Part shown: one piece after another, positions 1 to 64,000 of the stretch
Layout: every line of letters starts with the position of its first letter
How positions within the stretch are numbered: the stretch's first letter is position 1
Source: Nostoc sp. TCL26-01
Lineage (GTDB): Bacteria > Cyanobacteriota > Cyanobacteriia > Cyanobacteriales > Nostocaceae
Reading direction: 5' to 3'
Length of the DNA: 64,000 nt
Assembly: GCF_013393945.1 (NCBI RefSeq)
Contig: NZ_CP040297.1
Location: 5,918,809 to 5,982,808 of the forward strand
Program-made: the position numbers and the translations under genes
Notes under the pieces: model-generated
Told to the model about the DNA's origin: nothing
The model's input: the letters and a program-made list of their open reading frames with translations, nothing else
The model's database searches: none

Positions 1-118
1 TTATATTTTTTCTCTTTATATTTCAGAATGTATCAAAATATATATTAAATCCAGAAATAAAAATATAAGTAAACTAATTTTCAAGTATTTTTACTTAACA
101 TGAACTCTGCTGCTTCGA

Positions 119-385
119 TTACTGTCGTTGCCGACGTTGTTCCCAGCGCCAGAGAAAAATCATTAAAGCTACTATCCCCACTTGCAAAGCTAAATTTGGT
201 AAAGCTGTGTCCACATCTCGTCCAGCAAGTACTTGAAAAAAGAACACAAAACCGCCAATCGAGCCAGAAGCAGCTATCCCAAGATAAACAAATTGCCGCA
301 AGCCACGATAAGGGGTTGCCACTTCCGCTTTGAGACGAGCATATTGTTCTGAGTTAAGGCGGGTTTTGGGGTTCGGTTTTACCAT
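119..385 (-). CDS. DUF3493 small membrane protein
   Basis: Encodes 88 residues. The N-terminal half is polar and basic. It is followed by two hydrophobic stretches, roughly residues 33-51 and 62-79, and then a basic tail (RRQRQ). The pattern and the KAEVATPYRGLRQFVYLG segment match my memory of the DUF3493 family, which is found in cyanobacteria and in chloroplast proteins linked to photosystem II accumulation. The biochemical role is not known from the sequence. It is transcribed away from the tRNA-Thr gene next to it, and no clear ribosome-binding site precedes the ATG. Family call is moderately sure; function is inferred only from relatives. Confidence 0.7.
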   Translation of the reverse strand: MVKPNPKTRLNSEQYARLKAEVATPYRGLRQFVYLGIAASGSIGGFVFFFQVLAGRDVDTALPNLALQVGIVALMIFLWRWEQRRQRQ

Positions 386-421
386 AAATAAGAAATTATG
401 CTATGATTCTCTATCGTGTGT

Positions 422-493
422 GCCGATGTGGCTCAGTGGTAGAGCAGCTGATTCGTAATCAGCAGGCCGTGGGTTCAAATCCCATCATCGGCT
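422..493 (+). tRNA. trnT: tRNA-Thr (anticodon CGU)
   Basis: A full cloverleaf can be drawn. The acceptor arm GCCGATG pairs with CATCGGC, the D arm is GCTC/GAGC, and the anticodon stem GCTGA/TCAGC closes the loop TTCGTAA. The anticodon CGT lies at 454-456. The T arm is GTGGG/CCCAT around TTCAAAT, and the discriminator base is T. CCA is not encoded. The anticodon reads the ACG threonine codon. Confidence 0.95.
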
Positions 494-544
494 TGGCTTT
501 CATAAAATCATATCCTTGTCTTGACTAAATCTTGACTAATTAAA

Positions 545-739
545 TCATAAACCTAACAGTTGCGGCTGCTCCTCAACTAGCTTTTGAAACTTCCGCAATT
601 CATCCCAAGTGCGAGTACTAGTGTCTAATTCCTTGCCTTGGTTGTGCTGGTTATTATGCCGGCTGACTTTTCTCATCTCAATGTAAAGCGCGATCGCCCA
701 AAATCCAGTTATCATGCAAAAACCCAGTTCATAAAGCAT
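545..739 (-). CDS. Hypothetical small single-pass membrane protein
   Basis: Codes for 64 residues: one N-terminal hydrophobic segment (about residues 4-20), then a polar, charged tail. The start is only a few bases from the divergent start of the DUF2887 gene at 744, so the two would share a very short promoter region. I do not recognise a family. It could be a real small protein or a chance reading frame. Low to moderate confidence. Confidence 0.35.
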   Translation of the reverse strand: MLYELGFCMITGFWAIALYIEMRKVSRHNNQHNQGKELDTSTRTWDELRKFQKLVEEQPQLLGL

Positions 740-743
740 CTTA

Positions 744-1589
744 ATGAAGCGAGACTCAATATTTTATAAACTATTTCAACAATCCCCTAGTTTACTATTT
801 GAACTATTGACAAATCCGCCAGATAATGCGAATCAATACAAATTCGATTCAGTTGCTGTCAAAGAACCGAAGTTTGAAATTGATGGCGTATTTCTCCCAC
901 CAGAAACCGAAAGTCCGGGTGTGGTGTATTTCTGTGAGGTACAGTTCCAGAGGGATGAAAAGCTGTATGAGAGAGTATTTGCCGAATCATCATTATATTT
1001 CTATCGCAACCGCGATAGATTTAGCGATTGGCAAGCAGTGATCATTTATCCGTCACGTAGCATCGAATAAAGTGATATTCATCCCCACCGTAACCAACTC
1101 AATGGAGATCAAGTACATCGAGTGTATCTGAACGAATTGGGGGATATTCGCGTTTTACCAGTGTGGGTAGGAGTGATGGTGTTGACTACATTAGATGAAG
1201 AACTTGCACCACTAGAAGCCAGATATTTACTAGAGCGTTCTGCTGTGGAACAGCCAGAAACTACGAGTCGCGCGATAATTGAGTTAGTAACCACGATTAT
1301 GGTGTATAAGTTTGAGCAATTAAGTCGCACAGAGGTAGAATTGATGCTAGGAATTACACTCAAAGAAACAAGAGTTTACAGAGAAATTAGAGAAGAAGGA
1401 GAACAAATAGGAAGGGAAGCAGAGGGGCGATCGCTGATTCTGCGTCAACTAACCCGACGTGTGGGAGAATTACCTCAAGATGTGCGTCAACAGGTGGAAA
1501 CTCTCTCCCTCGAACAATTAGAAAATCTAGGCGAAGCACTGTTAGATTTTACCAGTATGGCTGATTTACTCTCTTGGCTAGAAGCATGA
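744..1589 (+). pseudogene. DUF2887/DUF4351 (Rpn-like nuclease family) gene with one in-frame stop
   Basis: The reading frame runs from ATG 744 to the stop at 1587-1589 but is interrupted by TAA at 1068-1070. Both halves are in the same frame. The intron-split relative at 45764-48978 reads CAA (Gln) at this place, so a single C-to-T change explains the break. The first 108 residues carry the DUF2887 start (RDSIFYKLFQQSPSLLFELL, then FDSVAVKEPKFEIDGVFLPP). The rest ends in a DUF4351-type helical tail (LTRRVGELPQDVRQQVETL, then EALLDFTSMADLLSWLEA). These families are usually annotated as Rpn-type recombination-promoting nuclease/putative transposase; PD-(D/E)XK nuclease activity is family knowledge, not shown here. 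Decay is slight, so the loss looks recent. Confidence 0.85.
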
Positions 1590-1689
1590 TAGCAACCCCA
1601 CAGCGATCGCCTACAATTAAATCAAATTGTTTTTTTAAGATTGTATCTGCATCTAGGTGCTTCTCTCTCCATCAGGCTAAAAGACTAAA

Positions 1690-2217
1690 CTAGTCAGGAG
1701 GTTGAACTTCTATCACTCCTCGAAACATATTCATACCGCAGTTGAAGGTATAAGTACCTGGTTTATCGGATGTGAACTCAATGGGTGTGACTTCGTTGAG
1801 TGGGAGGTTTTCGGAGATATGGAAATCAGGTAGGCGTATTTCTTCAAGACAATTACTAGGATCACGGCGTAGGAAATTAAGTCGGACTCTTTGACCTGCA
1901 TTAACTGTAATTCGACTAGGTTCGTAGCCTCCATCTACTGTAATATCAATTTCTTGAATACCATCATGGGTTTCGGCTTTTTGGGACTTTGATTTACTGA
2001 GGAGAAACCACCAAATCTCTAATCCGATTAACCCCAAGCCAGCTGTTGTAACTGCACCTTTTATCCACAATGGTTGCTGAATGTGACGGAACTGGGTTGT
2101 CTTTGCTCGTTCGTTCGCTGTCATTTGATGATTCATCTGTGCAACTACTGGATCTAAGGCAACACTGAATGCCAATCCCAAGCCTGCTATACTGCTAAAA
2201 ATTACTTTACTCAACAT
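1690..2217 (-). CDS. Membrane-anchored cupredoxin-domain protein
   Basis: The 175-residue protein starts with a signal-like hydrophobic stretch (about 5-26, ending near VVAQ). A second hydrophobic segment follows at about 52-71, then a cupredoxin-like domain at about 85-172. The C-terminal FNCGMNMFRGVIEV resembles the copper-ligand loop of plastocyanin/CopC-like folds, with Cys and Met as possible ligands. An internal histidine (PDFHISENLPL) could be another. It lies only 11 bases downstream of the copper P-type ATPase gene on the same strand, so the two very likely form an operon. A periplasmic or membrane-bound copper-binding role next to the exporter is inferred from this context. Confidence 0.75.
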   Translation of the reverse strand: MLSKVIFSSIAGLGLAFSVALDPVVAQMNHQMTANERAKTTQFRHIQQPLWIKGAVTTAGLGLIGLEIWWFLLSKSKSQKAETHDGIQEIDITVDGGYEPSRITVNAGQRVRLNFLRRDPSNCLEEIRLPDFHISENLPLNEVTPIEFTSDKPGTYTFNCGMNMFRGVIEVQPPD

Positions 2218-2228
2218 TTGCTAGCTCC

Positions 2229-4490
2229 TTATCCTACTGATTTAGCTTGGAATTTACGCAGACGTAGGGCATTTGTCACAACAGAAACCGAACTAAATGC
2301 CATTGCTGCACCTGCAATGATAGGGTTAAGCAACCAGCCGAAGATAGGGAACAGAATACCCGCAGCGATGGGAATGCCAGCAACGTTGTAGATAAAGGCG
2401 AAGAATAGGTTTTGACGAATGTTACGAATTGTGGCGCGGCTGAGTTGAATGGCAGTAACTATGCTTTGCAAATCACCGGAGATGAGTGTGATGTCACTAG
2501 CTGCGATCGCTACATCTGTACCAGTGCCAATTGCCATTCCCACATCGGCTTGAGCTAAGGCTGGTGCATCATTGATACCATCACCAACCATTGCCACAAT
2601 CTTGCCTTCTGATTGTAGTGCCTGCACTGTAGCGGCTTTTTGGTCGGGGCGGACTTCTGCCAAAACACGCTTGATGCCGACTTCACGGGCGATAGTTTCG
2701 GCGGTGCGGCGATTATCTCCGGTAAGCATCACCACCTCTAAACCCAGTTTTTGCAAAGCGCGAATTGCTTGTATGGAGGTAGGTTTGATGGCATCAGCAA
2801 TCCCCATTAATCCCTGAATTTGTCCGTCAACCGCAATCCAAATTGCAGTTTTCCCCAGATATTCCCAACGCTCTTTATCCTGTTGCAAAGCTTGGGTGTC
2901 AATCCCTAACTCTGACATCCAGCGTTGTGTACCAATTTGCACGAGAGCATCAGAAACTATACCCTGTACACCACTGCCTGCTACTGCTTCAAACTCCTTA
3001 ACATCTGCTAAAGTCACCTCTTGAGATTGGGCGTATCTGACAACCGCTTCTGCCAATGGATGTTCAGAATTGCGTTCCACAGATGCTGCAAGTTGCACCA
3101 ACCTGATTTCGTTACCATTAGCAGTACCGTTGACGGTGACAAAATCGGTGACTGTTGGTTTACCCTGAGTGATGGTTCCAGTTTTGTCCAGTACTATTGT
3201 TTGAATTTTGTGCGCTAGTTCCAAGCTTTCAGCACCTTTAATCAAAATGCCATTTTCTGCACCTTTACCCGTTCCTACCATTACAGATGTCGGTGTGGCT
3301 AAACCCAGCGCACAAGGACAGGCGATAATTAGTACCCCAACAGTCGTGATCAGCGCTATAGTCACGTTGCCTGTAAAATTAAACCAAATAATGAAAGTGA
3401 AAAGAGCGATCGCAATTACCGCAGGCACAAACCATCCAGTTACTTGGTCTGCTAATCTCTGAATTGGGGCTTTAGAACCCTGTGCTTGCTGTACTAATTG
3501 AACAATCTGCGCCAGCACAGTATCACTGCCGACTCGTGTTGCCCGAAACTTGAAACTCCCAGTTTTGTTAATGGTAGCTCCAATCACTTCATCGCCTGGT
3601 TGCTTTTTGACAGGCACGCTTTCCCCTGTCACCATCCCTTCATCAATTGTGGATGTCCCGTCAACTACTTCGCCATCAACAGGAATTTTCTCACCAGGAC
3701 GAACCAGTATCACATCACCAATTTGTACTTCTTCGATTGGCACATCTACTTCTTGTCCATTGCGAATCAAACGCGCTGTTTTAGCTTGTAACCCAATTAG
3801 CTTACGGATAGCTTCTGAGGTTTGTCCTTTAGCGCGATTTTCAAATAATCTTCCTAGCAGAATCAGGGTAATAACGACAGCAGCAGTTTCATAATATACA
3901 TCTGGTGTTAACCCCTGATTGATAAAAAAGCTGGGGAATAAGGTAGGAAACAGCGAATAAAGATATGCTGCACTTGTACCCAAAGCGATTAGGGTATCCA
4001 TTGTAGCAGCATGACGTTTTAAAGCTTTCCATCCATTAATGTAGAAAGAGTAACCACACCAGAACTGTACTGGGGTAGTAAGTATCAACTGTACCCAAGG
4101 ATTATGCAGCCATACTGAGATAAAGGGTAAGTGCAACCCTGTCATCATAGGCAATGAACCTATAACTAACACAGTGCTAATGATGCCTCCTACTGCCACC
4201 TTGCGCATTAAATCGCGGGATTCTCTGAAGCGATGTCTTTTCTCGGCATCATCTTCTCCCGCCATCAGGTTTTGTTTTTCGAGTAGGTAGGCAGAGTAAC
4301 CTGCTGCATCTACCGCCTTTTGAATAGCTGCTAAATCAGTTCTTCTAGGGTCATATTTAACTGTTGCCTGTTCTGCTCCAAAATTCACAATACATTCATC
4401 AACACCGGGAACAGAATTAATTGCGTCTTCGATGCTGCTGGCACAAGCGGCACAACTCATGCCGCGCAGTTTGAGTGTGGTATTCTGCAT
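2229..4490 (-). CDS. copA: Copper-translocating P-type ATPase (CopA/PacS/CtaA type)
   Basis: A 753-residue P1B-type ATPase moving monovalent copper across a membrane with ATP. Motifs are complete. The N-terminal heavy-metal domain has C13-x2-C16 (GMSCAAC). The actuator domain has TGES. The membrane CPC lies near residue 390, the phosphorylated aspartate is in DKTGT near 434, SEHP is near 480 and GDGINDAP near 637. The last membrane segments carry YNVAGIP and MAFSSVSVV, which mark the Cu(I) subgroup. The partner cupredoxin gene follows directly. Whether it exports copper or loads plastocyanin/cytochrome oxidase in thylakoids cannot be told from sequence alone. No frame damage was seen. The region upstream (4491-4860) holds no gene. 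Confidence 0.93.
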
Positions 4491-4857
4491 CTGACTACTC
4501 CAGTTAATAAATGGCGCTAACTAACATCTAACTGATTTCATCTTGAATCCTCCAGTTCACTAGAGAGTCAAGAGGCCATGCTGAAGAATTTTTTAAGCAC
4601 ATATTAAATGCAGCGATAAGGGTGCTTATACCAATTCAAAATATAGGCTTTATTTTGCCAAAAAGCACATCAAATAATATTTGCACACTCTTTTATAGCT
4701 ATATTCTAACTTCCTTTTCTTGCTAAAAAGCTTGGATGAACTGATCATATTAGATAGGAATTTATACCATGCGATTTAAGTTAGGAGAAACTGAAAAATC
4801 TGTTTTTTTAGTTTTTCACAAAATAGTATTTTATTAATTCTAAACTAAATTCCTATT
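4491..4857. other. AT-rich intergenic stretch upstream of copA
   Basis: No credible gene found. It must hold the copA promoter (read leftwards). It includes a TATACCAATTCA motif near 4627, which resembles half of the palindromic repeat seen at 20518-20619 and 42724-42750. No clear operator for a copper sensor was recognised. Confidence 0.4.
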
Positions 4858-5101
4858 AGATGAATTATTTAATGAAAATGAATGTCAATTTAAGGTCATT
4901 CTCAAGAATGATGTACTGATTAGTAAATTTTGGGAAATATGGCAGCAACGTCACAAAATATGGGGCAAGGATTATATGCGATCGCCAGAACATCAAACAA
5001 GACAAGCAGTAAATAAAATTTCATCCTTAATGATGAATGTATTCAAAACCACAAATTCATTTAATCATGAGAATCCATCTTTAGTTAGATGGAAGCATTA
5101 G
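4858..5101 (+). pseudogene. Possible relic open reading frame, about 80 codons, no start codon
   Basis: A frame open from a TAA just upstream through TAG at 5099-5101 has protein-like composition (for example LISKFWEIWQQRHKIWG, then RSPEHQTRQAVNKISSLMM). It has no good ATG/GTG at its beginning; the first in-frame ATG is about half-way along. It lies directly before the psaB relic, so it may be another decayed gene end. I do not recognise the family. Confidence 0.25.
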
Positions 5102-5285
5102 TAATTAATTTGTTTATTAATGTTAGGCAAATGAATTGCGTCATACTACCTAAGAATGTAAGTCCAATCATCAATCATTTTTTATTCTAATAATCGAAGC
5201 TGGCGATTATTAGCATTAACCTGCATTTGAAGACTGAAAGTATGTTGATTCAATTGCAAACAATTGCTAGCTCATGAAAACTAGC

Positions 5286-5506
5286 AATTTGGATTAGCTG
5301 TTCACAACGATGTTGTAGTTGCCTTTGGCACTCCAGAAAAACAAATCTTAATTGAGCTGGTATTTGCTCAGTTCAACAAAAACTCTACATACCTCATGGG
5401 TTGGTTTCGTGATTACCTCTGGGCTAACTCCGCTCAGTTAATTAACGGTTATAACCCCTACGGTACAAATAATTTGTCTGTCTGGGCTTGGATGTTCCTC
5501 TTTTGA
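5286..5506 (+). pseudogene. psaB: psaB relic (photosystem I P700 apoprotein A2), frameshifted and internally deleted
   Basis: The first part reads [17 protein letters not shown] in the frame starting at 5286. The second part, in the frame shifted by one base, reads [11 protein letters not shown] and then [31 protein letters not shown] and [13 protein letters not shown] before TGA at 5504-5506. From memory of PsaB, the QILIEPVFAQ and the FNESSTYLMGW segments lie more than a hundred residues apart, so a block between them is missing; the join falls at the shared residues AQF(N). One A is missing in the A-run near 5337-5341, which causes the frame change. PsaB should continue with GHLVWATGF but does not. 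There is no start codon. This is a dead fragment, not a working photosystem gene. Confidence 0.85.
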
Positions 5507-5518
5507 CTTTAGCTATTG

Positions 5519-5549
5519 TCCCCCTTGATACCGTTAGGTGACAGGGGGA
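5519..5549 (+). terminator. Stem-loop after the psaB relic
   Basis: The arms TCCCCCT (5519-5525) and AGGGGGA (5543-5549) form a perfect 7-bp stem with a 17-base loop. A T-rich run (TTTCTTT) follows. It could be the old terminator of the lost gene, or one acting now for any transcript that crosses this gap. Confidence 0.4.
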
Positions 5550-5886
5550 TTTCTTTCGGAAATTTTTTATATACCAGAGATATACGGTATTCACTAGCTT
5601 AGAAACATTAACTTTTGGTTATAGTTGATACAGGAGTTTAATGCTATTATGGAAACATTTTTATGGATAAAACCATGATTACACACAGATTAACGTCTCG
5701 GATAAAAGCTGAAAATGCTCCTATAGAGGTAATTTTAAGTTTTTTTGAATTTTAATAAGGACAAAATAAAACTCCTTTGACACAATAGTACAGAAACTAA
5801 GAGGTATCTAATAACCTGATCTCTCTGTACAGATAATAGCCGATTGATCTGACATAAAAATTACCCAGTCAATTACGTAAAACACT

Positions 5887-7134
5887 ATGAACATCAACAA
5901 CCCTCTGGAGACAATACAAACAAGTTTCCATACCGCTTTAGGCGCTGTGAGCGAATTTACCAGTCTACTGCAAGCACCCCAAAAACTCACAAATTACCTC
6001 ACCCAAATCCAGCAACAACCAGAGCAATGGTTCCAAGACTTAGCGGGAAAAGGGAAAAGTATGGAACAAGATATGACTAGTTTTTGCAAAAATTACTTTT
6101 GTGGAGGTAGCAAGCCATCAACATACCCTAAATATATAGAACGAGCAGATGGACAGGCGTTTAATCAACCCTACGAAATTAAAGGAACTAAAATGTATGG
6201 CTTTGTCGTTGAAGGTTCAATGGCGAAGTTGCAAGAGATATGTGATAAATATCTCAACGATCCCAATAACGGCGAGATTGAATATCGTCCAGCAACCAAC
6301 TATCTTATCCTGACGTTCAATAAGATAGATTCTTTAAGTTCTATCTATCCCCCCGACTATGACAAAGGAACCGTATTTGAAGAAGAAGCTATCTTTTGGA
6401 TGTTAACAGTAGTGGGTAGAAAAGTCGGGCCTTTCTTCATTGCCGATCGCCTAGCCTGGTTTATGCCATACTTATATGTCAATAATTCTCCCATCCTCGT
6501 TTCTGGTAGAGAAGTCTACGGTTTCTTTAAACAACTTGGCACATTTAAGATTCCCGATTTAGATCAACAACCAGATTTATTAACCGTAGACACCTTAGTA
6601 TTTAAAGAATTTTCCCCTACGAGCAAATCTCTAGATGCTCGTCTGTTGGAAGTTCAACGCCTCAGTACAGGAGAGCAACACCCAGATATCAAAACATGGG
6701 ACACATTTGAACAAGCCGCAAAAGCGATCGCTAGCTTATTATTTGACAATGATGAAATTACCATCCCTGGCTTACAATTACCCCTCAACCTCCTCGAATA
6801 TCTCTTAGGAAGAATCGTTCCCCTCGTTACTCTCAAACAAATCCGCGACGTAGAAAACAGTAAAAAGGCCTGTTATCAAGCACTGATTGAATCCCCCATG
6901 CAGCTACAAACCTTCTATGGTGGTAAACTCTTTGGCTTCAACAATTTTGGCGATCAATTTCAACTCAAAATCAATAATTTCGCTAGTCAACCCATCGTCC
7001 AAGATTTAGGACTAGGTCAAGGTTATGCCCCAGGTAGCGAATCAGTCAATATCCCCGTCAAACTCGGTTTTGTCCTAAATTTCGATTTCACACTCAAAGA
7101 TGGGAAAACTGTATGGGAAGCAAAGGGGAAGTAG
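5887..7134 (+). CDS. Acetoacetate-decarboxylase-like protein
   Basis: Encodes 415 residues. The N-terminal third is helical and unrecognised. From about residue 90 on it resembles the acetoacetate decarboxylase superfamily. The diagnostic stretch is GREVYGFFKQLGTFKIPD near residues 208-225, where the Lys after the aromatic pair sits where the Schiff-base lysine of the decarboxylase lies (GREL-x-GFPKKL in the classical enzyme). The second Lys of the classical KK pair is Gln here, so the lysine pKa environment, and perhaps the reaction, differ. The FAD oxidoreductase at 7277 follows in the same direction after 142 bases of repeats, which suggests a joint pathway on a lipid-like or polyketide-like substrate (inference). 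The stop codon TAG sits at the edge of the GTCAATA repeats. Confidence 0.6.
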   Translation: MNINNPLETIQTSFHTALGAVSEFTSLLQAPQKLTNYLTQIQQQPEQWFQDLAGKGKSMEQDMTSFCKNYFCGGSKPSTYPKYIERADGQAFNQPYEIKGTKMYGFVVEGSMAKLQEICDKYLNDPNNGEIEYRPATNYLILTFNKIDSLSSIYPPDYDKGTVFEEEAIFWMLTVVGRKVGPFFIADRLAWFMPYLYVNNSPILVSGREVYGFFKQLGTFKIPDLDQQPDLLTVDTLVFKEFSPTSKSLDARLLEVQRLSTGEQHPDIKTWDTFEQAAKAIASLLFDNDEITIPGLQLPLNLLEYLLGRIVPLVTLKQIRDVENSKKACYQALIESPMQLQTFYGGKLFGFNNFGDQFQLKINNFASQPIVQDLGLGQGYAPGSESVNIPVKLGFVLNFDFTLKDGKTVWEAKGK

Positions 7135-7269
7135 TCAATAGTCAATAGTCAATAGTCATTAGTCAATAGTCATTAGTCAATAGTCATTAGTGTTGAGTGG
7201 CTATTAATTATTCTCCCCTGCACCCCTGCACCCTGTCCCCTGTCCCCTGTCCCCTATCCCCTATCCCCT
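7134..7269. repeat. Heptamer array (GTCAATA/GTCATTA) and C-rich array
   Basis: 7134-7192 is built of GTCAATA and GTCATTA units. 7216-7269 is a second, C-rich low-complexity array (units such as CCCCTGT and CCCCTAT). Both fill the space between two co-directional genes. These are short tandem repeats typical of Nostoc-like genomes. No spacers, so not a CRISPR array. Confidence 0.85.
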
Positions 7270-7276
7270 CATTAAA

Positions 7277-9568
7277 ATGTCTCAACCCTATCAGCCAAAA
7301 AAGATCACTATTTTAGGTGGTGGTATGGCATCTTTAACCGCCGCTTATGAATTAACCAGTCAACCAGGATGGGAGAATCTCTATGAGATTACTATCTATC
7401 AAACAGGTTGGCGTTTAGGTGGTAAATGTGCAACTGGACGCAACGTCAAACCTGATGCACCTGATGCTGAACCAGATTATCGCATTGAAGAACATGGGCT
7501 ACATATCTTCTTTGGCTTCTACGAAAATGCCTTTCGACTACTCAAGCAATGCTACGACGAACTTGGTGGTAACGGGCCTTTCAGCACTATAGAAGACGCA
7601 TTTAAACCCCACAGTCTCATCGTCTTAGAAGAATACATCAATCAGAATTGGGTGAGTATCCCTTTTGATTTTCCGAGAAATTCTCTAGTTCCTTGGGAAG
7701 GTGGCGATGTTTCTTCTCTTTGGCAACATATTTGCACCACCATCAAATTTGTCATTCAGACTTACACAGAAATTGATAGTTACGAAAATCCCTCAACATC
7801 TCTTGCCAAACAAATAGCATTAGGCACAGAAGTCATAGAATTTTTATCAGATAGTAGTTTGTTGGAGTTTCCTAGTCAACTGATGCAGTTATTTCTCCAA
7901 GCACCTAGTCGTTGGGGTGGATGGCTCAACAGTATTAGTCAATCTATTGGCAACATTCTGCAAAACCTCGACTTCACCTCTGAAAGAGTGTTCTTAAATC
8001 TTGCCTATAACCTCGCTCAATCACTACCTGAAAATCCCAAAATTCAAAGACGTGAACATCATCAGTTAATTATCAAGCTAATCGATCGCTTTAAAGCACA
8101 TTTGACTAGTCAGCTAGACTCGAAAATTGGGCAAAATCCCAGCGTCTTTTGGCGTTTAACACTTATTGATCTCGCATTAGCCAACATTCGGGGTTTAATT
8201 GTTGATGAAGTGATTCTGTTTCGTTCCCTAGAGAGTTTAGATGAATATAACTATCGAGACTGGCTACGAAAACATGGCGCGAGGGAATCGAGTGTGAAAT
8301 CAGCCTTTATTCGCGTCTTATACGATTTAGTCTATGGCTTTCCCGAAGGTAATACCAACAAACCACAACTAGCCGCCGGCACAGCTATTCGTATCCTCAC
8401 CACCATTTTGTTTAAATATAATGGTGCAATCATGTGGAAAATGCAATCTGGGATGGCGGATGTCGTCATCACCCCATTGTATGAAGTGCTGAAGCGTCGC
8501 GGTGTAAAATTCCAATTCTTCCATGTTGCCCAGCAGTTACACTTGGATCAAGATCAACAAGCGATCGCTAGTATTACTTTAGCTCGTCAAGTCAATTTAA
8601 AACACCCACAGCAAGAATATCAACCCCTCATCTCAGTCAAAGACATTCGTTGCTGGCCTAATCAACCTCTCTATGATCAGATTGTCGATGAACAAGCCCA
8701 AAAACTCCAAGACAAAAAAATTGACTTGGAATCATATTGGACACCTTGGCAAAATGTAGAGCAAATTACCCTCACCAAAGGCGATGATTTTGATATCGTC
8801 CTTCTGGGAATTTCCATCGCCGCCTTGCCTTCTATTTGCAATGAATTTCTCCATGCTAAACAGAATCCCGTGCATCAAAAATGGCATGATATGTTCAAGC
8901 AAGTCAAGACTGTCACTACCCAAGGCGGACAAATATGGCTCAAACCTACTTTAGCTCAATTGGGATGGCAACAAACCAGCCCTGTACTAGGAGCTTATGT
9001 TGAACCCCTCGATGTCTATGCAGATATGAGCGAGTTACTAACACGAGAAAATTGGACTACTGAAGATTATCCTTATAATCTAGCTTATTTCACCGGCGTA
9101 ATTGCTGATCCCGGTATTCCCCCCCAGACAGAATACGATTTTCCCCATAAAGCCCAAAAGAAAGTAGAGCAACAAGCAATTAACTTTCTCAACAATTATA
9201 TTGGACACCTCTGGCCTGATGCGACTCAGCCTAACAATCCCCAGGGCTTGAACTGGGATTTACTCATTGATTCGCAAAACCGTCAGGGAGCAGAACGCTT
9301 TCAGGCTCAATACTGGCGAGTCAACATTAACCCATCAGAACGCTATGTATTATCCGTACCGGGAAGTACTAAGTATCGACTCAAAACCGATGAATCTGGG
9401 TTTAATAACCTTTACCTAACTGGCGACTGGATTAACAACGGTTACAACTCTGGTTGTGTAGAAGCAACAGTAATGTCTGCAATGCAAGCAACACGAGCTA
9501 TCCTAAACCAATGCTTTCAGATCAAATACGCTAAAGAAATTATTGGTGAGAGAGATTGTTGGTTATGA
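7277..9568 (+). CDS. Large FAD-dependent amine-oxidase/carotenoid-desaturase-like oxidoreductase
   Basis: A 763-residue flavoprotein. The N terminus has the dinucleotide-binding fold ITILGGGMASLTAAYELT. A WRLGGKCATGRN segment follows, as in phytoene and zeta-carotene desaturases and hydroxysqualene dehydroxylases, then EEHGLHIFFGFYENAF. The C terminus NNLYLTGDWINNG, GCVEATVMSAMQATRAIL is the second FAD-contact motif of that superfamily. It is about 250 residues longer than ordinary desaturases; the middle (about residues 150-400) is an extra helical region I do not recognise. It follows the acetoacetate-decarboxylase-like gene and probably works with it. The substrate is unknown. The start ATG at 7277 directly precedes SQPYQPKKITIL, so the start looks right. 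Confidence 0.75.
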   Translation: MSQPYQPKKITILGGGMASLTAAYELTSQPGWENLYEITIYQTGWRLGGKCATGRNVKPDAPDAEPDYRIEEHGLHIFFGFYENAFRLLKQCYDELGGNGPFSTIEDAFKPHSLIVLEEYINQNWVSIPFDFPRNSLVPWEGGDVSSLWQHICTTIKFVIQTYTEIDSYENPSTSLAKQIALGTEVIEFLSDSSLLEFPSQLMQLFLQAPSRWGGWLNSISQSIGNILQNLDFTSERVFLNLAYNLAQSLPENPKIQRREHHQLIIKLIDRFKAHLTSQLDSKIGQNPSVFWRLTLIDLALANIRGLIVDEVILFRSLESLDEYNYRDWLRKHGARESSVKSAFIRVLYDLVYGFPEGNTNKPQLAAGTAIRILTTILFKYNGAIMWKMQSGMADVVITPLYEVLKRRGVKFQFFHVAQQLHLDQDQQAIASITLARQVNLKHPQQEYQPLISVKDIRCWPNQPLYDQIVDEQAQKLQDKKIDLESYWTPWQNVEQITLTKGDDFDIVLLGISIAALPSICNEFLHAKQNPVHQKWHDMFKQVKTVTTQGGQIWLKPTLAQLGWQQTSPVLGAYVEPLDVYADMSELLTRENWTTEDYPYNLAYFTGVIADPGIPPQTEYDFPHKAQKKVEQQAINFLNNYIGHLWPDATQPNNPQGLNWDLLIDSQNRQGAERFQAQYWRVNINPSERYVLSVPGSTKYRLKTDESGFNNLYLTGDWINNGYNSGCVEATVMSAMQATRAILNQCFQIKYAKEIIGERDCWL

Positions 9569-9979
9569 GGGTATATTTAACTTAATTAGGGGTATTTTGA
9601 CTAACTCAACAAAAATTAGCATGATTTAGGTTGTTAAAGCCTATATTATCTTGTAAACCGATACATTTTTAAGGTTTGTTGGATCACAGACTTTAAAAAT
9701 GTATTTATTCTTCTCTAGGAAATCTATTTGGTTTTTAAATTAATGAAACTGGACATGGATGAAAATGCAAACTCACATACCACTACCAGAGACAGCAACT
9801 TGAATTAATCGGGTAAGGATTCAGGAGTCAGAATAGTTCAAATTTTCATATTTGATGAGTAAGCTAATATTCCTAAACCCCTGATTAATTCTGACTTCTG
9901 ACTCCTGGATGCTGAATTCTTACTTAATCGGGTTATCATTTCCAGATTTTGAAAATTGTTAAAAGTATTAATCTCACAA
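9569..9979. other. Intergenic region between the flavoprotein and kinase genes
   Basis: No gene seen. It holds a strong hairpin (9661-9704, listed separately) and a second imperfect inverted repeat near 9815-9910, whose core is AGGAGTCAGAA against TTCTGACTCCT. The direct repeat TTAATCGGGT(A/T) occurs near 9806 and 9924. The promoter of the kinase gene must lie here, but no clear -10/-35 pair was identified. Confidence 0.4.
9661..9704 (+). terminator. Hairpin downstream of the flavoprotein gene
   Basis: Perfect 12-bp arms, ATACATTTTTAA (9661-9672) and TTAAAAATGTAT (9693-9704), enclose a 20-base loop that can pair further (GGTTTG with CAGAC). TTATTCTTCT follows. The stem is AT-rich, so it could be a weak terminator or an mRNA 3'-end stabiliser for the gene pair at 5887-9568. 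Confidence 0.4.
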
Positions 9980-12900
9980 ATGATTACATTATCGAATTAT
10001 CAAATTATAGAATTAATTGACGAGGGCATCAAAACCAGTGTCTATCGAGCTAAGAGAAATCAAGATGGTCAACCAGTAGTTATTAAACTCTTAAAAACAG
10101 AATACCCTGATTTAAAAGATATAGCAGCTATCAAGCATGAATATGAGCTAATTAAAAATTTAGACATCCCAGGAGTTGTTCGAGCTTATAGTCTAGAAAA
10201 GCACAACAATGGATGTGCTATTATCTTAGAAGATTTTGTGGGAACTTCTCTTTATAAAATTATCCAAAATGGCAAAATTGAGTTACAAGATTTTCTCCAT
10301 ATCAGTATTCAACTTACCCAAGCATTAGGTGAACTACACCAACATTATATTATTCATAAAGACATCAAGCCACAAAATATCATTGTTAATTTAGAAACCT
10401 ATCAAGTTAAAATAATTGATTTTTCTATATCATCACTACTCATACAAGAAAAACCTAAACTTAGTAATCCTGATTTACTGGAAGGAACTCTAGCTTATAT
10501 ATCTCCAGAGCAAACAGGGAGAATGAATCGGTCAATTGATTACCGAACAGACTTCTATTCTTTGGGGGTAACTCTTTATCAAATGCTCACAGGCAAGTTA
10601 CCATTTCCAGCAAATGATCCAATGGAGTTAGTTCATTGTCATATTGCCAAACAACCTATCCCAGTAGATGAAATCGTTCCCGAAATCCCACCAGTAATTT
10701 CAGCAATTATTATGAAATTACTCAGCAAAACTGCTGAGGAAAGATATCAAAGTGCTTTTGGCATTAGAGCAGATTTAGAAAATTGTCTCAGTCAGTTAGA
10801 AAAAACTAATTCTATCATCGACTTTTCTATTGGTCAGCAAGATCAGTCTAGCCAATTACAAATTCCAGAAAAGTTATATGGAAGAGAAGCAGAAATAGAT
10901 ATTTTAATGACTGCTTTTTCCCAAATTAATCAAGGGCAGAAAGCATTAGCATTAGTGGCAGGTTACTCAGGTATTGGTAAATCAGCATTAGTCAATGAAA
11001 TTCATAAACCTGTAATCAAAAACAGAGGCTATTTTATTGCTGGTAAATATGAACAATTTCAGCGTAATATTCCCTATGCTTCCTTAATCCAAGCATTTCA
11101 AGAGTTAATCCAGCAGTTACTCACAGAAAGTGAATCACAATTAACTATTTGGCAAGAAAAACTTTTAGCAGCACTCAGTCCCAATGCTCAAATTATTATT
11201 GATGTCATTCCCGAACTAGAACTGATTATTGGTAAGCAACCAGAAGTACCACAACTAGCATCAGCAGAAGCACAAAATCGCTTTAACTTAGTTTTTCGGA
11301 AGTTTATCAATGTGTTTGCTCAAAAAGAGCATCCATTAGTTGTCTTTTTAGATGATTTACAATGGGCAGATTTAGCTTCATTAAAATTAATTCAATTATT
11401 AGCCACGGACACGGATATTCAACATTTATTACTCATCGGTGCTTATCGAGACAATGAAGTTGATACAAGTCATCCATTAATGCTAATTTTGCGAGAAATT
11501 GCCAAAAATAGTAGTCCTGTCAAGACTATTCACTGTCAAAATCTCAAAATTACTGATGTTTGTCAACTAGTGAGTGATACTCTAAAATCAAGTTTAGAAG
11601 ACTCTAAAGAATTAGCTAAATTAATTTTTCATAAAACTGCTGGCAATCCATTTTTTATCAATCAATTACTTAAATTCATTCATCAAGAAAATTTGCTGCT
11701 ATTTAACTTTGTCACTGGTCAATGGCAGTGGGATATTCAGCGTATCCAAATGCTAGGAATCACTGATAATGTTGTTGACTTAATGATAGGTAAAATCCAA
11801 AAGCTCAAAGAAACTACCCAAAATATTTTAAAAATAGCTGCTTGTATTGGTAATCGCTTTAACTTAAATATCCTCTCTTGCGTCAACGAAAAATCTCATA
11901 ATGATACAGCATTAGATATTTGGGAAGCACTACAAGCTGGGTTAATTATACCCTTAAGTGATAGCTACAAACTACCACTGTTATTAGAAGAAGTAGACAT
12001 CTTTGTCATTGATTATAAATTTCTCCACGATCGCGTGCAACAAGCCGCCTATGCCTTAATACCTGATGAGCAGAAACCGGAGATTCATTTACATATTGGT
12101 AGACTGCTACTAAAGAATATTGATGAGAGTTTACGAGAAGATAAAATCTTCGATATTGTCAACCAGTTAAATATTGGTACAGAACTAATTACTGCTCCAG
12201 AAGAACGATATCAACTAGCTGAATTAAATCTTCTTTCTGGACGTAAAGCTAAGGATTCTGCTGCTTACGAATCTGCTGTCAAGTTTCTCAAGCAAGGTCT
12301 AAATTTACTGGTAGATGATTGCTGGCAAAACCATTATGAATTAACTCTTGCCCTCTATGTAGAAACAGTAGAAGCAGAATATTTAACTACAAATTTTGAG
12401 CAAGCCGAACCATTATTTATCAGTGTCATTAATAACAGTAAAAATATTCTAGATACTGTTAAAGTATATGAGAAAAAGATTCAGTTTTATGTTGCTCAAA
12501 ATCGAATGCGCGAAGCATTAGATTTAGATTTACAAGTGCTAGAAATGCTGGGAGTTTCCTTATCACAAACGCCACCAGCAGAATTAACAATCGAAGAATT
12601 AGCTAATCTACCAGAAATGACTGATCCTCATAAGCTGGCAGCAATGAGAATATTGATGACAGCCATGCCTCCTGCTTATTTGGCAGATCCAGCACTTTTA
12701 CCATTAATTGCCTTTACAATGGTTAATCTATGTGTGCAGTATGGTAATTCATCTTTTGCCGCTTATGCCTATGGTTTTTATGGACTAATTTTATGTGGGG
12801 GACTGCAAAATATTGAGTCAGGCTATCGATTTGGTAAGTTATCTTTAGAGATTTTAGAGCAATTTGATACTAGAGAAATTAAATCTAAAGTATACGCCTT

Positions 12901-15346
12901 ATTTAATATTTTCGTGAGACATTGGAAAGAACATATTCAAACCACCATAGAACCGTTACAAGATGCTGTACAAAGTGGTCTAGATACCGGGGATATTGAG
13001 TATGTAGGTTATAATGGGTTACTAGTTTGCTGGCATCCTTTTTGGGTGGGAGAAAATTTAGATATTCTCGAACAAAGACTAGAACAATATATTAGTTTAG
13101 CATATAAGATTCAGCAAGAACATTTCACCATCTGTTTGTTAATTTTAAAACAGATGGTAACTGAACTCGTTCAAGGACAAGAGCATGAATATTACTTAGA
13201 GGGGGATAGTTTTAATGAATCAGTCATGCAGAGAATGGCAGACAATATTGCCGCTATTTTTTATGCTTATCTTGGCAAAACTATTTTAAGTTATTTCTTT
13301 AAAGATTATGCTCAAGCTATTAAAAATGCTCAATTAGCACAACAATATGAAGTGGCAGTTGGTGGCACTGTTTATTTATCTGCATATAAGTTTTACTATT
13401 CTCTGGCACTACTAGGTTTGTGTATAAATACAACTAATCAAGCTGATATCCAAACTTTTATAGATAAAGTTGCAGAAAATCAGCAACAATTACAAGAATG
13501 GGCAAATCACTCACCAGAAAACTATCAGCATAAATATGACTTGGTTGAGGCAGAAAAAGCCCGATTTTTAGGACAAGTATTAGTAGCAATGGAAAACTAT
13601 GATCTAGCAATTAAAGGCGCTCACAATTATGGATATATTCATGAAGAAGCACTAGCTTATGAATGTGCGGCAGAATTTTATTTTCATCTGGGAAGACATG
13701 AATTTGCATCCCTATATATGACAAAAGCTCACTATGGTTATCGCCATTGGGGAGCAAATGCTAAGGTGAAAGATTTAGAGTTAAAATATCCCGAATTAAT
13801 TGCTAAAGTCTCCACTCAATATCAAACAGGATTTACAAATACTAATATTACTGCCTCTACGGCTAATGAAAAGTCAAGTGGACTAGATTTAATTACAGTG
13901 ATTAAAGGTTCACAAGCCTTATCAGAAGTAATTTTACTAGAAAACCTACTAGAAAAATTAATGACAATTTTGATCGAGAATGCTGGCGCTCAAACTGGAA
14001 TTCTCCTACTAGAAAAAGGAGGAAAATTATTTATTGAAGCTAAAGCTAGTGTAGAGCAAGAAGATTTAACCGTTGGACAATCAATCCCTTTAGAAAATAG
14101 TCAACAGTTGCCGATCTCGGTAATTAATTATGTTACAAGAACCAAGAAAGATGTAGTTTTATCTGATGCTAAAAACGAGGGAGGATTTACGATAGATCCC
14201 TATATTATTGACAATCAAGTTAAATCACTCATGTGTACTTCGATCATTAATCAAGGTAAATTGATTGGGTTAGTTTATTTAGAAAATAATTTAACAGTGG
14301 GGGCATTTACTGCCGATAGAATACAAATACTCAAAATTCTATCTTCGCAGGCAGCGATTTCCATAGAGAATGCCAAGCTTTACGCCAACTTAGAAGAAAA
14401 AATAGAAGAGAGAACCAGGGAATTAAATGAAAAAAATGTCAGATTAAAGCAAACACTGGCTGAATTAAAACTAACTCAAACACAATTAATTCAAACCGAA
14501 AAAATGTCTAGCTTAGGGCAAATGGTTGCAGGAATCGCTCATGAGATTAATAACCCCGTCAGCTTTATTCATGGTAACTTGGGACACATTGATAATTACA
14601 CCCAAGATTTAGTTGGGTTGATTAATATTTATCAAGATATCTATCCTGAATTAGCACCAGAAATTGCCGAGTTTTTAGAAGATATTGATATTGATTTTAT
14701 TAAAGAAGATATGCCGAAAATTTTATCTTCAATGAAAGTCGGCACGCAGCGCATTCGGGAAATTGTCTTAACATTACGGAATTTCTCTCGTTTAGACGAA
14801 GCTGACATGAAACCTGTTAACATTCATGAGGGCATTGAGAGTACCTTACTAATTTTGCAAAGCCGTCTGCAAGTTAAACCTAGTAAACCAGCAATTGAGA
14901 TTATCAAAAATTACGGTAATTTGCCAAAAGTGGAATGTTATGCTGGGCAATTAAATCAAGTATTTATGAATATTTTAAACAATGCCATTGATGCAGTAGA
15001 AAAGTTACATCAGGACAGAAATACTCAAGCAACTAATAACAATTCTAGTGCGATCGCTATTCGTACTCAAGTAGTCAACCCCGATTTTGTCGCCATTGCC
15101 ATTAAGGACAATGGTGTCGGCATGAGTGATAGTGTCAAACAAAGAATATTTGATCCTTTTTTCACCACTAAACCCATCGGACAAGGCACTGGTTTAGGAT
15201 TATCAATCACCTATCAAATCATTGTAGACAAACATCACGGGACAATAGAGTGCATTTCTCAACCTGGAGAAGGGGCAGAGTTTATCATTCAAATTCCCTG
15301 CCACCAAAAACGCAGTTTTCAAAGCCTGACAGCATCTCAGGTTTAG
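9980..15346 (+). CDS. Multidomain Ser/Thr kinase-ATPase-GAF-histidine kinase (HstK type)
   Basis: About 1,788 residues. Order: a Ser/Thr kinase domain (residues about 1-270, HKDIKPQNIIVN catalytic loop, then FSISSLL where DFG would be), an AAA/STAND-like ATPase with Walker A GYSGIGKSALVNE and Walker B VVFLDDLQWAD, a long TPR-like helical region, a GAF domain (about 1300-1460), and a histidine kinase core (GIAHEINNPVSF with the phospho-His, then N, G1 and G2 boxes such as DNGVGMSD and GQGTGLGLS). This matches the double kinases described in Anabaena. The kinase-domain DFG is DFS (KIIDFSISS), a mild departure. The frame can be extended to a TTG at 9956, but ATG 9980 starts MITLSNYQIIELIDEG, the usual beginning of such kinases, so I prefer it. 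No receiver domain and no membrane segment are visible. Confidence 0.9.
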   Translation: MITLSNYQIIELIDEGIKTSVYRAKRNQDGQPVVIKLLKTEYPDLKDIAAIKHEYELIKNLDIPGVVRAYSLEKHNNGCAIILEDFVGTSLYKIIQNGKIELQDFLHISIQLTQALGELHQHYIIHKDIKPQNIIVNLETYQVKIIDFSISSLLIQEKPKLSNPDLLEGTLAYISPEQTGRMNRSIDYRTDFYSLGVTLYQMLTGKLPFPANDPMELVHCHIAKQPIPVDEIVPEIPPVISAIIMKLLSKTAEERYQSAFGIRADLENCLSQLEKTNSIIDFSIGQQDQSSQLQIPEKLYGREAEIDILMTAFSQINQGQKALALVAGYSGIGKSALVNEIHKPVIKNRGYFIAGKYEQFQRNIPYASLIQAFQELIQQLLTESESQLTIWQEKLLAALSPNAQIIIDVIPELELIIGKQPEVPQLASAEAQNRFNLVFRKFINVFAQKEHPLVVFLDDLQWADLASLKLIQLLATDTDIQHLLLIGAYRDNEVDTSHPLMLILREIAKNSSPVKTIHCQNLKITDVCQLVSDTLKSSLEDSKELAKLIFHKTAGNPFFINQLLKFIHQENLLLFNFVTGQWQWDIQRIQMLGITDNVVDLMIGKIQKLKETTQNILKIAACIGNRFNLNILSCVNEKSHNDTALDIWEALQAGLIIPLSDSYKLPLLLEEVDIFVIDYKFLHDRVQQAAYALIPDEQKPEIHLHIGRLLLKNIDESLREDKIFDIVNQLNIGTELITAPEERYQLAELNLLSGRKAKDSAAYESAVKFLKQGLNLLVDDCWQNHYELTLALYVETVEAEYLTTNFEQAEPLFISVINNSKNILDTVKVYEKKIQFYVAQNRMREALDLDLQVLEMLGVSLSQTPPAELTIEELANLPEMTDPHKLAAMRILMTAMPPAYLADPALLPLIAFTMVNLCVQYGNSSFAAYAYGFYGLILCGGLQNIESGYRFGKLSLEILEQFDTREIKSKVYALFNIFVRHWKEHIQTTIEPLQDAVQSGLDTGDIEYVGYNGLLVCWHPFWVGENLDILEQRLEQYISLAYKIQQEHFTICLLILKQMVTELVQGQEHEYYLEGDSFNESVMQRMADNIAAIFYAYLGKTILSYFFKDYAQAIKNAQLAQQYEVAVGGTVYLSAYKFYYSLALLGLCINTTNQADIQTFIDKVAENQQQLQEWANHSPENYQHKYDLVEAEKARFLGQVLVAMENYDLAIKGAHNYGYIHEEALAYECAAEFYFHLGRHEFASLYMTKAHYGYRHWGANAKVKDLELKYPELIAKVSTQYQTGFTNTNITASTANEKSSGLDLITVIKGSQALSEVILLENLLEKLMTILIENAGAQTGILLLEKGGKLFIEAKASVEQEDLTVGQSIPLENSQQLPISVINYVTRTKKDVVLSDAKNEGGFTIDPYIIDNQVKSLMCTSIINQGKLIGLVYLENNLTVGAFTADRIQILKILSSQAAISIENAKLYANLEEKIEERTRELNEKNVRLKQTLAELKLTQTQLIQTEKMSSLGQMVAGIAHEINNPVSFIHGNLGHIDNYTQDLVGLINIYQDIYPELAPEIAEFLEDIDIDFIKEDMPKILSSMKVGTQRIREIVLTLRNFSRLDEADMKPVNIHEGIESTLLILQSRLQVKPSKPAIEIIKNYGNLPKVECYAGQLNQVFMNILNNAIDAVEKLHQDRNTQATNNNSSAIAIRTQVVNPDFVAIAIKDNGVGMSDSVKQRIFDPFFTTKPIGQGTGLGLSITYQIIVDKHHGTIECISQPGEGAEFIIQIPCHQKRSFQSLTASQV

Positions 15347-15393
15347 CCATAGGTGCTGTCGAATTCCCGTTGGGTTCAACCCATACCTCATGT

Positions 15394-17628
15394 TTACGGT
15401 ACTTCTATGGGAATCAACGCATTCTCTGGTAAGTGTTTACTAAACTGCCCCTCATCAGCTATAACGACAATCAAGCGCAGAGGATAATCTGGGGGGACTT
15501 GTAAGTCTGCCCAGGGGACTGCTATTTCTAAACAATTTTCTAAAGCGACTTGAGCGCGGCTGGCGCGGGGAAACCATTGATAGTGTTCTCCAGCTTCTCG
15601 AAATTGAATTGATTGGGTGAGTAAATTAATTTCTAGTTGATGATGGTATAAGTAATTGAGTGGGGCTATATCCGGCACATCGGCTAAGGGGATGGGGCTA
15701 TTGTGCATTGTTTTATCGGGATAGTACCACAGTAAATTTAATTCTGCGGGTAAATCTTGTCCTGGTGCGACACCGCTTTTAAAATCTACCCGCAAATAGA
15801 AGTTGAGGTGATCCACTCCATACCAAAGACGCTGAATTACACTACTATTGTGCATCGTTCCTCGCGCCCCACCAACTTCTATCCGTCCGGCTTTGTTCCA
15901 GTCTTGTTCATCACCTCTACCATCAATGATGGGATGGATAAAACTTTCTGGCGAATGATCTGCCCGTGCGGCGTGAACTTCCACTGGTTGCTTGAGATAT
16001 GCGGGGATGGGTTCATTTAAGGCTTTGTAAATGCCATATAAATGTTCGCGGAATAATTGGTCAAAAATGGCATCCTGATTAGAAGAATGTCCTTCGCCAA
16101 ACCACCAAAACCAATCCGAACCCTCAGCCGCATACAAAGCTTCCCAGGCTTCTGGGTTGTTTTCTTCTGTGGCTTCTGGATGATTGGCTAAGACGATTCT
16201 GGCTTCTGTGAGGTAGTCCCAGGCGCGATTTTTAGCAGGATCACCAATCCAGGTGGTAAAACTACCATCCACCCAAGAACCGCTATGGAGTTGTGCGGCG
16301 GGGATGGTGGCTGTAGCTGGGAATTCTTGGAGAAATTCGGAGACGGTGACGAGTTTGATGTGGGGTTCGTTGCTTAAACTGTGATATAAAGCTTCCAGGA
16401 AAGGTTTGCCGTCTTGGGGGTAAAATTCCCAACAATTCTCCCCATCTAAAGCGATGGTAACTAACCACGGTTGTTCACTGGGCTTTTCTCGCTGCATTTT
16501 AGCGATCGCTTGCAAATGTCCCACTAAGTCGGCTGCTGCTTGTTTAGCTGGCATGGCGCTGTAGGTAAAGCCTATCAAATCTGATAATCTATGATCACGG
16601 AAAACTATGGCTAAATCTCCGGCGGGAGTGGCTAGGCGATAAGGTCGATAGAGCAGTTCTGGTTGCTGCACATTTCCTGCCCCATCCCGATGGAAGAAGT
16701 GTTTGAGTGTCCAACCCAAAACCGCCTCATCTGAGCAAATCCACTTAAACCCTTGTTTAATAATATACGGTAAAATTTCTGGACTAACTGATTGTTCAGA
16801 AGGCCATAAACCGCGTGGTTCTTGGCCAAATCTATCTGTATATAATTCCCAAGCTTTTTCTAAATGACGAGGAATATCTTCTGCCCAAAGAAACCTATAG
16901 TCAGGTAGAGTCATATTTGGCACTGCCACCCGCCCAGCATTAGTATCGGCTAGCAAGGGTAAAATCGGGTGAGTGTAGGGTGTGGTGGTAACTTCCAGTT
17001 GTCCCGATGCTTGCATTTTACGATGTTGGGGGATGATGCGGCTGAGAATTTCTCGTTGTTTAGAGTAGATACGCTGGCGATCGCCTAAACTAAAATTACG
17101 CCCCTGCTCCAACCAAGCAGCAATTTCCGGGTCATCCCAAAACAGTGGATCTATCCACGCTAAATTATGCCATGCCAGCAAATCACCATAATCAGCCAAC
17201 TGCCAATTAGCCAAACACCAAGCTTGTCCTTGTTCTTGCCTTTGATAATACAACTGGGCATAACGAGGATGGGGATCAATCAAAGTATGGTGATTAGCAT
17301 CAAAAAAATGTTGGATAATAAATTCTCGTTGTTGCTGAGTCAGTTGTTCCGTCGGTGTCAAACTAGCCTTTAAATAAGGATCAAACGCAGTCCCAGCAAT
17401 ATAATCTTCTAATTGCAAAATCAGAGACGGAACTAAATTTACCGTCTGGTGTAACTTCGGGTACTTTTCCAGAATTAACACCAAATCCAAATAGTCTTTT
17501 GTACCATGCAAACGTACCCAAGGTAGTCGATATTGCTGACTAGAAGCTACTGAACTACCACCACCAGGAGATTTATACAGTGGCTGATGTTGATGCCAGA
17601 TAAAAGCAACGTAGAGTGGATGAGACAT
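15394..17628 (-). CDS. Glycoside hydrolase family 57 protein
   Basis: A 744-residue GH57 enzyme acting on alpha-glucans (amylase/amylopullulanase/branching type). The N terminus shows the family signature IWHQHQP at residues 10-16. WPSEQSVSP carries the likely nucleophile Glu, and ALDGENCWEFY carries the likely acid/base Asp. The C-terminal 200 residues look like a beta-rich accessory domain. It converges with the kinase gene, with 47 bases between the two stop codons. A role in glycogen turnover is an inference from the family. The TAG/TAA context and start (MSHPLYVAFIWHQHQP) look normal. Confidence 0.88.
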   Translation of the reverse strand: MSHPLYVAFIWHQHQPLYKSPGGGSSVASSQQYRLPWVRLHGTKDYLDLVLILEKYPKLHQTVNLVPSLILQLEDYIAGTAFDPYLKASLTPTEQLTQQQREFIIQHFFDANHHTLIDPHPRYAQLYYQRQEQGQAWCLANWQLADYGDLLAWHNLAWIDPLFWDDPEIAAWLEQGRNFSLGDRQRIYSKQREILSRIIPQHRKMQASGQLEVTTTPYTHPILPLLADTNAGRVAVPNMTLPDYRFLWAEDIPRHLEKAWELYTDRFGQEPRGLWPSEQSVSPEILPYIIKQGFKWICSDEAVLGWTLKHFFHRDGAGNVQQPELLYRPYRLATPAGDLAIVFRDHRLSDLIGFTYSAMPAKQAAADLVGHLQAIAKMQREKPSEQPWLVTIALDGENCWEFYPQDGKPFLEALYHSLSNEPHIKLVTVSEFLQEFPATATIPAAQLHSGSWVDGSFTTWIGDPAKNRAWDYLTEARIVLANHPEATEENNPEAWEALYAAEGSDWFWWFGEGHSSNQDAIFDQLFREHLYGIYKALNEPIPAYLKQPVEVHAARADHSPESFIHPIIDGRGDEQDWNKAGRIEVGGARGTMHNSSVIQRLWYGVDHLNFYLRVDFKSGVAPGQDLPAELNLLWYYPDKTMHNSPIPLADVPDIAPLNYLYHHQLEINLLTQSIQFREAGEHYQWFPRASRAQVALENCLEIAVPWADLQVPPDYPLRLIVVIADEGQFSKHLPENALIPIEVP

Positions 17629-17739
17629 AGGGATTGGGGATTAGGTACTGGGGATTAGGGATTGGGTACTGGGGATTGGGGATTGGGTAATGGAAGGGGA
17701 ACTTCTTTCTCCCCATCCCCTCATCTCCCCATCTCCCTC
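17629..17739. repeat. GGGGATT/GGGTACT low-complexity array
   Basis: Degenerate 6-8 base units (GGGGATTGGGTACT-like) fill 17632-17695, followed by a pyrimidine-rich tract. They separate the GH57 gene from the Nfu gene. No gene here. Confidence 0.7.
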
Positions 17740-17970
17740 CTAAATTACTTGTTCAACTTCAGCAATTTCCGGAATCATTTCTCTTAAACGGCGCTCAATA
17801 CCCATTCTCAATGTCATGGTAGAACTGGGACAAGAACCACAAGCACCTTGTAAGCGTAGTCTGACAATCGGCCCATCAAGTTCTACCAGTTCCACGTTAC
17901 CGCCATCAGATATCAGGTAAGGACGCATTTCATCTAAAACTGTTTCAACGTTGTCAATTGTTAGTTCCAT
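17740..17970 (-). CDS. nfu: Nfu-type iron-sulfur cluster scaffold (NifU C-terminal domain)
   Basis: 76 residues forming a single NifU C-terminal domain. The cluster-binding pair C44-x2-C47 lies in [13 protein letters not shown] and the ending is the usual [16 protein letters not shown]. In cyanobacteria and chloroplasts this small protein (CnfU/NFU) assembles and passes on 2Fe-2S/4Fe-4S clusters, notably to photosystem I and ferredoxin; that role is family knowledge. Upstream lies a 346-base gap. Full length for the family, no defects. Confidence 0.93.
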
Positions 17971-18316
17971 TACAAAATACCTAGTTAATTAACAATGGTG
18001 ATCGGGAATTCATCTGTAGTAGTGCTAAAGTCTACTACAAACACATTATCCAAAATGTGATTTTTTGGTCTTGTTAAATCGATCCTAGATCCAATTGTCC
18101 CTAGATTGAGTCCAAAAAAACTTGATTTTGACTATTGACTATTGACCACCCTCAGAAAGGTTTATTGCTTGAGTGCGTAAATACTAAAATTATACAACCC
18201 TAATTTCTAGCTATCGCTCCCTTTGTGTCTTTGTGTCTCTGTGGTGAAAAAATCATCTATCTAACCACAAAGGCACAGAGCAAATTTGTTTCTCCGGAAG
18301 TTCCCTAAATCTGATC
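17971..18316. other. Intergenic region with a dispersed inverted repeat
   Basis: No gene seen. The stretch 18220-18245 (CTTTGTG units ending CTCTGTGGT) and 18263-18280 (AACCACAAAGGCACAGAG) are inverted relatives of each other around a 17-base spacer. They could fold as a hairpin in the leader of the cobalamin gene, which starts at 18317. It looks like a dispersed repeat, not a cobalamin riboswitch: no B12-box was recognised. Confidence 0.45.
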
Positions 18317-20005
18317 ATGAAATTTGCACCTGCCGTTGTCGTACTGAGTCAAAATAGTGTAGCAGTAGCCCGTAAAATTATCAGTGCCATACCAGAAGCA
18401 CAGCTATACGGGTTAGCTGGGCGGACTTCAGGTGTTGATATTAGCTTCACAAATTTTGGTGAGACGCTGCGGGAGTTGTTTGCTGGTGGTACACCGCTAA
18501 TTGGTATTTGTGCGGCTGGGATTCTCATTAGGACTTTAGCACCTGTAATTTCGGATAAACGCCTGGAACCGCCAGTGTTAGCTGTAGCTGAGGATGGTAG
18601 TACGGTTGTGCCTCTATTGGGAGGACTCAGTGGAGTCAATGATTTTGCTCGGCAGATTGCCAAAGTGCTGGAAACTCAAGCTGCTATTACAACAACGGGT
18701 GATATTCGTTTCCGCACAGCCTTGTTCTCTCCTCCCCCTGGATACCATTTAGCCAACCCTGATGATGGGAAGAAATTTATTGCTGATTTGCTAGCAGGGG
18801 CAGAGGTGAAGTTAGTCGGAACTGCACCTTGGTTGAGTAATAGTCAATTACCGATTGATGCGAATGGTGATTTAACTATCCAGGTGACAGAATATTTGGC
18901 AAATCCTAGCGCTAATTGTCTAGTTTATCATCCACAAACTGTGGCGATCGCTATCACTCACCCTTCTGTTACCCTAGACTCAGTACAACAGCTACTAACT
19001 GAAGCTGGACTTGCCCCCCCATCTCTAGCAGCGATTTTTGCACCTTTAGCGATCGCTACTAATATAGATCCTATCGCTGATGCTTTTAATGTACCCACCC
19101 GATTTTTCTCCACAAATCAACTATCAGCTAATGACATAGCCCTAGCAGCTACAGGTACAGAAGGTAAATTGATTGCTACATCTTCTCATATAGCGGTGGC
19201 GATCGCTCCCGCGCCCATCAACCCTGATACCATAGGACAATCACGAGGCAGGTTAGCAATTATTGGTACTGGCCCCGGTAGTTCTGAGTGGATGTCTCCA
19301 GAGGTAAAGGCAATACTCAAAGTTGCCACAGATTTAGTGGGTTACAAAACCTATCTAGATTTAGTTGGGGCTTTAGCTGAAGGTAAACAACGTCATGAGT
19401 CAGATAACCGCGCAGAAATTGCACGAGCAAAAATGGCACTTGATTTAGCAGCTACAGGTCGATATGTGGCTATAGTATCTTCTGGTGATCCTGGCATCTA
19501 TGCAATGGCAGCAGCTGTTTTTGAAGTACTAGATGACCACCATAAACCAGAATGGGACAGTATTCATATTCACGTTGCCCCAGGTATCTCCGCTATGCAA
19601 GCCGCAGCCGCCACCATCGGCGCACCCTTGGGGCATGATTTTTGTGCAATTTCTCTTTCTGACATCTTAAAACCTTGGTCAATTATTACCAAACGCATTA
19701 CTGCTGCGGCTGAAGCTGATTTCGTGATTGCCTTTTATAATCCTGTTTCCCAAGAACGCACCTGGCAAATAGCCGAAGCCAGAAATATCTTATTGCAATA
19801 CAGAAAACCTGATACTCCCGTAGTACTAGCTAAAAATTTAGGTAGGCTAGGGCAAACTGTAAAAGTCATCACACTCCAACAGTTAACCCCAGATAGCGCC
19901 GATATGCGAACAGTCATTCTCATCGGTTCCAGCCAAACCCGGACTATCCAACGTCGTGATGGCAGTCTCTTTGTTTACACACCCCGGAGATATGGAGAGT
20001 GCTGA
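18317..20005 (+). CDS. cobJ: CbiG-CobJ fusion: cobalt-precorrin-5A hydrolase domain plus precorrin-3B C17-methyltransferase
   Basis: 562 residues in two parts for corrin-ring building. Residues about 1-300 are a CbiG-like domain (GICAAGILIRTLAPVI, then VPLLGGLSGVNDFARQIA), family-wise the enzyme that opens the lactone of cobalt-precorrin-5A. From about 310 (RGRLAIIGTGPGSSEWMSP) to the end is a tetrapyrrole methylase of the CobJ/CbiH type that puts the C17 methyl on precorrin-3B with S-adenosylmethionine (motifs SSGDPGIYAMA, APGISAMQAAAA, AFYNP). Such fusions occur in cyanobacteria. No other cob genes are in this window, so the pathway is scattered. The stop TGA lies in a GAGTGCTGA repeat. Confidence 0.9.
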   Translation: MKFAPAVVVLSQNSVAVARKIISAIPEAQLYGLAGRTSGVDISFTNFGETLRELFAGGTPLIGICAAGILIRTLAPVISDKRLEPPVLAVAEDGSTVVPLLGGLSGVNDFARQIAKVLETQAAITTTGDIRFRTALFSPPPGYHLANPDDGKKFIADLLAGAEVKLVGTAPWLSNSQLPIDANGDLTIQVTEYLANPSANCLVYHPQTVAIAITHPSVTLDSVQQLLTEAGLAPPSLAAIFAPLAIATNIDPIADAFNVPTRFFSTNQLSANDIALAATGTEGKLIATSSHIAVAIAPAPINPDTIGQSRGRLAIIGTGPGSSEWMSPEVKAILKVATDLVGYKTYLDLVGALAEGKQRHESDNRAEIARAKMALDLAATGRYVAIVSSGDPGIYAMAAAVFEVLDDHHKPEWDSIHIHVAPGISAMQAAAATIGAPLGHDFCAISLSDILKPWSIITKRITAAAEADFVIAFYNPVSQERTWQIAEARNILLQYRKPDTPVVLAKNLGRLGQTVKVITLQQLTPDSADMRTVILIGSSQTRTIQRRDGSLFVYTPRRYGEC

Positions 20006-20116
20006 GTGCTGAAACTAAATCCATGAATGATAAATTAATTGCAGCAGGAAATGCAACAAGCGAATAATCCAACGTGAGTTCGACGGCTGAAAAAACCCCT
20101 CTCCAAACCTCTCACG

Positions 20117-20155
20117 CCAGTTTGCTCAAGTCGGGAAACCCGCCCACGCAACTGG
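20117..20155. repeat. Dispersed hairpin (GTTTGCTCAA...CACGCAAC family), copy A
   Basis: The outer stem is CCAGTT/AACTGG and the inner stem is CGGG-AAA-CCCG. It interrupts the foldback element relative to copy 2 at 22622-22834. The same skeleton (GTTTGCTCAA, a G/C stem with AAA loop, CACGCAAC) occurs at 62521-62561, so it is a repeat family. Confidence 0.75.
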
Positions 20156-20238
20156 CTCCCCTAAAAGGAGAGAGGCTTTAAAAGCTTAATTTTTCGTTGA
20201 TGTCCTATGATCTTTACTCCCCTCTCCGCGTCGGAGAG

Positions 20239-20391
20239 CAGGGTGGTTTCATACGAAAAAAGAAAAATACATACATCTTGATTTGTCGCTTTGTAGCAGA
20301 AGTTTTGACCCCTCTCCAAACCTCTCCCCCACGGGGGGAGAGGCTTTGAAACAAAGTTTTGTTTTTTCTCTGTTTGTATGAAACCACCCTG
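20239..20391. mobile_element. Nested inverted-repeat unit inside foldback copy 1
   Basis: The ends CAGGGTGGTTTCATAC and GTATGAAACCACCCTG are perfect complements of each other. On both sides stands CTCTCCGCGTCGGAGAG (20222-20238 and 20392-20408), itself a palindrome, which may be a long target duplication or the arms of the host element. The core again contains CCCCTCTCCAAACCTCTCC, so the nested unit is related to its host. No coding capacity. Confidence 0.75.
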
Positions 20392-20517
20392 CTCTCCGCG
20401 TCGGAGAGGGGTTGGGGGAGAGGTCAAAAAAATTTGTCGAACTCACGTTAATCCAGGTGCTAATTCTCAATGATTTGGAACTGACAAGGTTGGGTTTGAT
20501 TCATGCCACAGTATCAT

Positions 20518-20619
20518 GTGATACCATTTCACTAAATGAATGATACAAATAATTTCTCCTCTGCCCCTCTGCTCCCCTGCTTGCCTAAATGTATCAACCT
20601 TAAAGTGAAACGGTATCAC
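20518..20619. repeat. Palindromic repeat ending at the NACHT stop codon
   Basis: The left end GTGATACCATTTCACT (20518-20533) and the right end AAGTGAAACGGTATCAC (20603-20619) are near-perfect complements. The similarity extends to TGATACA about 30 bases in on each side. The unit is about 102 bases long and stops one base before the stop codon of the NACHT gene (20621-20623, read leftwards). A half-copy of the same family lies at 42724-42750. Confidence 0.65.
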
Positions 20620-20620
20620 G

Positions 20621-22588
20621 CTATGACAGAGGCAGATTGGCGAAGTGGTCGAGTAGGAGACGGTGGATAAACCGATAACGACCACCGACTTGTTGAATTA
20701 AACGACGTTGTGCTGCACGGTTGAGAAATTGGGCATAGTTCCAGGGAATGCAGCCACTGAGCCAAAGTACCAAACGTAGGGAAACGTGCTGTATACAGGC
20801 TAATCCACCACCGTAAATTAATGCAAGTACAAAAGTAAGAGCTTGCAAACTATTCAAAATTACGCTAACTTCACTAAGTTTAAGAAAATTAAGCAAAAAG
20901 GGTTTCAGCCAAATTTGGCTAGAGAAAAAGAGAATGTTAAATATAAATGTGACGAAAAGCGTGTTCTTAAACGAAGCCCAAATACCTTGATTGGGTGCAA
21001 ATTTAGTTTTTAAATCTGACTGTAGTCCAGAAATCAGCCCAGAAATCAGCCCAAAAATCAGCCCTACAAGCAGCCCAGAAATCAGCCCAAAAATCAGCAC
21101 TCCAAGCAGCCCAGAAATCAGCCCAAAAATCAGCCCAAAAATCAGCCCAAAAATCAGCCCAGAAATCAGCCCATAAGTGAATTTTTCTATGAAAACACTA
21201 ATTTTTATTTGTGTCACTGACAATTGAATTTCTTCGACTGGTTCAATGGAAGAACCACCAAAAGTCAGCCCTAAAATCAGCCCTAAAATCAGCCCTACAA
21301 GCAGCATTCCAAACAGCCCTCCAAACAGCCCTAAAATCAGCCCTAAAATCAGCCCTAAAATAAATTTATGTAACCACCTTTGCTGACGAGTTTGTAACCA
21401 AGATGGCTGCATATTCTCAATCAAAAACTCCGTTTGCGTGCCTCGTAATCGCTTGGCTAAAAACGCTAAAAGATGCAGAATTTTCTTTCGCGGCGCTTCT
21501 TCCTTCCCTACAGGCAGCAAATTGAACCTACGCTCGATATAGGCATCAAATAAATCTTGCTTTGTCTGTATTGGCTTTCCTTGATAGGCAACCACCATCA
21601 TCGATAGTAATAATGGTGTCCTGGCTAATTCTAAAAATTCTGCGTTTCTCTGGATTTCTTGCCACACATCAAGTCTACGCAAATCATTTAAATAATCTTG
21701 AATCTGTTTATCTGACAACTGCTGTAAACAAACCGCACCATGTAACTGTGTCAGATGTTCTTCTCCTGCAAGATATTCTTCTTCTCGACAACAAACAACT
21801 AAATCCCGCTTTGCATCTGCACTTAAATATTGATTAATTGCTTGGATGCACTTTTTCTGTCGTTCCAACCCCAACTCATCCAACCCATCTAACAACGGTA
21901 AAATGTCACCACGTTCTAACCAAAAGCGACTGATTCCAGGTGCTAAACTATATTCTTCCTTGAGTTGAATAATTAACCAATCCAAAATATTCAGACTATC
22001 ATCCCGCCATGCTGAAAGTTCAAAGATCAAAGGCATTGGGGTTTGATCATTTTGCTTTGCTGTTGCTAATAATTCATCTGCTAACTTTAGCAGTGTCGTG
22101 GTTTTCCCGCCTCCCGGCTGTCCTAAAATTAATAATCTGCCACTAATATCTGGTCGCTGCAACACTTCCATCAGGCGATTAATTTGCTGGGGTGGACTTG
22201 TATTTTGATTGGTTGAGATTGTATACAAAGGTTGCAGTGGATTTCGTCCGACTTTTTCCGGCTGTTCCTGTTGATCTAATTCAATCATCAGTGACAAAAG
22301 CAGGGAATCGTTTAATCGCTTTTTTACCTTTGTTTCTTCTGCTGCTAGTAGTCGCAGTCTTAATGTCGGGTCAATTTGTTCTGGTGCGTCTGTTGGCTGT
22401 TGTTGTGACTGTTGATAGGTTCCCCACGCTATTAATAGCGTCACAAGAATCACAGCACCAATAATTAATGAATTTTTATATGGGAAATCGGGAATTGAAG
22501 GTAATTGATTAATTAAATAACCGATTAAACTTGTGGCAGTTGCACCAAAAATGAACAAAAGGAGTGGATTTTTCAGCAGCTTGTTCAT
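20621..22588 (-). CDS. Membrane NACHT-type NTPase with low-complexity GLIF/GLIS repeats
   Basis: 655 residues. The N terminus has two membrane segments (about 8-26 and 38-58). A NACHT/STAND nucleotide-binding domain follows, with Walker A LILGQPGGGKTTTLLKLADE near 152-170 and Walker B LPLLDGLDELG near 229. The C-terminal half (about 395-570) is hydrophobic and made of 4-residue units (GLIF, GLIS, GLIL), coded by a 12-base tandem repeat at about 21030-21175 and 21265-21360. STAND NTPases act as signal-triggered switches, and several bacterial NACHT proteins are anti-phage; a defence or signalling role here is inference. It is flanked by two copies of one foldback element. No effector domain other than the membrane part is visible. 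Confidence 0.8.
   Translation of the reverse strand: MNKLLKNPLLLFIFGATATSLIGYLINQLPSIPDFPYKNSLIIGAVILVTLLIAWGTYQQSQQQPTDAPEQIDPTLRLRLLAAEETKVKKRLNDSLLLSLMIELDQQEQPEKVGRNPLQPLYTISTNQNTSPPQQINRLMEVLQRPDISGRLLILGQPGGGKTTTLLKLADELLATAKQNDQTPMPLIFELSAWRDDSLNILDWLIIQLKEEYSLAPGISRFWLERGDILPLLDGLDELGLERQKKCIQAINQYLSADAKRDLVVCCREEEYLAGEEHLTQLHGAVCLQQLSDKQIQDYLNDLRRLDVWQEIQRNAEFLELARTPLLLSMMVVAYQGKPIQTKQDLFDAYIERRFNLLPVGKEEAPRKKILHLLAFLAKRLRGTQTEFLIENMQPSWLQTRQQRWLHKFILGLILGLILGLFGGLFGMLLVGLILGLILGLTFGGSSIEPVEEIQLSVTQIKISVFIEKFTYGLISGLIFGLIFGLIFGLISGLLGVLIFGLISGLLVGLIFGLISGLISGLQSDLKTKFAPNQGIWASFKNTLFVTFIFNILFFSSQIWLKPFLLNFLKLSEVSVILNSLQALTFVLALIYGGGLACIQHVSLRLVLWLSGCIPWNYAQFLNRAAQRRLIQQVGGRYRFIHRLLLDHFANLPLS
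21030..21360. repeat. 12-base coding tandem repeats inside the NACHT gene
   Basis: On the plus strand the unit is ATCAGCCC(A/T)(A/C)(A/G)A. About ten units stand at 21030-21175 and a second block lies at 21265-21360. Because the period is a multiple of three, gain or loss of units keeps the frame and only lengthens or shortens the membrane domain by four residues. Confidence 0.85.
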
Positions 22589-22621
22589 GCAGGAGACTTA
22601 AAAGCAAAAAATACTTAGATT

Positions 22622-22834
22622 AACGTGAGTTCAACGGATCTAAAAAACCCCTCTCCAAACCTCTCCCCGAAACGGAGAGAGGCTTTAAAACCTTCATTTT
22701 TCGTTGATATTTCTGCTCTTTACTCCCCTCTCCGTGTCGGAGCGAAAAGTCTGAGCGGAGGCTTCCTCCGATCAGAACTTTTCAAGACAGAGGGGTTGGG
22801 GGAGAGGTCAAAAAAGACTTGTCAAACTCATGTT
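22622..22834. mobile_element. Foldback (MITE-like) element, copy 2, 213 bp, 5-bp target duplication
   Basis: The ends are AACGTGAGTT (22622-22631) and AACTCATGTT (22825-22834), complements with one mismatch. AGATT lies directly before the left end (22617-22621) and directly after the right end (22835-22839). The body matches copy 1 at 20071-20450 (CCCCTCTCCAAACCTCTCC, ATTTTTCGTTGAT, CTTTACTCCCCTCTCCG). At the place where copy 1 has its 153-bp nested unit, this copy has a different hairpin (22744-22783). It is 5' of the NACHT gene, so it may hold or disturb that promoter. Confidence 0.85.
22744..22783. repeat. Hairpin nested in foldback copy 2
   Basis: GAAAAGT pairs with ACTTTTC, CTGA with TCAG and CGGAGG with CCTCCG around a CTT loop, giving a nearly continuous 17-bp stem. 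It is absent from copy 1 at the matching position, so it was inserted into the element or replaced part of it. Confidence 0.75.
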
Positions 22835-22916
22835 AGATTAATTATCGTATATTTGGGTATGATTGCTGACTGTGTTGATGCGAAACTTACCATTAATCAG
22901 CAACGCTGTATTTTTA

Positions 22917-24197
22917 CTATTCCTGCAAAATTGTTTTAGACACAATTCTCGTCTTCTTTAATTCGGCTGCTGAAAGTTTTTCCCCAGATTGGAGGCGAGT
23001 AGCGGAGGTTTGTAAAATTGTAGCAGCGTGGGTATCACCGATTTGTAAGGCGGTTTTCGCCGCAGTTTGTAACATTGTCGCCGCACCAGAGCGATCGCCT
23101 TGTTGTAATTTAGTCTCAGCTAGTTGTGTTTGGCGATACTTGGCTAATGCCAAAATCCATTGATGGACTTGCGGATGGAAATCAGCTTGATATGCGTCCA
23201 TGATATTTGCATATATCGGCCAGGTAGGAGACAGCAAACCTTCTGTGTCCGATCCTGGGTGATCATAACGGACTTGCATATTGCCAATTACCTGTTCCCC
23301 TGCTGGTAATTTTCCCAGGTAAAGATTGGCTAAAACTATCCGTTGCATATCTCGCATCAAATCCCCCAAGCGAATCACAAAAGTGCCATTTGCTTCTGGT
23401 TGCACTGGTAACTCAATAATATCTGGGGAAATCTGCGCCATCGGTTTGAGTTGAGCCAGTCGGACATGAGGTGCAAAAGACAACACCAGATAAGCATTAG
23501 TTAAGCCGATAGACTGAACCCGGCTAAACAGGCGATTAAATTCCTCTACAACCTGTTCTGGATATTCAATGTGAGTGAGAGTCCCACCACCGACATCCGC
23601 AATGGTTTCCAATAAATCCTGATGCCAACTGTTACCAAATCCCAGTGTGTTGATGGTGATGTTAATTTTTGCAGCTTTTCTCGCTAGTTCCAGACATCGC
23701 CTGTAATCATCGTTACCAATTTCCCAGCGCCAAATTTTCAGACTGCTTTCACCACGTCCATCGGTTAACAGAAACACCTGGGAAACAGCGCCTCTCGTTC
23801 CCTTCATCAGTTCTGTAATTCCCTGTTGTAAGCCTTCAGCAATGACTGTACCGCCACTGGCTTGAATCTGCTGATTAATTTGAGATTTGATGGTTTCGGG
23901 GTCTTCAACGATTTGGTTGGGGATAATCACTGTTGCAGACCCAGCAAAAGAGACAACTGAGAGCCGATCGCCTGGCTGTAGCCTATCCACTAATTGCTCT
24001 ACAGCCGCAATCACCGTCTTTAGTGGTTTGCCCTGCATGGAACCACTTTGATCCAAAATTAAGCATAAATTAAGTGGCAAATTCTGCTCAAACTGTTCAG
24101 CTATTGCACAAACAGAAATTGCCAATTGGCGCTGACTACTTAATTGCGTGGCATCGATATTACTATCACTTAAAGCCGAGAGCAATTGAACTTTCAT
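22917..24197 (-). CDS. von Willebrand factor A domain protein (second of a tandem pair)
   Basis: 426 residues. The VWA domain starts near residue 35 with the metal-site motif LILDQSGSMQG (DxSGS), and LLTDGRG supplies the further metal-site Asp. The C-terminal third is helical and alanine/glutamine-rich (LQQGDRSGAATMLQTAAKTA, then ATRLQSGEKLSAAELKKTRIV). It is about 60% identical by eye to the upstream gene and overlaps it by four bases (ATGA, 24194-24197), so both are translated from one message. There is no signal peptide, so it is probably cytoplasmic. The function of this cyanobacterial VWA family is not established; metal-dependent protein binding is the general role. Confidence 0.85.
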   Translation of the reverse strand: MKVQLLSALSDSNIDATQLSSQRQLAISVCAIAEQFEQNLPLNLCLILDQSGSMQGKPLKTVIAAVEQLVDRLQPGDRLSVVSFAGSATVIIPNQIVEDPETIKSQINQQIQASGGTVIAEGLQQGITELMKGTRGAVSQVFLLTDGRGESSLKIWRWEIGNDDYRRCLELARKAAKINITINTLGFGNSWHQDLLETIADVGGGTLTHIEYPEQVVEEFNRLFSRVQSIGLTNAYLVLSFAPHVRLAQLKPMAQISPDIIELPVQPEANGTFVIRLGDLMRDMQRIVLANLYLGKLPAGEQVIGNMQVRYDHPGSDTEGLLSPTWPIYANIMDAYQADFHPQVHQWILALAKYRQTQLAETKLQQGDRSGAATMLQTAAKTALQIGDTHAATILQTSATRLQSGEKLSAAELKKTRIVSKTILQE

Positions 24198-25450
24198 TTG
24201 GGAGGAGTATCTTGCAAGATAGTTTTGGAGACAATTCTGGTCTTCTTGCGATCGCTTTCTGATAAATCTTGCCCTGATTGTAATTGCGTTGCTGAGGTTT
24301 GTAACACCGTCGCCGCGTTGGTATCTCCCATTTGCAAAGCAGTTTTGGCAGCAGTTTGTAACATAGTAGCCGCACCGGAGCGATCGCCTTGCTGTAATTT
24401 TGCTTCTGCTAACTGGGTTTGCCGATACTTAGCCAATGCTAAAATCGACTGTTGTACCTGGGGACTGATATCTGGTTGGTAGACCCTGACAACGTTGGCA
24501 TAAACGGGAATGTTGGGAGTAAACAACCCTGCTTGATTTTGCGAGGGGTGATCATAGCGGACTTGCACATTAGCGATCGGTTGTTTACCTTCTGGCAACT
24601 GTCCCAGATAAATATTAGCTAAAATTACCCTCTCTGCATCTTTCATCAAATCTCCCAGGCGAACCGCAAAACGCCCATCACTTTCTTTTTGGATGGGTAA
24701 CTCAATTGTGTCTGGGGCAACTTGAGCAATGGGTTTGAGTTCTGCTAGGCGGACGTTGGGCATGAGGGAGAATAACAGATAAGCATTAGTCAAAGCCACT
24801 GTTTGCACTCGACTAAACAGACGACCAAACTCATCGATCGCTTGTTCGGGTTTTTGGATGTAAGACAAACTGCCCAAACCAGCATCAGCAATTTTTTCTA
24901 AAACATCTTGGTTCCAGTTGTCGCCAAATCCCAGGGTATTCAACGTCAGGTTATAACCAGCTGCCAATTGGGCAAACTTCAAACAACGGTTATTGTCCCC
25001 ATGCTCATTTTCCCCATCAGTTAACAAAAAGGCTTGAGAAACCATCTCCTTTTTCCCCTTGGCTAATTCCTCAATCCCCAAACGCAAACCCTCATCAATC
25101 GCCGTTCCCCCATCCGCCGCCAGCCGGTTGATTTGTCGTTTGATTTGTTCTGGGTCTTCAATTACCTGATTAGGGACTAATACCTTAGCCCGGTGATCAA
25201 ACGCTACCACACTTAGGCGATCGCCCGGTTTTAATCGCTCTACCAGACGATTTGCCGCTTGTTTGACAGTTTCTAGCGGTCGCCCATTCATTGAACCACT
25301 ATGGTCAAGAATCAGGCATAAATTCAAAGGAATAGTCCGGTCTTGGGGTTCTGCACTAGCCGAAATCGAAATTGCCAACTGACGCTGACTGCTTTGCTGT
25401 TGCGCGTCCAAATTGGCATCATTGAGGACAGGCTGCAAGTTAACTTTCAT
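24194..25450 (-). CDS. von Willebrand factor A domain protein (first of a tandem pair)
   Basis: 418 residues with the same design as its neighbour. LILDHSGSMNGRPLETVKQA carries the DxSGS metal site, LLTDGENEHGDNN the loop Asp, and the tail is LQQGDRSGAATMLQTAAKTA followed by KKTRIVSKTILQ. The last four bases overlap the start of the second copy. The pair clearly arose by tandem duplication and stayed in frame order. It is divergent from clpR, with a 251-base intergenic region containing two nested palindromes. Function unknown beyond the VWA fold. Confidence 0.85.
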   Translation of the reverse strand: MKVNLQPVLNDANLDAQQQSSQRQLAISISASAEPQDRTIPLNLCLILDHSGSMNGRPLETVKQAANRLVERLKPGDRLSVVAFDHRAKVLVPNQVIEDPEQIKRQINRLAADGGTAIDEGLRLGIEELAKGKKEMVSQAFLLTDGENEHGDNNRCLKFAQLAAGYNLTLNTLGFGDNWNQDVLEKIADAGLGSLSYIQKPEQAIDEFGRLFSRVQTVALTNAYLLFSLMPNVRLAELKPIAQVAPDTIELPIQKESDGRFAVRLGDLMKDAERVILANIYLGQLPEGKQPIANVQVRYDHPSQNQAGLFTPNIPVYANVVRVYQPDISPQVQQSILALAKYRQTQLAEAKLQQGDRSGAATMLQTAAKTALQMGDTNAATVLQTSATQLQSGQDLSESDRKKTRIVSKTILQDTPPK

Positions 25451-25552
25451 AACTCAAAATTCCTAGTCAAGATATATACATTCATGAATAACTCCAAAAC
25501 GCTACATCAGCGCTACGGAAAAATTTATTAATTTCTATTAATTAATTCATTT

Positions 25553-25592
25553 CCGATAATATATTCAGAATATCTTAGGAGCCAATTATCGG
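25553..25592. promoter_or_regulatory. Nested palindromes between the vwa pair and clpR
   Basis: The outer arms are CCGATAAT (25553-25560) and ATTATCGG (25585-25592). Inside them is the 13-base palindrome ATATTCAGAATAT (25561-25573). The site lies between divergent genes (starts at 25450 and 25702), about 110 bases from each, and is a candidate operator or the start of a hairpin leader. No regulator is assigned. Confidence 0.4.
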
Positions 25593-25701
25593 CAGATGCT
25601 CAGTACCCTTCCAGATTAGCGAGAAAACCGCACTTGAAGAGAACTAGCATCGCGCTAGGATGTATTACAGTTAACGGCACAATATCAGGCGATCAGTTGC
25701 T

Positions 25702-26364
25702 ATGGACATTTCCCCCATCAAGGCTGTTCAAGCCCCTTACTACGGCGATGGCTTCTACAGAAAACCACCGCCAGACTTACCATCCCTACTGTTGAAGGAG
25801 CGAATTGTCTATCTGGGGATGCCACTAGTACCTGCTGTCACAGAATTGATTATCGCGGAATTGCTCTTTTTGCAATTCGATGACCCCGAAAAACCAATTA
25901 AAATCTACATTAACTCTACCGGCACTTCTGGCTATAGTGGTGAACCCGTCGGTTTTGAAACCGAAGCCTTTGCCATCTATGACACCATGAAATATATCAA
26001 GCCTCCCATCCACACCATCTGCATTGGTTCCGCAATGGGTATGGCAGCCATGCTTCTCAGCGCAGGTACACCAGGTTGCCGTGCTAGCTTACCCAACGCT
26101 AACATCATCCTGCACCAGCCCAAGAGTTACGCCCAAGGTCAAGCAACCGATATTCAAATTCGGGCAAAGGAAGTTCTAGCAAACAAAACATCAATGGTGG
26201 AAATTTTGTCTCACACCACCGGACAGCCACCAGAAAAAATCACCAAAGATATGGATCGTCTCTTTTACATGACTCCCTACCAAGCCAAGGATTACGGCTT
26301 GATTGACAGAGTTTTTGAAAAAGAAGAACTTGCCAATCCGCCACTACCAGCGAGTGTTCTTTAA
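25702..26364 (+). CDS. clpR: ClpR, inactive ClpP-like subunit of the Clp protease
   Basis: 220 residues with the ClpP fold, but the active-site serine is missing. The ClpP motif AASMGS is AMGMAA here, putting Gly at position 113 where Ser should be. His138 (ILHQPKSY) is kept. Cyanobacteria make a mixed Clp core of ClpP3 and ClpR, and the two genes are usually neighbours as here (clpP3 follows after 112 bases). In Synechococcus this core works with ClpC and is essential; that is family knowledge. The N terminus (MDISPIKAVQAPYYGDGFY) is typical of cyanobacterial ClpR. Confidence 0.9.
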   Translation: MDISPIKAVQAPYYGDGFYRKPPPDLPSLLLKERIVYLGMPLVPAVTELIIAELLFLQFDDPEKPIKIYINSTGTSGYSGEPVGFETEAFAIYDTMKYIKPPIHTICIGSAMGMAAMLLSAGTPGCRASLPNANIILHQPKSYAQGQATDIQIRAKEVLANKTSMVEILSHTTGQPPEKITKDMDRLFYMTPYQAKDYGLIDRVFEKEELANPPLPASVL

Positions 26365-26476
26365 GAAGACAAGGAAAGAGGACAAGGAAGGGGACAAGGA
26401 GAACAGATTAATAATTACTCTTCCCCCCCTCTCCCCCTCCCCATCCCCCTAATTATTAATTAATGGAGTCAAAAAA

Positions 26477-27070
26477 ATGCCTATAGGAGTTCCTCAAGTT
26501 CCTTACCGGATGCCCGGAGGACAAGTTACAGATTGGATTAGCATTTATAATCGTCTTTACCAAGAACGGATTATTTTCTTGGGAAGAGACATTGATGACG
26601 AAATTGCTAACCAAATCATCGCTGTCATGCTCTATTTGGATTCAGAAGATCCAGGTAAAGATATATATTTGTATATCAACTCTCCTGGTGGCATGGTGAC
26701 ATCTGGCTTGGCGATTTATGACACTATGCAGCACATCAAGTCAGATGTGGTGACAATTTGTGTCGGTTTAGCTGCTTCGATGGGTTCCTTCCTGCTAGCT
26801 GCTGGCACTAAAGGCAAACGCCTAGCACTACCCCACTCGCGGATCATGATTCACCAGCCTTCTGGTGGAACTCGTGGACAAGCAACCGATATCGAAATCG
26901 AAGCTAGAGAAATCTTGCGGATTCGTCACCAACTCAACCAAATTTACGCAAACAACACCAATCAACCCATAGCCAAAATTGAAAAAGACATGGATCGTGA
27001 CTTTTTCATGTCCGCCCAAGAAGCTAAAGAATACGGTTTAATCGACCGTGTGATTGAAGAACGTCCATAA
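26477..27070 (+). CDS. clpP3: ClpP3, active proteolytic subunit of the Clp protease
   Basis: 197 residues with a complete catalytic triad: Ser101 (AASMGS), His126 (MIHQPSGG) and Asp175 (DRDFFMS). The start [14 protein letters not shown] is usual for ClpP3 and needs no processing site further in. It lies behind clpR in the same direction, with a pyrimidine-rich spacer. Together they would form the ClpP3/R core that takes unfolded substrates from a ClpC partner. A repeat array follows the gene. Confidence 0.92.
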
Positions 27071-27109
27071 GATTGGGGAGTAGGGAGGACAAGGGGACAC
27101 GGGGAAAGG

Positions 27110-27250
27110 GGGCAAGGGAGGCAGGGGAGGCAGGGGAGGCAGGGGAGGCAGGGGAAAGAAAAGAGTGGTAATTTTTAACTATTGCCTATTGCCTATTGCC
27201 TATTGCCTATTCCCTATTCCCTATCTCCTATCCCCTGTCCCCCATTCCCT
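27110..27250. repeat. GGCAGGGGA and TTGCCTA tandem arrays
   Basis: 27116-27158 is four to five units of the 9-base GGCAGGGGA. 27180-27245 is a set of 7-base units TTGCCTA grading into TTCCCTA and TCCCCTG. They fill the space downstream of clpP3. No gene seen in 27071-27362. Confidence 0.8.
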
Positions 27251-27362
27251 AAATAAACTGTCAGAAGTGAACTATAAATTATAAGATTATTCTTTATTAT
27301 TAAAACCTTCAGTTGGCAGCTTGTAGCTGATGGCTGAGTATTCGATAACTAAGTAGATCAAG

Positions 27363-27986
27363 ATGGATCTCGGAGATTGCTACCGTTTATTGGGTTTAAG
27401 GTCTGGAGCTTCGTTTGCTGATATCAAAGCGTCTTATCGACGATTGGCACAGCAATATCATCCTGATATTAACCCTGGGGACAAAAAAGCTCAAGATAAA
27501 TTTATTGCTTTGACTGAGGCTTACAGATTTCTATTGACGGTAGTACCGCCAGAAGTGACAGAGAAAAAGTCTCAGCAGTCACCGACAGTTGGTAGTGAAG
27601 ATGTCAAAGCCACTGGTACAGCAAAAGTACCTACAGCTACAGTTACCACGGAAAAGCCGCCAATATCAAAGCCACCAAACATTGCAGAAATCGAACAACG
27701 GTTGAAGTGGAAGACTTACGAACAACTGCAACGGTTTTTGCGAGAAAAAAGATTTCCCCAAGCGATCGCCTTAGCTGAAGCCTTAGCTGCACGTTTACCC
27801 AAAGACGCAGAAGTGCGACAATGGCAAGCGATCGCTTATCAGATTTGGGCAAGGGCGCTGATTAATGAAAATCAACTGCTCAAAGCCAGAGTCTATCTCA
27901 AAAAAGCTCTAAAAACAGACCCCCACAATAAAGCCCTATGGGAGGAAGTCCAGCGCGACTTTCAGAAGTTAGAGCAGATTTTTTAG
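27363..27986 (+). CDS. J-domain protein with C-terminal helical repeat
   Basis: 207 residues. The J domain (1-60) has H33-P34-D35 in QQYHPDINPGD, the motif that triggers Hsp70 ATP hydrolysis. After a Thr/Pro/Val-rich linker (about 65-115) comes a TPR-like helical domain (KWKTYEQLQRFLREKRFPQA onward). It lacks the Gly/Phe region and zinc fingers of DnaJ itself, so it is a specialised co-chaperone whose client is unknown. The proximity to clpR/clpP3 is suggestive only; a repeat-filled gap of about 290 bases divides them. Confidence 0.82.
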   Translation: MDLGDCYRLLGLRSGASFADIKASYRRLAQQYHPDINPGDKKAQDKFIALTEAYRFLLTVVPPEVTEKKSQQSPTVGSEDVKATGTAKVPTATVTTEKPPISKPPNIAEIEQRLKWKTYEQLQRFLREKRFPQAIALAEALAARLPKDAEVRQWQAIAYQIWARALINENQLLKARVYLKKALKTDPHNKALWEEVQRDFQKLEQIF

Positions 27987-28176
27987 GAGCAGCTAGGGAC
28001 AAAAAAATTCTTGCATATTTCACATCGCCTTCCCAATTTTTTTGAGGAGACTATTTGAAGTACTTATATTTAGCATTACCAAACACTTGTAAACTGATAC
28101 AGCGCTAAAGATGTAAAATTTCTGTTAAATTCAACGAGCATCGATAGTTTCTCCTTATCCTTATCAGGTATTCAGC

Positions 28177-30390
28177 ATGACGGCAATCACACCCAAGGCA
28201 TCTTCAGCGCTTCCCGATTTTTCCGCAGGTATCCAATATTTTGGTGAGGCGCTACCAAATTTTGAAACTTATGGTGCGACACCTGCAATAGAATCAGGCA
28301 AAGTAGCGATCGCTGATCCTACAGATCCTAGTGCTGTGTATCAAACCTTACTAGCTGCTGATGCTCTGCGCTATCTGACACTACAAATCACTGGTAGTAA
28401 GGCTTCTGGACATCCAGGTGGATTTGCTAGCCAAGCCGAAGCCTATGCCGCCTTAGTCATGCTGGGGTATAAAAACATCATTACCGAAGTGGGACACCAT
28501 GCCCCCGGATTTTATAGTGCCATGTTCCTCGATCGCTCCTTAGAGGATATGGGCATTTTTACAGTACAACAATTGCGCGATCGCTTCCGCGAAAAGCACG
28601 GACTTTTAGGACACCTTTCCGGTTACATCCCCGGTATTCTTGCACCCGCCGGCCCCTTGGGACAAGGACAACACTTTGCAATGGCGGCTGCACTCCTACA
28701 CAAAGATAAATTATTCCCCTTCACCCTGGGCGACGGTGGACTAGGTGAACCCTACATCATCAGTTCCATTGCCCACTTCCACACCGCTTATCCCACCGCC
28801 ACCAACTTCCTACCCGTGCTGGTATGGAATGGATACAGCCAAGAACATCACAGCATGGTATCCCTGAAAACCAACGAACAGATGACAGCCTTCTGGCAAG
28901 GTAACGGTTTTGCGGAAGTCGTGTTAGTCGATGCCAAGGAATTCGACGACCAAAACCAACCAGGAGATTATGTTGACAGTACCATATTCTCCTTTGAGCA
29001 ACGCCTAGCCTTTACCAAAGCCGTACTTGCAGGGGTAGATAAAGCCGCCCGTTCTGCCCTTGGTGGTAAACTCACCGTCTTTATTATCAAACAAATCAAA
29101 GGCGCAGGTGTCCACGCCAAAGGAGCAAAATCTCACAACCTTTATCCCAAAGACACCCTAGACGCACCCCACATCATCACTGCCTTACAAACCCGCGCCT
29201 TATCCCCCGCCGCTTGGCAAATCGTCAGAACCAACGCCGAACGCGCGGGTGGCGGCCCCGCAGCCAAGACAGTCGTCACAGAATTTGAGTTACCATTACC
29301 AGACTTAGGTACATTACCTTTAGAAGAATATGCCGTCGGTGGCGAACCCAAAGTTTCCACCACCGCAATGGGACGACTTGTAGGTGTAGTTGGACAAAAA
29401 GATCCCAATTTCCTCGTCACCAACGCCGACGGTAACGAAGCATCCGGTATTGGTAACATCAACCAAGCCTTAAAAATCATCCACCCCACCACCGACGACT
29501 TATACAACCAAGCACCCAACGGCCAAGTTTACGAACCCTTGAGTGAAGATGCTTGTGCAGGTTTAGCTGCTGGCTTATCCTTGATGGGTGCAAGAACTCT
29601 CTGGTGTTCCTACGAATCTTTCGCCATCAACGGCTTACCAATCTGGCAAACCGTCATTCAAGCAATGGCAGAATTACGCCGCCAAACCCCCTCAACCATC
29701 ACCTTATTCACAGCCGGCGCATTAGAACAAGGGCGCAACGGCTGGACACACCAACGTCCCGAAATTGAAGCTTACTTTGCCTCCCTGATGCGAAACGGCA
29801 ATGTCTTCCCCCTATTCCCCCCCGATGCTAACAGCACCCAAGTCTGTTACGACTGGGCATTAACAACTAAAAATAAAGGCATCGTCATCACCGCCAGTAA
29901 ATCACCCTTACCCATTCGCACTACCTTTGCCCAAACTCGCCAAGGTTTAGCAGATGGTGCAGTAGTGCTACATGAAATTGCTGGTGGGAAACAAGTAGTC
30001 TTTGCCGTCATTGGCGACATGACATTAATTCCCGTATTTGAAGCCGCCGCATTTTTAGAAACTGAAGGCATAGGTGTGAAGATAGTTTCTATCATCAACC
30101 CCCGTCGTTTATATCGTCCCCATGATGTAGCCTGGGATACCTGTTCAGAAGCTGATGGTGGTTTTATTGATGATGCCAAATTCGCAGAATTATTCGCAGG
30201 CGATGCCTTAATTGGTGTAACTGGTGGTGCAGCGTCAATGTTAGAACCCATCATGTTACGCAGCACCAGCAAGCGCGACACCTTTGCCTGGAAGCGTGGG
30301 GAAACTACAGCCAGTGCCGGCGAGTTGATGGCGTTTAATGGTTTGACTGCTGAGGCGTTGACTAAGCGAGCGATCGAGTTAGTGCATTAA
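28177..30390 (+). CDS. Transketolase-like thiamine-diphosphate enzyme
   Basis: 737 residues. The N-terminal half resembles the transketolase/phosphoketolase superfamily: TGSKASGHPGGFASQAE, VGHHAPGFYSAM, APAGPLGQGQHFAMAAALLH and FTLGDGGLGEPY, the last being the thiamine-diphosphate GDG motif. A pyrimidine-binding domain follows with TNADGNEASGIG and YESFAING. A C-terminal transketolase domain ends near 720. It is not a standard transketolase (DRFVLS and similar motifs missing) nor a typical phosphoketolase in its start. It may be a sugar-phosphate enzyme of unknown substrate. The codons look like strongly expressed cyanobacterial genes (many GCC/ACC/AAC). A hairpin follows the stop. Confidence 0.7.
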   Translation: MTAITPKASSALPDFSAGIQYFGEALPNFETYGATPAIESGKVAIADPTDPSAVYQTLLAADALRYLTLQITGSKASGHPGGFASQAEAYAALVMLGYKNIITEVGHHAPGFYSAMFLDRSLEDMGIFTVQQLRDRFREKHGLLGHLSGYIPGILAPAGPLGQGQHFAMAAALLHKDKLFPFTLGDGGLGEPYIISSIAHFHTAYPTATNFLPVLVWNGYSQEHHSMVSLKTNEQMTAFWQGNGFAEVVLVDAKEFDDQNQPGDYVDSTIFSFEQRLAFTKAVLAGVDKAARSALGGKLTVFIIKQIKGAGVHAKGAKSHNLYPKDTLDAPHIITALQTRALSPAAWQIVRTNAERAGGGPAAKTVVTEFELPLPDLGTLPLEEYAVGGEPKVSTTAMGRLVGVVGQKDPNFLVTNADGNEASGIGNINQALKIIHPTTDDLYNQAPNGQVYEPLSEDACAGLAAGLSLMGARTLWCSYESFAINGLPIWQTVIQAMAELRRQTPSTITLFTAGALEQGRNGWTHQRPEIEAYFASLMRNGNVFPLFPPDANSTQVCYDWALTTKNKGIVITASKSPLPIRTTFAQTRQGLADGAVVLHEIAGGKQVVFAVIGDMTLIPVFEAAAFLETEGIGVKIVSIINPRRLYRPHDVAWDTCSEADGGFIDDAKFAELFAGDALIGVTGGAASMLEPIMLRSTSKRDTFAWKRGETTASAGELMAFNGLTAEALTKRAIELVH

Positions 30391-30409
30391 ATTACATTTA
30401 ATATGCTAT

Positions 30410-30436
30410 CCCATCTAGGTTTTTACTTAGGTGGGG
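30410..30436 (+). terminator. Hairpin after the transketolase-like gene
   Basis: CCCATCTAGGT and ACTTAGGTGGG pair at 9 of 11 positions, with G-T pairs at the rest, around TTTT, 20 bases after the stop. No strong T run follows, so it may be a weak terminator. Confidence 0.45.
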
Positions 30437-30484
30437 TTATAACTAAGTAGTAAATCAACTTTTACTAATTAGGATTAAGCAACC

Positions 30485-32833
30485 ATGTCTTCAGAACAAT
30501 TCCAAACCGCACACAGCAGTATTTACAATTTAGGTACACGGTTGTTACAGTACCTTCAGGAAATTCGCCAAAATCGTCTCAATGAAGGTGATGATACCAA
30601 GGGTTTGCAGAGTGTTGAGCATGACATCACTACAGCCTTAACCGCGTTGCAACAACAAAAATATCAGGTGGCGGTTATTGCAGCCATGAAAGCGGGAAAG
30701 AGTACCTTTCTCAACTCTATTATTGGTGTGGATGTTTTAGCTAGTGAAACAGCAGCTTGTACCATTTGTCGTACAGATGTACTTCACATTCCTGCTGATC
30801 AAGTTCCCAGACTGTTAGAATACCGAGCAGGAGAAAGAAAACCTCTTGTTATTGCTGAAGGAAACGAAGGAGAAATTCAGCAGCAATTTTTAGTTAGAAC
30901 CCGTGAAATTAGAGAAACGGGAAATACTGATAATACTATCCGCTTTGAAATAGAACATCCTATTGAAGCCATTAGCGGATTTTCTTCACTTGCGGGTTTT
31001 ACTCTCGTTGACACACCTGGGCCAAATGAATGGGAATCTGCTCGGTTTAACACTGTAGCACTAAAGCAAACTGCTCTGGAAGCTTTAAGAACCTGCAATG
31101 CAATTTTGTTTGTTTTAAATTACGCTTCTTACAAAGATAATGCTGTTTCTGAATTATTTAAAGATGTAGTAGAGAATCGCAAGGAAATTTTAGAGTCTGA
31201 CAAAGGTAAGATTTACTTTATTCTCAACAAGATTGATCAGAAAACTGAAAAAGACAGAGAAATTGAAGAAGTAATTAAAGATTTAGAACGCGAATTATCT
31301 AGCTTTGGTTTTCCTAACCCCATTATTTATCCTGCCAGTTCCAGACAAGGACTTTTAGCAAAATTAATCAAACAAGAAAAAGCAACAGAAAGTCAAATAA
31401 AAGATTTTAAGAAATTCTTCAGTGCTAGATATGCAACTGAAGATGAAGAAGGAAATCAAATTATACCAGCCCCTCGGAAAATTGCGCCACAAGCTTTAAT
31501 AGATAGTGGTATTCCTACTATTCAAGAAACAGTAATTGAAACTATTACTAAAAATTCAGGATGGAATCTTTTGAGTGATGCCTTAGCAAAAATAGATAAA
31601 GCCGCTAAATCAATTGAAGATACTCTCAGCACAAAAATTAGTGGCTGGGAAATGGATATTACAGCTTTAAAGCAAAAAATTGAAGAATACAAAAAACGGT
31701 CTGTGAATGCCAAAATCAAAGTAGAAGATGTAAAAAAGTCTGTAGATAAACAAAAACAAATACTTGTAAATGGTTTTAGCCAAGGAATTGATTTATTCGC
31801 TTCAGGTACTAAAGCACAAATTCAATACCAGATCGAGCTTATAGCTGAATCTCAGTCAGCCAAATTACCTAGTGCAAAAAAAGTAAAAGCCAATCTATCA
31901 CCACTAGCAAAAGTAGATAACAATATTTGGGAGAATATTGGGGATATAGTAGCTGATGTTGGTGGTGGTATCCTAGACCTAGTTAGCAAAGGTTTAGGAA
32001 ATATATTTAGAGTAGGTATTAAAGGAGGTGCATCTTTAATTAAAGAGATTATTAAATCTGCACCTGAAGTCTTTGATGCTTCTAATTCTTCTCCTGATGA
32101 AACTCTAAAAATTTCTGATCCGTATGTGATAAAAGTTAAGAATAAAAAAGATGCTCAAAATATTAACAAAACCATTAATGAATTTTGTAGCCCTCTAATT
32201 CAGGGTTTTTGGCTAGATACTCAAGATAGATTGGTTAGAGATGGTTCTAATATTCGTGAAAAATTGGCTTTCAAAATCCAAAGTGATATCCAACAAATAT
32301 CTAATGAATTATCTGATTATTTGGGTGAAGCATTGCAAGTTGAATTAAATGTTAACCCTATTCAGTTTCCGAATTTTGAATTTAAGGGAATTGATACCAA
32401 TATTAAACAACAACAAAAAGTGTTTACCAGGACAAAACAAGAACTAAGAACAGAGACGAATTGCTGTTCTCATAAGTCCTATTATGTTCCTGTTGAATAT
32501 GAAGATAGACAAGATTTCTATGAAATCAATTTAAAGCAAACTTCGCAGTTAATTAACTCGAAGATAGATGAACAGGTTTCGAGAAATCGAGAATTGCTAC
32601 AAAGAGTCATTGAAAAACAAATTGCAGAAGATTTTAGACGTGCAGAGCAACAAATCAATGATTATATCAGAAAATTTCAAGATGATTTTGACAGTCTACT
32701 AAAAGAACGGGAGGAAAAACAAACAGAAGTAGATAAAATTCTTGATAACTTGAATCTGCAAAAAGAGAAACTCAATGAATATTTACAGGAATTAAAATTA
32801 ATGCGTCAGTCCCTCAATACTTGGAAACCATAG
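30485..32833 (+). CDS. Dynamin-like large GTPase
   Basis: 782 residues. GTPase domain: P-loop AAMKAGKSTFLNSII at about 66-80, switch threonines in SETAACTICRTDV, G3 VDTPGPNEW near 178, and G4 NKID near 253. Then come long coiled-coil segments (about 380-420 and 695-782), with a glycine-rich, hydrophobic patch (about 500-530) that could touch membrane. This is the layout of bacterial dynamin-like proteins, which remodel or guard membranes; the precise role here is not known. The gene stands alone, with a 568-base gap after it. Confidence 0.82.
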   Translation: MSSEQFQTAHSSIYNLGTRLLQYLQEIRQNRLNEGDDTKGLQSVEHDITTALTALQQQKYQVAVIAAMKAGKSTFLNSIIGVDVLASETAACTICRTDVLHIPADQVPRLLEYRAGERKPLVIAEGNEGEIQQQFLVRTREIRETGNTDNTIRFEIEHPIEAISGFSSLAGFTLVDTPGPNEWESARFNTVALKQTALEALRTCNAILFVLNYASYKDNAVSELFKDVVENRKEILESDKGKIYFILNKIDQKTEKDREIEEVIKDLERELSSFGFPNPIIYPASSRQGLLAKLIKQEKATESQIKDFKKFFSARYATEDEEGNQIIPAPRKIAPQALIDSGIPTIQETVIETITKNSGWNLLSDALAKIDKAAKSIEDTLSTKISGWEMDITALKQKIEEYKKRSVNAKIKVEDVKKSVDKQKQILVNGFSQGIDLFASGTKAQIQYQIELIAESQSAKLPSAKKVKANLSPLAKVDNNIWENIGDIVADVGGGILDLVSKGLGNIFRVGIKGGASLIKEIIKSAPEVFDASNSSPDETLKISDPYVIKVKNKKDAQNINKTINEFCSPLIQGFWLDTQDRLVRDGSNIREKLAFKIQSDIQQISNELSDYLGEALQVELNVNPIQFPNFEFKGIDTNIKQQQKVFTRTKQELRTETNCCSHKSYYVPVEYEDRQDFYEINLKQTSQLINSKIDEQVSRNRELLQRVIEKQIAEDFRRAEQQINDYIRKFQDDFDSLLKEREEKQTEVDKILDNLNLQKEKLNEYLQELKLMRQSLNTWKP

Positions 32834-33401
32834 CGACCAATCCAAGGTAGGTTGGGTGGAGGCGCAAGCTTGTTTATTTGCAGCATAACAAATTGATATT
32901 TGTGCCGTACCCCAACACCAAATAACCTTAATTCAGCCAGATAATTTAAGATGTAAAATTCTTGTTGTGAAAAGTGAGATCATTTGTCATCCGTGACAGG
33001 TTAAGAGAATTGCGAATTTATCACTCTTGGTTTTGAAGAAGATTAGCCCTATCAAAAACTTATTTGATTATCATTTTCATTAATGGCTTTTTGAGTATTT
33101 TAGCTGATTGACAAAATGTACGTTTTTTTAACCTGTCACGGGTGGTTTATAGAGATTTTCATGCCGATGAAGTACACCTGTCTAGTCCAGAGGTTGTATG
33201 AGCGGGTTAAGAGAGATATTGGTGAATAATGTCAGCATATCTGTTAACTCGCCCCTACTGCTTGTGAGAAATGTGGGTAGCCTCTGTTGACTGCTTCCCT
33301 CCGCACCCCTCTGCGTTTAAAACTATTATCTCATTTTTATTTCCTAACTTCTAACCTCAATAAATTAACTTTTCTCAAGCTAATTTAAAGCTAATTCAAG
33401 G
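32834..33401. other. Intergenic gap holding a foldback element
   Basis: No gene seen. The main content is the inverted-repeat unit at 32991-33141 (listed separately). A CCCTCCGC(A/G)...CCTCTGCGTTTAAA phrase near 33300 recurs near 62570. Confidence 0.5.
32991..33141. mobile_element. Small inverted-repeat element, 151 bp
   Basis: The ends CCGTGACAGGTTAA (32991-33004) and TTAACCTGTCACGG (33128-33141) are perfect 14-base complements. The interior is AT-rich and non-coding. No clear target duplication was seen. It looks like a non-autonomous transposon remnant. Confidence 0.65.
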
Positions 33402-33803
33402 CTACCATTGCAGATTTTCGGTGGTAAAAGAGTCAGGTATAAGTTCTTGAATTTTTTTTGATTTTAGTGTGCCGTTAATTTGATAAATTGTTTCTATTTC
33501 TTTGCCGAACTCAATAATGAACTGTCTACAAGCACCACAAGGGGATAGATCGCCATGAGGTGAGAATATAGCTATTGCTTTTAAATTACAATCGCCATCA
33601 GCAATAGCTTTAGAAATAGCTACTCTTTCTGCACAAATTGTCAGGCTATAGGAAGCATTCTCTACATTACAAGCTGAGTATATTTTTCCACTATCTGTGA
33701 TAACAGATGCTCCCACCGGATAATTTGAATATGGTGAGTATGAATTTTTAGATGCTTTGGCTGCTTCTTGAAAGAGTAAGTTTTTTTCTTCATCTGATAG
33801 CAT
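33402..33803 (-). CDS. cdd: Cytidine deaminase
   Basis: 133 residues from the chosen start (MLSDEEKNLLFQEAAKASKN). Zinc site and catalysis: NVENASYSLTICAERVA gives Cys and Glu, and SPCGACRQ gives the Cys pair. It deaminates cytidine/deoxycytidine to uridine forms in pyrimidine salvage. The frame is open further up to 33872, but the extra 23 residues do not fit the family. A GGAG sits just before ATG 33803, and 133 residues is the standard length of the small tetrameric enzyme. No partner genes nearby. Confidence 0.9.
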   Translation of the reverse strand: MLSDEEKNLLFQEAAKASKNSYSPYSNYPVGASVITDSGKIYSACNVENASYSLTICAERVAISKAIADGDCNLKAIAIFSPHGDLSPCGACRQFIIEFGKEIETIYQINGTLKSKKIQELIPDSFTTENLQW

Positions 33804-33901
33804 AAATGGCCTTAACTCCAAAATTTCACAACGTAAGTAAATGGTGCAACTTTCTCTCAAACCTAATATCATTTCACGTTAATCATGATACATATGAAAG
33901 G

Positions 33902-33944
33902 GAACAGGTGACAGGTGACAGGTGACAGGTGACAGGTAACAGGG
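33902..33944. repeat. GGTGACA tandem array
   Basis: About five units of the 7-base GGTGACA/GGTAACA. The relative GGTAACA array stands at 63113-63165. Not coding. Confidence 0.85.
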
Positions 33945-34027
33945 AAGGAGGAAACAAGCCACCCACAAGGGGCTTTAGCGTAGCGGGACGTAGTACGGTT
34001 TTGAACCTTTACTTTTTCATAAATAAT

Positions 34028-34053
34028 AAAAAACCCCAGCTTTGCAGCTAGGG
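34028..34053 (-). terminator. Rho-independent terminator of psb34
   Basis: On the minus strand CCCTAGCT-GCAA-AGCTGGGG forms an 8-bp stem (one T-G pair) followed by TTTTTTATT. It lies about 55 bases after the psb34 stop codon. Confidence 0.85.
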
Positions 34054-34106
34054 TGATAAGGAGAAGTACGAATGACAATGAGTACCGATACCGACGCTGG
34101 GAAATT

Positions 34107-34277
34107 TTAGCTAACGCTGAAAGCTACAAACAAGAGAGTGGTGACTATAAATGCAGCAAATGCTGCTTGGTATTTGTAGCTACGTTGCTCATCTTGATTA
34201 GGATAGGCAGCATAGTAGACTTGGGGTTCAGTAGCGTAGTTGTTTAAAATACCTTCTTCATTAACGGTAGTGTACAT
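34107..34277 (-). CDS. psb34: Psb34 (ssl1498-type photosystem II assembly protein)
   Basis: A 56-residue protein beginning MYTTVNEEGILNNYATEPQV, then YYAAYPNQDEQRSYKYQAA, and ending in one membrane span (about residues 37-54, FAAFIVTTLLFVAFSVS). It matches my memory of Synechocystis ssl1498, named Psb34, which binds CP47-containing photosystem II assembly intermediates and shares its N-terminal motif with high-light-inducible proteins. ATG 34277 has AAGGAAAA upstream as a ribosome-binding site. A clear terminator follows, so the gene is transcribed alone. The protein is intact. Confidence 0.88.
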   Translation of the reverse strand: MYTTVNEEGILNNYATEPQVYYAAYPNQDEQRSYKYQAAFAAFIVTTLLFVAFSVS

Positions 34278-34495
34278 ATGTTTTTTCCTTGATTTATTAA
34301 TTTATGTAACTAAATTTAACAAGTTTGTTACAAAGTGTCAACCTGTCTTGACAAAAAAGAGGTGATAGTAGTAATAAATTTTGCTTATGTAAGGTAGTTG
34401 TAGCCTTCGGACAGTGTCTCGGAGGTATCGCTTTCCAGAATCGGTTTTAGATACAATCAAACAAAGCAAAGACAACCAGCCCAACTGAAACCATC

Positions 34496-35068
34496 ATGAA
34501 CCAAGCGATAGAGGGAGTACGCTGGACAGTCCACGATATAGAGGTTCTACCGGAAAATGAGTGGACACGCTACGAAATTATCGATGGAGAACTCTTTGTG
34601 ACTCGCACACTTCACTACCGTCATCAGCAAGTTTGTGGTAAGGTCTACCGACATCTTGATAGTTGGTCAGAATTAACTGGTTTAGGTGTAACAATTTTGA
34701 GTCCAGGGGTACTTTTTTCGGAAGCAGATAGTGTCATCCCGGATGTGGTGTGGGTAAGTCGAGAAAGATTAGTGCAAATTGAAGATGAAGCCGGACATTT
34801 GACTGGCGCACCAGAGTTAGTGATAGAAGTGTTATCCCCAGGTAAACAAAACGAACTTCGAGACAAAATAGCCAAACTGAAACTGTATTCAGTTCAAGGT
34901 GTGCGAGAGTATTGGATTGTTGATCGTTTCACGCAACAAGTCGAAGTTTATCGACGAGAAAAAGCCCAATTAGTGTTGGTAGCAACTTTATTAGGTGATG
35001 ATGAAATTACATCCCCTCTTTTACCAGAATTTAGCTGTTCCATCCAATGCTTTTTTTCTGAGTGCTGA
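34496..35068 (+). CDS. Uma2-family (DUF820) putative endonuclease
   Basis: 190 residues with the PD-(D/E)XK-like layout of DUF820: E/IIDGELFVTRT early, DSVIPDVVWVSRERL (Asp), then ELVIEVLSPGK (Glu and Lys) and YSVQGVREYWIVD. Such genes occur in very many copies in Nostoc-type genomes; nuclease activity is a family prediction with few experiments. The stop codon falls in a GAGTGCTGAGTGATGAGTGCTG repeat. No partner or target is evident. Confidence 0.85.
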   Translation: MNQAIEGVRWTVHDIEVLPENEWTRYEIIDGELFVTRTLHYRHQQVCGKVYRHLDSWSELTGLGVTILSPGVLFSEADSVIPDVVWVSRERLVQIEDEAGHLTGAPELVIEVLSPGKQNELRDKIAKLKLYSVQGVREYWIVDRFTQQVEVYRREKAQLVLVATLLGDDEITSPLLPEFSCSIQCFFSEC

Positions 35069-35345
35069 GTGATGAGTGCTGTAAAGCCCTTCTCCTCAAG
35101 GAGACGCTACGCAAACGGGCATGGCTGGGCTTAGAGCGGTAGCGGGGCGATGCAGCCCGTGCTGAGTGAGGGAGTGAGGGATTAGTAAAATAGTAACTAA
35201 TGACTAATGACTAATGACTAATGACTAATGACTATTGACTATTGACTAATGACTATTGACTATTGACTAATGACTATTGACTATTGACTAATGACTATTG
35301 ACTAATGACTATTGACTAATGACCATTGACTATTGACTATTGGTA
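35069..35345. repeat. Repeat tract with long GACTAAT/GACTATT array
   Basis: 35193-35342 is an array of some 20 units of GACTAAT and GACTATT. A GC-rich dispersed sequence (35083-35165, with GGAGACGCTACGCAAACG) comes before it. The histidine kinase gene reading from the right ends inside the array at 35302. Confidence 0.88.
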
Positions 35346-37131
35346 ACGTCAACCAAAACGTTGCACCTGTCTCTGATTCGCTTTCGATGCCGATTTCGCC
35401 ACCGTGGGCTGTGATAATATGCTTACATAGATATAAGCCTAAACCTAAACCGACAGAGTTGCGAAGATTACCACCGCGAAAATAGAGGTTAAATAGTTGT
35501 TCACTTTGTTGCTGGCTAATTCCTACACCATTATCAGAAACAGTGCAGTAAATTTTGTCACCTTGATGGGTGGCATTGATAGTCAAGTGTAGTCCTGGGG
35601 GATTATGCTTAATGGCATTGACAATGAGGTTAGAAAATACTCGCCATAGTTGGGTAGGATCAGCATTGACTAGAGGTAAATCGGCTGTCACTAAATTGGT
35701 GAGAGTGGCTTGATTATCTGCCAGCATTGGTTCTAAATCAGCGATCGCTGCTCGTACCACTGTCTGTAATTCTACTATTTGGCATTGTAAAACTACACCT
35801 TTTACCTCACTGATATGGGCTTCGAGTAAAGAATTGATTAAATTCAGTTGGCGATCGCTACTCTGAACCATCCGTTCTAAAATTAAACGTGATACAGGAA
35901 TCAGAGATTTGTCATCCTGATGAGCAAGTAAATTTCTCAACACCATGACAGTACCCAAAACTGGGTTGCGTAAGTCATGGGACACTGCATGGAAAAATAT
36001 TCTCAATGCTTCCTGGGCTTGTTTGCGTTGGGTGATGTCTTCAATTAAACCTTCGTAGTAAAGTAAGTTGCCTTGTTCGTCCCTGACTGCGTAGGCTTTT
36101 TCGACAATCCAGACAATACTCCCATCTTGACGATAAATTTGGGATTCAAATTCAGAGACGAACCCATCTTGTTCAATTAAGCGAATAAATTCACGGCGAC
36201 GCTTAGGGTCAACATATAATTGATGCTCGATATCAGTAAAATTAGCTGTCACCTCTTCGGGATAAGTGTAACCATAAATACGCGCTAAAGCAGGATTAGC
36301 TGTAATGTAACGTCCATCAGGACTACTTTGGAAAATACCTTCAATGGCATTTTCAAAGATACTGCGGTATTTAGCCTCTGCCAGTCGTAATTTATTGTTA
36401 GCTGATTCTAATTCTTTGTGGGCGTAAAACTCTGAGGATTGTAGGCGATCGTATAGATAAACACCAAAGTCACAGATAGCACAAAACCAAAAAATATATA
36501 AAATAAATGTGACATTGTATATTTCTGGGTTTTCTGGGATGGGTGTCTTTAGTCCCAGTACTGTGTTGACACCAAAATAATAAGCTAAAATTCCCATTTG
36601 ACAGACCAAATGGAGATTCCAGCGTACTGGCATGAATGTAGCTTGACTCAAGAATAATAGCGACCAGCCGGGAGTATCAGGTAGGGCAAAACCTTTAATG
36701 GTGGCAAATAATTGCGATGCTAAACTCAGTGACCAAGATGAGCCTAAAAATAGGATACCTGGATGTCGATGACCAAACTTTGTTTTATGTAAAGCAAAAC
36801 ACACTAGTAGACTGAACAACATGGCTACATTAATTGCCAGTCCTTGCGTTTTCCAAACTTGTGGGAATAAATCTAACTCTTCGAGAGGAAAAAATAGATC
36901 GTAAACATCTCTGAAAGTAAAGGTTAATAGACAGCCTAAAACTAGCCACAACCACAGATGCAATCTCTGCCACAAAAACCGATGTCTACTCACAAGCCAA
37001 TCCTGTTGATGAGGGACGGCTTTGTAAACATCTTGAATCTCATGTATTGTTGGTGCAGAAATAGTCTCTCTCCACCACCTCTGCAATTTTTTCCACAAGG
37101 TATCCATCAGAGTCTTACCAACTTCACCCAT
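35302..37131 (-). CDS. Membrane-bound PAS histidine kinase
   Basis: 609 residues (a second possible start, MDTLW, is 8 codons in). The N terminus carries about six membrane helices (55-230). Next come a coiled stretch and a PAS domain (about 255-370: YRSIFENAIEGIFQSSPDGRY), with a PAC tail (YYEGLIEDITQRKQA). The histidine kinase core has FFHAVSHDLRNPVLGT, VFSNLIVNAIKHNPPG, DNGVGIS and GLGLGLYL. It senses an unknown signal; there is no response regulator beside it. Its last residues IVNSQWSLVNSH and the TAG stop are coded by the tandem array at 35193-35342, so the natural end has been extended or replaced. Confidence 0.88.
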   Translation of the reverse strand: MGEVGKTLMDTLWKKLQRWWRETISAPTIHEIQDVYKAVPHQQDWLVSRHRFLWQRLHLWLWLVLGCLLTFTFRDVYDLFFPLEELDLFPQVWKTQGLAINVAMLFSLLVCFALHKTKFGHRHPGILFLGSSWSLSLASQLFATIKGFALPDTPGWSLLFLSQATFMPVRWNLHLVCQMGILAYYFGVNTVLGLKTPIPENPEIYNVTFILYIFWFCAICDFGVYLYDRLQSSEFYAHKELESANNKLRLAEAKYRSIFENAIEGIFQSSPDGRYITANPALARIYGYTYPEEVTANFTDIEHQLYVDPKRRREFIRLIEQDGFVSEFESQIYRQDGSIVWIVEKAYAVRDEQGNLLYYEGLIEDITQRKQAQEALRIFFHAVSHDLRNPVLGTVMVLRNLLAHQDDKSLIPVSRLILERMVQSSDRQLNLINSLLEAHISEVKGVVLQCQIVELQTVVRAAIADLEPMLADNQATLTNLVTADLPLVNADPTQLWRVFSNLIVNAIKHNPPGLHLTINATHQGDKIYCTVSDNGVGISQQQSEQLFNLYFRGGNLRNSVGLGLGLYLCKHIITAHGGEIGIESESETGATFWLTLPIVNSQWSLVNSH

Positions 37132-37835
37132 CCCATTGGAGGTGTTTGCTGCTTCTAGACTGTCATGATACCAATTTGTAATTCGTAATTGGTAATTCGT
37201 AATTCGTAATTAAGAAAGTTAGGTTTAGGCAATAGCAATAAGTAAGTGGGCGTGAATAATTATCATTGGGAAAAGGCAATAGGCAATAGGCAATAGGCAA
37301 TAGGCAATAGGCAATAGGCAATAGGCAATAGGCAATAGGCAATAGGCAATAGGCAATAGGCAATAGGAATAAGGATTTGAGCCTTGTTCATATTTCTTCA
37401 CATAGCTTGGTTTTATTGCGCCAACCTACTTAGCAACACTTAACGCACAGAATATTCAATCGGTGAGAGCAAATATGCTCATGAAATTTTTCCTCTCCTA
37501 CTTCCCCTGCCTCCCCTGCTCACCAAAGCGATTGTATATTTTTTTAGTTGGAGGATCATCTCAGGTGTTGGGGGTCTGGTGTGCGGTTTGATAGATGAGA
37601 AAGTATATTGTTAATTTGATAATAGCATCACAAAAAATTGAAAAAATATCTTAATAAGTATAAAGTATAATCTTGAAAGTTTCTGCTGACAACTGTCTGC
37701 AAAATAAGGATATAGCTAGGCGCGATACCCGATTAATCTATAAAAATTATCAATTTAGATGTTAAAAATGCAAATGTTGTCGAAAACACACCCGACCTAC
37801 CTAAATGATTATATTTTTCAATTAACTAGAAGATA
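37132..37835. other. Intergenic region with CAATAGG array, upstream of fec genes
   Basis: No gene seen. 37275-37367 is a run of about 13 CAATAGG units. Before it stands a GTAATTC/GTAATTG inverted stretch (37179-37215). The right part (37560-37835) is AT-rich and should hold the promoter of the iron-uptake operon. I could not find a convincing Fur box. Confidence 0.6.
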
Positions 37836-38867
37836 ATGACAAGAGCAACCACAGCGTCACCGAGAGATGGGAATATAGGTAGAATATCGCCATTGGTGGG
37901 ATTAATTCTGAGCATATTGATTCTGTTAACTTGCTTAGTCTACAGTGTTACATTAGGTGCAGCAGAAATACCGATAAATAAGATTCTGGAATCCTTTATT
38001 ACCTTTAACGGTTCTTATGAACATTTAGTGATTCAGACGGTGAGATTACCGCGATCGCTCATTGCTATTTTAGTAGGATCAGCCCTGGCAGTCTCCGGCG
38101 CATTGATGCAAGGTTTGACACGGAACCCCTTAGCAGATCCAGGAATTCTAGGTATTGAGTCAGGCGCTGCATTGGCTGTAGTTGCCACAATTTTTGTGTT
38201 TGGTAGCGCCCCTTTGGGTGTTCTGACAATTGTGGCTTTTTTGGGTGCAGGTGCAACGGCGATGTTAGTCTACTTCCTGGGTTCTCTGGGGCGAGGAGGG
38301 GCTACACCATTAAATCTCACCATAGCAGGTGCAGCGTTGACGGCGTTGATTTCTTCTCTAACTACAGCTATTCTGATTGTCAGTCAAAGCACCTTGGAAG
38401 AAATTAGATTTTGGTTAGCTGGTTCTTTGGCTGGAAGAGATTTCAACATCTTATTGTCAGCATTGCCTTTTGTCTTGATTGGCTTAGTCTTAGCCTTTGC
38501 CCTGGGGAGACAAATTACAACTATGAGTCTGGGTGAAGATGTAGCGAAAGGTTTAGGTCAAAAGACTAGTTGGGTAAAAATTACTACTGCTATCAGTATT
38601 GTTTTACTGGCAGGAAGTTCAGTGTCTTTAGCTGGGCCTATTGGCTTTATTGGCTTAGTTGTTCCCCATATGGTGAAATTTTTCATCAAAGCCGATTACC
38701 GTTGGATTTTGCCTTATTCGGCAGTTCTGGGAGCAACTTTACTCTTAGTTGCGGATGTAGCTGCACGGATATTACTCAAACCCCAGGAATTACCTGTGGG
38801 AGTAATGACAGCGTTGATTGGCGCACCCTTTTTTGTCTACTTGGCTAAATCAAAGGTGAAGAAATGA
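37836..38867 (+). CDS. FecCD-family ABC permease (iron-siderophore uptake), first
   Basis: 343 residues with about nine to ten membrane helices. Family features: RLPRSLIAILVGSALAVSGALMQGLTRNPLADPGILGIESGA split across the first third, and GFIGLVVPHMVKF near 265. It forms half of the inner-membrane channel for an iron-siderophore (or B12/heme-like) importer. The last four bases overlap the start of the next permease (ATGA), so the two are translationally coupled. The starting segment (MTRATTASPRDG) is polar and normal. Confidence 0.9.
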   Translation: MTRATTASPRDGNIGRISPLVGLILSILILLTCLVYSVTLGAAEIPINKILESFITFNGSYEHLVIQTVRLPRSLIAILVGSALAVSGALMQGLTRNPLADPGILGIESGAALAVVATIFVFGSAPLGVLTIVAFLGAGATAMLVYFLGSLGRGGATPLNLTIAGAALTALISSLTTAILIVSQSTLEEIRFWLAGSLAGRDFNILLSALPFVLIGLVLAFALGRQITTMSLGEDVAKGLGQKTSWVKITTAISIVLLAGSSVSLAGPIGFIGLVVPHMVKFFIKADYRWILPYSAVLGATLLLVADVAARILLKPQELPVGVMTALIGAPFFVYLAKSKVKK

Positions 38868-39904
38868 AGTTGGATTGGCTTGTCATCCGTTCCGAGACGA
38901 TATCTTTGCGGATTGACCGACGTGTACCATCTATGCTGTTATGTTTGGCAGTGGTAGTTTTGGTGGCAATGGTGACGAATTTAGGGCGGGGTGAATATCC
39001 AATTTCGCCTTTAGATATCGTCAAAACTGTATTGGGTATTGATACGGGCAACCCAGATAATGCTTTTGTGATTTACAACCTGCGTCTACCTCGTACCCTG
39101 GTCGCTTTTATGGTGGGAGTAGCACTGGCTATTTCTGGCACTATCTTTCAAGGCATCACACGCAACCCACTCGCTGATCCCGGCATTATTGGTATTAATT
39201 CTGGGGCAAGTTTAGCAGCAGTTACGGTAATTATACTTTTACCATCAGCACCCATTTATACTTTACCTTTATCAGCTTTTGTCGGTGCTTTATTGATGGC
39301 TGGTTTAATTTATTCCTTGGCTTGGAACAATGGTAGTTCCCCTGTGCTGTTAATTTTAATCGGTGTGGGGTTGTCAGCGATCGCTAGTGCTTGCACCAGC
39401 CTATTAATTACCTTTGGCGATGTTTACAGTGTCAGTGATGCTTTGGTGTGGTTAGCTGGTAGTGTCTATGGACGCACTTGGGAACAAGTCTTTTCTTTCT
39501 TGCCTTGGTTAATTATATTTGTCCCTATGGCGTTGATATTGGCTAGACATTTAAATGCCTTAAATTTGGGAGATGATATTGCCAAAGGTTTGGGGACTCG
39601 TGTGGAATGGCAACGCAGTTTGCTAGTACTAGTGGGTGTAGCCTTAGCAGGTGCAGGAGTTGCCACAGCCGGAATGATTGGTTTTGTGGGATTAATTGCG
39701 CCCCATTTAGGAAGACAGTTAGTAGGTACAAATCACCAAGGATTGATTCCTACTGCTGCTTTGTTAGGAGGAATACTGGTTGTAGTCGCAGACTTACTGG
39801 GAAGAACCTTGTTTGCACCAATCGAAATTCCTTGTGGGGTGGTGACGGCTGCTATCGGTGCGCCTTATTTTCTCTATTTGTTAATTCGTAATCGGCGGAA
39901 GTAG
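38864..39904 (+). CDS. FecCD-family ABC permease (iron-siderophore uptake), second
   Basis: 346 residues, a divergent relative of the preceding gene. RLPRTLVAFMVGVALAISG, then TRNPLADPGIIGINSGASLA; later GMIGFVGLIAPHLGRQLVG. It makes the other half of the channel. Overlap of four bases with the first permease; 23 bases separate it from the ATPase gene. Which siderophore is carried cannot be told. Confidence 0.9.
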   Translation: MKLDWLVIRSETISLRIDRRVPSMLLCLAVVVLVAMVTNLGRGEYPISPLDIVKTVLGIDTGNPDNAFVIYNLRLPRTLVAFMVGVALAISGTIFQGITRNPLADPGIIGINSGASLAAVTVIILLPSAPIYTLPLSAFVGALLMAGLIYSLAWNNGSSPVLLILIGVGLSAIASACTSLLITFGDVYSVSDALVWLAGSVYGRTWEQVFSFLPWLIIFVPMALILARHLNALNLGDDIAKGLGTRVEWQRSLLVLVGVALAGAGVATAGMIGFVGLIAPHLGRQLVGTNHQGLIPTAALLGGILVVVADLLGRTLFAPIEIPCGVVTAAIGAPYFLYLLIRNRRK

Positions 39905-39927
39905 GAAACTGAAACTGGGGGAAAATT

Positions 39928-40734
39928 ATGAAAGGATTATCAACTAAAGGTTTATCTCTGGCTTATGATGGTGCGCCAATTATTCGTGATTTAAATTTGG
40001 CAATTCCTTCTGGACAAATTAGTGCTTTAGTAGGTGCAAATGGTTGTGGTAAATCAACATTATTACGAGGTTTAGCTAGACTTCTTAAACCCTACGGTGG
40101 TACAGTCTATCTGGATGGACAATCTATTTTTAATCTTTCTACTCAGGCAGTAGCCCAGCAATTAGGCATATTACCACAAAGTCCAGTTGCGCCAGAAGGA
40201 TTAACAGTTAGAGATTTAGTTGGACAAGGGCGTTATCCTTATCAAAATTGGTGGCAACAATGGTCAGAAGAAGATGAGAGAATTGTCCAACAGGCATTAG
40301 AAATTACAGATTTAATAGAGTTAGCTAATAGGTCATTAGATACCTTATCTGGTGGACAGAAACAACGTGCTTGGATTGCCATGGCACTAGCGCAAGATAC
40401 AGATATTTTACTGTTAGATGAGCCAACTACTTTTCTAGATTTGGCACATCAAATAGAAGTTTTAGATTTGTTATATGATTTGAACCAGCATCAAGGCAGA
40501 ACTATTGTCATGGTGCTGCATGATTTAAATCAGGCTTGTCGTTATTCAGACTATCTAGTTGCTGTCAAAGATGGAAGAATTTTTACGGCGGGAGAACCGC
40601 AGCAAGTCATGACTGAAGAAATGGTGCAAGAGGTGTTTGGTTTAGAGTGTCGTATTGTTGGTGATCCTGTCGTGGGTACGCCGATGTGTGTACCAATAGG
40701 ACGCAAAGGTAGCGTGAATATGGTTCGTAATTAA
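39928..40734 (+). CDS. ABC transporter ATPase of the iron-siderophore type (FecE/FhuC-like)
   Basis: 268 residues with all ATPase motifs: Walker [11 protein letters not shown]-loop near LPQSP, signature [17 protein letters not shown], Walker [14 protein letters not shown] and the H-loop [12 protein letters not shown] FecE/FhuC subgroup protein, as shown by [14 protein letters not shown]. It is third in the operon. No substrate-binding protein or outer-membrane receptor gene is next to it, so they must be elsewhere. Confidence 0.92.
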
Positions 40735-40884
40735 TAAGTTTAAATATGTTTTACTTCGCTGGAAATCATAGTTTAATTTGTCTTGGTATTGCAGGAGTTA
40801 AGGAAAATTATCAAGAAATAGGAGGAAGTAATTATTGATTTTACTTGCCTAATATTTTGCAGGCGATCGCTATTATTTCATCAC

Positions 40885-42090
40885 TTAGTCTTGGGGATTT
40901 TTTGTAGTAGCTAGTAATAAAATAATTGCCCCAAAAGCAAAAACACTTCCAGCGATAAAAGTTGCTTTTGAGCTAACTAATTCCCATAAACTACCAGCCA
41001 ATATACTTGCGGGTAAAAGTGCCACACCAATAGCTAAGTTAATTACTCCAAAAGCTGTCCCACGTAAATTTGCAGGGACTTGATCGGCGACTAAGGCTAA
41101 TAATAGCCCTTTACTTAACCCTTGATATAATCCGTACAGTGCAAATAAGCTCCAAAGTTGCCATTGAATGTTAACAAAGGCAAAACCTATGTAGACAAAA
41201 ACATATAGAGTAAATCCACTGACTAATAAGCCTAATCTACCGATGCGATCGGATAATAATCCTACAGGATAAGCACTGAGGAAATAAGTAAGATTCATGA
41301 CTAAAAGACTTAATGGTACTAGCGAAGCAGGTATTCCTATTTCCAGTGCTTTAAGTAATAAAAAAGCATCGCTGGAATTTCCTAAATTAAATAACAGCGC
41401 CACTGCGACTAATTGCCAATAGCTTTTTCCCAGACTACGCAAATTATCATAATTCAAAGGATTACTTTGCTGGTGTGCGACTTTCGTGTTAGATTCTTTT
41501 ACCCCACCTGCTAATAAAGCTAGAGCTAAAATACCAGGTACTAACGCACTCCAAAAGACTAAGCGAAAGTTTTGCTCCCAAACCGACATCAATGCAAATG
41601 CAACCACAGGTCCAATGAATGCGCCTATAGTATCAAGAGATTGTCGCAATCCGTAAGCAGCACCTCGATTAGCTTCATCTGTAGCATCAGCGACTAAGGC
41701 ATCGCGGGGAGCTACGCGAATTCCCTTACCTACCCTATCGCCAAAACGAGCGATCAATATCCACATTGGACTTGTAGCCAAAGCAAATAAAAGTTTAACT
41801 AAAGTCGATAATCCGTACCCAGCAATAGCGAGTCCTTTGCGCTTTCCTAAATAATCGCTAAAAGCACCAGAAAAGAGTTTAATAACAGAAGCTGTTGATT
41901 CTGCAATTCCTTCAATCCAGCCTACTGTCAGCAGATTGGCTCCCAAGGTAGAAACGAGAAACACAGGTAATAGAGAATCAATAATTTTGGAACTGATATC
42001 TGTCAACAAGCTAACAAACCCCAACACCCAGACATTTTTTGGTATAGCTTTGTTTTGTTTTTTGCTAGCCACTTGAGATTTATTCATCAT
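40885..42090 (-). CDS. Major facilitator superfamily transporter
   Basis: 401 residues with about twelve membrane helices. The loop between helices 2 and 3 is SGAFSDYLGKRKGLAIAG and the matching second-half loop is GLLSDRIGRLGLLV. The DRVGKGIRVAPRDALVADAT stretch is shared with a widespread, mostly uncharacterised MFS group. Substrate unknown. It converges with the iron-uptake operon, so a role in siderophore or metal transport is possible but unproven. Confidence 0.85.
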   Translation of the reverse strand: MMNKSQVASKKQNKAIPKNVWVLGFVSLLTDISSKIIDSLLPVFLVSTLGANLLTVGWIEGIAESTASVIKLFSGAFSDYLGKRKGLAIAGYGLSTLVKLLFALATSPMWILIARFGDRVGKGIRVAPRDALVADATDEANRGAAYGLRQSLDTIGAFIGPVVAFALMSVWEQNFRLVFWSALVPGILALALLAGGVKESNTKVAHQQSNPLNYDNLRSLGKSYWQLVAVALLFNLGNSSDAFLLLKALEIGIPASLVPLSLLVMNLTYFLSAYPVGLLSDRIGRLGLLVSGFTLYVFVYIGFAFVNIQWQLWSLFALYGLYQGLSKGLLLALVADQVPANLRGTAFGVINLAIGVALLPASILAGSLWELVSSKATFIAGSVFAFGAIILLLATTKNPQD

Positions 42091-42236
42091 GAATTATTAA
42101 TTTTTGATGGCTGGATGGAATTTTAAAATTTTTATATACAAGTAAGTTAGTTAGTTAGTGGGAAAAACACAACTATCTTAAGAAGAAAGATATTCTAAGC
42201 TAAAACCCTCTTCCCTCAAGCTTTTGGTTACTGAGC

Positions 42237-42509
42237 TTGTCGAAGCGCTGTTTTACCCCAACTGCAAATATTTGCGCTCATCTACTGGGGTGTTTGTGGG
42301 CGTGTTCTCAAGGCTGCGTTGTAGCTGTATCAAGCGATGATAAACCCACCTACCTTTTTGTTAATCTTTCTCCAGAAGAAAGCCCCAGAGCCTTACTGGA
42401 ATTTATGCAATCATATATCAAAAGCCGTAAAGGTAATGTAGTTTGGAAAAAACTACCCAAATTGTTGCAGTCAGCTATTTTCGCGCAAATTCAGCCTGTG
42501 AAATCATAG
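42237..42509 (+). CDS. Hypothetical short open frame, probably a gene remnant
   Basis: 90 codons beginning at TTG with no convincing start. The second half is protein-like (AVSSDDKPTYLFVNLSPEES, RKGNVVWKKLPKLL). It begins in a dispersed repeat (TACTGAGCTTGTCGAAG). The surrounding kilobase is full of relics, so it is likely a truncated gene tail. Family unknown. Confidence 0.25.
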   Translation: MSKRCFTPTANICAHLLGCLWACSQGCVVAVSSDDKPTYLFVNLSPEESPRALLEFMQSYIKSRKGNVVWKKLPKLLQSAIFAQIQPVKS

Positions 42510-42581
42510 ATAGAACTGATCAAAACCACAGCGATCGCCTAGTAACTCCCCTGAAGGGCAATTGATCGCTTTTTAAGAATT

Positions 42582-42640
42582 ACCATCCAACCCCGATAAC
42601 CAAGCATCTAAATCAGCCATACTTGTAAAATCAAGCAACG
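42582..42640 (-). pseudogene. DUF4351 tail relic 1
   Basis: Read leftwards this gives ALLDFTSMADLDAWLSGL. The DUF4351 genes in this window end EALLDFTSMADLLSWLEA and EALLDFTSVADLQAWLEA. Nothing else of the gene is left. Confidence 0.75.
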
Positions 42641-42723
42641 CTTACCCTGCGGAAAGCCCCAAAGGTTCTACAAAATTCAAAATTAAGAAAGCCTGGTTCT
42701 ACAAGGGTTTCCGTGTTTGGATC

Positions 42724-42750
42724 TGTATCAGATTTTTAGTGAATTGGTAT
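42724..42750. repeat. Half of a palindromic repeat (GATACCAATTCACT family)
   Basis: TGTATCAGATTTTTAGTGA followed by ATTGGTAT matches one arm of the repeat at 20518-20619. No second arm is seen nearby. Confidence 0.5.
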
Positions 42751-42774
42751 AAGGTGCGATCCAGACTAAACTGT

Positions 42775-42832
42775 TTAATTTACTTCTAGCCAGTGCAATA
42801 AGTCAGCGATCGGTTTTGCCGTTGTCCCTTGG
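42775..42832 (-). pseudogene. DUF4351 tail relic 2
   Basis: Read leftwards: TTAKPIADLLHWLEVN and a stop. It resembles the ADLLSWLEA end of DUF4351 proteins. It is shorter and less sure than the first relic, and lies 140 bases from it on the same strand. Confidence 0.55.
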
Positions 42833-42909
42833 GCGATCGCACCTACTGTTATCGATTATGAAGAAAGCTAAGATGAAAATATAGCTGATTTATGAAGTTA
42901 GCTTTCCCG

Positions 42910-43608
42910 TTACTTCGCCAATTGCTCAACAAACTCCCCATGTTCAGGCGAATTTAATCCCAACTGCAACACCTCTAACACCTGTGCCATCTGATTATTT
43001 AACAATGCCTCCACCGCCAGCCACAAGCCTGGAAACACGCCAGAGCGAATGATACCATCCCCATCCGCGACGAGTGCTTGATACTCTCCTTCAACCAAGC
43101 TAAACCAATCGAGTTGATTTTCAAACGATCGCCAGACAATATATTCTAAGACCCCATTCCGACGATAAGCTTGCTTCTTGCTGCCTGTATCAATTGAGGC
43201 ACTGCTGGCAGCAATTTCAACTACTAATTCTGGGACTCCTTCCAAATAGCCATCGTCTGTTAATCTAGCTTGTCCTCCTACTGCTTCATCTAAAATCAGC
43301 ACAATGTCTGGTTGCGGTTCGTTATCCAAATCCAGGCGAATCGTTGGTTCAATCCCCAGACGTAGCCCTGGTGTGGCAATTTGATACGTCCAAAGCCAAC
43401 CGTGTAAACGACTATGGGGTTCTGCGTGTTGTACAAAGCGTAAGGGAGATGCCACGTAAACGATTCCTTCGATCAGTTCTGCTTTTTTAATGTGGGGTGC
43501 AGCCGCATACCGCCGTTCAAATTCCGGGCGAGTTAGGCGATCGCCATTTTCCAGAGGTGGCAAGTCCTGAGTTTTTGCGTGAGGCTGACGGGGCAGATGT
43601 GTCGTCAT
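42910..43608 (-). CDS. Uma2-family (DUF820) putative endonuclease, second
   Basis: 232 residues. ELIEGIVYVASPL, then NEPQPDIVLILDEA with the Asp, ELVVEIAASSASID with Glu, and KKQAYRRNGVLEYIVWR. A long C-terminal extension (ALLNNQMAQVLEVLQLGL) is often seen in this subgroup. It differs strongly from the Uma2 gene at 34496, so this is not a recent duplication. Biochemical activity is a family prediction. Confidence 0.85.
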   Translation of the reverse strand: MTTHLPRQPHAKTQDLPPLENGDRLTRPEFERRYAAAPHIKKAELIEGIVYVASPLRFVQHAEPHSRLHGWLWTYQIATPGLRLGIEPTIRLDLDNEPQPDIVLILDEAVGGQARLTDDGYLEGVPELVVEIAASSASIDTGSKKQAYRRNGVLEYIVWRSFENQLDWFSLVEGEYQALVADGDGIIRSGVFPGLWLAVEALLNNQMAQVLEVLQLGLNSPEHGEFVEQLAK

Positions 43609-43853
43609 GGCAGCATTCTCAATTTTTTAGTTTTATTTGAGAACAATCTGATTTTATCAGTTTTTTTACTATCTATTCTGGCTATTGTTAGAATGTTTTT
43701 TCAAGTATCATATTAGTTTATGTATTGCCACAATTACCTATAAATTGCCTGTTTAGGATAGAAATTTGCCGTTTTTGGATAGATTTCACATACCAAAAAA
43801 TAGTAAGCTTTAAATATTTTAGTCAACAATAGTCATCAATTCTCACTCTAACA

Positions 43854-45623
43854 ATGATAAACAAACTCTCCCCACTCCAACGTTTACTTAAGTATGGAGA
43901 AAAATATCGTGGACAAATCTATAATGCTTCTACCTATTCTGTAATTAATACAATTTTAGATTTAGCACCGCCTTGGTTAGTTGGTGTTGCTGTCGATATA
44001 TTAGTCGAAAAACAAAATTCCTTCATCGGTAAATTAGGCATTCAAGATGTACTATGGCAATTTGCTTTACTATCGTTAGTCACCGTTATTATTTGGATAT
44101 TTGAATCACTTTCTCAGTACGCTTATGATCGACTTTGGCGTAATGTTGCTCAAAATATTCAACATAATTTACGTTTAGATGCCTACAATCACTTACAACA
44201 ATTAGAATCAGCTTATTTTGAAGATAGCAGTACAGGCGGTTTGATGTCGATTCTCAGCGATGATATCAACCAACTGGAAGATTTTTTGAATGGAGGAGCC
44301 AATGAAATTATCCAAGTGACAACTTCCTTGATAATTTTAATTGGTGGTGCGTTTTTCATTTTACCGATCAACATTACTGTAGCAGCTATGTTACCGATGC
44401 CTTTTATTTTGTGGGGTTCATTGATATATCAAAAACGGCTGGAACCCCGTTATGCTGATGTTAGAGAAAAAGTAGGTTTTCTCAATTCTCGTTTAGCTAA
44501 TAATATTAGTGGTATTACCACAATTAAAAGTTTCACGGCAGAAAATTACGAAAATCTCAGACTAGCAGAAGAAAGTGAAGCCTATAGAAAAAGTAATGCC
44601 AAAGCGATTAAACTTTCTGCTGCGTTTATTCCTTTAATCAGAATGTTGGTTTTAGCAGGATTTACGGCTTTATTATTTTTAGGGGGGATGGCAGCTTACT
44701 CAGGCAAAATATCTATAGGTAATTACAGTGTTTTACTAGTGCTTGTGCAAAGATTATTGTGGCCATTGGTATTTTTAGGAGAAACTTTTGACCGATATCA
44801 ACGGGCGATGGCTTCTACTAAGCGAGTAATGGATTTATTAGATACTCCCATTGAAATTACCACGGGAGATGTGTCTTTAGCGGTGGAAAAGGTGCGGGGT
44901 GAAGTTGATTTAAAAAATGTGACTTTTGCCTATCGCAATAGTACAGCCATTATTAAAAATTTATCGTTACATATTGCTGCTGGGACAACTATTGCGATCG
45001 TTGGTTCTACAGGTTCAGGTAAAAGCACTTTAGTGAAATTATTACTGCGATTCTATGATGTTTCTAGTGGTGTAATTACTATTGATGGCATTGACGTTCA
45101 AAAGTTGAATTTATCTGATTTGCGTCGCAGTATTGGTTTAGTTAGTCAAGATGTGTTTTTATTTCATGGTACAGTGGCAGAAAATATCGCCTATGGGACT
45201 TTTGATGCTAATGATGCAGCCATCATCAATGCGGCAAAAATAGCTGAAGCACATGATTTTATCATGCGGCTACCCCAAGGTTATGAAACAATTGTTGGGG
45301 AAAGAGGACAAAAGTTATCGGGTGGACAACGCCAACGTATCGCCATAGCTAGAGCCGTTTTGAAAAATCCGCCGATTTTGATTTTAGATGAAGCGACATC
45401 TGCGGTGGATAATGAGACGGAAGCTGCAATTCAACGCTCTTTAGAAAAGATTACCGTGAATCGGACAACTATTGCGATCGCTCACCGTCTTTCCACAATT
45501 CGCCACAGTCATTGTATATATGTGATGGAGTATGGTCAAATTGTCGAGCAGGGTACGCATGAGGAATTGCTAGCACTTAATGGTATTTATACTAGTTTGT
45601 GGCGCGTGCAATCTGGGATTTAG
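43854..45623 (+). CDS. ABC exporter (fused permease and ATPase)
   Basis: 589 residues. Six membrane helices lie in residues 1-320, then an ATPase domain: Walker A GSTGSGKSTLVKLLL, signature LSGGQRQRIAIARAVL, Walker B ILILDEATSAVD and H-loop IAHRLSTIRH. A half-transporter that should pair with itself, as in lipid, peptide or drug exporters (MsbA/HlyB-like subgroup without a peptidase domain). Substrate unknown. A perfect terminator follows the stop. Confidence 0.88.
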   Translation: MINKLSPLQRLLKYGEKYRGQIYNASTYSVINTILDLAPPWLVGVAVDILVEKQNSFIGKLGIQDVLWQFALLSLVTVIIWIFESLSQYAYDRLWRNVAQNIQHNLRLDAYNHLQQLESAYFEDSSTGGLMSILSDDINQLEDFLNGGANEIIQVTTSLIILIGGAFFILPINITVAAMLPMPFILWGSLIYQKRLEPRYADVREKVGFLNSRLANNISGITTIKSFTAENYENLRLAEESEAYRKSNAKAIKLSAAFIPLIRMLVLAGFTALLFLGGMAAYSGKISIGNYSVLLVLVQRLLWPLVFLGETFDRYQRAMASTKRVMDLLDTPIEITTGDVSLAVEKVRGEVDLKNVTFAYRNSTAIIKNLSLHIAAGTTIAIVGSTGSGKSTLVKLLLRFYDVSSGVITIDGIDVQKLNLSDLRRSIGLVSQDVFLFHGTVAENIAYGTFDANDAAIINAAKIAEAHDFIMRLPQGYETIVGERGQKLSGGQRQRIAIARAVLKNPPILILDEATSAVDNETEAAIQRSLEKITVNRTTIAIAHRLSTIRHSHCIYVMEYGQIVEQGTHEELLALNGIYTSLWRVQSGI

Positions 45624-45634
45624 CTTTACTACCA

Positions 45635-45658
45635 GCGACTGCGACAAGTCGCTTTTTT
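45635..45658 (+). terminator. Rho-independent terminator after the ABC exporter
   Basis: GCGACT-GCGACA-AGTCGC forms a 6-bp stem followed directly by TTTTTT, 12 bases after the stop codon. Confidence 0.9.
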
Positions 45659-46463
45659 AATAGCAAATTTCGTGCAATAATTGAGAATAGTTCTTATTTA
45701 AAGCTATAATAGACTGGGAAACAGACTACTGGAGCGATCGCTTGGTATTATCAAACTGTGCAATCAATTATCGATTCGTGCCTCTAGCCAAGCCTGTAAA
45801 TCAGCAACACTCGTAAAATCAAGCAAAGCTTCACCCAATTCTTCCAACATCGACAACGACAAACCCAAAACCACAGGACGCACCGCTTGGGGCAATTCTC
45901 CCAACCGCTTCTTCAACTGTCGGGTAACAAAATTAACAGCCTCTTCCTGCCGCCCTTGCTCTCGTCCTTCTTCTCGTCCTTCCTGCTTAATTTCCCGATA
46001 AACTCTTGTTTCCTTTAGTGTAATATCTAACATCGCTTCTAACTCCACTCTACTCAACTGCTCAAAACGATACGCCATAATAGTGGTTATGATCTCCATT
46101 ATTGCACGACTACTCGGTGGCGATAATTCATTACGAGTCCGACTTAACAAATACCGGGCTTCCTCTGGGGCTTGTTCTTCTTCGACGGTAGTTAATACCA
46201 TTACTGCCACCCACAAAGGCAAAGAACGAATATCTCCCAACTCATCCAAATATATCCGATGTACTTGGTCTCCATTGAGTTGATTTCGATGAGGATAAAT
46301 TTTACTTTGTTCAATACTCTGCGACGGATAAATAATTACTGCTTGCCAATCACTAAACCTGTCACTATTGCGGTAGAAATATAATGATGATTCGGCAAAT
46401 ACTCTCTCATACAGCTTTTCAGGTAGAGTCGAGGGGAGCTATGACGCTCCGCCCCTCTCTGTT

Positions 46464-46498
46464 AAATCTGGACGTGAGACTTTCGCCTCATCCAGCTT
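46464..46498 (-). ncRNA. Group II intron domain V
   Basis: A 34-nt hairpin: lower stem CTGGA/TCCAG, upper stem TGAGGC/GTCTCA, GAAA tetraloop and a CG bulge on the 3' side. It carries the catalytic metal-binding part of the ribozyme. The AGC triad of the lower stem is present as AAGC/AGC at its base. Confidence 0.85.
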
Positions 46499-46549
46499 CC
46501 GATATTCTTGAAGGTTAAGGTTTCTGTCTTTGCCACGCTTGGCTTTGGC

Positions 46550-48184
46550 TTACCAAGGATGATTTTCTAGATATTCCTCGGTAACTTCCCGACCAATTGG
46601 CGTTGTAGAACGTAGCTCCCTTTCCCTTTTGCCCATGTGGATGTAATCGTGGCAGCTTTCGTGTACTACCATGAGGTTTGATACCTTGCAGTTGCCGTGA
46701 TTACCGTCTAAGTGATGTAGATGCACTCGTTCAATTGAAGTCAATTTGTGACCACAATACCCACAAGTATGGCTGTGCTTCCTTAATAGTTTCGAGGTAA
46801 TGCCGTCGTATAGTTTACTGTTACGTTCACTCCAGTAAACTAAATCTCCATCAAAAGGGGATTTATTTCCTTTGACTTTGGTGTGACGGTTTTCGGAGTA
46901 AGGAACCAGTGGAAACGCTTGGTCTAGCAACTTCTTACTAGATTTGTGGTCAAGTTTTGTTTCCCGGTTAAACACCTTAAAAGCTCTGTATTGTATGTGA
47001 TAGAGGTTCCATTTAGCACCGTCCATCTTACAGAACTTATGGTAATTTCGCCATCCTCTGACTATTGGGGAAAGCTTTTGAGCTTTCACAGTAGCGCCAT
47101 AATTCGAGCTATTGACGATGTTCTTGACTTTGTTGCGGAATGCTTTGTAGTTTTCCTCTGAGGGAACACTTTTAAATTTTCCGTTTTGTTGGACGTAGAA
47201 TCGCCAACCGAGAAAGTCAAAACCATCTGTCGAAGCGGTAAGCTTTGTCTTTTTCTTGCTAACTTTTAGCCCTCTTATTGCTAGGAATTGGCTGATGCGG
47301 TCAAGTATTAGAGTTGCATTGTCTTCAGGTCTTAGGAAAAATACCATATCATCGGCGTATCGGACACAGGCATTGACAATATCCTTTGTGGGGGTATTGG
47401 CTGTAATTTTGCATCCTCTTTTGACGTGATATTTGTGTATATCTTCTATACCATTCAGAGCGATATTTGCTAACAGTGGACTCACTACCCCACCTTGACA
47501 AGTACCTTGTTCTGGAAATTCCGGGTTGATTCCTGCTTTTAGGCATCGGAATATCCCCAGTTTTAGCCCTTTTGGGGCAGTCAGGTTTTCCATGATGGTT
47601 GAGTGATTTATTCTGTCGAAGCACTTTTCTATGTCAAGCTCAAGGATTCTTTTGTTGATGCCGTTTGCATGGGAACTGAGATTTTGGAAAATCTGTTTTT
47701 GGGCATCATGGGCAGAGCGCCCCGTTCTAAATCCGTAGCTTTGGGCATGAAAGGTGGCTTCGTGCGCTGGTTCTAATGCGTATTTGGCTAGACATTGCCA
47801 AGCCCTGTCTGCAATAGTTGGAACTTTCAGGTATCTGGTGGAGCCGTCTTTCTTGGGTATTGGTATCTGTCTGAGTTTGTTGTGATACCAGTTTGGCTGT
47901 CTGAGTGACAGTTCGAGGTGAAATCTCTCCTCATAAGTTAAGGCAGTTTTACCATCAATTCCCGCAGTCTTTTTCCCAGCGTTTAGCTGTGTTACTTGAC
48001 GAATTGCCAGAAACCTAGCCGCACGAGATTTCAGGATTAGCTTTTGTAGGGACATTGCTTTACGCTTGTCTCCAGCTAGAACAGCTTTAAACACTCTTCT
48101 TTGTAAGCGGAAAAGATTCGCCCGAAATTTCTTCCAGGGTAGTGATTTCCATAGTTCACTGATATTTCTATCGTGTCTAACCAT
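46550..48184 (-). CDS. ltrA: Group II intron reverse transcriptase/maturase with HNH endonuclease
   Basis: 544 residues. An N-terminal RT-0/RT-1 region (VTQLNAGKKTAGIDGKTAL) leads to the polymerase with YADDMVFF (the catalytic YADD). The maturase X domain is around 350-430 (KLSPIVRGWRNYHKFC). At the C terminus is an HNH domain: CGYCGHKLTSIERVHLHHLD, then NGNCKVSNLMVVHESCH-like cysteines and histidines. With the HNH intact it should cut target DNA for retrohoming. No frameshift or stop seen, so the intron is probably mobile or was recently so. Confidence 0.93.
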   Translation of the reverse strand: MVRHDRNISELWKSLPWKKFRANLFRLQRRVFKAVLAGDKRKAMSLQKLILKSRAARFLAIRQVTQLNAGKKTAGIDGKTALTYEERFHLELSLRQPNWYHNKLRQIPIPKKDGSTRYLKVPTIADRAWQCLAKYALEPAHEATFHAQSYGFRTGRSAHDAQKQIFQNLSSHANGINKRILELDIEKCFDRINHSTIMENLTAPKGLKLGIFRCLKAGINPEFPEQGTCQGGVVSPLLANIALNGIEDIHKYHVKRGCKITANTPTKDIVNACVRYADDMVFFLRPEDNATLILDRISQFLAIRGLKVSKKKTKLTASTDGFDFLGWRFYVQQNGKFKSVPSEENYKAFRNKVKNIVNSSNYGATVKAQKLSPIVRGWRNYHKFCKMDGAKWNLYHIQYRAFKVFNRETKLDHKSSKKLLDQAFPLVPYSENRHTKVKGNKSPFDGDLVYWSERNSKLYDGITSKLLRKHSHTCGYCGHKLTSIERVHLHHLDGNHGNCKVSNLMVVHESCHDYIHMGKRERELRSTTPIGREVTEEYLENHPW

Positions 48185-48978
48185 GCTTTACTCTAAGCAA
48201 GCGTTTTCTGAATACCTCACAACAGTTACGTTCTGTCCTACCCGATGTTTTTGGGGTTCCGTATCTCGTCTTACCTACTGGGGTTTTCGACCTTTCCCCA
48301 GACCAATACATCGTTTTTACTCGTTCCGTTCTTTTGATTGTTTGATGGTTTTGGGCAGTCCACTTTGCCTATCCTCTTCTCGGAGATGACAGCTATTAAA
48401 AGAATGATGCTGTGAGAATCTAGAGGATGTGGTCTACATTGGTTGTTCAGGTCGTAGCTTAATTCCTAAGACACTTTTTCAGGACTTGTTTACCCTTGCC
48501 ATCTCCCCGTTAGCGCCAGTGTTGTTACCTGCTTGTTTTACAACTGATTGCGCCCTGTTCCCAGCTTCAGCCTCCATCATTCCGAGTATGGTCACTGTGG
48601 GCAGATAGGGAGTCACTTGTCTCCTCAAGGGTAGGTCTTGCTTTTCTAGGGTACTTGGCTCACCTACATCAAATGAACAGTTATACATTTTGAATTTGAT
48701 TTTTCAGAATGTACCTTAGCCATAAATCCCTAGTTTCTAGGGGTTCCTGCTGAGAACGAGCCGCACTCCTTTTGGAACTGAACCTCACAGAAATACACCA
48801 CACCCGGACTTTTATTTTCAGGCGGGAGAAACACCCCATCAATTTCAAACTTAGGTTCTTTAACAGCTACCGAATCAAATCTATATTCATTTGCATTTTC
48901 TGGCGGATTTGTCAATAGTTCAAAAAGTAAAGTAGGAGATTGTTGAAAGAGTTTATAAAAAATCGAATCACGGCGCAT

Positions 48979-49290
48979 GAAGTATTTTACTGAATAACTA
49001 ACCCTATCAAATATCTAACCACACTTTCCCTAAATATCGTTATTTAATTACCACTAAACCGATGCCTAAACACACCCTATTCATCTGCAAATCTTGTTAT
49101 ATTTCTTCTGAAAAAACAACCAGATAATTTACCTTTTGAAGAATTCTCATATATTCTCACTTTAGAGGATTTGAATCTATTGCTTAATTTTAGAGAATTG
49201 GTATAATTTTGGGCTTTGGCGATCGCTATAGAAGAGTATGAAGGAGGGAAAAGCGATCGCCATATTCCCTCTTGAGTTAAAGTTTACACA
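48979..49290. other. Intergenic gap
   Basis: No gene seen. It must contain the promoter of the split DUF2887 gene. A GAATTGGTATAA motif near 49196 resembles half of the palindromic repeat at 20518. Two HIP1-like sites lie near 49220 and 49252. Confidence 0.4.
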
Positions 49291-50862
49291 TCACACCTTT
49301 TTTGCACCTGGTTGCCCGTTCTCCACCACAAACGAGGCTAAGGTACTAATAGAAGCGTTCTCCTCCGTGATGGTAGAAACTGCACGGTAATCACTTTGCC
49401 AGCGTTCCTGAGTTAGTTGGCAACGAACATAACCCCGAAAAGCTCCATCAAAAAATTTAATATGGGGATTATCTCTCAATGCAGCTTGCACTGGACGGAT
49501 GAAAGAAGTAGGAAAGTCAGATGTGATGGAAGTACCGACAAATTCAGTCCCCACGGTTGCTGACAGTGGATTATTAAAGTCACTCTTTAAATCATGCACC
49601 CAGCTAGAATGAATATCTCCAGTAATCACAATGGGGTTAGAAGGTTTGCGCTGATTTAAAAAGTTCAATAGCCGATTACGAGCAGCTACATATCCATCCC
49701 ACTGATCCACATTGAATAACTGTACTCCTGGATCAGCATTAAAATCAACCTGAGCTAGCATGGTTTGTTGAGCAATCACATTCCATCTAGCTTTGGATTG
49801 ATCTAAACCTCTCAATAACCAACCCTCTTGTCTCGCACCCGTCATTGTGGCTTTGGAATCTAAAGCTGCATTGCAAAGAGGTTTAAGTCCATCATTACAA
49901 GGTTGATCTGTGCGATACTGACGAGTATCTAGGACGTTAAACTCAGCCAAGTCACCGAATGTTAACCGCCGATAAAGCTGCATACTAGCTTTCTTTGGTA
50001 AGGAAGATAGGCGCAAAGGCATATGTTCGTAATATGCTTGGTAAGCATTAGCTCGTCGAGTTACAAATGCTTGTTGACTTTGGTTATCTTCGGGAATGAA
50101 ATTAGCATAGTTGTTCTCGACTTCATGATCATCCCAGGTAACTATCCAGGGAAAAGCCGCATGAACAGCTTGTAAATTTTGGTCTGTTTTATATAAAGCG
50201 TGACGATTGCGGTAGTCTGCTAGGGTAACTATTTCTGGACTATTATGCTGACGTGGCCCTCCTGATTGTGGCCCATACTCATAAATGTAGTCACCTAAAT
50301 GGACAACTAGGTCGAGTTCTTCATCAGCCATATGTTTGTAGGCTGTGTAGTAGCCATTCTGCCAGTCTTGACAAGAGACAAAAGCGAAATTTAACTTCTG
50401 AACAGAACTAAACAGGGCTGGGGCTGTGCGTGTCCTACCAATGGGGCTGACTTCGTTCCCTACTTGAAATTGATACCAGTACCAACGTTCAGGTTCTAGC
50501 CCCCGTACATCAACGTGTACCGAATGTCCTAACTCTGGTGTCGCTATCACCGTTCCTTGCTGCACCACTTGAGTTAAATTTTCATCCTTAGCAATGCGCC
50601 ACTGCACCGGAATATTGATTGGTGAAACGCCGCCACCATTTAAAGGATCTGGTGCTAGCCTTGTCCATAAAACCACGCTATCGGGTAAGGGATCTCCAGA
50701 AGCCACACCCAGACTGAAGGGATAGCCAGAAAAACGAGTTTGCGCCATCACAGGGCGCAATTGACTAGCTACTGCTAATCCCGTCAAGAATCCTGCACCC
50801 AACAAAAAATTGCGTCGTTTACACTGGGTTATGAGGAAGCGATCGCTATTGATAAATTCCAT
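49291..50862 (-). CDS. phoD: Alkaline phosphatase/phosphodiesterase D (PhoD), Tat-exported
   Basis: 523 residues from the preferred start. A twin-arginine signal (CKRRNFLLGAGFLTGLAVAS) leads a cleavable signal ending near VMAQ. The phosphatase: FAFVSCQDW, VVHLGDYIYEYG, TWDDHEVENNYA, GDIHSSWVHDL, which give the Fe/Ca-type metal ligands of the PhoD fold (after a phospholipase-D-like N-terminal domain FSLGVASGDPLPDSVVLWTRL). It frees phosphate from phosphodiesters outside the membrane. The frame extends to 50916, but ATG 50862 has GGTAGGGG in front of it. In cyanobacteria such genes are often under the Pho regulon; no Pho box was checked reliably. Confidence 0.92.
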   Translation of the reverse strand: MEFINSDRFLITQCKRRNFLLGAGFLTGLAVASQLRPVMAQTRFSGYPFSLGVASGDPLPDSVVLWTRLAPDPLNGGGVSPINIPVQWRIAKDENLTQVVQQGTVIATPELGHSVHVDVRGLEPERWYWYQFQVGNEVSPIGRTRTAPALFSSVQKLNFAFVSCQDWQNGYYTAYKHMADEELDLVVHLGDYIYEYGPQSGGPRQHNSPEIVTLADYRNRHALYKTDQNLQAVHAAFPWIVTWDDHEVENNYANFIPEDNQSQQAFVTRRANAYQAYYEHMPLRLSSLPKKASMQLYRRLTFGDLAEFNVLDTRQYRTDQPCNDGLKPLCNAALDSKATMTGARQEGWLLRGLDQSKARWNVIAQQTMLAQVDFNADPGVQLFNVDQWDGYVAARNRLLNFLNQRKPSNPIVITGDIHSSWVHDLKSDFNNPLSATVGTEFVGTSITSDFPTSFIRPVQAALRDNPHIKFFDGAFRGYVRCQLTQERWQSDYRAVSTITEENASISTLASFVVENGQPGAKKV

Positions 50863-51037
50863 ACTTACCCCTACCAAGATTTTAATATAGTTGGCAAATT
50901 TCTCTAGCTTGTCCAACCAAGCAGAAAAAACCTATCAACCAAGAATCAAGTCGGGATTAAGAGGATGTTAAGAAAAGAAGGGAGTGATGGGTATTGGGTA
51001 TTGGGTATTGGGTAAGAGTTTTACCAATGACCAATGA

Positions 51038-51763
51038 CTATTGACTATTGACTATTGACAAACTCACACCATCTCTCACAAGATGACCATCTTCCATGTA
51101 GACAATTCGGTCGGCTATATCTAAAATGCGATTGTCGTGAGTTACTAACAAAATTGTACAGCCTTGCTCTTTGGCTAATTTTTGCATTAATTCCACCACA
51201 TCACGGCCGGATTGTTTATCGAGTGCGGCTGTTGGTTCATCGGCTAAGACTATTTTAGGCTGACTTACCAAAGCACGAGCGATCGCTACCCGTTGTTTTT
51301 GCCCTCCTGATAAGTTATCTGGGTAGTAATTGAGGCGATTTCCTAAACCTACTGCTTCTAAGGCTGCTTGGGAACGACTCAACATTTCTTGAGGGGAAAT
51401 GTGCGGTTGTATTTCCAAACCCATCCTGACATTTTGTAAAGCTGTCAAGCTACCATGCAAGTTATGAGCTTGGAAGATATAGCCATGATTACGTCGTGCT
51501 TGGGTTAATTGTTGATTATTCGCACCGCAGAGTTCTTTACCTAAAATACGTAAACTCCCCGTTTGAGCAGAACGCAATCCACCCACCAAAGTTAACAATG
51601 TCGTTTTCCCAGAACCCGAAGGCCCTGTCATAATCACAATTTCCCCGACATTAATTTCGAGGTTGATATTAAATAAAACTTGCTTTCGTAGTTGCCCACT
51701 ACCAAAGTAATGGTCAAGATTTTGAACCGAAATAACAGGCTGAGAAGTCTTAATAGTTTCCAT
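51038..51763 (-). CDS. devA: DevA-type ABC exporter ATPase
   Basis: 241 residues. Walker A GPSGSGKTTLLTLVGGL, Q-loop IFQAHN, signature [15 protein letters not shown], Walker B IVLADEPTAALD, H-loop LVTHDNR. Third gene of devB-devC-devA, 18 bases after devC. In Anabaena this exporter class carries glycolipids to the heterocyst envelope; several paralogues exist and this one may carry another compound. The last residues (SLSIVNSQ) and TAG stop come from the GTCAATA repeat behind the gene. Confidence 0.9.
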   Translation of the reverse strand: METIKTSQPVISVQNLDHYFGSGQLRKQVLFNINLEINVGEIVIMTGPSGSGKTTLLTLVGGLRSAQTGSLRILGKELCGANNQQLTQARRNHGYIFQAHNLHGSLTALQNVRMGLEIQPHISPQEMLSRSQAALEAVGLGNRLNYYPDNLSGGQKQRVAIARALVSQPKIVLADEPTAALDKQSGRDVVELMQKLAKEQGCTILLVTHDNRILDIADRIVYMEDGHLVRDGVSLSIVNSQ

Positions 51764-51781
51764 AGCTAAATTTTCGATTAT

Positions 51782-52960
51782 TTAAAACATATCTGCTGGG
51801 TCAGCAGATTGTAATTTCCGAGTAGCGATCGCCCCAGAAAGACCACACATTATAATGGTCAATAATAAAACAACTAATGCCCTAACTGCGGTCATATATA
51901 TGGGTAAGTTTGTAGCATTAGCTGCCAACTGATAAAGTCCTAAAGGAACAATAAAACCAGGAATAAAACCCAAGGTAGCTAAAATAATTGCCTCTTCAAA
52001 AATCACCCCTAGTAGATAGGAATTACCATACCCCATTGCTTTGAATGTGGCATATTCTTTGATATGGGCATTAACATCAGTGGAAAGAACTTGATAAACA
52101 ATAATTACTCCCACCATAAATCCCATTGACACACCTAAACTGAAGATAAATCCAATAGGACTTTCTTTCTTCCAATAATCTTCCTCCATTTTCACATATT
52201 CTGCACGGGTTAAAACCTTAACATCTGCATATTGCAAATAAGATTTTAATGCTGCTGCTACTTGTTCTGCTTCATATCCTGGTTTAACATTAATTAAACC
52301 CAAATTAATACTTCCTGGCAAGCGTCTAGGAAATAGGCGCAAAAAATTTGCATCACTAGAAATTAAAGTCCCGTCAGCACCAAAGGAAGCTCCTAATTTA
52401 AATACTCCGCTAATAGAAATAGTCCGTTTATCTACTTCTGTAGTTACAGTTCTACCTGCATCAATTTGCTGAAAAACTTCTTGATAATCCCCTCTCGCCC
52501 CACGGTCAAATATAAAAGTATCTGGTAATTTAATTTTATCTAACTGATTATTGACATCGGGAATATCCAGCGCAGATTGCTCAGGATTAAACCCAATTGC
52601 TTGCACTGAAGTTTTCCGACGAGTTTGGGGATTTTTCCAAGTAACTAACCCGATATACATGGCTTCAGTAGATTTGACACCCGGCACATCAGCAGCTTGT
52701 AAGAGTCGCCGCCGAGAAAATGTAGCCATGTTCTGCATATTCCGGCTTTGAGGACTGATGAGGATGATGTCTGCAAGTACTGCCCGATTGAGACGGGTGT
52801 TACTGTCATACAAGGCATTTTGAAAGCCCAATTGCATAAACATGAGAACATCCGCAAAGGCAATACCAGATAAAGCAACTAAAAGACGGCTTTTATGATG
52901 ACTAAGTTGTAGCCATCCTAGTGGTGTGCGTCGTTGTAATTCTTGAATAAATGCCAGCAT
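51782..52960 (-). CDS. devC: DevC-type ABC exporter permease
   Basis: 392 residues: a membrane helix near 25-45 (LLVALSGIAFADVLMFMQL), a large periplasmic loop (to about 265), then three helices at the C terminus. Starts RTPLGWLQLSHHKSRLL and ends GLSGAIATRKLQSADPADMF, both usual for DevC (MacB-like fold). Works with devA and the fusion protein devB. The gap to devB holds only repeats. Confidence 0.9.
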   Translation of the reverse strand: MLAFIQELQRRTPLGWLQLSHHKSRLLVALSGIAFADVLMFMQLGFQNALYDSNTRLNRAVLADIILISPQSRNMQNMATFSRRRLLQAADVPGVKSTEAMYIGLVTWKNPQTRRKTSVQAIGFNPEQSALDIPDVNNQLDKIKLPDTFIFDRGARGDYQEVFQQIDAGRTVTTEVDKRTISISGVFKLGASFGADGTLISSDANFLRLFPRRLPGSINLGLINVKPGYEAEQVAAALKSYLQYADVKVLTRAEYVKMEEDYWKKESPIGFIFSLGVSMGFMVGVIIVYQVLSTDVNAHIKEYATFKAMGYGNSYLLGVIFEEAIILATLGFIPGFIVPLGLYQLAANATNLPIYMTAVRALVVLLLTIIMCGLSGAIATRKLQSADPADMF

Positions 52961-52984
52961 TTTTTAATTCGTAATTGTTTGGAA

Positions 52985-53104
52985 GAGTCATTAGTCAATA
53001 GTCAATAGTCATTAGTCATTAGTCAGCACTCAGTACTCCTTCACTCCCTCACTCTCTCACTCCCTCCCTCACTACTCAGCACTCAGCACTCCCTCACTTT
53101 CTCC
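52985..53104. repeat. GTCATTA/GTCAATA and CTCCCTCA arrays between devB and devC
   Basis: 52990-53023 is a set of GTCAATA/GTCATTA units. 53025-53100 is a CACTCCCT/CACTCTCT-type array with CAGCACT units. A spacer within one operon. Confidence 0.8.
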
Positions 53105-54418
53105 TTAAATTTCAATCACGGCTGTGATTTGCAAGTTGGTGAATTTGGCTGCTTTTTGAATTGAGGGGTTGTCTAGTTGCACATGGACTTCTACGACTCT
53201 GGAGTCAATGTTTTCGCTAGGATCTGTATTGATAATGTTTTGTCGTTGTACTTTCCAGCCAATCCAATCTACTGTTCCTTGCAATTTACCTGAGAGAGAA
53301 TTACTGGATATCTGCACTTTTTGTCCGGGGCTGATTTTGTTGATATCGCTTTGATAAACTTCCACCACTGCATACATTTGGTTGGTTTGCCCAATCTCGA
53401 CGATACCGTTTTCGCTAGATACAACTTCACCAGCACGAGTATGAATATCAAATATCACTCCATCTTGGGGCGATCGCACATACACTTGATCTAAGTTGAC
53501 TTTTGCTTCTTTGGCTGCTGCTTGCGCCCGGTTCACTTGAGCTTTGGCTTCTGCTACATCCACTGGACGCACTTCTGCTATTTTATTTAAGGTGGCGGCG
53601 GCACTGCTGATTTGTTTGCTACCTGTGGAATTAATCCGAGATAAGGCTGTTTTGGCTTCGCTAATTTGCTTACGTCCAGTGCTGTCGATTCGTTGTAAGT
53701 TGGCTTGGGCTTCACTCAACTGTTGGGTAACGGTATCTACACTCAATCGCTTACTGTCATAAGACGATTGGGAAATTGCCCCGTCAGAGTATAGCTGTTG
53801 ATAGCGTTGCTGTTCTACTTGCGCGTTTTTCAGTTCTGCGGCTAATCTATTGATTGTGGCTTGCTGGGCTGATTTTTCGCCTTGCCATTGCGCCTCTAAT
53901 CTGGCTACTGTTTGTTGCTGTTCTCTCTCGTCACCGATTGTTTGTGCCTGTACACGGGCAACTTCGGCTTTTTGCGCTTCTATTTCACCAACTTTTGCAC
54001 CTTGTCGCACCTTTTCTAAATTCACCTGGGCAACTTTCACGTCTTCTAAGGCTTCTTGATAAGCTGCCTCTAAGCGATCGCGGTTATCTAAAATAGCAAT
54101 TACTTGTCCAGTTTTTACTCTATCCCCTTCTTTGACTAACAGTTGCTCAACTCGACTCCCTTGTCCAGATGATGATGGCGCTGAAAGTTTAATGACTGTG
54201 CCTTTCGGCTCTAATCTACCCAAAGCTGTCACTGTTTTGATTTGCGGTACGCTGATTTGAGACGTAGGCATAGCCTTGGAAGTCTGGTTTTTACCTTGCA
54301 ATAGTCTATAGCCTTGAACGCCTGCGATCGCAAAACCCACCGCCGCCGCTAGCATGATTATTTGCCGAGTATTACCTTTGAAGAATTCGGAACCTTGTTC
54401 TGCTACATCACGCACCAT
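53105..54418 (-). CDS. devB: DevB-type membrane fusion protein (HlyD family)
   Basis: 437 residues. One membrane anchor near 20-36. Then a lipoyl-like half (VTALGRLEPKGTVIKLSAPS, GQVIAILDNRD), a very long coiled coil (about 125-310, RLEAQWQGEKSAQQATINRL and the like) and a second lipoyl half (VYVRSPQDGVIFDI). It is the periplasmic adaptor of the DevBCA exporter, linking it to a TolC-type channel (HgdD in Anabaena). First gene of the operon; its start is 24 bases from a perfect palindrome that could be the operator. Confidence 0.92.
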   Translation of the reverse strand: MVRDVAEQGSEFFKGNTRQIIMLAAAVGFAIAGVQGYRLLQGKNQTSKAMPTSQISVPQIKTVTALGRLEPKGTVIKLSAPSSSGQGSRVEQLLVKEGDRVKTGQVIAILDNRDRLEAAYQEALEDVKVAQVNLEKVRQGAKVGEIEAQKAEVARVQAQTIGDEREQQQTVARLEAQWQGEKSAQQATINRLAAELKNAQVEQQRYQQLYSDGAISQSSYDSKRLSVDTVTQQLSEAQANLQRIDSTGRKQISEAKTALSRINSTGSKQISSAAATLNKIAEVRPVDVAEAKAQVNRAQAAAKEAKVNLDQVYVRSPQDGVIFDIHTRAGEVVSSENGIVEIGQTNQMYAVVEVYQSDINKISPGQKVQISSNSLSGKLQGTVDWIGWKVQRQNIINTDPSENIDSRVVEVHVQLDNPSIQKAAKFTNLQITAVIEI

Positions 54419-54441
54419 CAGTCCCCCTTTTTGCTTCGCGC

Positions 54442-54460
54442 ACTAAATAAACTATTTAGT
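54442..54460. promoter_or_regulatory. Perfect palindrome, likely TetR operator
   Basis: ACTAAATA-AAC-TATTTAGT: 8-base arms, 3-base spacer. It lies between devB (start 54418) and the divergent tetR-type gene (start 54568). A further half-site ACTAAAC(TA) stands about 20 bases to the right. Spacing and symmetry fit TetR-family operators, so the regulator next door probably binds here and represses the exporter and itself (inference). Confidence 0.6.
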
Positions 54461-54567
54461 CCATTAACTTAATACTAAACTAAACCGTCTATTACAATAA
54501 TGTCAATAGTTTGTGAAAAATTAATTTTTTAACGGTAATCTCGGCAATTTGAGTAACTATTAAATAT

Positions 54568-55437
54568 ATGAGCAAGAAAAAAAGACAGATAGAAACTGAC
54601 AACACAGACCGTTTGCAGTCAGTTGAAAAGGTGGATGCGATTTTGGCTGGGGCGATGCAAGAGTTTTTGACTCACGGCTATGCTGCAACAACGATGGATA
54701 GGGTGACAGCAGCAGCAGGTGTCTCGAAAACTACTGTCTACAGCTACTTTCAAGATAAGGAAACATTATTTGTGGCTTTGATTGAAAAGCTAGCCCAAGA
54801 AAAATACTTAGCAGTCCAAGAACCGCAATTTTTACAAGGAGAACCGCCTGTTGTTCTCCATCGTCTAGCAACAAACATCTTAGATCAAATTAATCAAGCA
54901 CAAGATTTTTTAAGCTTAATTAGGTTGATTATCGGCGAATCTGGGCGTTTTCCTGCTTTAGCCCGCACCTTTGTCCGCAACATAGACAAACCAGGACTGG
55001 AACTGCTAACCCAATATTTTACTAATCATCCCGAACTGCAATTACCTGATGCCGAAGTAGCCGCACGTACTTTTTTAGGTGCATTGGTACATTTCACGAT
55101 TATTCAAAATATGCTGCATGGTCACGATATTTTACCAATGGAACGCGATCGCCTGATTGATAACTTGATTCAGTTGATAACTGTCAATCTTCCTGCAAAC
55201 ATATCCACAGATCAATATTCTGGAACAAAACAGAAATCATCTAGACGTGAACGTAACTCGTCGGGTAAGTTTAAGATGGACTACGGTACTGAACCTAAGC
55301 ATTTGCGGTCTATGCGACTGACTGACACCGCATGGGATAAATTAGCAGAACTAGCACAGCAGAATAATTTAACTCGCAGCGAAATGATTGAAATCTTTGC
55401 CCGCCGAGGTTTTTTAGCTCATCAGGAAGCGGAATAA
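54568..55437 (+). CDS. TetR-family regulator with C-terminal ribbon-helix-helix-like tail
   Basis: 289 residues. The N-terminal helix-turn-helix is at about 20-70 (GYAATTMDRVTAAAGVSKTT, VYSYFQDKETLF). The ligand-binding helical domain runs to about 205, with GESGRFPALARTFV as in AcrR-like efflux regulators. After a basic linker (SSRRERNSSGKF) comes a tail of about 50 residues, HLRSMRLTDTAWDKLAELAQ, NNLTRSEMIEIFARRG, which reads like a CopG/ribbon-helix-helix fold. A second DNA-binding element in a TetR protein is unusual. Divergent from devBCA; likely controls it. Confidence 0.85.
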   Translation: MSKKKRQIETDNTDRLQSVEKVDAILAGAMQEFLTHGYAATTMDRVTAAAGVSKTTVYSYFQDKETLFVALIEKLAQEKYLAVQEPQFLQGEPPVVLHRLATNILDQINQAQDFLSLIRLIIGESGRFPALARTFVRNIDKPGLELLTQYFTNHPELQLPDAEVAARTFLGALVHFTIIQNMLHGHDILPMERDRLIDNLIQLITVNLPANISTDQYSGTKQKSSRRERNSSGKFKMDYGTEPKHLRSMRLTDTAWDKLAELAQQNNLTRSEMIEIFARRGFLAHQEAE

Positions 55438-55694
55438 TTTTGTATATACATGGACAATGATGGAAATTCAGAATAATTGTATATACATGGAAATTTATTA
55501 ACTACAGAGAACCTAAATCCCTGACTTCTGTGGGCAGGGGTGTAAACTCCTGGTTTAATTGCCGCATCTTTATCAAACGCTGGCTTTCCAGTGCAAAGCT
55601 GAAACTTGGCACGAATTACATCATTGATTAATATTTCTCGTTTTGTTGCCATACACATTGCAGTGGCGTGTTGTAAGGCAATATTAAGATACAA
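55422..55694 (-). CDS. Uncertain small open frame overlapping the tetR end
   Basis: A 90-codon frame. The middle is fairly protein-like (TKREILINDVIRAKFQLC, TGKPAFDKDAAIKPGVYTP), but it overlaps the end of the tetR gene and includes two direct repeats of TGTATATACATGGA (55441-55454 and 55478-55491). It may be the tail of a decayed gene. No family recognised. Confidence 0.2.
   Translation of the reverse strand: MYLNIALQHATAMCMATKREILINDVIRAKFQLCTGKPAFDKDAAIKPGVYTPAHRSQGFRFSVVNKFPCIYNYSEFPSLSMYIQNYSAS
55433..55491. repeat. Direct repeat GAATAATT(TT)GTATATACATGGA
   Basis: Two near-identical copies lie about 37 bases apart, the first starting in the last codons of the tetR gene. The core TGTATATACA is itself a palindrome. 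Confidence 0.65.
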
Positions 55695-55735
55695 TAAATT
55701 TACGAAAGGTCAAAAGTGTGAAGGGCTGAAATGAG

Positions 55736-55807
<72 letters not shown>

Positions 55808-55857
55808 ACGTTAATAAGCATGATAGCAAAATTGTGGGTGATTTGCCAAGATTGAGC

Positions 55858-58149
55858 TTATGTGGTGGGCAAATTGATGATAAAGGTGGTCTTACCGGCA
55901 TCACTCTCGACACAGATGGTTCCACCTAAATGTCTGACCATTTTTTCGACTAGTGCCATTTCTAAGCCAGTGCCGCTATACTTCCACGGATCGCTTTTAG
56001 AAATATGATAGAACGGCTCGAAGATGCGCGATCGCACATGAGAGGGAATTTCTAAGCCAGAATTGCTAATCTTTAGTTGGACTGCATGGGCAATGGGGTG
56101 AGCAGAAACGGTAATTGCTTCTCCAGAGGGGGTATACTTGCTGGTATGGCTGAGTAATTCGGTGACAATTCGTTCTAACTCAGTGATGTCTGTTTCTAAA
56201 CGAGTTAATTCTGGGGAAATAATTAAGTTGAGTTGCTGTTGTTGACAACTGCTGAGTTCTCGGAAAGATTCGACAATTGGTGGTAGCCAGGTTTGTAAGT
56301 CAATAGAAATTAAAGTCGGGGGATCTGGTTCTGCTTGCAAATAGGTAAGTGTGAGTAAATCATTGATTAATTTGCTCTCTCGACTACACTCATGATGGAG
56401 AATTTGTAGCATTTGGGGGATGATTTCAATGTCGAATTTACCTTGGGGTGATAACACACTCTCCAGGGTTTGAGCTGCTAGACTAATATTAGTGATTGGT
56501 GTCCGCAATTCATGGGAAAGATTTTTCAAAAATTTGTTAGTGATGCGTTTTCTATCTTCTAGTTTTCTAATTTTGGCTTGGTTTGTGGTGTCTATTCTCG
56601 ATTGCTGAATTGCGATCGCACAATGATTTGCTAAAGTTTTGACTAGATTAATTTCCCATTCATCAAATATTTGTTGTGTAGGTCTAATTAACCAGATATT
56701 ACCTAATGTTTCCTGTTGAGTAAATATCGGACAAGCTAGCTGGGTAATCACTAGTAGCTGGGGATGCCATCCTGGGACAATTTCTATTGTTTGAAAATGT
56801 TGTTTTTCTAGTAAGGGTTGATAGAATTCACCAAATTCGGTAATTTTTCTAGTCAAGCTTTGATATGTGGGTTGGGTGGCGTGTTCGCAAATAACAGTAG
56901 CTAAACTACAGTCAGGGTTGTATAGTTCGATGTAACAGGATTCCAGTTTTAATAACTTGGCTAATTCCTGAGTAATGCTTTCTAGGACTGACATTTCATC
57001 ACTGCGATCGCGAATTTTTTCAGTGATGTGTAAAACTAGGTTTTGAAAATGTTGGATCTTCTCTATTTGGGCTTGATGCTCTTGTTTTTGCTCTGCTATT
57101 TTAGTTTTAAAATTCTTGAGTTGTTGTTGGAGTTTTGTATTTTGAATTGCCATCCCCAATTGAGTAGCTATTTGTTTGAGTAGGTCAATTTCTATTTGTT
57201 GCCATTGATGCGGTTCATCGCCATACTGAGCAATTAATAATCCCCACAAATCTTGCTGCAAGCAAATTGGTACAACTAAATTAGCTCTAACTTGCAAGGA
57301 GGCGAGAAAGTCTCTTTGACAAGATTTGACTTCATCTGCATAAATATCTGCAATCATATCTAGACAACATCGTCTTTGCTCTTCTCTGTGTTTGGTAAGT
57401 CCACAAGGATCATGGAAGCTTTTACCCATTAGGGAAAAATCAGCAAGTACGGTAGATTCGGCGATGATCATACCATGAGTGTCAGATTGCATTTGGTAGA
57501 TGAGAATGCGATCGCACTTTAAACACTGGCGTAAATCTTTGACTGTCTGATGAAAAATTGTTTCTAAATCTAAAGCATCATGAATTCTTTGAGCGACAGC
57601 TGCTAAGATTTGCGCTCCTTCTGCTTGAATTTCTCTAGCTTGTGCTACTTGTTTATCCGGGGTAATATGACTACTAGTGCCAATCAATCGATAAATTCGG
57701 CAATTATGATCTCTGAGTGGTGTAAGAGTTGTACTCCACCAAGTTGTTTTTCCCTGAAATTGTAAGCACTGTTCGTAAGAGATGGTCTTGCCAAAGCGCA
57801 CACAGTCGGTGTAGTGCTGACGTACCTTAGCCGCATCTACAGGCGTAAGAATATCCTCTGGTTTCTTACCCCGAACATTTTCTGAGCTAATACCTACCCA
57901 TTGTTCATGAGTGGGATTGAGAGCTACATACTGAAAATCCCCGTCTTCTAAAACATCTACCACAAATATTGATGTCTGCACAGAATCATACATACTCAGT
58001 AGCAATTGTTCACCACTGTTTTGTTCATCTAGTGCTGTACCGAAAAGAATATGGGGATGTGATTGTTCCTTCAACTTAACGGTTGATTCTGCTGGGTTGA
58101 TATTCATGCGAGAGTCCCTGTCTGCTATTACTGAACTATCTAGGCGCAT
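55858..58149 (-). CDS. PAS-GAF-GAF histidine kinase
   Basis: 763 residues. A PAS domain (about 50-165: QTSIFVVDVLEDGDFQYVAL), a GAF domain (about 195-340, phytochrome-like: LKCDRILIYQMQSDTHGMII), a coiled stretch, and a second GAF (about 385-510). The kinase core has NLSHELRTPITNISLAAQTL with the phospho-His and a HATPase end GTGLEMALVEKMVRHLGGTI, where the G2 box is GTGLEMAL. In the first GAF the Cys in the DPCGLTKHREEQRRCC loop could hold a bilin, but this is a guess. It ends close to the tRNA-Lys gene. No receiver gene adjoins. Confidence 0.88.
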   Translation of the reverse strand: MRLDSSVIADRDSRMNINPAESTVKLKEQSHPHILFGTALDEQNSGEQLLLSMYDSVQTSIFVVDVLEDGDFQYVALNPTHEQWVGISSENVRGKKPEDILTPVDAAKVRQHYTDCVRFGKTISYEQCLQFQGKTTWWSTTLTPLRDHNCRIYRLIGTSSHITPDKQVAQAREIQAEGAQILAAVAQRIHDALDLETIFHQTVKDLRQCLKCDRILIYQMQSDTHGMIIAESTVLADFSLMGKSFHDPCGLTKHREEQRRCCLDMIADIYADEVKSCQRDFLASLQVRANLVVPICLQQDLWGLLIAQYGDEPHQWQQIEIDLLKQIATQLGMAIQNTKLQQQLKNFKTKIAEQKQEHQAQIEKIQHFQNLVLHITEKIRDRSDEMSVLESITQELAKLLKLESCYIELYNPDCSLATVICEHATQPTYQSLTRKITEFGEFYQPLLEKQHFQTIEIVPGWHPQLLVITQLACPIFTQQETLGNIWLIRPTQQIFDEWEINLVKTLANHCAIAIQQSRIDTTNQAKIRKLEDRKRITNKFLKNLSHELRTPITNISLAAQTLESVLSPQGKFDIEIIPQMLQILHHECSRESKLINDLLTLTYLQAEPDPPTLISIDLQTWLPPIVESFRELSSCQQQQLNLIISPELTRLETDITELERIVTELLSHTSKYTPSGEAITVSAHPIAHAVQLKISNSGLEIPSHVRSRIFEPFYHISKSDPWKYSGTGLEMALVEKMVRHLGGTICVESDAGKTTFIINLPTT

Positions 58150-58481
58150 TCTCTCGGAATTTTATTGGTAGAATCTGCTTTTTAGCGCCTAAAGTGAAGT
58201 TTTGTGAGTATTTACTGACGATATTTTTGCCTTTCTCTATTTCTTACCAGAAATCTAGTCAGGTGAATAGTCATAAATTGAAAAAATCCTGCCCATTGAA
58301 GGTTAAAGTACATTTGCAGGTTACTTTAATTCTAATATTATTTATTATTAAGATTTAATTAAAATTCTTACATGAATCCTGGACAAATCAAACTGTAAAT
58401 TAATTAACGTTATATTTCTTAACAAAGTCATGATTTATTGACAACAAGAGTCAAAGAATCAAAATTGCCAATGACCAATGA
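58150..58481. other. AT-rich intergenic gap
   Basis: No gene seen. It is AT-rich, with TTAATTAACGTTATA near 58396. A few heptamer units (CCAATGACTAATGACC) stand at the right end (58467-58490). Confidence 0.4.
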
Positions 58482-59063
58482 CTAATGACCCTTAAACAAT
58501 TGATAAGCATTAATACCTGTAAGAATAGCAACTATCAGCCAAGTAATTGCTAAACCGAGTATTTCACCTACAAATAATTGTGTCAGGCGATGTAAGAGAA
58601 AACCTACAGTAGAGCCTATGGGTATTGCTAACGCCCATGTGAGAGAATTAACCAGTATCCATTGCCAAGCCCAAGATTTTGGTTGTCGTATTGCCAACCA
58701 TTGAGCTGTACCAATGCCAAAACCACCGACTATACCAGACGTGACGCTATAGAGGAGGCGGAGAGGAAGCAACTCTGAATTAGGTACTATCCAACCAACA
58801 GCACCAACTCCGAGGATAGTAAGTATTACCCAAGCTATCGGAGTAAATAAAATCCATTTAAGTGTAAAAATGGTGTCTCGAAGAATTAAACTTTGTGGTA
58901 AAGCGATCGCTAATCCACCAACAGCAGCCGATATCGCACCAATTTCCGACTGTTCGCCAATTTCCACCCAAAACAAACTCACCACAAATCCACCAAAAGT
59001 AGCAAAAATCCACAGTAGGAGAAATTTTAAGGGATATTTGGCGAATAATGGGGGATTAGGCAT
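58482..59063 (-). CDS. Hypothetical membrane protein
   Basis: 193 residues with about five membrane helices (12-33, 40-60, 70-92, 100-125, 135-160, with a last one at 165-187). PNPPLFAKYPLKFLLLW starts it, and AQWLAIRQPKSWAWQWILVN is the most striking internal segment. This WLxIR type of protein is common in cyanobacteria, but I know of no function. Its stop TAG falls in the GTCATTAGTCATTGG repeat. Confidence 0.6.
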   Translation of the reverse strand: MPNPPLFAKYPLKFLLLWIFATFGGFVVSLFWVEIGEQSEIGAISAAVGGLAIALPQSLILRDTIFTLKWILFTPIAWVILTILGVGAVGWIVPNSELLPLRLLYSVTSGIVGGFGIGTAQWLAIRQPKSWAWQWILVNSLTWALAIPIGSTVGFLLHRLTQLFVGEILGLAITWLIVAILTGINAYQLFKGH

Positions 59064-59205
59064 TGGTCAATAGTCATTGGTCGATAGTCAATAGTCAATA
59101 GTCAATAGTCATTGGTCATTAGCAATTCTTACTCCCTCACTCCCTCACTCCCTCACTCTCTCACTCTCTCACTCTCTCACTCAGCACTCTCTCACTCTCT
59201 CACTC
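59064..59205. repeat. GTCAATA and CACTCTCT tandem arrays
   Basis: 59066-59118 is made of GTCATTGGTC/GTCAATA units; 59133-59205 of CACTCCCT/CACTCTCT units of 7-8 bases. The GH10-like gene from the right ends inside the second array. Confidence 0.85.
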
Positions 59206-60445
59206 CTTCCTTCATAGCTGATAAAGGCCTAGCGGCTTTAGTGGGAAACATTTGTTGAAATACTTTACGTCGTTGCTGGGGTGATTCTGGTGTGATGTAA
59301 CCCCAGAGACTTTCCCAATAGAAAAAAGATACACCAAAAAAAGAGCGATCGCGCACAGCTTGTACCTGTTCTCTAATTTGAGCAATTTTCACAGGGCTGC
59401 GTAAAGTCCCTGTAGAGATACCGATACCTACGGGAATTTTAGTCCGGGCAAATTTGACAGATGGTTGTTCTAATTCGTAAATAAAACTGCTTTTGTTGTT
59501 GCGGTACACTTGCAAAATTAATTCATCTATCAAACCTTTTTTTACCCAACTTGCCCAATCTTGTAAATAGTATTTGTAGGCAAAATTCTGAGCATTAGGG
59601 GATAGAGAAACTTTAGCATTTGGTTTAATATTTTTCACGACTTGAGATATTTTAGTCATGAAATCAGTAATTTTATTAGCACGCCAACTCATCCATTCGG
59701 CATCAAAGGGATTATTGGGTGGACTTTTTCCTTGATGTTCTTTTTGATAAAGCTTTACAGTAAATATGTCATAGCCAAACTGTACTGGCATCCCAAAATG
59801 ATCATCAAGTTGGATTCCATCTACATCATAATTGCTCACAACTTCTGTAATTAGTGATAAGATAAACTCTTGGACTTGGGGATGAAAAGGATTTAGCCAA
59901 AATAGTTTATTTGTTTGGTCGCCATCAATTTCTTCTGGTAACATTTCTCTAATAGATAGCATCCCTGCTTGATTATTGGTTAGCCAATCAGGATGACGCT
60001 TTGCCAAAACTGCATCAGGTGGTATCATCAAGCCATACTCAAACCAGGGAATAACATTTAAATTTTTAGGTTTAGCCAGTTTAATTAACTTAGCTAAAAC
60101 ATCTTCTCCGCCGTGCATAATATTGAGTAAAGGTTGAGTGTCATCACCTGTAAATGATTTAGCTGTAGCACTTTTATAGAATGTATTGCCTCGATTCCAA
60201 ACCACAGGATAAATTGTATTAAAGTTGAGTGCTGCTAGTTGGTTAACTGCACGATTGATACCCCAAGGTATGAATAGTACACCACTAGCGACATTTGTTA
60301 GCCAAACTCCACGAATTTCTGTTGTAGTTGGTAAACTACTGTTTTGTTCATATTTAGAAAATGAGGGAATGGAAAATCCTGCTAGATACAATACTAATTG
60401 CACAAACAGCAAATAAAAGCAAAAAAGTTTAACCAACCGATTCAT
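59192..60445 (-). CDS. GH10-like (DUF187-type) glycosyl hydrolase family protein
   Basis: 417 residues with an N-terminal signal or anchor (LFCFYLLFVQLVLYLAGFS). TEIRGVWLTNVASGVLF starts a TIM-barrel domain of the FenI/GHL10 (DUF187) family, with NVIPWFEYGLMIP, WLNPFHPQVQEFILSLI, DGIQLDDHFGMP and VSLSPNAQNFAY. The Asp pair in the DDH motif is the likely catalytic part. Probable outside or cell-wall glycan hydrolase. The last residues (KEGVRE) and TGA stop are coded by the CTCTCACT array. Confidence 0.8.
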   Translation of the reverse strand: MNRLVKLFCFYLLFVQLVLYLAGFSIPSFSKYEQNSSLPTTTEIRGVWLTNVASGVLFIPWGINRAVNQLAALNFNTIYPVVWNRGNTFYKSATAKSFTGDDTQPLLNIMHGGEDVLAKLIKLAKPKNLNVIPWFEYGLMIPPDAVLAKRHPDWLTNNQAGMLSIREMLPEEIDGDQTNKLFWLNPFHPQVQEFILSLITEVVSNYDVDGIQLDDHFGMPVQFGYDIFTVKLYQKEHQGKSPPNNPFDAEWMSWRANKITDFMTKISQVVKNIKPNAKVSLSPNAQNFAYKYYLQDWASWVKKGLIDELILQVYRNNKSSFIYELEQPSVKFARTKIPVGIGISTGTLRSPVKIAQIREQVQAVRDRSFFGVSFFYWESLWGYITPESPQQRRKVFQQMFPTKAARPLSAMKEGVRE

Positions 60446-60556
60446 GTAGAGTTTTATTTTACTGAGAAGGGATATTTATAGCTAGGAAACAAATTACCAC
60501 CATCCCAGAGTATATAAAACTATCACTATATACATAACAGCGATTAATCACATGAT

Positions 60557-61483
60557 TTACGACAATCTTGGATCAAGAGCGTCTCGTAAGCCATCACCTA
60601 TATAATTAATACTTAAAACAGTCAGAAATATTGCTGTACCGGGAAAAATTACCATATGAGGGGCAAATTCTAAAAAATTCTGTGCATCGTAAAGCATCCG
60701 TCCCCAGGTTGGCACATCAGGAGGGAAACCCAAGCCAAAAAAACTCAATGTAGATTCAGTAATAATAGCTGTACTCACCGAAAGAGTTGCCGCTACCAAC
60801 ACAGGGCTGATGACATTTGGTAAAATATGAATCCAAATTAACCGCTTAGGAGAAGCACCAAGAGCGCGGGCTGCGGTGACAAATTCCTGTTCGCGTACTG
60901 TGAGAAAGCCAGCCCTGACTAGCCTAGCAACAGACATCCAGTTGAGTCCACCGATAACTAGCACGACTAAGACAAATATACCGAATTCCGGGCCAGCGAT
61001 CGCTTTAATCGCATCTCGAAACAAAAATATCACTAACAATAACAACGGCAAACGGGGTAAAGCCAAGCACAAATCAGTCACTCGCATCAACACCACATCC
61101 AACCAACCACCATAAAATCCTGCAAGTGCGCCGATAAATATCCCCACCGTCACCGCCACCAACATGGAAAAAACACCCACAGCAATGGATATTCTGCCAC
61201 CATATAAAACTCTCGCTAATATATCTTGCCCTAAATCATTAGTCCCAAAAGGATGTTGCCAACTAGGAGGAAGAGAAGACTGAGCAAAATCAATTTTATT
61301 GATGGGAATAGTATAAACTAATGGCCCCAATACCACACTGAAAATTATCACTATTAATATCACAGCACCCAACATCGCCTGCCGATTTTGGCGAAATTTA
61401 TGCCAAATTTCTTGAGTGAGGCTTTCTGGTTCTGTATTTTTAAAAAGGATTTCTGAGTTGTGATTAAACCATTGTCTCCACAT
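60557..61483 (-). CDS. Peptide ABC transporter permease (DppC/OppC-like)
   Basis: 308 residues with six membrane helices. The EAA-type loop is ARALGASPKRLIWIHILPNV, and FGTNDLGQDILARVLYGGRI is standard for DppC/OppC. It pairs with the upstream permease gene (16 bases between). It forms half of a channel for peptides, nickel or other cargo. No ATPase or binding-protein gene is close to it in this window. Confidence 0.9.
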   Translation of the reverse strand: MWRQWFNHNSEILFKNTEPESLTQEIWHKFRQNRQAMLGAVILIVIIFSVVLGPLVYTIPINKIDFAQSSLPPSWQHPFGTNDLGQDILARVLYGGRISIAVGVFSMLVAVTVGIFIGALAGFYGGWLDVVLMRVTDLCLALPRLPLLLLVIFLFRDAIKAIAGPEFGIFVLVVLVIGGLNWMSVARLVRAGFLTVREQEFVTAARALGASPKRLIWIHILPNVISPVLVAATLSVSTAIITESTLSFFGLGFPPDVPTWGRMLYDAQNFLEFAPHMVIFPGTAIFLTVLSINYIGDGLRDALDPRLS

Positions 61484-61499
61484 AACTATGCAGTTTTAC

Positions 61500-62462
61500 T
61501 CATTGTGTATACTTAACGCGAGGATCTAACAAGCCATAAAGAATATCAGCAACTAGATTGAAAATTACAATCAAAATTGCATAAATAAAAGTAATTGCCA
61601 TAACTACAGGCGTATCATTTTTATAGATAGAGTCGATTAATAAAGCCCCAATTCCCGGTACACGAAAAACTTTTTCTGTCACCAAAGCACCAGTAAACAC
61701 ACTAGGAATATCCAAGGCGACTAATGTCACTACAGGAATTAAAGCATTGCGTAAAACATGACGGATAATCACTAAAAATTGAGGCAATCCCTTAGCATAA
61801 GCAGTACGCACATAATCTTGATGAACATTTTCTAAAATTTCCGATCGCACAAACCGCATCAGCATCGCTACCTGCCAAAGTGCCAACACCGCAATTGGCA
61901 TAATAGACTGTTTAATTTGAGCAATAAAGCTCTGCCAATCCGTGATTTGTAAGGTACTATTATAGATAAAAGGCAACCATTTTAATTGAATACTAAAAAT
62001 AATAATAAATAATAAACCCGTGAAGAAAGTTGGCAAAGAAAACCCAACAAATACTAGAGTAGTCAAAACATGATCAATCACTGTATGCCGCTTTAAAGCA
62101 GAAATCACGCCTAAAGGAATTGCTAACAACGCACCTAGTAGATAAGCCAAACCCACCACCCACAAAGTTGTCGGTAAACGTTGTAAAATCAAATCAATAA
62201 CAGGACTACGACTAGTAAAAGAATAGCCCATGTCTCCTCGAACAAAAGCTATCACCCACTTGATATAACGAATATGTATTGGTTGATCCAATCCTAAAGA
62301 CCTTCTAATATTCTCCCTCACCTCTGCCGTAATTGAAGGATTGAGGGCAAATTCACCCATCGGATCACCAGGGGCTAATGCTAGAATCGTAAAGATCACA
62401 ATACTAATAGCAATCAGTGTCGGTATCGCCACCAACAGACGATTAATTAAATACTTACTCAT
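61500..62462 (-). CDS. Peptide ABC transporter permease (DppB/OppB-like)
   Basis: 320 residues. Starts KYLINRLLVAIPTLIAISIV, then FTILALAPGDPM, the usual DppB start. EAA loop YVRTAYAKGLPQFLVIIRHVL, and DIPSVFTGALVTEKVF later. About six membrane helices. First of a two-gene unit with the DppC-like gene. Confidence 0.9.
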   Translation of the reverse strand: MSKYLINRLLVAIPTLIAISIVIFTILALAPGDPMGEFALNPSITAEVRENIRRSLGLDQPIHIRYIKWVIAFVRGDMGYSFTSRSPVIDLILQRLPTTLWVVGLAYLLGALLAIPLGVISALKRHTVIDHVLTTLVFVGFSLPTFFTGLLFIIIFSIQLKWLPFIYNSTLQITDWQSFIAQIKQSIMPIAVLALWQVAMLMRFVRSEILENVHQDYVRTAYAKGLPQFLVIIRHVLRNALIPVVTLVALDIPSVFTGALVTEKVFRVPGIGALLIDSIYKNDTPVVMAITFIYAILIVIFNLVADILYGLLDPRVKYTQ

Positions 62463-62520
62463 TATTTCCTCAATTCATAGCCAACTGACTCGATAAACAC
62501 TCCGCGTACCTCTGTCTTGA

Positions 62521-62561
62521 AAAGTTTGCTCAACGGGGGAAACCCCCGCACGCAACTTTTC
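62521..62561. repeat. Dispersed hairpin (GTTTGCTCAA...CACGCAAC family), copy B
   Basis: AAAAGTT pairs with AACTTTT, and CGGGGG-AAA-CCCCCG forms an inner stem. Same skeleton as 20117-20155. It lies between the EVE gene and the DppB-like gene, next to a CTCCGCGTACCTCTG(C/T) repeat pair. Confidence 0.75.
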
Positions 62562-62590
62562 GCCGCGCATCCCTCCGCGTACCTCTGCGT

Positions 62591-63052
62591 TTAAAAATAA
62601 ATAGCCCTCATCCCTAAAATCTTCTGCGCTACTGCTTCCGTCACAGGCATTACAGATAATCTATTCCCTTGTCTCACCACCATCAACTCCTCAGACGTAA
62701 ACTTTTCTTTCAGTGTTGTTAATGAAATAGGTTCAGAAAAAGCCTTGACAAATTCTACAACCACTGTTTGCCAACGGGGAGAATCAAGCGTTGATTTTGG
62801 ATCATAATAATCACTCTTAGCATCAAACTGAGTAGGATCAGCAATACCTGTTTCCACTACACGCATTAACCCAAAAATCCCAGGAGGATTACTATTAGAG
62901 TGATAAAAAAAAGCTAAATCTCCCGGTTGCATTTGCCGTAAAAAGTTACGCGCTTGATAATTGCGAACACCATCCCAGATAGCTTGATTGTCTTGCTGTA
63001 AATTACTAATGCCATAGACTGATGGTTCTGATTTCATTAACCAATAATTCAT
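62591..63052 (-). CDS. EVE-domain protein
   Basis: 153 residues from ATG 63052. NYWLMKSEPSVYGISNL, then WDGVRNYQARNFLRQM, FYHSNSNPPGIFGLMRVVET and DSPRWQTVVVEFV: a complete EVE fold, related to PUA and YTH domains that recognise modified bases. The family is often linked to modified-DNA defence or RNA modification, but no such genes lie here. The longer frame to 63208 is coded by repeats, so I reject that start. Confidence 0.9.
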   Translation of the reverse strand: MNYWLMKSEPSVYGISNLQQDNQAIWDGVRNYQARNFLRQMQPGDLAFFYHSNSNPPGIFGLMRVVETGIADPTQFDAKSDYYDPKSTLDSPRWQTVVVEFVKAFSEPISLTTLKEKFTSEELMVVRQGNRLSVMPVTEAVAQKILGMRAIYF

Positions 63053-63112
63053 GGAATAAAATTGAGAGATGATATAGGAATCCGACTTGATTATTGAGAT
63101 TTCTTGCGTAGG

Positions 63113-63165
63113 TAGGTAACAGGTAACAGGTAACAGGTAACAGGTAACAGGTAACAGGTAACAGA
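63113..63165. repeat. GGTAACA tandem array
   Basis: About seven units of GGTAACA following GTAGGTA. A second, short CAGTTAT array stands at 63281-63308. Not coding. Confidence 0.88.
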
Positions 63166-63411
63166 AAAAGAAGTAATAGAGGTGTACTGAGTTTTTTTGT
63201 GTAAGCACAGGCTACGCCAACAGAAATCAAATATGATTTCTATAAGTGTAGTAAATAATAAGGTAGGGTGTGTTACAAATCAGTTATCAGTTATCAGTTA
63301 TCAGTTACCACTTAATAAACACTGTTTACTGTTTATGCACCATATTTATCGGTGCGTTAAGTGTTGCTATAACGCACCTGACAATTTAAGGTTTACTTGA
63401 TAAATCACCTC

Positions 63412-63999
63412 TTAATGTGCTGTTACTGTCGCTTTTAAGGTAAAAATTTTCTCAATGATATCTTCCACTACTTTATCTGGTGTTGATGCCCCAGAAGTAA
63501 TTCCCACAACAATCTCACCTGCTGGCAACCAATTGTCTGTAGTGACCAATTCGCCATTTAATTGTCGATGTTCAATGGTATTTCTTGATTTTATCCGTTC
63601 GACAATATCAATGTGATAGGAAGGTAAACCACGTTCGCTGGCAATTTGTTGTAATTGGGTAGTATTTGATGAGTTGAAACCACCAATTACAATCATTAAA
63701 TCTAAATTTTGCTGAACTAATTCCAGCATCGCATCTTGACGTTCTTGAGTGGCATCACAGATGGTGTTGAAGCTTTGAAAATGTCCATTTAATTCAACAG
63801 GCCCATACTTTTGTAGCATGGTATGTTCAAACAATTTCCCAATCTGCTCAGTTTCACCTTTGAGCATAGTTGTTTGGTTAGCAATACCCACACGTTCTAA
63901 ATCTTGGTCAGGATCAAATCCCGCCGAACAAGCTTTCGCAAACTTTTGTAGAAACTCTTCTCGATTACCTCCATGTAGAATGTAATCGGCAACATATTG
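63412..63999 (-). CDS. ispH: IspH/LytB, 4-hydroxy-3-methylbut-2-enyl diphosphate reductase (3' part)
   Basis: About 195 C-terminal residues; the gene continues past the window. [64 protein letters not shown]. The Cys residues in KACSAGF and TICDATQ are two of the three ligands of its 4Fe-4S cluster. It makes IPP and DMAPP in the last step of the MEP isoprenoid pathway. The missing N terminus includes the first Cys. The frame is open to the edge of the window. Confidence 0.93.
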
Positions 64000-64000
64000 A

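Follow-up and report, generated by a model that had tools for sequence, protein, structure and literature searches.

Organisation of the locus

The window is the whole stretch of 64,000 nucleotides that was analysed. An ORF at positions 5887–7134 of the forward strand (+) encodes a 415-residue protein that resembles acetoacetate decarboxylases (ADC-like protein). It is followed by the gene of an oversized flavoprotein of 763 residues (FLAV; 7277–9568, +) and by that of a giant dual kinase of 1788 residues (GK; 9980–15346, +), in which Pfam domains of a Ser/Thr kinase, an AAA_16 ATPase, GAF, HisKA and HATPase_c were found. The listed GK ORF begins at a TTG at 9956; most orthologues align from the ATG at 9980. 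A terminator-like stem between the FLAV and GK genes (9660–9705, +) was located by consensus match only, and five such sites were found in the region against 3.4 expected from shuffles. Given this stem, and the fact that GK is encoded on the other strand in a related locus (L075), we make no claim of one operon. The sequence-only reading had described two genes at this site; both were confirmed, but the third conserved gene, GK, had been missed.

The ADC-like protein

Acetoacetate decarboxylases carry a Schiff-base lysine inside a GRE..G..KK stretch, and the second lysine tunes the first. The window protein scored 18.7 bits in the Pfam profile search against PF06314, under the cut-off of 29.8 bits, and the ADC-like protein of L072 had no match in the Pfam search. 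Two distant relatives passed the cut-off, namely those of Azospirillum (41.3 bits) and the Qingshengfaniella fusion (31.3 bits). A profile of 12 family members matched solved ADCs, and aligned GREVYGFFKQ of the window protein with GRELWGFPKK of 3bgt (E 0.00093). This register places K215 at the first lysine and Q216 at the position of the second (codons 6529–6534, +). Position 215 is lysine in 12/12 aligned relatives, while position 216 reads Q, Q, E, Q, E, E, Q, E, L, S, Y and R across the 12 rows, with K in none. The alignment holds nine invariant columns, four of which are G207, R208, G212 and K215. Judged by its sequence, the window protein is a diverged acetoacetate-decarboxylase-like protein. 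The two AlphaFold models were of low quality, with mean pLDDT values of 37 and 34 (34.3 for the ADC-like protein), and the active-site positions were therefore taken from the profile alignment; the family alignment held 12 rows, 73–86% identical to the window proteins.

The initial proposals that the presumed Schiff-base lysine is kept and that the second lysine has become glutamine in the window protein were therefore both upheld. The second change is not a distinctive trait, since a short cyanobacterial ADC-like family (∼210–250 residues) mostly shows K-E at this pair (16/19 loci, with K-K at one and the motif absent at two). This short family aligns with that of the window over 219 columns at 95.1% probability.

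The first ∼80 residues of the window protein (5887–6126, +) form an additional N-terminal domain, common to a separate cyanobacterial family of 115–136 residues. An HMM built from 13 of these small proteins scored 53.3 bits against the window protein, compared with 10.3 bits for the top of 2400 decoys with a shuffled N-terminus. The domain was present in six of the ten cyanobacterial ADC-like members examined. When 4 and 2 members of the small family itself were scanned, only phasin-related and DUF6825 models were matched, each below threshold; from sequence, targeting of the domain to lipid droplets would be a guess.

The flavoprotein

FLAV presents an FAD fold like that of HpnE and zeta-carotene desaturase, interrupted by a large central insertion. 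Pfam located NAD_binding_8 at residues 12–91 (43.1 bits) and the C-terminus of Amino_oxidase at residues 674–743. The HpnE and zeta-carotene desaturase models span 430 and 474 positions, so FLAV is ∼290–330 residues longer; the sequence-only reading had described a carotenoid-desaturase-like protein with an extra block of 250 residues. Intact unfused relatives measure ∼720–790 residues, so the family as a whole shares this additional length. All scores fell below the equivalog cut-offs (HpnE 44.2 against 283 bits, zeta-carotene desaturase 45.0 against 622, phytoene desaturase 31.8 against 569). The HpnE and zeta-carotene desaturase models nevertheless matched 12/12 family members, with E up to 0.001. 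The top solved relative of the FLAV profile was the phytoene desaturase 5mog (E 2.8e-5), matched over the N-terminal part only. No relatives of FLAV were detected in phages or viral contigs, and a phage or viral origin was ruled out accordingly.

Conservation and distribution of the pair

A neighbourhood survey showed that the two genes are conserved together; lack of such conservation would have refuted the sequence-only reading. Of 386 cyanobacterial genomes, the 11 that hold FLAV are also the 11 that hold the ADC-like gene, in one case as remnants, and the pair was also found in Azospirillum and Catenovulum. For FLAV, this count sets aside 107 of 118 matched genomes, where the best matches (E 2.7e-8 to 1e-3) covered short parts of other FAD proteins. 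For the ADC-like gene, 23 of 34 were set aside (E 1.3e-6 to 9.4e-4); in these the N-terminal part shared with the small family alone was matched, except in G055. The two proteins are fused in both orders, as ADC-FLAV in L149/L150 and as FLAV-ADC in Qingshengfaniella, and their frames overlap by four bases in 8/8 Azospirillum records. In the Azospirillum brasilense strains Sp 7 and Cd, the system of pair and signalling gene lies on plasmid p3. A FadL/TodX-like porin gene and a second FLAV homologue are neighbours of the Azospirillum pair.

Comparison with L032 gave a pattern of purifying selection for both the ADC-like gene (dN 0.075, dS 0.49) and FLAV (dN 0.086, dS 0.56). Together with the conservation across phyla, this rules out a chance or pseudogene origin of the pair. 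The ADC-like gene was not found in Rufibacter, where FLAV and GK are present, and one cyanobacterial genome (G352) has kept GK while FLAV and the ADC-like gene have both decayed.

One locus (L074) carries a distant homologue in place of FLAV, its ADC-like protein (81.5%) and GK (83.9%) still being close to those of L073. Here a squalene/phytoene-synthase-like gene (SQS_PSY, 99.9 bits) lies between the FLAV and ADC-like genes, a hint that the substrate may be an isoprenoid. The gene accompanies the pair in this genome only: a good match was found in 1/30 genomes and at no other locus examined, and the 102 plasmid records that hold a relative of it all come from genera other than those with FLAV. 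For the route on a lipid or terpenoid beta-keto acid proposed at the outset, this gene and the HpnE/zeta-carotene desaturase matches lend indirect support to a terpenoid context, but nothing shows a beta-keto acid.

Linkage to the giant kinase

In 26 of 28 cyanobacterial assemblies GK is a direct neighbour of the pair. Outside cyanobacteria, 10 of the 11 plasmid records with FLAV have a related kinase or a cyclase with AAA_16 next to it. No GK relative was present within 12 kb of the Catenovulum pair. Giant STK-AAA_16-GAF kinases and cyclases are widespread, with close GK relatives in 220 of 72,556 plasmid records. The genome of the window (G000) encodes nine near-full-length giant kinases including the window's own; with such abundance in these genomes, a single adjacency counts for less. 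A crude estimate, which assumes nine GKs and 1.1 kb per gene, puts the chance of adjoining a full-length GK in G000 at ∼0.3% per gene.

The GK tree kept 31 of 38 rows, six near-copies and the incomplete L139 being dropped and other triad kinases not entered. Its 13 non-triad kinases comprised eight from G000, the rest coming from five plasmid records only, and Azospirillum and Rufibacter stood on long branches. The kinases of the triad were spread over more than one clade, with at least four label changes, so that an origin from one clade was rejected. The FLAV and GK trees were also in conflict (L148, L075), which together with this spread indicates that partners were swapped while the link was retained. 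An old link between enzymes and kinase, with later losses, is possible.

Proposed function and alternative explanations

On balance, we consider it somewhat probable that FLAV and the ADC-like protein form a two-enzyme couple acting on a lipid or isoprenoid and working with a dedicated large signalling protein. The conservation and fusion of the pair, the retained K215 and the linkage to AAA_16 signalling proteins are observed, while enzyme activity, an isoprenoid substrate, tethering and the direction of signalling are inferred; the Rufibacter, Catenovulum and G352 cases, and the confinement of the SQS_PSY gene to one genome, count against this view. As an FAD enzyme of the PDS/ZDS/HpnE type, FLAV would most likely oxidise or rearrange a long hydrophobic isoprenoid or lipid. 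In its ADC-like partner, K215 would most likely react with a carbonyl group of the substrate or product of FLAV to give a Schiff base. Decarboxylation, retro-aldol cleavage, dehydration and isomerisation are candidate steps, and the choice is left open because the second active-site lysine is missing. The extra N-terminal domain of many cyanobacterial members may serve as a tether to a membrane or lipid droplet, and the adjoining giant AAA_16 kinase, elsewhere an AAA_16-nucleotide cyclase, may sense the product or regulate the couple.

The same pair might be an ordinary accessory couple for carotenoid or terpenoid modification, with GK only controlling expression or adjoining it through kinase abundance. 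The HpnE/ZDS similarity in 12/12 members, the SQS_PSY gene of L074, the nine near-full-length GKs of G000 and the Catenovulum pair without a GK neighbour all fit such a couple. We regard it as unlikely, however, given that adjacency to GK recurs in most cyanobacterial assemblies and adjacency to an AAA_16 signaller in most plasmid records with FLAV, that the adjoining GKs come from different clades, and that the crude chance of such adjacency in G000 is low. It is quite improbable that the ADC-like protein is a non-enzyme ligand binder that presents substrate to FLAV, the ADC fold serving as a hydrophobic binder and the N-terminal domain as a membrane anchor: a pure binder would have no need of the lysine, and G207, R208, G212 and K215 are among the invariant columns, even though the second lysine is lost in 12/12, the PF06314 score lies under the cut-off and Rufibacter has FLAV without the ADC-like gene.

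The favoured reading of a couple with a dedicated signalling protein can be extended; the enzyme genes adjoin a candidate sensor gene. In this speculative and rather unlikely extension, FLAV and the ADC-like protein would together synthesise a signal derived from an isoprenoid or lipid, for which the adjoining AAA_16 kinase or cyclase would be the dedicated receptor. The system would be modular, with interchangeable outputs (histidine kinase, nucleotide cyclase), spread over Cyanobacteria, Pseudomonadota and Bacteroidota, and previously undescribed; no module of the FLAV-ADC-GK type was found in the open-access literature searched. To our knowledge, few ligands of giant STK-AAA_16-GAF kinases and cyclases are known. 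An enzyme couple conserved beside them in several phyla would supply a concrete ligand candidate and a tractable system, and would extend the roles of the ADC fold and of desaturase-type flavoenzymes.

Comparison with known systems

The window family shares with the ADC superfamily PF06314 (solved as 3bgt, 3c8w and 4zbo) the GRE..G..K stretch, with the first lysine in register, and its Azospirillum and Qingshengfaniella members exceed the Pfam cut-off. It differs in that the second lysine is replaced by Q/E/L/S/Y/R, the window member falls under the cut-off, the gene adjoins or is fused to that of a flavoprotein, and many cyanobacterial members have the extra N-terminal domain. FLAV likewise resembles hydroxysqualene dehydroxylase HpnE and the zeta-carotene and phytoene desaturases at the FAD-binding ends of the fold, but it lies far under their equivalog cut-offs and is ∼300 residues longer.

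According to PMC12923008, the NXD1 homologue of cyanobacterial lipid droplets in a derivative of Anabaena PCC 7120 is all0736, annotated 'acetoacetate decarboxylase family protein'; it is ADC-like, as is the window protein. That the short ADC-like family is of the NXD1 type would be a guess. Unlike the window family, this family is short and devoid of the N-terminal domain, and it was the top match in 20 of 31 matched genomes, which are without FLAV.

The cyanobacterial cbSTKIII/HstK dual kinases combine STK, GAF, HisKA and HATPase_c in one protein, and the expression of three of them responds to nitrogen source or iron, according to passages of PMC2176072. GK also unites these four domains in one chain. 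It differs from the kinases of those passages, which report no such pair, in being genetically tied to FLAV-ADC, and at other loci a nucleotide cyclase is present instead in its homologues or in AAA_16 proteins.

An ADC-like protein and a putative FAD enzyme form a unit

Both open reading frames of the pair were present exactly at the positions read from the sequence, 5887-7134 (+; 415 residues) and 7277-9568 (+; 763 residues). The first product is a diverged acetoacetate-decarboxylase (ADC)-like protein. It scored 18.7 bits against PF06314, under the 29.8 cut-off, and a profile of 12 family members matched the solved ADCs 3bgt (E 0.00093) and 3c8w (E 0.038). In this profile alignment, K215 was aligned to the first Lys of the KK pair of the solved enzymes. 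The residue was invariant (12/12) and was followed by Q, E, L, S, Y or R, never by K, which bears out the earlier proposal that the presumed Schiff-base Lys is kept and the second Lys changed.

The second product is, by its sequence, a putative FAD enzyme, with NAD_binding_8 (residues 12-91) and the Amino_oxidase C-terminus (residues 674-743) identified by domain search. The window flavoprotein resembles HpnE and zeta-carotene desaturase, with scores far under the cut-offs of their models, and is ∼300 residues longer than these models; all 12 members scanned matched both models (E up to 0.001). The AlphaFold models, built from alignments of 12 sequences that share 73-86% identity with the window proteins, were poor (mean pLDDT 34 for the ADC-like protein and 37 for the flavoprotein), and therefore no conclusion on the pair rests on structure. 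The gap at 7135-7270 is filled by short repeats spotted by eye, of the AGTCAATAGTCATT type and then the CCCCTGTCCCCT type. A psaB remnant at 5285-5500 (+) joins two separate PsaB stretches in one frame; they correspond approximately to positions 436-486 and 611-656 in chain 6tcl_B1, as though the part between them had dropped out.

The flavoprotein profile matched 11 of 386 cyanobacterial genomes, and strong ADC-like matches occurred in the same 11, including G352, which holds only remnants of both genes, and G167, where the ADC frame is split in two. An order-wide survey found the flavoprotein in 19 of 388 genomes, the two surveys giving 20 different genomes; a separate scan added 11 contigs, three identical to survey-genome contigs, for a total of 28 cyanobacterial assemblies, some maybe sister strains. 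Outside the cyanobacteria, the flavoprotein was found in 11 of 72,556 plasmid records. The two proteins are a single ORF at loci L149 and L150 (ADC first) and, in reverse order, in Qingshengfaniella; the two frames share a 4-base overlap in all eight Azospirillum records, lie ∼2.7 kb apart in genome G302, and in Rufibacter the flavoprotein is present with no detectable ADC. The pair is a unit, and the sequence-only reading of it as real, conserved and odd was correct.

A giant kinase completes a three-part module

The neighbouring gene at 9980-15346 (+) encodes a giant kinase (1,788 residues) in which a Ser/Thr kinase domain is combined with AAA_16, GAF, HisKA and HATPase_c domains. In 26 of the 28 assemblies, a homologue of this kinase (42-85% identical) lies next to the pair or to what is left of it. 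The two others are G648, whose contig stops next to the pair, and G302, which has a cyclase-AAA_16 protein at this place. The kinase is intact beside the decayed pair of G352 and lies on the opposite strand at L075. All eight Azospirillum records carry a homologue of 1,919-1,927 residues (∼35% identical; domains examined in one record), divergently oriented to the flavoprotein. A kinase-AAA_16-GAF-cyclase protein lies beside the Rufibacter flavoprotein, and the Qingshengfaniella fusion has a cyclase-AAA_16 neighbour, after which comes a Crp/Fnr regulator; Catenovulum has no such neighbour within 12 kb. As a scale for this linkage, 220 of all 72,556 plasmid records contained a homologue of the giant kinase at E up to 1e-100. 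The flavoprotein, the ADC-like protein and the neighbouring kinase-type protein are a three-part module, a better finding than the pair alone, and no description of it was found in the open-access literature searched. At L149, a response regulator-adenylate/guanylate cyclase gene (1637-2758) lies directly upstream of the fusion and is thereby a further cyclase close to the module.

Could such a link reflect neighbourhood inertia? A tree of 31 kinases (18 from triads and 13 others, so that few non-triad kinases are sampled, with Azospirillum and Rufibacter on long branches of unsure placement) required at least four changes of triad label. The flavoprotein tree conflicts with it, most clearly at L148, whose flavoprotein groups with Nostoc and L075 (support 100/99) and whose kinase groups with L149, L150 and L076 (100/99). 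The L074 flavoprotein, 47.6% identical to that of L073, has been replaced, while the ADC (81.5%) and the kinase (83.9%) stayed close. The link therefore outlived the replacement of parts or arose repeatedly, and inertia by itself is a poor account of it.

Hints on substrate and localisation

At L074, a divergent squalene/phytoene-synthase-like gene (7759-8814; PF00494, 99.9 bits; DNIED and DFPED motifs) lies between the ADC and the replaced flavoprotein. It is a lone case, as it is absent from all other loci compared, had a good match in only 1 of 30 genomes searched, and its relatives on plasmid records belong to genera other than those with the flavoprotein. Next to the Azospirillum pair lie a porin of the FadL/TodX type and another homologue of the flavoprotein. 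Because of these neighbours, we infer that the substrate may be hydrophobic, perhaps isoprenoid.

Residues 1-80 of the ADC-like protein are homologous to a separate cyanobacterial protein of 115-136 residues (53.3 bits; best decoy 10.3). This domain was found in 6 of the 12 ADC-like proteins tested, all cyanobacterial, and was undetected in L075, L076, L149, L072, L082 and L083. The separate proteins, whose N-terminal part is the portion reused, are encoded at L053, L054, L056-L060, L063, L065, L067 and L069-L071; no above-cut-off assignment was obtained for the members scanned (four in Pfam, two in NCBIfam). Their weak, sub-threshold phasin-related matches suggest that the N-terminal domain might bind lipid surfaces.

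Comparison with known systems

By its domains, the giant kinase is of the cbSTKIII/HstK kind described in PMC2176072. In a short cyanobacterial ADC-like family, the second Lys is likewise mostly missing, with K-E at 16 of the 19 loci read. Lipid droplets of an Anabaena PCC 7120 derivative were reported to contain an ADC-family protein (PMC12923008); this protein might belong to the short family.
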